From the NCBI GenBank assembly GCA_030530285.1, contig JAUMVD010000018.1, forward strand, positions 1-32,112: a stretch of DNA of 32,112 bases, in the 5' to 3' direction. The notes beneath the pieces were generated by a model. That model was not told where the DNA came from and ran no database searches. It saw only the letters and a program-made list of their open reading frames with translations. Of this stretch, positions 1-32,112 are shown one piece after another. Both the position numbers and the translations under genes were made by a program. This DNA comes from Bacillota bacterium (GTDB taxonomy: Bacteria > Bacillota > Clostridia > Peptostreptococcales > Anaerovoracaceae). Within the stretch, counting starts at the first letter, position 1; each line of letters begins with the position of its first letter.

Positions 1-55
1 ATAGGACCATTGAGCAGGAAGCCCCCCACTTCTACAAGTGGTGGGAGCATGTCAC
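1..55 (+). mobile_element. Right end of an IS200/IS605-type element (omega-RNA 3' end), partial
   Basis: The segment holds a strong hairpin: a C-rich arm at 23-31 (CCCCCACTT is part of it) pairs with AAGTGG at 36-41 and GGG at 43-45, leaving T42 bulged, around a 4-nt loop. It is preceded by TTGAGCAGGAAGCC and followed by GAGCATGTCAC. This order (GGAAGCCCCC, hairpin, GGTGGGAG, then a TCAC-type end) matches what I know of right ends of IS605/IS1341 elements, where the same DNA encodes the 3' scaffold of the TnpB guide RNA. The transposase/tnpB side lies outside the window. The end is placed at GTCAC (51-55) by analogy; it could be a few bases off. An alternative is that the hairpin is simply part of the open frame that continues into the DUF4143 remnant. 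Confidence 0.6.
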
Positions 56-365
56 AGTTTCAGAAATATTGAAAACTTACAGTAACGAGGGGAAGGACTA
101 CCGATTCAGTATTTTCTATTACAGAGGTAAAGATAAAAAAGCATCCGGAGAAAACGAAATCGATTTGATCATTCAGGAAAATGGTGTTTTGTATCCGATC
201 GAAATCAAAATGACTGGAAATCCAAAAGCAAGTATGGCATCCGCTAATCAGATACTGGATAAGATACCAGATAAGAAACGCGGAATGGGAGTTATTCTCT
301 GCATGATCGATAAGAAAACATATCTAAGAGACAATCTGGTTGCTCTGCCAATAGAGTATATTTAG
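56..365 (+). pseudogene. 3' remnant of a DUF4143-type ATPase gene
   Basis: The frame ending at the TAG at 363-365 encodes VSEILKTY, then FYYRGKDKK, then ENEIDLIIQENG and YPIEIKMT. These are the hallmarks of the C-terminal DUF4143 (nuclease-like fold) domain of the AAA-family ATP-binding proteins common in Clostridia; the full protein is usually about 400 residues. Only about 100 residues are present. The frame is formally open back to base 3, but the part before base 56 coincides with an insertion-sequence end and does not resemble the family except for an aligned W-W-E. A TTG at 69 has no ribosome binding site, so it is not a convincing start. I read this as the distal part of a gene split by the element. 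If the element call is wrong, it is just a gene cut by the window edge. Confidence 0.6.
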
Positions 366-466
366 AAAAGTTTGGACATGTTCCCGAGGAAAGGCGATTT
401 TGACATTCATAATGTCCACTCTTGCCATTGCGAGTGCGTATGCCTGATGTCAAAAGTGAAGTAAAT

Positions 467-520
467 AAGAGGCTCTGAAGATTGGCCTGAGAATGGTCAT
501 ATTCTAGGAACCTCTTTTTT
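467..520 (+). terminator. Possible intrinsic terminator after the DUF4143 remnant
   Basis: AAGAGG (467-472) pairs with CCTCTT (511-516), closing a loop that contains a second hairpin (AGAAT/ATTCT, 490-505). The outer arm runs into six T residues (515-520). The long loop makes it an unusual terminator. Just upstream lies another inverted repeat, TTTTGACAT (398-406) with ATGTCAAAA (447-455). Confidence 0.35.
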
Positions 521-550
521 ATTGTTCTAACAGTAGTCCTGTGCACTGGA

Positions 551-632
551 ACAGGGACAGGGTTGAGACTAGAACCCCAGGGGGAAGGTACATCTCCAGG
601 GGGTACCAGGCCGGGTACGGTGCCGGTCCTGC
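551..632. repeat. GC-rich repeat-like patch in the 366-779 intergenic region
   Basis: The 414-base gap between the DUF4143 remnant and the nitrilase promoter has no credible gene. This patch is much more GC-rich than its surroundings and is built of short recurring words: ACAGGG twice in tandem (551-562), CCAGGGGG at 577-584 and 596-603, and GGTAC at 587-591, 602-606 and 614-618. The composition suggests an intergenic repeat or a decayed element, not a protein gene. A minus-strand open frame across it (292-642) has no ribosome binding site and low-complexity product, so I do not call it. Confidence 0.35.
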
Positions 633-722
633 GCGTGTGCAAAAGGCGAAATCAAAATCACACTGCCATTTTGATTGGAGATAAATCCTCGAAGCATATC
701 AGACAGCTATAGGCTTTTTTCT

Positions 723-751
723 TTTCCGGGAACGCAGGACGGGTGTATAAT
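723..751 (+). promoter_or_regulatory. Putative sigma-A promoter for the nitrilase gene run
   Basis: A perfect TATAAT sits at 746-751. The matching -35 position (723-728, TTCCGG, 17-bp spacer) is poor. Transcription would start near 758, which leaves a leader of about 80 bases before the ATG at 840 and makes the upstream ATG at 780 unlikely. Confidence 0.45.
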
Positions 752-839
752 GGGTTCGAGAAATCGATATTGATTCCAGATGATTTGGAACCGTCAGAAC
801 GGTAAGTGTCAATTTGATAAAGGAGAGTATAGGCTCACC

Positions 840-1763
840 ATGAGAGATTTAGAAAAACGTACATGCCGCATAGCACTGGTTCAGGCTGAACCGGTCCTGT
901 TCGATAAGCAGGAAAGTCTGAAAAAGGCTCTGGGGTATATCGAAGAAGCGGCGAAAAGCAAAGCGGAACTTATCGTGTTCCCAGAACTGTTTATTCCCGG
1001 GTATCCTGTTGGTTTGAACTTCGGATTCAGTGTCGGCAAAAGGACGGAGCCCGGCAGAGAAGACTGGAAGAGATATTATGATGCTTCCGTTGTAGCAGCT
1101 GGAGATGAGTTCGCCCAGCTTGCGAACGCCGCCAAAAAGTCCGGCGCATATATCAGCATTGGCTTTTCTGAGAGAGATGCCGTCGGAGGTACCTTGTACA
1201 ATAGCAATGCCATCTTCGAGCCGGACGGAACTTTTAAAGTGCATCGCAAATTAAAACCTACAGGATCAGAACGGCTTGTGTGGGGAGATGCTGATCAATA
1301 CTATTTCCCGATCACGGAAACCCCATGGGGACCTATAGGCAGTCTCATATGCTGGGAAAGCTATATGCCGCTTGCGAGAGTCGCTCTTTATCAGAAGGGG
1401 ATCACGATTTACATCTCGCCAAACACAAACGATAACCCTGAATGGCAGGCAAGCATTCAGCACATCGCGATAGAAGGAAAATGTTATTTTATTAATGCCG
1501 ATATGATCATCAGAAAAGAGTCTTATCCCGATGATCTGAATGAAGAAACCGCGGTAGCCGCTTTGCCGGATATGGTGTGTCGTGGCGGCAGCTGCATCAT
1601 AGACCCGTACGGGCATTATGTTACGGAGCCGGTATGGGATGAAGAGACGATCATATATGCTGAGCTGGATATGAATCTTCCGGCCGCATGCAAAATGGAA
1701 CATGATGCAGTAGGGCATTACGCAAGACCGGACGTATTGCAGCTGACCATAACAGATCGATAA
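840..1763 (+). CDS. Nitrilase-superfamily carbon-nitrogen hydrolase
   Basis: A 307-residue member of the nitrilase/cyanide hydratase branch of the CN-hydrolase superfamily, predicted to hydrolyse an organic nitrile to acid plus ammonia in the cytoplasm. The Glu-Lys-Cys triad is visible: Glu49 in FPELFIPGYP, Lys137 in HRKLKPT and Cys171 in LICWESYMPLAR. The CWE form around the cysteine is typical of true nitrilases, as distinct from amidases. I chose the ATG at 840 because AAAGGAGA lies at 819-826 (the gap is slightly long, about 14 bases) and the family N-terminus (CRIALVQAEPV) starts soon after. The in-frame ATG at 780 has no ribosome binding site. It opens a long plus-strand gene run; the HD gene follows after 77 bases. 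The natural substrate cannot be told from sequence. Confidence 0.88.
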   Translation: MRDLEKRTCRIALVQAEPVLFDKQESLKKALGYIEEAAKSKAELIVFPELFIPGYPVGLNFGFSVGKRTEPGREDWKRYYDASVVAAGDEFAQLANAAKKSGAYISIGFSERDAVGGTLYNSNAIFEPDGTFKVHRKLKPTGSERLVWGDADQYYFPITETPWGPIGSLICWESYMPLARVALYQKGITIYISPNTNDNPEWQASIQHIAIEGKCYFINADMIIRKESYPDDLNEETAVAALPDMVCRGGSCIIDPYGHYVTEPVWDEETIIYAELDMNLPAACKMEHDAVGHYARPDVLQLTITDR

Positions 1764-1840
1764 GTTCCGTTTTGCCTCTATGGACAGAATGCCGACGTGA
1801 AGAAAGTAGAATAGCTATAGTTCAGATAAGGAGAGACGAC

Positions 1841-2497
1841 ATGCGATACGAGGACATCGTTCGAAATGAAGAAATACTCGAGTATTACGAGAGGGGCAAC
1901 GCGATACTGGATGCTCTTGGGTATACGGATCATTCCACGATCCATACGAAGCTGGTGGCCGAAAACGCCGCGAAAATACTGGAGGAGTTCGGACACAGCA
2001 GCAAGGAGATAGAGCTTGTCAAAATCGCAGGTTTTATGCATGATATCGGCAACGCGGTCAACAGGCATCACCACGCGGAATACGGCGCGCTTCTGGCCAA
2101 TGAGATATTAAAAGAGACCGATATGAAGCTAAAAGACCGCGTGAGAATCGTGTCGGCCATTGCCAACCACGATGAATCAGACGGAGTCGCCGCGGATCCC
2201 ATTTCTGCCGCTTTGATCATCGCGGACAAGACAGATGTGAGAAGGAGCAGGGTGCGCGAGAAGGATCCGATACTCTTTGATGTGCACGACCGCGTCAACC
2301 ATGCCGTGACGGGCACGAGGCTCAGGTGCGGCGCAGAAGAAAAACGCATCACCCTCTATCTGACCGTAGACGAAAGCATCTGCACCATGTATGAGTATTT
2401 CGATATCTTTCTGGACAGGATGACCATGTGCTCCCACGCCGCCAGAATACTTGGCGCGAACTTCTCCTTAAAAGTAAACGGACAGAAAGTATTATGA
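1841..2497 (+). CDS. HD-domain metal-dependent phosphohydrolase
   Basis: A 218-residue single HD-domain protein. His35 (STIHTKLVAENA), the His67-Asp68 pair in GFMHDIGNAVNRHHH, the downstream HHH cluster, NHDESD and a later IADKTD give the usual H...HD...D metal-ligand pattern, so it is probably a metal-dependent phosphohydrolase acting on a nucleotide or similar phosphoester. The substrate is unknown. The start is fixed by AAGGAGAG ten bases before ATG 1841; the open frame runs back to 1772 without another ribosome site. Its stop overlaps the start of the next gene (ATGA at 2494-2497), so the two are probably translationally coupled. Confidence 0.85.
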   Translation: MRYEDIVRNEEILEYYERGNAILDALGYTDHSTIHTKLVAENAAKILEEFGHSSKEIELVKIAGFMHDIGNAVNRHHHAEYGALLANEILKETDMKLKDRVRIVSAIANHDESDGVAADPISAALIIADKTDVRRSRVREKDPILFDVHDRVNHAVTGTRLRCGAEEKRITLYLTVDESICTMYEYFDIFLDRMTMCSHAARILGANFSLKVNGQKVL

Positions 2498-3186
2498 GCA
2501 GTCAAACGATGGACGTCACAGACAGACTCAAATCCCTTCAGGATACCGGGTATCGGGATTTCCAGAGCAAACTCATCCCTACGGTCAGTAAAGAACGGAT
2601 CATAGGCGTCAGGACTCCGCAGCTGCGGGCACTGGCCAAGAGCCTGTACAGGGATGAGGATATGAGCGGGTTTCTGCAGAGCCTTCCTCACGGGTATTTC
2701 GATGAGGATCAGCTTCACGCCTTCATCATATCGGAGATAAAAGACTTTGACCTTTGCATTGCAGAAGTGGAAAGGTTTTTGCCGTACATCAACAACTGGG
2801 CCACATGTGACCAGCTGTCTCCAAAAACATTCAAAAAGCATAAGGACATGCTGCTTTCCCATATCCGAAGCTGGATCTCTTCGGAGGCGACCTACACCGT
2901 CAGATTCGGGATCGGCATGCTCATGCAGCATTTTCTCGACGATGCCTTCAGCGGGGAATATCCTGAGATGGTCGCGGGAATCAAGTCGGACGAATACTAT
3001 ATCAACATGATGATCGCCTGGTACTTCGCCACCGCGCTGGCAAAACAGTATGACGCGGTGATCCCATTTCTAGAGGAGCAAAGGCTCGATAAGTGGACCC
3101 ACAACAAGGCCATACAAAAGGCCAGAGAAAGCTACAGGATCACTCCGCAGCAAAAGGAATACCTCAAAGGGCTGAAGATAAAATAG
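2494..3186 (+). CDS. AlkD-like DNA alkylation repair enzyme
   Basis: A 230-residue protein of the AlkC/AlkD HEAT-repeat DNA glycosylase family, which removes cationic alkylated bases such as 3-methyl- and 7-methylpurines. The characteristic residues are present: Tyr20 (TGYRDFQSKLIPT), Trp102 and Asp106 in NNWATCDQL (the Trp/Asp pair with four-residue spacing that corresponds to Trp109/Asp113 of Bacillus AlkD), Arg137 in YTVRFGIGML and Trp176 in MMIAWYFATAL. The length fits the family (about 230). The start at ATG 2494 overlaps the HD gene stop; an upstream in-frame ATG at 2428 lies deep inside the HD gene and is rejected. The coupling is to the HD hydrolase, not to an obvious repair partner. 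Confidence 0.9.
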   Translation: MSSQTMDVTDRLKSLQDTGYRDFQSKLIPTVSKERIIGVRTPQLRALAKSLYRDEDMSGFLQSLPHGYFDEDQLHAFIISEIKDFDLCIAEVERFLPYINNWATCDQLSPKTFKKHKDMLLSHIRSWISSEATYTVRFGIGMLMQHFLDDAFSGEYPEMVAGIKSDEYYINMMIAWYFATALAKQYDAVIPFLEEQRLDKWTHNKAIQKARESYRITPQQKEYLKGLKIK

Positions 3187-3224
3187 ATGATATTCGCCAA
3201 TTTTACTCATAAGGAACAACGCAT

Positions 3225-4682
3225 ATGAAAACCGCAGACGTGATCATTATAGGGGCAGGAGGCGTGGGATGCGCCATCGCCAGAGAACTGTCCAGATATA
3301 GACTTGACATCACCGTACTGGAAAAAGGCTGCGACGTAGCCGGCGGCACCAGCGGCAGGAATTCCGCCGTGGTCCACGCAGGCTTCAACAACAGACCGGG
3401 CAGCCTCATGGCCGGACTTTGCGTCGAAGGAAACAAAGGCTTCGAAGCGCTTTGCGCGCAGCTTGACGTGCCCTACAAAAAGACGGGCAAGCTCATCGCG
3501 GCCTTTGATGATGAAGATATCGCCTCCCTGCATCACCTGATCATACAGGGAGAAACCAACGGCTGCAGCGGTCTGCGGATCGTAAGGGGAGAGGAACTGA
3601 GAAGCCTTGTTCCGGGAACGGATGCCATAGCGGGCATGTACTCCCCGGAAACGGCCATATTTGATCCCTTCACGTACTGTATCGCCCTGGCCGAGAACGC
3701 TCTGTCCAACGGAGTCCGCTTCAGACTGCAGCGCGAAGTGATCAAGATCGATGCGGAGCAAGACGGGATGTTTTGCGTGCGCACCGCAGCAGGCGAGACA
3801 TTCAGAAGCAGATATCTCATCAACTGCGCGGGCCTTTATGCCGGCAGCATATCGGAGATGGCAGGCGGTGAGAGCTATAGAATATACCCTTGCAGGGGCG
3901 AGTACTTCATTTTGGATAAAATCGCGCCGGAGATTTTGCCGATGCCCGTATATCCGGCGCCTAAGAAAGGCATCGGGGGTCTGGGAGTCCACCTGACGCC
4001 CACTATGGCGGGAAATATCATCATCGGCCCCAGCGCAGAATACATCGACGACCGGGAAGACTATTCCTGCAGCCGGGAAGTGATGGATAAGCTCCTGGGG
4101 GAGGCGGAGACGTTGCTTCCTGCCATAGACAGAAAGTACATCATCGGAAACTATGCCGGCATCAGACCGAAACTGGCGCCGCCGGGAGAGGGCGGCTACC
4201 GTGACTTCGTGATCAAAGAAGACGAGCGCCAGCCTCATCTCATCAATCTTATCGGCATCGAGTCGCCGGGTCTGACGGCGTCCTATCCCATCGCCCGCAG
4301 GGTGCGGGATATCCTGTCACAAAGCCTGGAGCTTGCCGAAAAACAGGACTTCATTCCGGATCGGAAGGGCCCGGTGCGGTTCCGCGATCTCAGTGAAGCG
4401 GAGCAAAAGGCGCTGATCCAAAAGGATCCCGAATATGGCAGGATCATATGCAGATGCCAGAAAGTCACCAAACGGGAAATCAGAAACGCCATCGAAAATC
4501 CACTGGGTGCCAGATCCATATCAGCCATCAAATACCGCGCCTGGGCAACCACAGGGCGTTGCAACGGAGGCTACTGCCTGAGCCGGATCGTGGACATGCT
4601 GGTGGACGAATACGGGATGAATCCGGCGGAGATCACCTACAGGGATCCGGGAAGCGAAATGTTTACAGGAAACGTGAAATGA
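3225..4682 (+). CDS. GlpA-like FAD-dependent dehydrogenase with C-terminal BFD [2Fe-2S] domain
   Basis: A 485-residue flavoprotein. Residues 5-35 carry the dinucleotide fold (ADVIIIGAGGVGCAIARELS...), followed by the DAO-type oxidoreductase domain (GGTSGRNSAVVHAGF, then AGIRPKLAPPGEG near 315-335). The C-terminus has a BFD-like [2Fe-2S] site with Cys409-x-Cys411 and Cys446-x4-Cys451 (ICRCQKVTKREI, GRCNGGYC). This layout matches anaerobic glycerol-3-phosphate dehydrogenase-like proteins of Clostridia (GlpA type), which pass electrons to a partner flavoprotein. The next gene, overlapping by ATGA, is that partner. A weak Shine-Dalgarno (AAGGAA) precedes ATG 3225. No glycerol kinase or transporter is nearby, so glycerol-3-phosphate as substrate is an inference; another 2-hydroxy acid is possible. 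Confidence 0.82.
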   Translation: MKTADVIIIGAGGVGCAIARELSRYRLDITVLEKGCDVAGGTSGRNSAVVHAGFNNRPGSLMAGLCVEGNKGFEALCAQLDVPYKKTGKLIAAFDDEDIASLHHLIIQGETNGCSGLRIVRGEELRSLVPGTDAIAGMYSPETAIFDPFTYCIALAENALSNGVRFRLQREVIKIDAEQDGMFCVRTAAGETFRSRYLINCAGLYAGSISEMAGGESYRIYPCRGEYFILDKIAPEILPMPVYPAPKKGIGGLGVHLTPTMAGNIIIGPSAEYIDDREDYSCSREVMDKLLGEAETLLPAIDRKYIIGNYAGIRPKLAPPGEGGYRDFVIKEDERQPHLINLIGIESPGLTASYPIARRVRDILSQSLELAEKQDFIPDRKGPVRFRDLSEAEQKALIQKDPEYGRIICRCQKVTKREIRNAIENPLGARSISAIKYRAWATTGRCNGGYCLSRIVDMLVDEYGMNPAEITYRDPGSEMFTGNVK

Positions 4683-6070
4683 AGAAATGTGATGTCCTCA
4701 TTATCGGCGCAGGGCCCGGAGGTCTTGCCGCCGCGGAGGGAGCAAAAAAATATGGAGCGGGGCGTGTTATCGTTTTGGAACGGGACAGCCGCCCGGGCGG
4801 GATACTGAATCAGTGCATCCATGACGGATTCGGGCTGGTCAGATACAATAGCCAGCTCACGGGGCCGGAGTACGCCATCCGGGCGGTCCGGGAGGCCTTG
4901 ACAGAAGGCGCAGAAATCCTCACCAGCCGCCATGTGATCAGCATCGCGAAAGCAAAGGCAGAAGATGCAGCTGATCCCGGGTTCATGGCAACATGTATCA
5001 GCGAAGAGGGGCTGGAAGAAATCTACGCCAAGGCCATCGTCATGGCTACGGGATGCCGCGAGAGGACGAGAGGCGCCATATCGATTCCGGGATCAAGACC
5101 TGCAGGCGTGTTTACTGCGGGAGTCGTGCAGAACTTCGTGAACCTCAGGAATATCATGCCCGGCAATAAAGTCGTCATCCTCGGATCCGGAGATGTGGGC
5201 ATGATCATGGCCAGAAGACTCAGCCTGGAAGGGGCACAGGTCAAGGCTGTCATCGAAATCATGCCGCAGCCGGCAGGGCTTGCCAGAAACGTGAGCCAGT
5301 GCATCTATGATTACGGCATACCGCTTTACTGCGGACACACCGTGTCGAAGATCAACGGCAGCAAGAGGCTGACCTCCGTTGAAGTATCAGAGCTTGACGG
5401 GAAGATGAGACCTGTCCCCGGAACAGAGCAGGTGATAGAATGCGACACTCTGGTGATATCGGCGGGGCTGATCCCCGAAAACGAAGTGGCGAAAACCATC
5501 GACATCGCGCTTGATGAGAAGACAAACGGCGTGATCACGGATTCCTTCCTGCAGACCAGCGTGCCGGGGATCTTTTCTTGCGGCAACTCCAGAAAGATAC
5601 TGGATCTTGCGGATTTCGTGTCGGAGCAGGGTGAAGCGGCCGGATCCAATGCAGCTGCCTTTGCGCTGGGAAGGGAGCTGAGTGTGTGGCAGGAAACACC
5701 GGGATCATCCATGGAAAAGGGCTATCCGCAGGAAGGCGTAGTGACGTGCATCTTTTGCCCGAAGGGCTGCAGCGGACCATATCAATGCAGCAGAGGCGAG
5801 GAATTCGCCAGGAGAGAAAAGACGGATCCCGTGAGATTTCTGACCACTACCGTCAGGGTGTCCGGCTATGAGGCGAAGCTTCTGGCGGTGAGATCACAGC
5901 GGCCGGTCCTGAAGCGGGATATGAAGATGATCATAGGCGCTCTGGCGGAGGTATCGGTTGATGCACCGGTAAACTGCGGTGATGAAATCGCCCGGCTCAC
6001 AGCAAGCGACGGAGAGGAGATCAGAATCATCGCATCAGGCAGCACAGAGGGATTGCCTTTGAAGGTGTGA
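4679..6070 (+). CDS. GlpB-like NAD(P)/FAD oxidoreductase fused to a DUF1667 domain
   Basis: 463 residues. Residues 1-345 form a pyridine nucleotide-disulfide-type flavoprotein: FAD motif VLIIGAGPGGLAAAEGAKKY, VMATGCRER at about 122, a second nucleotide site VVILGSGDVGMIMARRL at about 165-181, and SVPGIFSCGNSRK. From about residue 352 comes a DUF1667 domain with TCIFCPKGC (Cys357, Cys360, Cys364), then QCSRGEEFARREKTDPVRF, the cysteine pattern of that family. In many Clostridia DUF1667 is a separate third gene after the GlpA- and GlpB-like genes; here it is the same frame with no stop. The start ATG 4679 overlaps the previous stop and begins MKKCDVLIIG; the longer open frame back to 4448 is a shadow of the upstream gene. 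It probably accepts electrons from the GlpA-like protein. Confidence 0.85.
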   Translation: MKKCDVLIIGAGPGGLAAAEGAKKYGAGRVIVLERDSRPGGILNQCIHDGFGLVRYNSQLTGPEYAIRAVREALTEGAEILTSRHVISIAKAKAEDAADPGFMATCISEEGLEEIYAKAIVMATGCRERTRGAISIPGSRPAGVFTAGVVQNFVNLRNIMPGNKVVILGSGDVGMIMARRLSLEGAQVKAVIEIMPQPAGLARNVSQCIYDYGIPLYCGHTVSKINGSKRLTSVEVSELDGKMRPVPGTEQVIECDTLVISAGLIPENEVAKTIDIALDEKTNGVITDSFLQTSVPGIFSCGNSRKILDLADFVSEQGEAAGSNAAAFALGRELSVWQETPGSSMEKGYPQEGVVTCIFCPKGCSGPYQCSRGEEFARREKTDPVRFLTTTVRVSGYEAKLLAVRSQRPVLKRDMKMIIGALAEVSVDAPVNCGDEIARLTASDGEEIRIIASGSTEGLPLKV

Positions 6071-6082
6071 ATTTGGTATAAT
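6053..6082 (+). promoter_or_regulatory. Promoter for the thioesterase-methionine genes
   Basis: TTGCCT (6053-6058), an 18-bp spacer, and an extended -10 TGGTATAAT (6074-6082). It straddles the stop codon of the upstream oxidoreductase (6068-6070). A start near 6089 excludes the ATG at 6088 as the thioesterase start. Confidence 0.65.
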
Positions 6083-6123
6083 CTCTTATGTGTAATCAGT
6101 TGGAGCCATTGATGGAGGATGAT

Positions 6124-6600
6124 ATGGCGAATAAAAATAAACAAATCGATTTTGAAGAAAACGTAAAGAAAATTATCAGCGAGATCAAGGGATACGGATT
6201 CGGCATGCTCAACGACATGATCGATCCGCAGTTTGTAGATTGTGATCCGGAGAGGATGTCCTGCCGTGTCAGATATAAGAAATTCAAGTGGGAAGACAAC
6301 GGCAGAGGCGAAGTCCACGGCGGAGTGATTTCGGCCATGATGGACACCACCATGGGAATCAATGCCATCGCGCTGACCACAGACAGCGTATCCACCGCGG
6401 ATATGACCATCAGTTTTTTGCGGTCGTTTGTCGGCAAGTCATTTATCGTGGAATCAGAAGCCGTCCAGGTGGGAAGCCGAGTCATCCGACTCATGGCAAA
6501 GGCTTATGATGAGGATACGGGCAAATGCCTGGCCATGTCCACAGGCAGTTTCATGCATGTAGATTACGAGCATACGCAGGGAAAGCAGCTCGGAGTATAG
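6124..6600 (+). CDS. PaaI-type hotdog-fold thioesterase
   Basis: 158 residues of a single hotdog domain. The signature is GEVHGGVISAMMDTTMGINA, in which the HGG loop and the following Asp (MMD) form the acyl-thioesterase active site of the PaaI/YbgC-like group. It probably hydrolyses an acyl-CoA; the acyl chain is not predictable. ATG 6124 is chosen because GGAGG lies six bases upstream and because the promoter -10 abuts the alternative ATG at 6088. The next gene starts 17 bases after the stop, so it shares a transcript with the methionine genes, with no clear functional link. Confidence 0.85.
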   Translation: MANKNKQIDFEENVKKIISEIKGYGFGMLNDMIDPQFVDCDPERMSCRVRYKKFKWEDNGRGEVHGGVISAMMDTTMGINAIALTTDSVSTADMTISFLRSFVGKSFIVESEAVQVGSRVIRLMAKAYDEDTGKCLAMSTGSFMHVDYEHTQGKQLGV

Positions 6601-6617
6601 ATTTAGGAGGAAATGGA

Positions 6618-7910
6618 ATGAAGAACAAGGGATTCGAAACAAGATGCGTTCACGGTGCGTACAAGGCAGAGAGCGGACAGCCGCAGAACCTGCCGATCGT
6701 ACAGAGCACCACTTATAGATATTACAATGCCCAGGACGTGGCGGCGCTTTTTGATCTGGACAGCGCGACACCGTTTTATGCCAGACTGGGGAGCCCTACC
6801 GTTGACGCCTTTGAGCAGAAGATGGCGCTTCTGGAGTGCGGCAGCGCCGGCATGGCCACATCATCCGGCCAGGCGGCAAATCTGATTGCCGTGCTGAACA
6901 TCGCTGAAGCGGGAGACCACATCTTAAGCGGTACGAATATCTATGGCGGAACATACAATCTGTTCGACGTGACCCTCAGGAAACTGGGCATCGATGTAGA
7001 ATTCTTTGATCAGGATATATCCGAAGAAGAAATCATCGCTCTGGCAAGGCCAAACACCAAGGCCATTTTCGGAGAGACTCTGGGGAATCCGGCACTGAGC
7101 GTTCTGGATATCGAGAAATTCGCAAAGGCCGCGCACACCATCGGCGTTCCGCTGATCGTGGATAATACGCTGGCCACTCCGGCGCTTTGCAGACCGATCG
7201 AATTCGGAGCCGATATCGTCACACACTCCACGACGAAATTCGCTGATGGACATGGAACCAGCGTAGGCGGATGCGTCGTAGAGAGCGGCAAGTTCGACTG
7301 GACAGTAAAGGATGCCGACGGCAACCTGAAGTTCCCGAGCATGGCGGCGCCTGACGAGAGCTACCACGGCCTGAACTTTTATGAGAAGTTTGGAGAGATG
7401 GCATTTTGCGTCAGACTGAAGACCGTCCTCATCAGGGATCTGGGATGCACCATGTCGCCGATGAACGCGTACCTGACGCATCAGGGTCTGCAGACACTGG
7501 ACGTCAGAATGGAAAGACACGTCAAGAACGCCAAGGCCGTAGCGGAATTCCTGGCAAATCACCCTAAGGTTGACTGGATCATCTATCCGGGTCTTCCGGG
7601 AGACAAATACTACGATCTGGCGCAGAAATACATGCCTAAGGGCGCCAGCGCAGTCATGAGCTTCGGCGTCAAGGGCGGCAGAGCTGCCGGCGAAAAGCTG
7701 CTGGAGAATCTGGAACTGGCCAGCGTGGTCGTACATGTAGGCGACATACACACCAGCGTTCTGCATCCTGCCAGCACCACTCACAGACAGCTTTCTGAGG
7801 AAGCCCAGAAAGCGGCAGGCATCGATCCGGGTCTCATCAGACTTTCGGTAGGACTTGAAACAGTAGATGATATCATCGCGGATTTCGATCAGGCGCTGGC
7901 AAAGATCTGA
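6618..7910 (+). CDS. metY: O-acetylhomoserine sulfhydrylase (aminocarboxypropyltransferase)
   Basis: 430 residues, the normal length for the PLP-dependent Cys/Met metabolism family, MetY branch. It joins O-acetylhomoserine and sulfide (or a thiol) to give homocysteine. Visible motifs: YARLGSPTVDAFEQKMALLE for substrate and cofactor binding, SSGQAANLIAVL, ETLGNPALSVLDI, VDNTLATPALCRP, and the PLP lysine Lys207 in THSTTKFADGHGT. AGGAGG seven bases before ATG 6618 sets the start. It sits next to a MetA whose active-site residue predicts acetyl transfer, which supports O-acetylhomoserine as substrate. Related gamma-lyases have similar motifs, so some lyase activity cannot be excluded. No SAM riboswitch is visible upstream. 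Confidence 0.9.
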   Translation: MKNKGFETRCVHGAYKAESGQPQNLPIVQSTTYRYYNAQDVAALFDLDSATPFYARLGSPTVDAFEQKMALLECGSAGMATSSGQAANLIAVLNIAEAGDHILSGTNIYGGTYNLFDVTLRKLGIDVEFFDQDISEEEIIALARPNTKAIFGETLGNPALSVLDIEKFAKAAHTIGVPLIVDNTLATPALCRPIEFGADIVTHSTTKFADGHGTSVGGCVVESGKFDWTVKDADGNLKFPSMAAPDESYHGLNFYEKFGEMAFCVRLKTVLIRDLGCTMSPMNAYLTHQGLQTLDVRMERHVKNAKAVAEFLANHPKVDWIIYPGLPGDKYYDLAQKYMPKGASAVMSFGVKGGRAAGEKLLENLELASVVVHVGDIHTSVLHPASTTHRQLSEEAQKAAGIDPGLIRLSVGLETVDDIIADFDQALAKI

Positions 7911-7947
7911 TCGCGGATCAATATAGATAACAACAGGGGGGGAAACA

Positions 7948-8901
7948 ATGCCATTAATTATACCGGATACACTTCCTGCTGCGGAAACACTGCAGCAGGA
8001 GAATATTTTTACCATGAAACATGCCAGAGCGGCGTCACAGGACATCCGCCCGCTTAAGGTCGTTATCGTGAATCTGATGCCGACGAAGATCGACACGGAG
8101 ACGCAGCTTGCCAGAGTGCTGGCAAACAGCCCGCTGCAGGTGGAGATGACGCTCGTGACCATGGACAGTCATGAATCCACCCACGTGAGCAGAGATCACA
8201 TGCAGGCCTTTTATAAGACAATAGACGAAATCAAGCAGGACTACTTCGACGGCATGATCCTGACAGGAGCGCCGATAGAGCAGATGCCGTTTGAAGAAGT
8301 CGATTACTGGCCGGAGCTGTGCGAGATATTCGAATTCGCCAGAACCCACGTATACAGCAATATGTTCATATGCTGGGGAGCCCAGGCCGCGCTGTACTAT
8401 TACTACGGCATTCCGAAGCATCAGTTGGACGCCAAAGTATTCGGCGTGTTTGAGCAGAGGGTCATCCGTCCTCACAATCCTCTGGTCAGGGGATTCGACG
8501 AGGTGTTCTTCGCGCCGCACTCACGCCACACGGAAGTGCTCCGTGAGGACATCGAAAAGCACAAGGAACTGAGGATACTTGCGGATTCCAAGGTGGGACC
8601 GCACATCATCTCCACGGAGAATGGCCGCCAGATTTTCATACTCGGCCATCAGGAATACGATAAGGCCACGCTGGCGCACGAATATTTCAGAGATGTGAAC
8701 AAAGGCCTGCCGATCAATGTTCCCGAAAACTATTTCAGAAACGATGATCCGGAAGACGAGATCCTGTTCCGATGGAGGAGCCACGCCAATCTGCTGTTCT
8801 CCAACTGGCTGAATTACTATCTCTATCAGGCTACGCCGTATAACCTTGACGATCTCAGAGACGGCAAGGAAGACGCCTGGCGTGAAGCGGTGGGCGAGTG
8901 A
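7948..8901 (+). CDS. metAA: Homoserine O-acetyltransferase, MetA type
   Basis: 317 residues of the MetA family, aligned almost without gaps to E. coli numbering. The nucleophile is Cys142 in FICWGAQAALYY; the other catalytic residues are His234 and Glu236 in LGHQEYD (His235/Glu237 in E. coli). Residue 111, which sets the acyl donor in this family, is Glu (TGAPIEQMPFEEVDYW) where E. coli has Gly; Glu111 is linked to acetyl-CoA use. I therefore predict acetyl, not succinyl, transfer. It makes O-acetylhomoserine for the MetY encoded 38 bases upstream. A GGGGGGG tract upstream of ATG 7948 serves as ribosome site. The stop overlaps the next start. Confidence 0.92.
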   Translation: MPLIIPDTLPAAETLQQENIFTMKHARAASQDIRPLKVVIVNLMPTKIDTETQLARVLANSPLQVEMTLVTMDSHESTHVSRDHMQAFYKTIDEIKQDYFDGMILTGAPIEQMPFEEVDYWPELCEIFEFARTHVYSNMFICWGAQAALYYYYGIPKHQLDAKVFGVFEQRVIRPHNPLVRGFDEVFFAPHSRHTEVLREDIEKHKELRILADSKVGPHIISTENGRQIFILGHQEYDKATLAHEYFRDVNKGLPINVPENYFRNDDPEDEILFRWRSHANLLFSNWLNYYLYQATPYNLDDLRDGKEDAWREAVGE

Positions 8902-9515
8902 TGACAAAGCGCGCGTTCAATCCGGGTTCAATGGTTAATCCGGTGCCTGTCGTTATGGTGAGCTGCGGCAGCATGCAAAAGCCCAACATCATCACCATAG
9001 CATGGACCGGAACGATCAATTCGGATCCGCCCATGACGTATGTGTCCGTCAGGAAAGAGCGGTACTCTCACGATATGATCGCTGATACCGGTGAGTTCGT
9101 CATCAATCTGGTCAATGAGAAACTGACCTTCGCCGCGGACTGGTGCGGGGTCAAGTCCGGCAGGGACTTTGATAAATTCACCGAGCAAAAGCTGACGCCG
9201 GCGCCGGCGAATGTTGTGCGCTGTCCCATCATTGAGGAGTCACCGGTAAACATCGAATGCCAGGTAAAGGAAATCAAAGAACTGGGCTCACACGATATGT
9301 TCATCGCCGAGATCGTCAGCGTTTCCGCCGATGAGGGGATCATTGACGAGAAGGGGGCCATACGCCTGGACAGGGCCGGACTGGTGGCGTACAATCACGG
9401 TCACTACTACGGACTGAGGAAAGAAGAAATCGGCAGATTCGGATATTCCGTCATGAAGCCCAAAACCAGGAAACGCTACGAAGCCCAAAAACGTGCCAGA
9501 CGCAGAAAACGTTGA
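8901..9515 (+). CDS. Flavin reductase-like (flavoredoxin family) FMN-binding protein
   Basis: 204 residues with the split-barrel flavin reductase-like domain: NPVPVVMVSCGS, ITIAWTGTINSDPPMTYVSV and SHDMIADTGEFVINL are typical of the flavoredoxin branch, which binds FMN and transfers electrons in anaerobes. The C-terminus is a very basic tail (KPKTRKRYEAQKRARRRKR), which is unusual and could bind nucleic acid or a partner. The start ATG 8901 overlaps the TGA of metAA; a GTG at 8898 would add one residue. Its stop codon overlaps the -35 of the next promoter. A redox partner for the methionine genes is possible but unproven. Confidence 0.82.
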   Translation: MTKRAFNPGSMVNPVPVVMVSCGSMQKPNIITIAWTGTINSDPPMTYVSVRKERYSHDMIADTGEFVINLVNEKLTFAADWCGVKSGRDFDKFTEQKLTPAPANVVRCPIIEESPVNIECQVKEIKELGSHDMFIAEIVSVSADEGIIDEKGAIRLDRAGLVAYNHGHYYGLRKEEIGRFGYSVMKPKTRKRYEAQKRARRRKR

Positions 9516-9541
9516 CAAATTCAAGGTTTCTGGTTCATAAT
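9512..9541 (+). promoter_or_regulatory. Promoter of the 109-residue protein gene
   Basis: A perfect TTGACA (9512-9517), an 18-bp spacer and CATAAT (9536-9541). The -35 hexamer overlaps the TGA stop of the flavin reductase gene (9513-9515). Confidence 0.7.
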
Positions 9542-9587
9542 AGATTCAGATAAGAGGTTTACAGTCATATGAGAGGAGGACCTTTTT

Positions 9588-9917
9588 ATGGCAAAAGCGG
9601 CAAGAGATAAAAGCGCAGAGAAGGCTGTCAAAGCCAGAATACAGAAAACGCATATAAGGTCATTCAGAGTGGTTGGTTCAGAGCCGGGAGAAAATGAAAC
9701 GATCGTCTATATTCTGCGAATGGTAGGCAGCGACAATTATCTGTTTAAGATCAAGGCTGCCAGAAAACCTGACGGGACGTATGATCTGTCCGGTTTCATT
9801 CCGATCACTGATTGGCAGGAATACGGAGATTACAGAGTATATAATCCGAAACCGGCAAGTGCTGAGGCACTGAAGCCTACGGACGCCGAGAGAAAGAAAT
9901 TCAAAGGCTATAATTGA
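9588..9917 (+). CDS. Small protein of unknown function, 109 residues
   Basis: I do not recognise the family. The N-terminal 25 residues are rich in Lys/Ala/Arg (MAKAARDKSAEKAVKARIQK), followed by a compact region with alternating strands (IRSFRVVG, ETIVYILRMVG, NYLFKIKAARK, YDLSGFIPITDW), then a polar, Pro/Lys-rich tail ending KKFKGYN. No signal peptide or membrane segment. It has its own strong promoter, AGGAGGA seven bases before the ATG and its own terminator, so it is an autonomous and probably well-expressed gene. The basic N-terminus suggests RNA, DNA or ribosome contact, but this is only a guess. Confidence 0.8.
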   Translation: MAKAARDKSAEKAVKARIQKTHIRSFRVVGSEPGENETIVYILRMVGSDNYLFKIKAARKPDGTYDLSGFIPITDWQEYGDYRVYNPKPASAEALKPTDAERKKFKGYN

Positions 9918-9930
9918 TACGATAAATCAA

Positions 9931-9973
9931 AAAGCTGTTGCACTGATTCGTTAGTACAACAGCTTGTTTTTTT
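9931..9973. terminator. Bidirectional intrinsic terminator
   Basis: AAGCTGTTG (9932-9940) pairs perfectly with CAACAGCTT (9957-9965), followed by seven T (9967-9973) on the plus strand and preceded by five A, which give a T tract on the minus strand. It lies between the convergent 109-residue gene and lemA and can serve both. Confidence 0.88.
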
Positions 9974-9995
9974 GTGCTGATCAGAATTCTGATGA

Positions 9996-10550
9996 CTAGA
10001 ATTCGACCTTGACGTTATCTCTTTCGGCAGGGCTTTCGACTTCGTACATTCTGTATCTGGTGAAGTGGAATATGCCTGCGATGATATTGCTCGGGAACGT
10101 CTCGATCTTCGTGTTCATTTCCCTTACCGTAGCGTTATAGTATTTACGGCTGTTGGCGATATCGTTCTCGATGGCATTCAGCTGATCGCTGAGCTGACGG
10201 AAACCCGCGTCGGCTTTGAGCTCCGGATAAGCTTCCGCTGTGGCGATGAGCCTGCCGAGACCTGCTCCCAATACCTTGTTGGCTTCGATCTTTTCGTCTG
10301 CGGTCATGTTGTCATAGGATTGTCTTCTCATGCTGGTCACCGCTTCGAGAGTCGATTTCTCGTGCTCAGCATAGCCTTTGACCGTGTTCACGAGATTCGG
10401 TATGAGATCCCATCGCTTCTTCAGGTAAACGTCCATCGTGGCAAAGGCTTCCTCGATCCTGTTCTTCATCTTGATGAAACTGTTGTATCCGGCTACCGCG
10501 TATATCACGACGATAAGGCCAATGATAACGAAAATAATTAGAACTTTCAT
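9996..10550 (-). CDS. lemA: LemA family membrane protein
   Basis: 184 residues with the LemA layout: an N-terminal membrane anchor (VLIIFVIIGLIVVIYAVAGYN, about residues 3-23), then a helical bundle with the signature YNSFIKMKNRIEEAFATMDVYL, KRWDLIPNLVNTVKGYAEHE and the C-terminal FPSNIIAGIFHF. Role unknown; LemA proteins are often found with TPM-domain or peptidase genes in envelope contexts, but here lemA stands alone. AAGGAGG eight bases before the ATG sets the start. It is divergent from the small-peptide/EcsC/fbp unit and ends at the shared terminator. Confidence 0.92.
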   Translation of the reverse strand: MKVLIIFVIIGLIVVIYAVAGYNSFIKMKNRIEEAFATMDVYLKKRWDLIPNLVNTVKGYAEHEKSTLEAVTSMRRQSYDNMTADEKIEANKVLGAGLGRLIATAEAYPELKADAGFRQLSDQLNAIENDIANSRKYYNATVREMNTKIETFPSNIIAGIFHFTRYRMYEVESPAERDNVKVEF

Positions 10551-10572
10551 GATTCCATCCTCCTTAATTCGT

Positions 10573-10601
10573 ATTTTACTAGATTAGACACTTTCGGGCA
10601 A
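10573..10601 (-). promoter_or_regulatory. lemA promoter
   Basis: On the minus strand: TTGCCC (10601-10596), a 17-bp spacer and TAAAAT (10578-10573), about 25 bases upstream of the lemA ribosome site. Confidence 0.55.
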
Positions 10602-10620
10602 TAAGATATTATTGTATAAT
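10592..10620 (+). promoter_or_regulatory. Promoter for the small-peptide/EcsC/fbp unit
   Basis: A perfect TATAAT at 10615-10620 with only a weak -35 (TTTCGG, 10592-10597, 17-bp spacer). It overlaps the divergent lemA promoter, so the two may compete. Confidence 0.45.
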
Positions 10621-10651
10621 CAAATGAGGAAGACAAAAGGAGAATCATTTT

Positions 10652-10726
10652 ATGACTTACGTTATTGCCGGCATTCTGCTCGTTGGGATGATCGTGGTGT
10701 ACATCCACGATAAGAGAAATAAGTAA
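10652..10726 (+). CDS. 24-residue single-pass membrane peptide
   Basis: ATG to TAA encodes 24 residues: MTYVIAGILLVGMIVVYI followed by HDKRNK. An AAAGGAGA box lies nine bases before the ATG and a TATAAT -10 lies about 30 bases before that, so it is well placed to be translated. Residues 3-18 are a hydrophobic helix long enough to span or nearly span the membrane, and the tail is basic, predicting a cytoplasmic C-terminus. The EcsC gene follows 17 bases later. I do not recognise a family. It could be a small regulatory membrane protein for a neighbour, or a leader peptide. Confidence 0.6.
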   Translation: MTYVIAGILLVGMIVVYIHDKRNK

Positions 10727-10743
10727 TCACGGCGGGGGCAGTA

Positions 10744-11523
10744 ATGACTGATAGCAGGAAACAGGCATTTGAAAACGAATTAAAATACATCAGACGATGT
10801 GAAAGGGATCTTCAGAAACAGGCCATGAGGGCTGATTTTCCGTGGAAAAAAAAGATCGAAAGCAAGATCCCCAGGACAGCTTATGTAAACCTTAAAAAGG
10901 CCTTTGCAAAGGCCTTTGGCATCATATTCGAAAATGGCGTGACCGTCATCGAGAAGACCTTCGATAAAGAAGCGCTGATGCAGGAACACGCAATCAATGA
11001 TGTCAGCGTAGATATCAGCCAGACCAGAGAAGAAATCAAAAATATGAGGACGGAAGCCGCCAAGTCAGACGCGTTCAAATCTCTTTTTACCACAGTAGAG
11101 GGCGTGGGACTTGGTGTTTTTGGTATCGGCATGCCGGATATCGTATTTTTTATCGGATACATACTGAAGGGGATATACGAGACGGCCCTGAAATACGGCT
11201 ATGACTACGATAAACCGGAGGAAAGGTATCTGATACTCAAGATGATGTACGCGGCGATCCAGAAGCGTGAAAACTGGGTTGCGGCGGACATCGAGGTCAA
11301 CGATCTGCTGGAGAACATGGTGATTCCTTCGGAGTTTGACACCACGGAACAGATCGAGAAGACGGCCGATGCCTTTGCGATAGATATGCTGGTAGCCAAA
11401 TTCGTGCAGGGCATCCCGGTGATAGGCGTGCTGGGAGGCCTTACGAACCCGTACTACTACATGAAGATCATGGAGTACATCAGACTGAAATACCATAAAC
11501 GTTATTTGCTGGAAAAGATATGA
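10744..11523 (+). CDS. EcsC family protein
   Basis: 259 residues resembling the EcsC protein family (first seen beside the EcsAB ABC transporter of Bacillus). The family core is visible: PRTAYVNLKKAFAKAFGIIFENG, a glycine-rich hydrophobic stretch TVEGVGLGVFGIGMPDIVFFIGYILKGIYETALKYGYD (about 117-155) that may associate with the membrane, and AKFVQGIPVIGVLGGLTNPYYYMKI near the C-terminus. Function unknown. The gene starts 17 bases after the small membrane peptide, with a G-rich but imperfect ribosome site, and fbp follows 17 bases after its stop. The three probably form an operon. Confidence 0.8.
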   Translation: MTDSRKQAFENELKYIRRCERDLQKQAMRADFPWKKKIESKIPRTAYVNLKKAFAKAFGIIFENGVTVIEKTFDKEALMQEHAINDVSVDISQTREEIKNMRTEAAKSDAFKSLFTTVEGVGLGVFGIGMPDIVFFIGYILKGIYETALKYGYDYDKPEERYLILKMMYAAIQKRENWVAADIEVNDLLENMVIPSEFDTTEQIEKTADAFAIDMLVAKFVQGIPVIGVLGGLTNPYYYMKIMEYIRLKYHKRYLLEKI

Positions 11524-11540
11524 TTTGTTGAAGGAGGTCA

Positions 11541-13493
11541 ATGAAAGTGGTCGATCAGAATCTGCTCAAGAATTTATCAAAACAATATCCCGACGTTAAA
11601 TCCGCGACGGAAGAAATCGTCAATCTGAGCGCGATACTCAGTTTGCCAAAGGGTACCGAGTACTTCCTCAGCGATCTTCACGGAGAGCATGAGGCGTTCA
11701 TACACATGCTCAAGAGCGCGTCCGGAGTCATCAAGAATAAGATCGATGAGATCTTCGGTCCGGACCTGACCAGCGACGAGCGTGACGACGTGGCTTCTCT
11801 GGTATATAACGCAAAGGCAGAGATCAAGAGAAGAAAGGCGTCGGAGCATGACTTTGACAGATGGTGCAAGGAGAGCATCTTCAGGCTGGTGCTGATCCTT
11901 CAGTCTGTAACCAACAAATACACCCAGTCCAAGGTGCGTAAGAGACTCCCGAAGAAATATGCCTATATCATCGACGAGCTTTTGCACGCCAGCGACACGG
12001 ACAACATGGGAAACTATTACACCCAGATCATCAATACGTTGATCGAATACGATGTGGCCGAAGAATTCATCGAGGAGATGACGGAGGTAATCAGCAATCT
12101 GGCGGTGGACAAGCTCCACATCATCGGCGATATCTGGGACAGAGGTTCACATCCTGACAGAATCATGGATTATCTCATGAAATTCCACGACGTGGACTTC
12201 CAGTGGGGCAATCACGATATCGTATGGATGGGCGCGGCTACAGGCAACTGGGCGTGCATCACCAACGTTCTGAGAATGAATATCAGCTACAACAACTTCG
12301 ATATGCTGGAGGTGGGATACGGAATCAACCTGAGACCGCTGGCCACCATGGCGGCGGAGGTCTATGCGGACGACCCGTGTGAGTTCTTCAAGCCAAAGGT
12401 CATCGAAGAAAACAAATACGACCCGGTGGACATGGCGCTGGCCGCCAAGATGAACAAGGCAATCTCGATATGCCAGTTCAAGGTAGAAGGGCAGAGAATC
12501 AAAGCCCATCCGGAGTATAAACTGGATCACAGGCTTTTGCTCGATAAAATCGACTATGAAAAGGGAACCATTAAACTCAAGATGGGCGAATATCCGCTCA
12601 GGGATGCGAACTTCCCGACGATCGATCCGGCGGATCCGTATAAACTGACGGCGGAAGAAGAGGCCATGCTGGATGCCATCGAGGCCGGATTCACCCAGAA
12701 CGAGAAACTGCAGTCCCATATCCGATTCATGTTCACCCACGGCGCGCTCTACACGATATGCAACGGAAACCTGATGTTCCACGGATGCATCCCGATGACG
12801 GCAGACGGCGAATTCGAGAAATGCACGGTGAACGGATTTACGGCATCGGGCAAGGAGTACATGGATTATCTGGACGACCAGGTGAGAAAGGCCTACTACA
12901 ATCCTGACGAGTCTGAGGAAACAGGACGCTCAGGAGATTTGATGTGGTACCTGTGGCTTGGCGCCAAGTCGCCGCTCTTCGGCAAGGACCAGATGACGAC
13001 TTTCGAGAGATGCTTCATCGCGGACAAGGCCACGCATAAGGAACATACGGTACCGTATTACAAACTGATCAACGACAGGGAGATATGCGAGAAGATCCTT
13101 CTGGAGTTCGGGCTGGATCCTAAGACATCCATCGTGCTGAACGGTCACGTGCCGGTGAAGATCAAAGACGGTGAGAGTCCTGTCAAGGGAGGCGGCAAGC
13201 TGTTTATCATCGACGGAGGCATGTCGAAGGCATATCAGAAACAGACGGGAATCGCGGGCTACACCTTCATTATCAACTCACGATACATGGCTTTGGCCGA
13301 GCACAAACCATACACGCCGCTGCAGCCTGACGGTACGCAGGTATTCCATTCACCGCTGATCACGATCGTCAACAATATGCCGAAGAGAATGCTGGTCAGC
13401 GACACCGATCTGGGCAAGGAATTGAAACGTGAACGCGATGAACTGAGCGAGCTCGTGCGCGCCTACAGAAATGGTACGATGAAGGAAAAATAG
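11541..13493 (+). CDS. fbp: Fructose-1,6-bisphosphatase, class III
   Basis: 650 residues, the size expected for the Firmicutes class III FBPase, which converts fructose 1,6-bisphosphate to fructose 6-phosphate in gluconeogenesis. The metallophosphatase-like metal motifs are all present: YFLSDLHGEHEAF (Asp45, His47), HIIGDIWDRGSHPD near 195, and QWGNHDIVWMG near 223. Further conserved blocks include FTHGALYTICNGNLMFHGCIP and IVLNGHVPVKIKDGESPVKGGGKLFIIDGGMSKAYQ. AAGGAGG six bases before ATG 11541. It is the last gene of the EcsC unit and ends before a hairpin at 13554-13582. Confidence 0.96.
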   Translation: MKVVDQNLLKNLSKQYPDVKSATEEIVNLSAILSLPKGTEYFLSDLHGEHEAFIHMLKSASGVIKNKIDEIFGPDLTSDERDDVASLVYNAKAEIKRRKASEHDFDRWCKESIFRLVLILQSVTNKYTQSKVRKRLPKKYAYIIDELLHASDTDNMGNYYTQIINTLIEYDVAEEFIEEMTEVISNLAVDKLHIIGDIWDRGSHPDRIMDYLMKFHDVDFQWGNHDIVWMGAATGNWACITNVLRMNISYNNFDMLEVGYGINLRPLATMAAEVYADDPCEFFKPKVIEENKYDPVDMALAAKMNKAISICQFKVEGQRIKAHPEYKLDHRLLLDKIDYEKGTIKLKMGEYPLRDANFPTIDPADPYKLTAEEEAMLDAIEAGFTQNEKLQSHIRFMFTHGALYTICNGNLMFHGCIPMTADGEFEKCTVNGFTASGKEYMDYLDDQVRKAYYNPDESEETGRSGDLMWYLWLGAKSPLFGKDQMTTFERCFIADKATHKEHTVPYYKLINDREICEKILLEFGLDPKTSIVLNGHVPVKIKDGESPVKGGGKLFIIDGGMSKAYQKQTGIAGYTFIINSRYMALAEHKPYTPLQPDGTQVFHSPLITIVNNMPKRMLVSDTDLGKELKRERDELSELVRAYRNGTMKEK

Positions 13494-13553
13494 TCTGAAA
13501 ATAAAATAACGCAAAAATGCATAAAAGTTACGACTAATTCATCAAAAACTTCT

Positions 13554-13582
13554 AAAACTCCCCTTGAATATAGGGGAGTTTT
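13554..13582 (+). terminator. Terminator-like hairpin after fbp
   Basis: AAAACTCCCC (13554-13563) pairs perfectly with GGGGAGTTTT (13573-13582) around a 9-nt loop. The T tract is short (TTTTGTGG), so termination may be incomplete. The arm overlaps the likely -35 of the next promoter. Confidence 0.7.
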
Positions 13583-13607
13583 GTGGTTTAATTAACACTG
13601 GTATGAT
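13579..13607 (+). promoter_or_regulatory. Promoter of the acyl-CoA dehydrogenase/EtfBA operon
   Basis: An extended -10, TGGTATGAT (13599-13607), with an A/T-rich weak -35 (TTTTGT, 13579-13584, 17-bp spacer). The operator described next begins at the base after it, so repressor binding would cover the transcription start. Confidence 0.6.
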
Positions 13608-13625
13608 TTGTTACAAAAATAACAA
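13608..13625. promoter_or_regulatory. Rex-type redox operator
   Basis: TTGTTACAAAAATAACAA is an 18-bp inverted repeat (TTGTTA, 6-bp spacer, TAACAA; symmetric one base further out on each side). It matches the clostridial Rex consensus TTGTTAAnnnnTTAACAA at 16 of 18 positions counting the four free ones. Rex is an NAD(H)-sensing repressor known to control crt-bcd-etf operons in Clostridium. The site directly follows the -10, the expected place for repression. Confidence 0.8.
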
Positions 13626-13654
13626 ATGTTATTATTAATTAAGGAGGCAATATA

Positions 13655-14797
13655 ATGAACTTTTCACTGACGAAGGAACAAGAATTCGTAAGAAAAATGG
13701 TACGCGATTTTGCCGAAACTGAGGTAGAACCTCTTGCTGCAGACATCGACGCGGAACATAGATTCCCAGAAGAGACTGTAGAAAAGATGGCTCAGTACGG
13801 ACTTCTTGGCGTTCCGTTCCCAACACAGTACGGCGGAGCAGGTGGAGACCACATCTCATACGCTATCACTGTTGAAGAACTTTCAAAGAAGTGCGCTTCA
13901 ACAGGCGTTATCTGCTCAGCTCATACTTCACTGTGCTGCTGGCCTATCTTCAACTGGGGTACTGAAGAACAGAGAAAGAAGTACCTGCCAGACCTGCTTT
14001 CAGGTAAGAAGCTGGGCGCTTTCGGACTGACTGAACCAAACGCTGGTACAGACGCTTCCGGACAGCAGACAAGAGCAGAGGACTGTGGGGACTACTGGCT
14101 GCTGAATGGCGCTAAGGTATTCATCACTAACGGTGGATATGCTGACGTATTCGTAGTCATGGCTATGACTGACAAGTCAAAGGGCAACCACGGTATCTCT
14201 TCATTCATCGTTGAAAAGGGTGACGAAGGTTTCTCAATTGGTAAGACTGAAGATAAGATGGGTATCTGTGCTTCTTCAACTACAGAGCTCATTTTCCAGA
14301 ACTGCAAGATTCCTAAGGACAGACTCCTTGGAGAAATCGGACAGGGCTTCAAAGTTGCTATGTCAACTCTGGACGGCGGACGTATCGGTATCGCTTCACA
14401 GGCTCTGGGTATCGCACAGGGCGCTCTGGATGTAACTGTTGAATACATGAAGGCTAGAAAGCAGTTCGGAAAGAGCCTGTCAAAATTCCAGGCACTGCAG
14501 TTCATGGTTGCTGAACTGGCAACTCAGATCGAAGCTGCAAGACTCCTCGTTTACAGAGCTGCTGATATGAAAGACAAGCACCTGCCTTATGGCCCGGCTG
14601 CTGCAATGGCTAAGTACTTCGCTGCTGAAACTGCAATGCACGTAACGACTAAGTGCGTACAGCTCCACGGCGGATATGGCTACACTAAGGATTATCCAGT
14701 AGAAAGAATGATGAGAGATGCTAAGATCACTGAGATCTACGAAGGAACTACTGAAGTTCAGAAGATGGTTATCGCTGCATCAGTTCTTGGTAAATAA
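13655..14797 (+). CDS. bcd: Short-chain acyl-CoA dehydrogenase (butyryl-CoA dehydrogenase-like)
   Basis: 380 residues, typical for short-chain acyl-CoA dehydrogenases. The N-terminal helical domain starts FSLTKEQEFVRKMVRDFAE; the flavin site is seen in GAFGLTEPNAGTDAS and WLLNGAKVFITNGG; RKQFGKSLSKFQALQF and CVQLHGGYGYTKDYPVERMMRD follow; the catalytic base is Glu363 in EIYEGTTEVQK. It reduces an enoyl-CoA, most simply crotonyl-CoA to butyryl-CoA, with electrons from EtfAB. AAGGAGG seven bases before the ATG. Codons lean to GCT, ACT and GTT, unlike the flanking genes, as expected for a highly expressed gene. Because no crt, hbd or thl gene is adjacent and the EtfA has a ferredoxin domain, a caffeyl-CoA-reductase-like or other enoyl-CoA substrate is also possible. 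Confidence 0.9.
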   Translation: MNFSLTKEQEFVRKMVRDFAETEVEPLAADIDAEHRFPEETVEKMAQYGLLGVPFPTQYGGAGGDHISYAITVEELSKKCASTGVICSAHTSLCCWPIFNWGTEEQRKKYLPDLLSGKKLGAFGLTEPNAGTDASGQQTRAEDCGDYWLLNGAKVFITNGGYADVFVVMAMTDKSKGNHGISSFIVEKGDEGFSIGKTEDKMGICASSTTELIFQNCKIPKDRLLGEIGQGFKVAMSTLDGGRIGIASQALGIAQGALDVTVEYMKARKQFGKSLSKFQALQFMVAELATQIEAARLLVYRAADMKDKHLPYGPAAAMAKYFAAETAMHVTTKCVQLHGGYGYTKDYPVERMMRDAKITEIYEGTTEVQKMVIAASVLGK

Positions 14798-14817
14798 GAG
14801 AGAGGGAGGAATTACAA

Positions 14818-15624
14818 ATGGCATTTAATATTATCGTATGTGCAAAGCAGGTTCCTGATACTAACGTTATCAAGATCAACCCTAAGACTGGTACACTGAT
14901 CAGAGATGGCGTTCCAAGCATCCTGAACAATGACGATGCTAATGCTCTGGAAGAAGCATTAAAGATCAAAGACAAGTTTGATGACGTTCACATCACAGTC
15001 ATCACAATGGGACCTCCGCAGGCTAACGATCTTCTGTTCGAATGTATCGCAAAGGGCGCTGACGAAGGTATCCTCGTATCTGACAGAGCAGTAGGCGGAT
15101 CAGATACATGGGCTACTTCCAACACACTGGAAGCTGCCGTTAAGAAATGGGTTAAGGAAAACGGCGATTATGACCTGATCTTCACTGGCAGACAGGCTAT
15201 CGACGGAGATACTGCTCAGGTTGGTCCACAGCTGGCTGAAAAGCTGGGTCTGCCTCAGGTATCATACGTTGAGGAATTCGAAATCGCTGATGACAGAAAA
15301 TCAGTTACAGTAAAGAGACAGCTGGAAGACGGTTATGAACTCATCGAAGTTGCACTCCCTTGCCTGCTGACTACTATCAAAGAGCTGAACACTCCTAGAT
15401 ACATGACTATCTCCGGAATCTACGGCGAAAAGGAAATGAAGGTATGGAACGCTAAAGACATCGAAGTTGACCTGACTAAGGTTGGTCTCGAAGCATCACC
15501 CACAAATGTATTCAGATCATTCACTCCTGCTCCGAAACAGCCGGGCGTTAAAATCGAAGGCGACAGCGAAAAGGAACAGGCTAAGAACTTACTGATCAAG
15601 CTTAAGGGTAAGCATGTAATCTAA
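14818..15624 (+). CDS. etfB: Electron transfer flavoprotein, beta subunit
   Basis: 268 residues of the EtfB family. The N-terminus FNIIVCAKQVPDTNVIKINPKTG, the stretch FTGRQAIDGDTAQVGPQLAE and the C-terminal end of the domain LLTTIKELNTPRYMTI are diagnostic. With EtfA it carries electrons to the acyl-CoA dehydrogenase encoded just upstream. In clostridial Bcd-EtfAB complexes the beta subunit holds the bifurcating FAD that takes electrons from NADH; the motif GDTAQVGPQ fits that class, but the chemistry is inferred. GGGAGGA precedes ATG 14818, and the gene starts 20 bases after the dehydrogenase stop. Confidence 0.94.
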   Translation: MAFNIIVCAKQVPDTNVIKINPKTGTLIRDGVPSILNNDDANALEEALKIKDKFDDVHITVITMGPPQANDLLFECIAKGADEGILVSDRAVGGSDTWATSNTLEAAVKKWVKENGDYDLIFTGRQAIDGDTAQVGPQLAEKLGLPQVSYVEEFEIADDRKSVTVKRQLEDGYELIEVALPCLLTTIKELNTPRYMTISGIYGEKEMKVWNAKDIEVDLTKVGLEASPTNVFRSFTPAPKQPGVKIEGDSEKEQAKNLLIKLKGKHVI

Positions 15625-15643
15625 GAAGGAGGAGGAAATTTAA

Positions 15644-16951
15644 ATGGCTATTAACATTATTAAAGAAAAATGTATAGGATGCGGACAGTGCTTCAAGAGC
15701 TGCCCTAAGGATGCATTTTATTTCGAACCATATGATGGCAACAAGCTTGGTAAGGTTGCTGCTATCGGCCCAAGCTGCGACTTCTGTAACCAGTGCCTCA
15801 CTTCATGTAGGTTCGGCGCTATCGAAGAAAAGAAGATCGAAGTTCAGGCTGACCTGGGCGACTATAAGCACGTTTGGGTATTCGCAGAACAGAGAGACGG
15901 CAAACTGATGAACGTTGCTCTGGAACTGATCGGCGAAGGTCACAGACTGGCTAAGGAAATCAGCGACGACACACAGGTATGCGCAGTTCTTATCGGTTCA
16001 GAAGAAGACATCACTCCTCTGGTAGATGAATGCTTCGCATATGGCGCAGAAAAGGTTTACAAGATTGCAAGCCCTCTGCTGCAGCACTACACTACAGACG
16101 CATACACTTACGCTCTGAAGGAAGCGATCGACGAGTACAAGCCTGAGATCGTTCTCTACGGCGCAACTCACATTGGACGTGACTTCGCTCCAAGAGTTGC
16201 TGCAAGATGCAACACTGGTCTGACAGCTGACTGTACTAGACTGGACGTTAAGGTTTCAAGCTACATCGAATATGCTAAGAAGAACACAACTCTTGATACT
16301 TCAACTCTGGATCCTAACGATCCATCAACTGGTATCAAGCAGACTCGTCCGGCATTCGGTGGTAACCTGATGGCTACAATCATTTGCCCAAGAACCAGAC
16401 CTCAGATGTCAACAGTTCGTCCTGGCGTAATGCAGAAGAGAGAGCCTGTTGCTGGAGCAACTGGTGAAGTTGTAGACGTTAAGACTACAGTTTCAGAAGA
16501 TGATATCCACATCACGATCAAGGACGTTGTTAAGTCCGCTAAGGAAATGGTATCCCTGACTGACGCTGACATCATCTGCTCAGGCGGAAGAGGACTCGGC
16601 GATGCATCAGGATTCGAACTGATCAAGAAGTTCGCTGACAAGGTTGGCGGAGTTGTTGGTTCATCCCGTGCAGCTGTAGACGCTGGCTGGATCGATCATT
16701 CACACCAGGTTGGACAGACTGGTACTACTGTAAAGCCTAAGATCTACTTCGCTTGCGGTATCTCCGGCGCTATCCAGCACCTGGCAGGAATGCAGACATC
16801 AGACATCATCGTTGCGATCAACAAGGATGCTGATGCTCCTATATTCGAAGTTGCTGACTTCGGTATCGTTGGTGACCTCTACAAGGTAATTCCTGAAATT
16901 ATCGAAGAGTGGGACAACGCTGAAGCTCTGTACGACGCTTCAACAAAATAA
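15644..16951 (+). CDS. etfA: Electron transfer flavoprotein, alpha subunit, with N-terminal 2x[4Fe-4S] ferredoxin domain
   Basis: 435 residues, about 100 longer than a standard EtfA. The extra N-terminal part is a bacterial ferredoxin-like domain with two cluster motifs: Cys10, 13, 16, 20 ([12 protein letters not shown]) and Cys45, 48, 51, 55 ([11 protein letters not shown]). The EtfA core follows ([24 protein letters not shown]) and ends in the FAD-binding domain: [55 protein letters not shown]. The same extended form and the same order (dehydrogenase, EtfB, EtfA) are found in the caffeyl-CoA reductase operon carCDE of Acetobacterium. The added clusters give a possible route for ferredoxin electrons. 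GAAGGAGGAGG precedes ATG 15644. Confidence 0.94.
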
Positions 16952-16998
16952 ACTTATCAACGTTACCTGGTAATCAGTTGAAAGTTCACTTAATTAAT

Positions 16999-17029
16999 AA
17001 AGCGGCGTTCGCATGAACGCCGCTTTTTT
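16999..17029 (+). terminator. Strong intrinsic terminator of the EtfBA operon
   Basis: AAGCGGCGTTC (17000-17010) pairs with GAACGCCGCTT (17015-17025) around a GCAT loop, followed by a run of T (17024-17029). Confidence 0.95.
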
Positions 17030-17035
17030 AATGCA

Positions 17036-17279
17036 GGTGGGGTTTTTATGACAGTGGTTTTTTTCATGTCAGCGGCCCATTGATCCATTATAGTCGCGTT
17101 TTCCACCGATAGCTCAGATATTTGCTTAATCCGGTGTAGTAAATTTGCCAAACCCCACCAGATAGACTCTGAAATAGTCCTGAGAGGTGTAGTTTATCAA
17201 GGATTGTCGTGTCGGTCAGCTTTTGAACTACACCAAAAAAGTCCGCAGCCGGCCTGTTTAAGAAAAATCGGTGGAAAAC
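17036..17279. repeat. Array of short motifs in alternating orientation, non-coding
   Basis: The 315-base gap between the etf terminator and maf has no gene. It holds seven related 8-10 bp motifs of the type AAACyaCACC/GGTGtrGTTT that alternate in direction: GGTGGGGTTT (17036), GTTTTCCACC (17098), GGTGTAGT (17133), AAACCCCACC (17150), GGTGTAGTTT (17186), GAACTACACC (17225) and GGTGGAAAAC (17270). Exact inverted pairs are 17036-17045 with 17150-17159, 17098-17110 with 17267-17279 (13 bp), and 17186-17194 with 17226-17234. Two segments starting at 17103 and 17155 are also imperfect direct repeats (CCACC, GATAG, CTC, then GGTGTAGT). No target-site duplication is evident. Confidence 0.7.
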
Positions 17280-17300
17280 ACCATATTATTACTATATTGC

Positions 17301-17318
17301 TGCAGTCAGTGCAGTCAG
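17301..17318. repeat. Two tandem 9-bp units
   Basis: TGCAGTCAG is repeated twice in tandem just downstream of the maf stop codon, in otherwise featureless A/T-rich sequence. Confidence 0.8.
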
Positions 17319-17344
17319 TGCCGTTAGCATCTAAAGTATACTGT

Positions 17345-17989
17345 TTACTTCAGATATGATTCGACACGGGAGAAGGGGAGTCCGACTACATTGTCGAAGT
17401 CGCCCTCGATGTGATCCACATATTTGCCAAAGGTCCCTTGAATGGCATATCCTCCGGCTTTATCATATGGCTCAGATGTTTTTACATAGTCGAGGAGTTC
17501 ACGATCAGTGAAGTCTTTAAACCAAACTTCGGTGTCCTCATAAAAGGAAATTGTCTCCCAGTCAGATGGCGCAGTTTCACAAACAGATGGCGCAGCCTGA
17601 TGACTGGTACAGCCGGAGTTCCGTAGGCCGAGGCTTCGCAGGATGCAGCAGCCGGTGATGACGTGATGGGATCTGCTGCGCATGCTGGAGAGAGTAGCAA
17701 AAGCTTCGTTCTCGTCAAGAGGCTTACCGATTATTTGCCCGTCTAAGACGACGACGGTGTCTGCCGCAACGATGACTGTGTCATCGGACAAAACGCCTTC
17801 AGAAGCTAAATATGAGTCTCTTACGGCCATAGCCTTTTGCATGGCAAGCGACATGGTCGCTTCCGCAGGGGATGCGCCGGGTGAAATCTCTTCTATAATA
17901 GACGCCGGCATGACGACAGGGTCATAGCCGGCGTTTTTGAACATTTCTATGCGTCTTGGCGACGCGGATGCCAAGATAAGTTTTGTCAT
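17345..17989 (-). CDS. maf: Maf-type nucleoside triphosphate pyrophosphatase
   Basis: 214 residues of the Maf/HAM1-like family, which hydrolyses (d)NTPs, often modified or UTP/dTTP, to the monophosphate as a house-cleaning enzyme. Motifs: LILASASPRRIEMFKNAGY at the N-terminus, catalytic Asp77 in VAADTVVVLDG, GKPLDENEAFATL, EPYDKAGGYAIQG and the C-terminal EGDFDNVVGLPFSR. AAGGAG before the ATG at 17989 sets the start; the open frame extending to 18277 is a shadow of the PBP gene. Between residues 120 and 146, where most Maf proteins have a short loop, there is an insertion containing a 7-residue tandem duplication (APSVCET, APSDWET). The gene follows the PBP gene by 40 bases. Confidence 0.9.
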   Translation of the reverse strand: MTKLILASASPRRIEMFKNAGYDPVVMPASIIEEISPGASPAEATMSLAMQKAMAVRDSYLASEGVLSDDTVIVAADTVVVLDGQIIGKPLDENEAFATLSSMRSRSHHVITGCCILRSLGLRNSGCTSHQAAPSVCETAPSDWETISFYEDTEVWFKDFTDRELLDYVKTSEPYDKAGGYAIQGTFGKYVDHIEGDFDNVVGLPFSRVESYLK

Positions 17990-18029
17990 CAACAGCTCCT
18001 TATCGTACCGATTATGTCGAGGCAGCCAA

Positions 18030-21000
18030 CTATTCCGAAGATGACTGCGATGGAGTATCCGAATGCTGCGTCGGTGATGTCGGCGAAGTCGGTGACGTCT
18101 CTGATGAAGACGGTGTCGTTGGCGAAGTCTCTGATGAAGACGGTTCCGCTGATGATGAAGACGACGATGAAGATTCATCGGTCTTGTCTTTCGTATGTTT
18201 CCTCTTGCCCGTCTTAGAGTATGTGCCGTCGATGTAATACTCGCCGCCAACGCTGATGACATTAGACGGTTTGTCAAAGAAGTTCGCTCTCGGCAGGTCA
18301 GCGCAAACGCGTCCCATGATGGCGGACCAGAACTGCGCGGACTTGTAACTGTAGTCAGATACGGTCATGTTGATGTCGTTGCCCATCCACAGTGCCATGG
18401 TGTACTGAGGAGTGAATCCCGAGAACCAGATATCGTACTTGTTACTGGTTGTACCAGTCTTGCCGCCTACAGGCTGTGAGCTGATGGCAGCGCCTCCGGC
18501 GATACCGTTGGTTACAACTGTTCTGAGTACGTCAGTCATGATCCAGGCGACGCCTTTATCATATACCTGTGTTTCTTCAGCCTGCTGCTCGAAGATGATG
18601 TCATCGTTCGTATCGAGGACTTTGGTATAGAATATTGGCGACTTGTATACTCCGCCGTTAGGGAAGGTAGCGTAAGCCGCAGTTTCCTCCAGCGGTGATA
18701 TGCCGTTTGTGAGTCCGCCCAGGGACAGGGCTGCAGGGTTCAGGTCGTTTTCGTCATCCAGTGTCGTGATGCCGACCTTCTTAAGCATATTCATGGAATA
18801 CTCTGCGCCTTCGTTTCTCTCGATCTGGCGGAATGTCTTATATGAGCATACGTTCAGTGACTTCTGAACCGCTTCTCTCATCGTTACGTCACCATGATAT
18901 CCATGGTCATCATTGACAGGCCAGTCTTTGCCATCGACCTTAACTGTTCCCTGACGGCCGTCGTTAATGACACTTCCGGCGGTCAGATATTTGCCCCAGT
19001 TGCTTCCTTCACTGGTGTCCAGATTCATCGTTTCTTTTTCTTCGTGATATTCATATCCCATCTGGATGGCAGGGCCATATACAGCGATCGGCTTGATTGA
19101 GGATCCAGGCTGTCTAGGATTTACCGCTCTGTTGTAGAGCTGTTTGCCTGTAGCGCCTCTGCCGCCCATCATAGCCTTGATTTCGCCGGTAGCGTTCTCC
19201 ATGATTACGGCTGCCGCCTGAGGCTGTCTGACTTCCTGCTTCAGGGTGTAGTTTTCATCGTTTACGAGCATCTGGCCGTCGGAGCCCTTCTTAAAGAACT
19301 CCGGATAGTCCGTGAAGAACTGGGCGGAAATTTTACAGTTTCCTTTGTCCGTCAGGCTCTTATATCCCTGCGGGATGGAGAGGGCACCGCTCTCGATGAA
19401 GTAGAGGATACCATCTGCGTTCTTCTTATACATCCCTTTGAATTCGACGCTGATATCAGGACTTCCGCCGACTTCTATTTCATAGAAGTTCAGCCGTTTG
19501 CTCTTGTAGAGAGTCATGCTTCCATCGTCATTCATCTTATAGTCGCCGGACTTCAGGAAGAACTGATCCTTGCCATTGAAGTAATTGCCATAGCTTCTTG
19601 CCAGGATAACGCCATTGTCGCCGACGATATCGTTATCCGCATTGGTATTGGCATAGGAGATGGAAGTATAGTTATCATTATCCTTGAATTCTTCTTCCAT
19701 GATCTTCTGAACCCTGGAATCCATCGTCGTGTAGATCTTAAGGCCTTTGGTGTAGATCATGGTCTCAGCTTCGGATTCACTGCATCCGTACTCGGATACG
19801 ATCTGATCCTTCAGCTGTTCAAGGGCATAATCCGTGAAGTATGAGGAAGTGCTGGCATCCGCGCCTGTACCGATCTTAATGTCATCCTTCAGATCCACAG
19901 CCAGAGCGGCGTCGCGTTCTTCCTTAGTGATATGTTCTTTTTTGAGTTTGCCTGTTTTGCGATCCTTGGCCGTGAAGCCTTCGTACATCTTATTGATGAC
20001 CATGTCACGTCTGTCTTTGGTCAGATCGCCGTTGTACAGATATGTTACGGACGGCGTCTTCTTGATCACAGGCAGTGAAGTGTTGGTGTTATAGTAGTCG
20101 GAATAAACCAGAGCGTAAGTGTCCGGGGACTGAGGCAGGGCAGCCAAAGCCGCGCATTCCTCCAGACTGAGTTCCTCTGCGCTCTTTGAGAAGTAGGACT
20201 GGGCTGCAGTCTCTACGCCGTAGGAGTTGAATCCCAGATATATCGTGTTGAGATATGCCTCCATGATCTGTTCTTTGGTGAGATCCTTTTCCAGAACAAT
20301 GGTACAGTACATCTCGGATATCTTACGGGTCAGGGAACGCTGACTCTTGATTTCGGACAGATATACGTTTCTGGCCAGCTGCTGGGTGACGGTACTGGTA
20401 CCGCTGATTTCGCCGCCGCCGAATACGCTCTCCTTAATGGCGCCCACCATTCTGATGAAGTTGAAGCCGTTATGCTTCCAGAACTTCTGGTCTTCCAGCG
20501 AAACGATGGCGTTGACCATATTCTCAGGAATGTCCTTATACTGGATGATGGATCGGTTGCCATCTGAGAAATACAGATTTTCGATTTCCTTGCCTTTGGT
20601 GTCGTACATTACCGAACGCTGATTGATCTGCGCGTAGATGTTGTCCGTATCGATGGCAGGAGCTTTGAGGAACAGGAATCCGACAAACAATCCCACCGCC
20701 AGAACACAAACAAAACCGAGGATCCAAATGGTATTGATGACTTTCCTCAGTGTTGTTTCCGGCTTCTTGTTCCGTACAGGTTTAACGTGTATTGACTTCA
20801 AAGCCGCATCCGTTACGGAATTTGTTTTCGCCATGGTCTTAGAGCCCATAGACTTCAGCTTACCGGCTTTTTCGCTCTTTGGTTTTGCAGCCTTCGGCGC
20901 CTTTTCTTTCTTTGGCGACCTGGACTTTTTCTTGGCGTTCCTCTTTGAACGATTTGCCTTGACTTCAGTCTTGCCGCGGTAATCCTTGCTGGATCCGTAG

Positions 21001-21119
21001 TAGAACTCATTGTCGTCGCTTCGTTCAGTTGGCACCTTGTTTTTATGAGTATCTGTTATATCGTCGAACTTGGCGAAAAACTCGTCATCGCGATTTCTGG
21101 GATTCTTATTATCAGACAA
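18030..21119 (-). CDS. Class A penicillin-binding protein (PBP1A-like) with Ser/Thr/Pro-rich tail
   Basis: 1029 residues, a bifunctional peptidoglycan glycosyltransferase/transpeptidase. A long basic cytoplasmic N-terminus (about 1-125) precedes a membrane helix (about 129-151). The GT51 domain shows SLEDQKFWKHNGF (Glu209) and SGTSTVTQQLARN. The transpeptidase domain shows PGSSIKP (SxxK), SLN (SxN) and GGKTGTTS (KTG). A sizeable insertion (about 150 residues) lies between the two domains. The C-terminus is a Ser/Thr/Pro-rich tail of about 50 residues. The start is TTG at 21119, eight bases after GGAGG; an in-frame ATG at 21206 lies upstream of the promoter -10 and is rejected. maf follows in the same direction. 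Confidence 0.93.
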   Translation of the reverse strand: MSDNKNPRNRDDEFFAKFDDITDTHKNKVPTERSDDNEFYYGSSKDYRGKTEVKANRSKRNAKKKSRSPKKEKAPKAAKPKSEKAGKLKSMGSKTMAKTNSVTDAALKSIHVKPVRNKKPETTLRKVINTIWILGFVCVLAVGLFVGFLFLKAPAIDTDNIYAQINQRSVMYDTKGKEIENLYFSDGNRSIIQYKDIPENMVNAIVSLEDQKFWKHNGFNFIRMVGAIKESVFGGGEISGTSTVTQQLARNVYLSEIKSQRSLTRKISEMYCTIVLEKDLTKEQIMEAYLNTIYLGFNSYGVETAAQSYFSKSAEELSLEECAALAALPQSPDTYALVYSDYYNTNTSLPVIKKTPSVTYLYNGDLTKDRRDMVINKMYEGFTAKDRKTGKLKKEHITKEERDAALAVDLKDDIKIGTGADASTSSYFTDYALEQLKDQIVSEYGCSESEAETMIYTKGLKIYTTMDSRVQKIMEEEFKDNDNYTSISYANTNADNDIVGDNGVILARSYGNYFNGKDQFFLKSGDYKMNDDGSMTLYKSKRLNFYEIEVGGSPDISVEFKGMYKKNADGILYFIESGALSIPQGYKSLTDKGNCKISAQFFTDYPEFFKKGSDGQMLVNDENYTLKQEVRQPQAAAVIMENATGEIKAMMGGRGATGKQLYNRAVNPRQPGSSIKPIAVYGPAIQMGYEYHEEKETMNLDTSEGSNWGKYLTAGSVINDGRQGTVKVDGKDWPVNDDHGYHGDVTMREAVQKSLNVCSYKTFRQIERNEGAEYSMNMLKKVGITTLDDENDLNPAALSLGGLTNGISPLEETAAYATFPNGGVYKSPIFYTKVLDTNDDIIFEQQAEETQVYDKGVAWIMTDVLRTVVTNGIAGGAAISSQPVGGKTGTTSNKYDIWFSGFTPQYTMALWMGNDINMTVSDYSYKSAQFWSAIMGRVCADLPRANFFDKPSNVISVGGEYYIDGTYSKTGKRKHTKDKTDESSSSSSSSAEPSSSETSPTTPSSSETSPTSPTSPTQHSDTPSQSSSE
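18097..18144 (-). repeat. 30-bp tandem repeat in the PBP tail
   Basis: The 18-mer GTCTCTGATGAAGACGGT (plus-strand reading) occurs at 18097-18114 and again at 18127-18144. It encodes repeated SSETSPT-type peptide in the Ser/Thr/Pro tail of the penicillin-binding protein. Confidence 0.85.
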
Positions 21120-21158
21120 AATTCGATCCTCCAATTCCAAGTAATAAACGTACAACGT

Positions 21159-21187
21159 ATTATACCATAAATAAGAGGCAAATAAAA
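21159..21187 (-). promoter_or_regulatory. Promoter of the PBP-maf unit
   Basis: On the minus strand an extended -10, TGGTATAAT, with the hexamer at 21164-21159; the -35 position (TTTTAT, 17-bp spacer) is weak. It lies 40 bases before the TTG start and rules out the upstream ATG at 21206. Confidence 0.6.
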
Positions 21188-21199
21188 CACAATAAGCAA

Positions 21200-21228
21200 T
21201 TGTCAAAAAATGGAAATTGATGTAAAAT
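21200..21228 (+). promoter_or_regulatory. comEC promoter
   Basis: TTGTCA (21200-21205), a 17-bp spacer and TAAAAT (21223-21228). The -10 overlaps the ATG at 21227, which therefore cannot be the start, and favours the ATG at 21254. It is divergent from the PBP promoter, with the two elements about 35 bases apart. Confidence 0.6.
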
Positions 21229-21253
21229 GTCCATAATCAAGGGGGTATGGGGC

Positions 21254-23656
21254 ATGATGATACGCAGACCGTTGCTTTATGTGGCTGCGGGGTATTCCGC
21301 GGCCGTTTTTATCACTTATCATGAAGGGCTCATCATCGGCGCGTCGGTGTGTCTGGCCCTGTTCATAACAACACTGGCGATCCGAGATCCAGACAGGGCG
21401 CTGGCTATTTTATGCATCTCCTTTATCGCAGGAACCGCGGCTTTTGCTTATTGTGACAACGCCTCTGATCCGCTCTATGAGAAGGCGCTGTCGGATCCGG
21501 GAGCGCATACGCATCTCAGTGGGAAGCTGTTAAAACTTGAGCGAAGGACCAGTGATGCGGGGGAGACGTCTTTTCGCATGACCGTCAGCGTGAAGGCAAG
21601 CGAAGGCGTGTTTTCAAGCAAAAGCCGCGTTCTCGCAAATTACTATGGCCAGGAGGATCTGGCAGATGAGGTGGTTCCCGGATGTCTGGTGGAGCTAGGC
21701 TGCAGTCTGGACCTGCCGGAGGGCCGGCGCAATCCCGGCTGTTTCGACCAAAGGCTCTATCTCAGGACGCAGGGCATACGCACAGTTGCAGTTGCGGACA
21801 GCGTCCGAAGGGCAGATCCCGGAAGTCAAAGCTTCGTAGCCCGCTTGATTGGAGCGCTTACAGAACGTCTGTATCTCTTTCGGCAAGGCTTTGCCGGCAG
21901 ACTCGCCCGCGACGCCGGAGAGGGCACCGCGGCCATGATGCAGGCCATACTGTTCGGAGATAAGAGTGAGCTGGATGAACAGACGCTGGAGAACTTCCAA
22001 AAAAACGGGACCGCCCACATACTTGCGGTAAGCGGCCTGCATATCGGGATGATCTACGGATTTTTGCTTAAGATATATGATCTCCTTGGCAAAGTCTTCG
22101 GTCTGGGCAGGCGGGGCTGGGGTTTTCTGAGCTTTACCGCGCTATTCTTTCTCTGTTATATGATACTGGCGTCCTTTTCGCCGTCGGTGGTGCGGGCGGT
22201 ATGCATGGTGCTGCTTCACGCTTACGCGAAGATCAAAGGCCTGAGATATGACCTGGCCAGCGCCGCGTTTTTCATATTCCTGCTGGTTCTGGTCAGAAAT
22301 CCATATATGCTGTTCAATACGGGATTTCAGATGAGTTTTCTGGCGGTGCTGAGCATGAGCCTGGTGCTGCCGTATCTGAAACGCGTGTACTCCGGGGTAT
22401 TCCTGGCAAGCCTTGCCGTGCAGATCGGCCTCGGACCGTTCATTCTGTATCAGTTCAATTGTTTCTCGCTTCTGGCTGTTTTGATCAACGTTCCGGTCAT
22501 CATGCTGACCGGCGTTTTGGTTCCCGCGGGGCTTTGCTGCGCCTTCCTGCCTGTTCTGACAGGACCGGTACGCCTCATGTGCGATGCGCTGCGGTATTTC
22601 AACGAGATGACCGCTGTGGACGGAGTGACGACGTTCACCATCGCAAGTCCCGATGTAAGGCTGATCATGCTGTATTATCTGCATTTGCTGTGCCTGGCGT
22701 CCGAAGCAGGGCGGCTGAGACTGATCAGGGCCCGCAGCAAAAAGAAATACGTTGCCGGCGCCATCGCCTTTGCATTGGCAGTATCCCTGGCATTTGGGAA
22801 TATGTGCGGCGGCGGATTCGACAGGCCGGAAATCACCTTCGTAGACGTGGGGCAGGGGGACTGCATGTGCATCCGGCATCGGGACGGTCTGTTTGATACT
22901 TCCGTTTATCTGATCGATGGAGGCGGCAGCGTGCGATACAACCTGGGAAAGAAAACATTGAAGCCGTATCTGCTGAAGAATGGCATGGATCACGTGGATA
23001 TCGCCTTCGCGACGCATTTGCATACGGATCATTATCTCGGCATCTGTCAGCTGGCCCGGGAGGGAATGGTGGACCGGTTATGCGTCTATGACGGCAACAG
23101 GCTGCGGGAGGATGAAATCTGTAAGGAAACCGGGCTTTCCCCATCGCAGATCACATATCTGAGCGCTGGTGACAGCCTGGATCTGGGAGAGGATTTGAGG
23201 ATCGAGGCGCTGTGGCCGCTGGCGAAAACAGATTCAGAATACAGCAGGCTCATTGCGGATGAGACGAACGAAAACGACATGAGTTTACTCTTCAAAGTGA
23301 CCTGCGAAGGAGTCAGTATGCTGGCAACCGGTGACATGGATGAAAACGGCGAGAAGGTAGTAATTGCAATGCATCAGGCAGATCCGCAAACCCTTCGCGC
23401 GGACATTCTCAAGGTGGGACACCACGGCAGCAAGTACAGCACAAGTGACATATTTCTTGATTATGTCAACCCCAAAACCTCCGTGATTCAAGTGGGAAAA
23501 AACAACACCTACGGACATCCGACGCCTGAAACCCTGGCGCGGCTCACCGGCCGCGGCATCCCGGTTTACCGAACCGATCTGTCCGGCGCCATCGGAATCG
23601 ATGTGTCAGACAGAAACACTTCCTTTGACATTTCTACAATATTTGATATAGAATAA
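21254..23656 (+). CDS. comEC: ComEC/Rec2 family DNA-uptake channel protein
   Basis: About 800 residues. The N-terminus is hydrophobic (LLYVAAGYSAAVFITYHEGLIIGASVCLALF), followed by an OB-like region, then the polytopic Competence domain (NGTAHILAVSGLHIGMIYGFLL is its diagnostic block) and a C-terminal metallo-beta-lactamase-fold domain with FVDVGQGDCMCI near 530, FATHLHTDHYLGI near 585 and KVGHHGSKYSTS. ComEC carries single-stranded DNA across the membrane during transformation; the C-terminal domain may be the nuclease. AAGGGGG eight bases before ATG 21254 and the promoter position decide the start over ATG 21227. No comEA is adjacent. The stop lies in a hairpin at 23655-23673. Confidence 0.93.
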   Translation: MMIRRPLLYVAAGYSAAVFITYHEGLIIGASVCLALFITTLAIRDPDRALAILCISFIAGTAAFAYCDNASDPLYEKALSDPGAHTHLSGKLLKLERRTSDAGETSFRMTVSVKASEGVFSSKSRVLANYYGQEDLADEVVPGCLVELGCSLDLPEGRRNPGCFDQRLYLRTQGIRTVAVADSVRRADPGSQSFVARLIGALTERLYLFRQGFAGRLARDAGEGTAAMMQAILFGDKSELDEQTLENFQKNGTAHILAVSGLHIGMIYGFLLKIYDLLGKVFGLGRRGWGFLSFTALFFLCYMILASFSPSVVRAVCMVLLHAYAKIKGLRYDLASAAFFIFLLVLVRNPYMLFNTGFQMSFLAVLSMSLVLPYLKRVYSGVFLASLAVQIGLGPFILYQFNCFSLLAVLINVPVIMLTGVLVPAGLCCAFLPVLTGPVRLMCDALRYFNEMTAVDGVTTFTIASPDVRLIMLYYLHLLCLASEAGRLRLIRARSKKKYVAGAIAFALAVSLAFGNMCGGGFDRPEITFVDVGQGDCMCIRHRDGLFDTSVYLIDGGGSVRYNLGKKTLKPYLLKNGMDHVDIAFATHLHTDHYLGICQLAREGMVDRLCVYDGNRLREDEICKETGLSPSQITYLSAGDSLDLGEDLRIEALWPLAKTDSEYSRLIADETNENDMSLLFKVTCEGVSMLATGDMDENGEKVVIAMHQADPQTLRADILKVGHHGSKYSTSDIFLDYVNPKTSVIQVGKNNTYGHPTPETLARLTGRGIPVYRTDLSGAIGIDVSDRNTSFDISTIFDIE
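23625..23652 (+). promoter_or_regulatory. Promoter of the secreted protease gene
   Basis: TTGACA (23625-23630), a 16-bp spacer and an extended -10 TGATATAGA (23644-23652), inside the last codons of comEC. Confidence 0.6.
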
Positions 23657-23673
23657 TCGTAAGACATACGATT
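23655..23673 (+). other. Hairpin at the 5' end of the protease transcript
   Basis: AATCGTA (23655-23661) pairs perfectly with TACGATT (23667-23673) around a 5-nt loop. There is no T tract, so it is not a terminator. The predicted transcription start is near 23660, so the stem would sit at the very 5' end or be partly cut off. The protease ribosome site begins right after it. Confidence 0.5.
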
Positions 23674-23688
23674 GAGGAGCATTAATTT

Positions 23689-25419
23689 ATGAAATTGCGA
23701 TTTTTTGCAACGATATTAACGCTGATCTTTATGGCCGGTCTGATGCCGGTATCCCAGGCAGAGGCTCTAGATACCGTGGCGCCCGGCAATGCTGACAGCG
23801 ATGTTATCGTTGTTTTTAATGAAGATATTTCCACAGAAGAAGCGGAGGATAAGACCGGCGGTCAGATCGACCATTTCACCGCTGAAGCCTGGAATGAAGA
23901 CGAGGCGTTTATTCCTGAGGGTCAGCCTGTAGGCGTTGATACGGGAGGGGCAGACCTCGATGAATATATCGATTCCATTTCTCAGGACGAGTCGGTTGCA
24001 TTCGCCCAGCCGAATTACAAATATACATTAGACACCAACGAGTGGAGAGAGACATCCACAAACCCTTATCTTCTTTTGGAAGACAGGCAGTGGAATCTGA
24101 AGTATTTGAATACGCAGGAAGCCTGGAATCTCATCGATGCTCTGGACAGGGCAAATACCGAGAGAGTGAAGATAGCGACCATCGATACGGGCATCAAAAT
24201 CGACCATCTGGACATGACGAAGAACATCGATCCCCAAAACTGCGTCAAGACGGTACGGGGAACGATGACTTATCCATACAAACCGAGATTCAACCACGGT
24301 ATGGGCGTCGCATCTATTATCTGTGCCGATTCCAACAATGAAATCGGCATATCCGGCATCGCTGCGGGAAATCATAATGACCTGATCAGCCTGTTCGGAG
24401 TCAATGTTTATCGGAACAAAGGCCACAAGAGCCAGGCCTCCGTATACACACAGGACATCATCGCAGGACTGGAATATGCCGATGCTGCAGGCGCCAGAAT
24501 CATGAATATGTCCCTGAGCTTCTTTTCAAATAAATATAGAAAGAAAGGGCAGATCAAACACGACGATAAGGCTTTGCAGATGGAAATGGAGAAACTGGAT
24601 TCCGAAGGTGTGATCGTCGTCTGTTCTGCGGGGAACCGGGCCAAAATGAAGACCAAGTACCCATCCGATTACGATACGACCATCTCCGTTATGAGCAGCC
24701 TGCATTATAAGAATGCGTGGGTCTCTGTCAAACGAAAGAATTCCAATTACGGACCGAAGAAGACGTTATGCGCTCCGGGAACGGTCATACCGGCCTGCGG
24801 TCTGAAAGGCGGTTATCAGGCTGCGGGATCCACGTCGGCCGCAACACCGCACGTTACCGCCGTTGCAGCGCTCATGCTGGCTGTAGATCCGAATCTGTCG
24901 GTGGATGAAACCAGAGAAATCCTCTGCACGACAGCAACGGATGTCAACAAAGAGGGACGGGACCTGCTGACCGGGTACGGCATGGTGAACGCCTATAACG
25001 CGGTCGCCGAAACCGCCAGAAGAAGCGCGGCCAAAGGCACCCTGCGGCACCCTGACGGATCGCAGATCACTCCGGAAGAAGTAGAGAAACTCATTGCGGA
25101 AACGAAGCCCGCCGAGGAGGGAGGCGAAAGCCTCAAAGCCCCTGCGGTGACGGTAACGGCCGCGGCAAAGAAGGGAATGCTGATCAGCTGGGAAATCGAA
25201 AAACCCGCGCATCTCAACTATATCAAGATTTACAGGGCGGAAAGCGAAGATGGCGAGTATCAACTGGTCCAGACCATCACAAAAGACCGCGCGTCCTGGA
25301 AAGACACCAAAATAAAGAAAAACACATCATATTACTATAAAGTCTGCGTACTCGGAACAACTTCCGACGGCAAAAAAATCTGGAGCCCGTTAAGCGCTCC
25401 AGCGTGTCAATCAGAATAG
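23689..25419 (+). CDS. Secreted subtilisin-like (S8) serine protease with C-terminal Fn3 domain
   Basis: 576 residues. A signal peptide (about 1-25, MKLRFFATILTLIFMAGLMP, cleaved near AEA) is followed by an I9-like propeptide (about 36-112, DVIVVFNEDISTEEA to FAQPNYKY). The S8 catalytic domain has Asp166 (IATIDTGIKIDH), His203 (FNHGMGVASII), the oxyanion Asn316 (VCSAGN) and Ser383 (GSTSAATPHVTAVAAL), so the triad is intact although the motifs HGTHVAG and GTSMAAP are altered to HGMGVAS and STSAATP. An acidic linker leads to a fibronectin type III domain (about 483-575). No sortase signal or membrane anchor is seen, so it is probably secreted or held by the Fn3 domain. GAGGAG precedes the ATG. 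It is convergent with the kinase operon, only 14 bases apart, and its Fn3 domain resembles those of the 994-residue protein there. Confidence 0.9.
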   Translation: MKLRFFATILTLIFMAGLMPVSQAEALDTVAPGNADSDVIVVFNEDISTEEAEDKTGGQIDHFTAEAWNEDEAFIPEGQPVGVDTGGADLDEYIDSISQDESVAFAQPNYKYTLDTNEWRETSTNPYLLLEDRQWNLKYLNTQEAWNLIDALDRANTERVKIATIDTGIKIDHLDMTKNIDPQNCVKTVRGTMTYPYKPRFNHGMGVASIICADSNNEIGISGIAAGNHNDLISLFGVNVYRNKGHKSQASVYTQDIIAGLEYADAAGARIMNMSLSFFSNKYRKKGQIKHDDKALQMEMEKLDSEGVIVVCSAGNRAKMKTKYPSDYDTTISVMSSLHYKNAWVSVKRKNSNYGPKKTLCAPGTVIPACGLKGGYQAAGSTSAATPHVTAVAALMLAVDPNLSVDETREILCTTATDVNKEGRDLLTGYGMVNAYNAVAETARRSAAKGTLRHPDGSQITPEEVEKLIAETKPAEEGGESLKAPAVTVTAAAKKGMLISWEIEKPAHLNYIKIYRAESEDGEYQLVQTITKDRASWKDTKIKKNTSYYYKVCVLGTTSDGKKIWSPLSAPACQSE

Positions 25420-25433
25420 TCTCCTCTGACACA

Positions 25434-27119
25434 TTAGAAGTATTCGTCGTCGCCGAAGTAGTCGCCTTTGTGGCCGCTTCCGCCGCTGGATTTTTTGGAG
25501 GATCCGCCGGAAGAGGAGGATCCGCCCGTTGCGCGAACCGGCGCGGACATGACGATGACGTTGATCGTTTTCGCGGCGCCTCCGGCCGTAATGGTAATCA
25601 CAGTGCCGCCGGTTTCCTTGGCGGTGATTTTGCCTTTGTCGGATACGGTGGCGATAGATTTATCGGCGGACGTATATGTGATCTTCTCGTCCGCGTATTT
25701 GTCAGGGGACAGTTTAGGCTTCAGCGTGGAAGTGTCGCCCGCATAGAGCTCCACGTCTGACACGTTTGCAATCTTTGTGACTTTAGGATCCACCTGGATC
25801 TGGACATAGCCCGTATAATCTGCCGCTTTCATGGTAAGCACGGCGCTGCCTGTGCCGACAGCAGTGATGCGGCCTTTTTTGTCTACGGTAATGACGTTTT
25901 CATCCGAAGATGAGAAGCGGATGGTCTCGTCACCGAACCAGAATGGTTTCACCGAATATTCCGGCGCCATCGTATCGTCGATCAGCATCTGCTGATTCGC
26001 GTCGATGCCCTCAATAGAAGTGACGCCTCTTTGCTCCAGAGCAAAAGCTCCGCCGCCGCAAAGCAGGAGCAGTATGATCACTGCAGCGATGACTTTCTTT
26101 CGGCGGCCGAGGAATCGGTACAGTTTCCTCTTATAACGAGGCAGGCTTGCCAGTCTCTTCTCGCGTCTTGCTTCCTGTTTTCCTTCTTCCAGAAGGACTT
26201 CCAGATCGTCCAGCATCTCCTCGGCAGAAGCGTAGCGGTCTTTGCTTTCGTAGGTGCAGGCTTTGAGCACGATTCGCTTCAGCAGCGGCGAGCCGTGGGC
26301 AGGTTCCGGGATATCGTATCCGGACATCCTCTGCGTGAAAGCCTTTTCGCTATCCTCATAGACGATAGGTTTCGGATAATCCGGCATGAACGGACCGCGT
26401 CCGTTATTTAGGTATCGGTACATCACAAGACCCAGAGAATAGAGGTCTACATTCTCTGTGTACGGATCGCCCCGGAACATTTCCGGAGCCATGTAAGTAT
26501 ATGTGCCTTTGCGGGACATGGAGGTCTGTGTCTGCTCCATAATACGCGCGATACCGAAATCGCCGATCTTAAAATCTCCATTGTCGGTTACGAAGATGTT
26601 TTCCGGCTTGATGTCGCGGTGTATAATCTTGTGGCTGGCGCAAAGCGCCAGGCCATGGCAGATATCGATACCCATCTTCAGCACTTCATCCTCGGAGAGC
26701 TCATGCTCAAGGGAATAGTCCAGAAGGGGAGTGATCTGCTCCATTCTGATCAGGATATCCCAGCCGAAAGAATCTTCGTGCCTGATGATTTCGTGATCCT
26801 CGTAGCTGACGATGTTCGTGTTGCCTTTGAGACGGGACAATATGGTGAATTCGCTTGAGGCATTTGCGATGACGCCCTGATAGTAGTCCTCCAGTTCCTC
26901 TCGGGAAACACCGCTGGCCATGACGCTCCTGACTTCGGTCTCACCATCTGCGGGGATGGTGATCACTTTGAGCGCAGAATAGCTGTCGTGACCCACGGAG
27001 TCGACCTTGTGAATCTGATAAAGGCGGCCCGATGCTCCATGATCCAGCGGTTTCGTAACATACCAGGATCCGAATAACGGCTCGTATTGATGAATGCTGT
27101 CTTGTGAATGATTGTCCAT
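25434..27119 (-). CDS. Transmembrane Ser/Thr protein kinase with extracellular Ig-like (BIG2) domains
   Basis: 561 residues. The cytoplasmic kinase domain (about 18-312) has a glycine loop LDHGASGRLY, Lys51 (SALKVI), a likely helix-C Glu90, the catalytic loop IIHRDIKPENIFV (Asp169), DFG at 187-189 and APE at 211-213, so it should be active; the first glycine of the loop is replaced by Asp. A basic segment and one membrane helix (about 343-360) follow. Outside are two Ig-like group 2 domains (about 373-445 and 446-525; ITYTSADKSIATVSDKGKIT is typical) and a Ser/Gly-rich tail ending in acidic residues. It lacks the PASTA repeats of the usual PrkC/Stk cell-wall kinases, so it probably senses something else. 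AGAGGA precedes the ATG. Last gene of a three-gene operon. Confidence 0.92.
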   Translation of the reverse strand: MDNHSQDSIHQYEPLFGSWYVTKPLDHGASGRLYQIHKVDSVGHDSYSALKVITIPADGETEVRSVMASGVSREELEDYYQGVIANASSEFTILSRLKGNTNIVSYEDHEIIRHEDSFGWDILIRMEQITPLLDYSLEHELSEDEVLKMGIDICHGLALCASHKIIHRDIKPENIFVTDNGDFKIGDFGIARIMEQTQTSMSRKGTYTYMAPEMFRGDPYTENVDLYSLGLVMYRYLNNGRGPFMPDYPKPIVYEDSEKAFTQRMSGYDIPEPAHGSPLLKRIVLKACTYESKDRYASAEEMLDDLEVLLEEGKQEARREKRLASLPRYKRKLYRFLGRRKKVIAAVIILLLLCGGGAFALEQRGVTSIEGIDANQQMLIDDTMAPEYSVKPFWFGDETIRFSSSDENVITVDKKGRITAVGTGSAVLTMKAADYTGYVQIQVDPKVTKIANVSDVELYAGDTSTLKPKLSPDKYADEKITYTSADKSIATVSDKGKITAKETGGTVITITAGGAAKTINVIVMSAPVRATGGSSSSGGSSKKSSGGSGHKGDYFGDDEYF

Positions 27120-27151
27120 TTTGATCCTCTGCTTGATCCTCTGTAGATAGC

Positions 27152-30136
27152 TTATTTAATCGTAACGGTCTTTTCTTCTGAGAACGGTCCGTAATATACG
27201 CCGCCATCCGCGATGACGTACGCCTGAACTTTATAGGAGTACTGCTGACCGCTGGTCAGCCCCTTGTGGGTGACGGACTTGACCTTGGCGGATTTACTGA
27301 TGACCGCCCGGAAGTCTTCTTCGCCCGGATATTTGACGTACACCAGATACTGCGAGGCTCCGCCGACCTTCGTCCAGGTGAGCTTAGCCTGTTTCTTCTT
27401 CGGAAGAGTCACCTTAAGCGAAGGCGCCGTCATCGTGCAGCTTATGGTAACGTCTTTGTAAGCCTCCCAGTAAATGTCGGTATTGTCAGCCAGTATCGTA
27501 ACCGTCACTTCTCCCGGATGGTGGAATTTCACTACGCCTTTAGGGGAGACGGTTGCCGTCCCCGGATCGCTGGAACTGTACCAGAGCTTGCCTTTGGCCT
27601 TCGGTTTCAGGGTCAGCGTTTTGCCCAGAGTGGTGGAGAATGCATCCTGACATTCTATGGTCTGGGGGACGTAGTTAACTTCAACTAGCGCGGAAATTGT
27701 TTTAGCCTTCGTGGTCTCCGTTTCGGATGCCGTGATTAAGATCGGTGCACCGAACTGTACATTATGGACGAGGATCGTTACGTGTCCGTTCTGATCCACA
27801 GACAGATACTCCGGCGCAACTGACTTGTATGTCAGCTGTGCGTCACAGTTTAAGACTTGGGCATTGAGATCAAAACCTTCGGACAGCATGTTGAGATCCT
27901 TTGGGACCGTGTAGGTGATCTCAGGGTCCGGTTTTTCGTTTTCAACTTTTTTCACGCGAAGCGTAAGAGCCTTTCGCTCCGGCAAGGCCGGATCGTTGTA
28001 GTAGAGGTAAAGCTTGACCTTGCCTGCTTTATGCATGGTCACCAGACCGTCGCTATCGATTTCGGCGATTGTAGGATTCGATGAGTCAAAGGCCGTCGGT
28101 TGATCGATGGAATCCGTGAGAATAAACGGAGTATCCATTGGCATGCTGAAAGGCAATGAATCTCTGTGCATGATAATATCTTCTACAGGCAGGCTGCCAT
28201 CAGAACCCGATGCCTGCTCACCGGTCTGTCCGGAAGATGATCCAGGCACGACGGTAACAGGTTCTGAATACGGCCCGTAGTATTTCTTGCCGTTGATCTT
28301 GGCAAAGGCCCGGATTTTATAGGAATAGCTTTTGCCTCGTTTCAGATTTTTGTGTGTAATCGACCGAACGGAGGCGAGCTTCGTTTTCATGAGCTTGTAT
28401 TTTGACTTGCCCGGAGCTTTGCAGTAGATCTGATACTTCTGCGCAGCAGGGACTTTATCCCAGCTCAGCTTAACACTGTTTTTGCCTGTGACTGCGTTTA
28501 CCTGCGGTGTCCCGATTTTGCAGGTAACGGTTGTTTCAAGATAAGTCGGGCGGTATTTACCATCGTCCTCCGCTCTGATTTCAAAGGTCACTGTGCCGGG
28601 GCGGCGGAAGTTTACGATGCCGCCGGAGGTGACCGTAGCGATGTTCTTATTATAGCTGGTGTAGATGACAGGTCTTTCTGAATCGACACTGATATCCAGC
28701 GCCTTGCCATAAATGGCATCCATGGTTTTAGGCACTGGCAGATTCTCATCCGGCTTTTCGACGATGACCGGCCAAAATAAAGTATATGCATTGGATTTAC
28801 GGGTTTCTCTGGTATGTATGTAGACATCGTAGTGGCCAGGCTTGTCGGTGAGAAGGGTCACCTTACCATTCTGGTCCACATCGACCATGCCACGGGACCT
28901 TTCACCTACGAAATAGATGAGGTCAAGATCCGGGAACGTCTTCTGCACATCCACATAAAAAGGATCAGAGCCGACGGAAATCGCTGGAATCATACCCGCC
29001 GTGGTGATAGGGTAATCCTCCTTGAGTACGTTGAGCCTGAAACTCTTGAATGCAGGCAGCGCATTTCCATCAAATCTATGGAACGCGTAAATGGAAGAGC
29101 TATTACCACCGGTCATGCTGACCGTGCCGGAATTGTCAACTTCTGCCACGTGTGGATTAGTGGAAGAATATTCTACTGTGGTATCCGAATGAACGTCAAA
29201 TGCAAAGTCTCCGTCAGTGATTTTCTTTCGGACAAAGGAAGCTGTATCAGATGAAACCTGTGAGCTGCTGCAGGCTTCAAACTGACATCCGCAATCCGCA
29301 GCCCAGCCTTCGGCCAGAGAACCTTCTGAGGCTACTACCGTAAGGTCCGCAAGAGGCAGACTTTCATATATAAAACCACTTAAACCAGGAAGAGTTTGAT
29401 TATCCTTACCTAAAACCAACGTTTCAAGACCCGGGAAAAAATCGCGGTAAGTACTGATCATGTTGCTGGTAATCAGTGTCGTGACGTTCGGGAGTTCCGC
29501 CCGCTCCAACCGTATTGCTATTTCTTCAACGAGAGGAGTGCCCAGCTCCAAGGTATTGATATATTCGGATCTCAGGTTGGATGTGGACGTATCGATAAAT
29601 CCGTGCGGCAGGAAGTAATACGCATCCTTTTTTTCAGGAGGGTAGTAATCCAGGAAGATGCCGTAGACGTACAGTGTTCCCAGCTCAGCTTCTTCATCGT
29701 AGGTGTTGTGGTACAGCACATCGTCAATGGTGAAATAAATGTCATTGTCGGGATCGACGGCAACTTTTTCGAGACCGGAAAGTCCGTCCAGCGCGCCGTC
29801 TGCTATGGATGTGATGAATTTGGATACGGTAAGACTCCTCAATGCTCCGCATCCGTTAAAGCATCCCGTATCGATACTTCTGAGGAGATGCCCATCTAAA
29901 GACTCAGGCAGAACCAGATCGGTCACGCCGGGATCCGGAGTGACTGAGGTCAGAACAGCAGCGCCGGAGCTTTTGCATTTGTATTCGCAGCTGCCGCCCT
30001 CAAATGAGGCGGTGTAGACTTCGTCGCCGATTTCCAGTTCTGCGTATGTGAAAGATGCCGGGAAGGTGAACCCGGCACATAGTATCAAAGATATCAGTAT
30101 AATCGTTACTCTGTGAAGGTGCGTTCTATTTATCAT
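27152..30136 (-). CDS. Secreted LRR/Ig-like/Fn3 adhesin-like protein with a duplicated module
   Basis: 994 residues. A signal peptide (about 1-32, TIILISLILCAGFTFPASFTYA) is followed by a region resembling BspA-type leucine-rich repeats (about 70-290; VLPESLDGHLLRSIDTGCF, GALRSLTVSKFITSIADGAL). Then comes a module of three Ig-like (BIG2-type) domains and one Fn3 domain (about 300-630), repeated as a second module (about 650-994). The Fn3 copies share LSWDKVPAAQKYQIY / LTWTKVGGASQYLVY and GKSYSYKIRAFAKINGKKYYGPYSEP / GQQYSYKVQAYVIADGGVYYGPFSEE. No sortase motif or membrane anchor is seen. The start ATG overlaps the upstream stop (ATGA at 30136-30133) and has no clear ribosome site, so translation is probably coupled. 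It could bind a host or cell-surface ligand sensed by the kinase; this is inference. Confidence 0.85.
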   Translation of the reverse strand: MINRTHLHRVTIILISLILCAGFTFPASFTYAELEIGDEVYTASFEGGSCEYKCKSSGAAVLTSVTPDPGVTDLVLPESLDGHLLRSIDTGCFNGCGALRSLTVSKFITSIADGALDGLSGLEKVAVDPDNDIYFTIDDVLYHNTYDEEAELGTLYVYGIFLDYYPPEKKDAYYFLPHGFIDTSTSNLRSEYINTLELGTPLVEEIAIRLERAELPNVTTLITSNMISTYRDFFPGLETLVLGKDNQTLPGLSGFIYESLPLADLTVVASEGSLAEGWAADCGCQFEACSSSQVSSDTASFVRKKITDGDFAFDVHSDTTVEYSSTNPHVAEVDNSGTVSMTGGNSSSIYAFHRFDGNALPAFKSFRLNVLKEDYPITTAGMIPAISVGSDPFYVDVQKTFPDLDLIYFVGERSRGMVDVDQNGKVTLLTDKPGHYDVYIHTRETRKSNAYTLFWPVIVEKPDENLPVPKTMDAIYGKALDISVDSERPVIYTSYNKNIATVTSGGIVNFRRPGTVTFEIRAEDDGKYRPTYLETTVTCKIGTPQVNAVTGKNSVKLSWDKVPAAQKYQIYCKAPGKSKYKLMKTKLASVRSITHKNLKRGKSYSYKIRAFAKINGKKYYGPYSEPVTVVPGSSSGQTGEQASGSDGSLPVEDIIMHRDSLPFSMPMDTPFILTDSIDQPTAFDSSNPTIAEIDSDGLVTMHKAGKVKLYLYYNDPALPERKALTLRVKKVENEKPDPEITYTVPKDLNMLSEGFDLNAQVLNCDAQLTYKSVAPEYLSVDQNGHVTILVHNVQFGAPILITASETETTKAKTISALVEVNYVPQTIECQDAFSTTLGKTLTLKPKAKGKLWYSSSDPGTATVSPKGVVKFHHPGEVTVTILADNTDIYWEAYKDVTISCTMTAPSLKVTLPKKKQAKLTWTKVGGASQYLVYVKYPGEEDFRAVISKSAKVKSVTHKGLTSGQQYSYKVQAYVIADGGVYYGPFSEEKTVTIK

Positions 30137-31095
30137 TTGTTCATGTATGGGAAGGAGACCCCTTGCTCCTTAAATCCATTATACATTTCTTCACGGAGAA
30201 ATAGAAGCTCTTCCTGAAAAGCAGTGTATTCTGTAAATGATGATCCGCTGTCAGCCAGAGCCTGCGTGTCCCCGGATGTGAGGATGCGGTCCTTAAAAGC
30301 TCTCTGAAGCGGATGGGCTTTTTCCCATTCTTCCAGAAGGCGGATGAGCAGATTTTCTTCTCTATCGTCCTCGCGCAAAGGCACATAGCCCATGAGATCC
30401 AGATAACGGTTGATCTCGTCCGTGGTCATCCCCAGCGCCAGACAGATGGAAATGTGGAATCTGCGGCTCTTAGGAATGTACTTGATATTCAGTGTTTTCT
30501 TGCGGTTCTTCCAGTCGTAGGTATTGATGGTATTGTGATCCCCGGACAGGTAATTGACCATGGAGTCGTCCAGAAAGCCGCGCATTCTGTTCAGATTGGT
30601 GAAGGAACTGCTTTCTCCTGAGAAATCCGCCTTAAACAGAGCGCTGATGTAATCTGCCAGGTACTTTCGCGGACGGGCATAGGCTGTCTTGAAGGAATCA
30701 ATGTTGGAAGAGATGAAGCGGGTGAGGCCTTTGAAATCCTCGTCATGCTCGGCCTTATCCAGCCTGACATCGACTTCCGCCGTCGTAAGACTGGCAGAAA
30801 CGACTTCCTCCCAGACTTCGTTATACGCAGCAAAGGCCATGGTCTGGCATTCCTCGTAGCGTTTGAAGTAGTTGATGCGCTGACTATCATCAGTCTGACC
30901 ATCTCCGTACTGCTGATTGTTCAGTTGGATCAGGTAGATCCATACCAGATCTTCGGTGAGGTCCTTGACATAGAGCCTCTTCTTGTTGGCAAACTCGGTG
31001 ATCCAGCCGTTGATGACATCCAAAGAACGGCAAAAGGCCATGCCGATGCCGATGTATGTGGTTCGCTTCTTCGGAAGTTTCTCATAAAAGCTCAC
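30133..31095 (-). CDS. Protein of unknown function with two related helical (HTH-like) motifs
   Basis: 320 residues from a GTG at 31095. I do not recognise a named family. A motif near the C-terminus, RRFHISICLALGMTTDEI followed by NRYLDLMGYVPLRE (about 211-242), resembles the helix-turn-helix-like segments found in clostridial signalling proteins. A second, weaker copy lies at about 14-57 (YIGIGMAFCRSLDVINGWIT, then RLYVKDLTEDLVWIYLIQL). Between them is a charged, helical middle. No signal peptide or membrane helix, so it is cytoplasmic. It is the first gene of the operon and overlaps the next start by ATGA, suggesting a role with the kinase, perhaps as substrate or regulator. The GTG has no ribosome site and the frame is open further upstream, so the true N-terminus is uncertain and may be missing. 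Confidence 0.7.
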   Translation of the reverse strand: MSFYEKLPKKRTTYIGIGMAFCRSLDVINGWITEFANKKRLYVKDLTEDLVWIYLIQLNNQQYGDGQTDDSQRINYFKRYEECQTMAFAAYNEVWEEVVSASLTTAEVDVRLDKAEHDEDFKGLTRFISSNIDSFKTAYARPRKYLADYISALFKADFSGESSSFTNLNRMRGFLDDSMVNYLSGDHNTINTYDWKNRKKTLNIKYIPKSRRFHISICLALGMTTDEINRYLDLMGYVPLREDDREENLLIRLLEEWEKAHPLQRAFKDRILTSGDTQALADSGSSFTEYTAFQEELLFLREEMYNGFKEQGVSFPYMNK

Positions 31096-32112
31096 GCCGT
31101 TTTCGTTAGATGAAAAGGAACTAGCTGCAATTAGAGATGCGTATAAAGCCGGGGTGCTTAGCGAAGAAGAGAGAGACAGTCTGAGGTATGCCGTCTTAAA
31201 AAATAAACCACATTTAAAGACAGATAAATTACGTAAAGCTTCTAACTATATATCTTTTAAAAATAGCGGCATCATCACGCCTTCAGAATATGAGGAAATT
31301 AGGCAATGTATTTTTTTTGATCGCCCGGTTCCATCCCATGAGGAAATAGAAAAATTAGCCGGCTTCAAGAAATTGTTAGATCAAGGAGCAATTGAACCAA
31401 GCGAATATGATGAAAAGAAAAAAGATTTAATACCTGAGTCACCAGGGGGTTCGTATCCTTTTTACAAAGATGTATTATCGATAGAAAATGATTTTTCTAA
31501 CGTCAATAAGTTAGTAGAGGATGGTAAATACGATGCCGCAATTTCTAACTTCACGCCAATAAGCAACATTCGTGGTTATGCTACCTTAATTGAGGAGACA
31601 AAAAATATAATATACAATACAGCAATGGAATTGGCTGAAAAGGGCGAGCGGAAAACAGCAAAAAAGCTCTTTGCTTCTTTGGCAGAGTACAAGGATTCAG
31701 ACGAACAGATCTCAGCACTAGAGGAAGCTGAAAAGCAAATTCTGAAAAAAAGAAAAAAGAAGATCATAGCACTTGCAATTGCAGTTGCTATCGCTTTTGC
31801 CGGTGCTGGAATAGGCGCTCAAATATATAAAACTAAGAAAGCGGAAGAGGCGGCGCGAATAGCAGCAGAAAAAGCAAAACAGGCTGAACTTGAACGTAAG
31901 GAAGCCGAACGACAGGCAGCACTGGAATTCAAACGTAAATCCGAGGAAATGAAGCCGGCAATTGAAAAGGCGCTGAAAAAAAATCCCGTAGGGATATGTG
32001 CAGAATCTTATTATACTGTAGGCTTGAAATCAGATGGGACCGTAGTCAGCACTGATATTAAAGAAGACGATGATGGGTACGGAGATTTTGGCCAAACAGA
32101 TGTAGAAGACTG
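31088..32112 (+). CDS. Membrane protein with SHOCT-like segments, coiled coil and RCC1-like start, partial at both ends
   Basis: An open plus-strand frame runs from just after a TAA at 31085-31087 to the window edge (341 codons) without a stop. The beginning reads as coding (DEKELAAIRDAYKAGVLSEE) but has no ATG and no ribosome site; the only early candidate is GTG 31154. Contents: short helical segments like SHOCT domains (GFKKLLDQGAIEPSEYDEKK, about 95-120), a TPR-like stretch (AMELAEKGERKTAKKLFASL), a Lys-rich stop and membrane helix (about 226-247), a charged coiled coil (about 249-300), and TVGLKSDGTVVSTD near the end, which is the opening of an RCC1-like beta-propeller repeat. Codons are clearly A/T-richer (TTA, ATA, AAA) than in the rest of the window. 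The 5' end appears lost at a sequence junction; the rest lies beyond the window. Confidence 0.75.

Follow-up and report, generated by a model that had tools for sequence, protein, structure and literature searches.

The cluster of alternating short motifs in the window (that is, the whole 32,112-nucleotide stretch analysed here, positions 1 to 32,112 of the forward strand of contig JAUMVD010000018.1 in the Anaerovoracaceae assembly GCA_030530285.1) is one copy of a gene-free interspersed element of about 186 bp, bounded in the window at 17095-17281, and a profile search recovered 21 full-length copies of this unit in the 2.06-Mb host genome (E<=1.2e-25). The family is lineage-specific, non-coding and interspersed, and its copies share six short sites at fixed positions, not the sequence between these sites. 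We favor, at about even odds (a probability of roughly 0.5), the hypothesis that the unit is an interspersed element that assembles a nucleoprotein complex, analogous to, but not a member of, the REPIN and BIME repeats. The unit looks like the landing platform of a DNA-binding machine, which probably also spreads the element. The parts of the window copy and the two features on its left are as follows:

17004-17031, plus strand: intrinsic-terminator-like hairpin and T run of the upstream gene, directly left of the unit (from the sequence)
17036-17045, plus strand: seventh GGTG motif, outside the six-site unit and peculiar to the window copy
17095-17281, plus strand: full six-site unit copy (profile match, E=3e-30)
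17098-17110, minus strand: site 1 (GTTTTCCACCGAT), left terminal inverted repeat, of the same type as site 6 (column conservation, 20 copies)
17132-17144, plus strand: site 2 (CGGTGTAGTAAAT; CACC-to-GGTG offset of 29 in 20 of 20 copies)
17150-17160, minus strand: site 3 (AAACCCCACCA; offset of 52 in 20 of 20 copies)
17185-17196, plus strand: site 4 (AGGTGTAGTTTA; offset of 81 or 82)
17225-17238, minus strand: site 5 (GAACTACACCAAAA; 45 bp beyond site 4 in 20 of 20 copies)
17267-17279, plus strand: site 6 (ATCGGTGGAAAAC), right terminal inverted repeat (83-85 bp beyond site 4)

The first-pass annotation had described seven motifs in strict alternation, and GGTG/CACC motifs are indeed found at 17036, 17104, 17133, 17156, 17186, 17231 and 17270; however, the repeated unit comprises six of them, with no counterpart of the 17036 motif found at the equivalent place in the other copies. 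The three exact inverted pairs it reported are evident in the sequence (GGTGGGGTTT/AAACCCCACC, 13 bp around TTTTCCACCGAT/ATCGGTGGAAAA, and GGTGTAGTT/AACTACACC), and the first two do cross, but since the 17036 motif lies outside the unit, the window copy alone has the 10-bp pair and the crossing "pseudoknot". The suggestion that two 50-base direct repeats reflect growth by duplication did not hold, as the spacers show no duplication and the repeats are apparent because sites 1-2 and 3-4 share a 52-bp spacing.

A DNA similarity search with the motif region returned 5 places in the host genome, the query itself among them, and these short matches, together with pattern searches, exposed the six-site unit. 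The four-site spacing pattern matched the host genome 16 times forward and 14 times in reverse, vs. no match for a control pattern, and the further copies that the first-pass annotation had proposed to look for do exist; a chance cluster, which would need none, is rejected. Almost only the positions of the sites are conserved, and hence similarity search yields few copies while the position pattern and the profile (built from 20 copies, which the alignment statistics below likewise cover) yield 21. Beyond these and their reverse-strand echoes, the profile found a single weak partial match in the host (C65:64-189), whose draft assembly comprises 84 contigs at 92% completeness and is the one genome of its species. 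The four-site pattern was absent from 99 relatives (48 congeners and 51 further genomes), and a family-wide profile search of 198 genomes, with 13 candidates per genome scored, gave, apart from the host, one further copy, in a metagenome-assembled genome of another genus (G105; JAUMVF010000124.1). Its contig (L044), 3.8 kb long, carries prophage genes, and the copy could be a binning error. No copy was found elsewhere among 85k species genomes. A phage or plasmid origin was rejected, with no match in viral contigs and none in plasmids, where the search was at the DNA level and would overlook copies near saturation. Likewise, no complete array of the same architecture with another core word was found in 216 kb of loci from relatives, mostly congeneric, where one four-site match with ATAG lacked sites 5 and 6.

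The architecture of the unit is close to invariant. Site orientation is -,+,-,+,-,+ and site offsets are 0/29/52/81-82/126-127/165-166 in all 20 aligned copies, giving the formula CACC-25-GGTG-19-CACC-25/26-GGTG-41-CACC-34/35-GGTG (the last gap is 36 in one copy if the three 1-bp variants are counted), with each spacer at most 1 bp off its usual length. The sites are about 12 bp long and consist of a GGTG core, invariant across all six, followed mostly by K-A-G-T or G-A-A-A-A; core columns carry near 2 bits of information and most spacer columns near 0. Site types are alike in pairs, i.e., 1 and 6 (ATCGGTGGAAAACG), 2 and 5 (GGTGKAGT), and 3 and 4 (GGTGGRRTTT), and the unit is therefore a nested palindrome of site types. 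Its right arm exceeds the left by 10 bp (sites 5-6 vs. 1-2) and 22 bp (sites 4-5 vs. 2-3), or about one and two helical turns, and like-oriented sites are 52, 52.5, 74.5 and 84 bp apart, corresponding to 4.95, 5.0, 7.1 and 8.0 turns at 10.5 bp per turn. Like-oriented sites thus share one face of the helix, and a complex bound to them would occupy a single side of the DNA duplex; few independent distances lie behind this phasing, which is support rather than proof. The protein-binding array, one of several options that the first-pass annotation had listed, is the best supported of them, based on the fixed spacing, the helical phasing and the random spacers, with spacing and phasing as indirect evidence of protein binding.

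In contrast to the sites, the spacers are close to random. Mean spacer identity between the 20 copies is 29% vs. 25% expected, with one exceptional pair at 89%, and the spread of identities is greater than in column shuffles (p=0.001), which indicates that the copies are related by descent, albeit nearly saturated. The neighbouring genes share about 71-92% nucleotide identity with those of congeners; hence, neutral DNA had time to saturate within the lineage. At such divergence, many indels would be expected over the roughly 110 spacer positions (our own estimate); no spacer in the 20 copies deviates by more than 1 bp from its usual length. Each copy thus appears to have been constrained, in place or while being copied, for its sites and their spacing and not for spacer sequence. 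Sites and spacing kept amid free spacers are the strangest property of the family, and one that a plain MITE leaves unexplained. Ordinary dead copies of a mobile element would be expected to lose their sites as fast as their spacers and to leave fragments behind; intact sites, with the C65 match as the single weak partial, indicate that selection acts on individual copies where they lie, which leaves room for a host function.

The family has spread, as seen from two loci that are empty in congeners and one duplicated pair of copies. At the etfA-maf locus, congener G017 keeps the gene order, and its intergenic region lacks the unit and is about 270 bp shorter based on alignment blocks; at the ADDB_N locus (L079), both G017 and G007 lack the unit and are about 245-260 bp shorter, with conserved flanking genes. 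The gain exceeds the unit length at both, and therefore flanking sequence arrived with the unit or grew afterwards. The duplicated pair (L082 and L084) occupies unrelated loci, and its similarity covers the unit, extends about 40 bp into the left flank and ends just right of site 6. Given that 0 of 48 congeners carry copies, the unit was probably gained at both empty loci in the host lineage, with loss in the congeners the strict alternative. Other large imperfect palindromic insertions occupy the same position 3' of etfA in congeners G047 and G008 (L140 and L144) and share words such as GTCCTCGTCGCGGAC and CTCCTGCGGAA, which suggests that this site is filled by different intergenic repeat families in different species.

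The flanks of the unit are also unusual. Direct repeats (score >=10) occur within 100 bp of the units in 57% of flanks (24 of 42) vs. 4% of windows of other host intergenic DNA (4 of 107; p=1.2e-12) and 15 of 480 mixed windows. Their periods range from 10 to 61 bp, mostly 10-28, and their sequence differs from copy to copy. In three flanks (L035 left, L038 right and L027 right) the repeats contain the unit's own end and so postdate its arrival. Among the control intergenic regions, the sole one with direct repeats of at least 11 is on host contig C75 (L190, ~5300-7000; three windows).

Under the favored hypothesis, a putative multimeric DNA-binding protein would grip the six sites on the intact double helix and fold the element into one nucleoprotein complex, in the manner of a transpososome or resolvosome on its site array. 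A recombinase acting in trans would recognise this complex and spread the element between genes, copies being kept or copied solely if all six sites are in register, while the loaded complex might repeatedly cause breaks, nicks or stalled forks, which would account for the short tandem duplications at its borders. That the units lie among mostly housekeeping genes, by Pfam, counts in favor of this hypothesis. Against it, the searches described below found neither a transposase or autonomous relative sharing the unit's ends nor a target-site duplication, and the intact sites noted above also speak for a host function. Several oriented, helically phased sites for a single recombinase at fixed spacing are found at the ends of Mu and Tn7 and in Tn3 res. 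Such transpososome and resolvase arrays, however, belong to gene-bearing elements, at their ends or in their interior, whereas the array here is the entire element. We would tentatively go further, and suggest that the unit may represent a new class of interspersed bacterial element, in which the whole element is a docking array that is selected copy by copy and whose machine leaves tandem duplications next to it.

Alternatively, the units might be chromosomal sites for a fixed nucleoprotein structure serving the host (e.g., in chromosome organisation, in topologically insulating transcription units from one another, or as targets of a regulator), selected in place and with duplication incidental. 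We consider this rather doubtful, but it is the main rival, and the data do not fully separate mobility from host function. Sites and spacing kept against near-saturated spacers, and 21 full copies besides one weak partial, fit this alternative. So does the genomic setting: the units lie between genes, near gene ends or terminators (by eye, an intrinsic-terminator-like hairpin stands left of most copies), and, again by eye, no locus with both neighbours readable is a divergent gene pair. On the other hand, absence from all 48 congeners, with the G105 copy as the only one in the family sample, would be unusual for a role in the host chromosome, and the two congener-empty loci and the recently duplicated pair also speak against it.

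The MITE- or REP-like nature that the first-pass annotation had also considered is supported as far as dispersal is concerned (empty sites, a duplicated pair), but two hallmarks of REPs are missing, namely a palindromic unit and, in the assembly, a Y1/RAYT-type gene. If the unit were a classical MITE derived from a DDE transposon, sites 1 and 6 would be its terminal inverted repeats (imperfect, 12-13 bp), and this would account for a short, non-coding, dispersed element with empty sites. Yet we found no target-site duplication at the units (mean shared word of 3.7 vs. 3.7 in mismatched flanks) and no transposase beside the units examined (Pfam). Further, the four internal sites are as strict as the ends, and they are intact while the spacers are saturated. 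Hence, we regard a MITE as unlikely. For a cognate autonomous transposon, the scan covered a subset of transposase families in an incomplete assembly, and none with the unit's ends was seen among the extra terminal-motif matches inspected.

Slightly worse placed, and improbable in our view, is that the units are REP-type repeats, mobilised by a Y1 (RAYT) transposase that works on hairpins of single-stranded DNA. BIMEs are arrays of REP sequences in alternating orientation (PMC2817692), and the unit resembles them in its evenly spaced, alternating extragenic motifs; REPINs are paired inverted REP sequences in Pseudomonas (PMC3116915), and the unit resembles them in its inverted conserved ends at a fixed distance, its less conserved spacer, and its extragenic, dispersed and lineage-specific occurrence. 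A GTAG within GGTGTAGT also fits. However, a REPIN has two sites while the unit has six, and BIMEs are palindromic REP arrays of variable length as opposed to one fixed six-site unit per locus with near-random spacers; each REP is an imperfect palindrome of 20-40 bp, whereas the consensus of every site here is a non-palindromic ~12-mer. Copies number 21, as opposed to more than 100, and, beyond shuffles, the nested fold shows none of the compensatory changes found in the hairpin of a REPIN spacer (below). Finally, PF01797 (Y1_Tnp) had no match in the 92% complete host assembly or in G105, although positive controls matched and two congeners without the unit carry one; RAYT-driven movement was rejected accordingly, with a gene in the missing portion of the assembly, where the cognate protein may also be encoded, as the residual possibility.

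The least probable alternative is a structured RNA, or a cruciform or pseudoknot acting by base pairing, which the first-pass annotation had raised and which we rejected on covariation and the absence of an Rfam match to the unit. The sites complement one another, folds predicted from single sequences pair site 1 with 6 and site 4 with 5, and the helix of sites 1 and 6 (6-17/174-185) is paired in 84% of cells. Nonetheless, in the nested fold (1-6, 2-3, 4-5), paired cells amounted to 79.5% vs. 78.8% in shuffles and the covariation score, 0.083 vs. 0.076, was within the shuffle range. The alternative fold (1-2, 3-4, 5-6) showed a slight excess, which 15 to 27 of 500 shuffles reached, depending on the measure, and which can be obtained from the relatedness of the sequences by itself. 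The RNAalifold covariation term was about 0 (0.18 kcal/mol), the site pairs contain mismatches in many copies (e.g., GGTGGGG opposite CTACACC), and the loci have no common transcription context. Pairing variants act as independent sites, and their lack of covariation beyond shuffles in the nested fold is evidence against an RNA or cruciform function.

Our literature search for such an architecture returned REP and REPIN work and nothing matching. Known short bacterial interspersed repeats were recognised through sequence similarity or hairpins, and "position-only" elements may be common yet overlooked. Identification of the putative binding protein would uncover either a novel route of DNA mobility or a novel system that structures chromosomes, and its action should be readable from the tandem duplications beside the unit.

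A few observations on individual loci are also worth reporting. A 290-aa protein (P0001; L083:1772-2644, C22:10745-11614) is encoded between two units, shows PD-(D/E)XK-like signature residues by eye and matches no Pfam or NCBIfam family. Its relatives are multi-copy, with 6 in the host genome and up to 11 in most congeners; being common in congeners that lack the unit, they do not favor P0001 as the cognate enzyme. The small contig from G105 (L044:1-3846) encodes a tRNA-Ser, a tyrosine integrase, two helix-turn-helix repressor-like genes and a portal-like fragment near the unit. Both this contig (~3330-3420) and host contig C29 just past its unit (L012) carry GAACAGTCCAMCGGACTGTTC followed by the tRNA 3'-end-like GGGTTCGARTCCC; ARAGORN called no tRNA there, and the stretch is possibly a tRNA-derived remnant or an attachment site.
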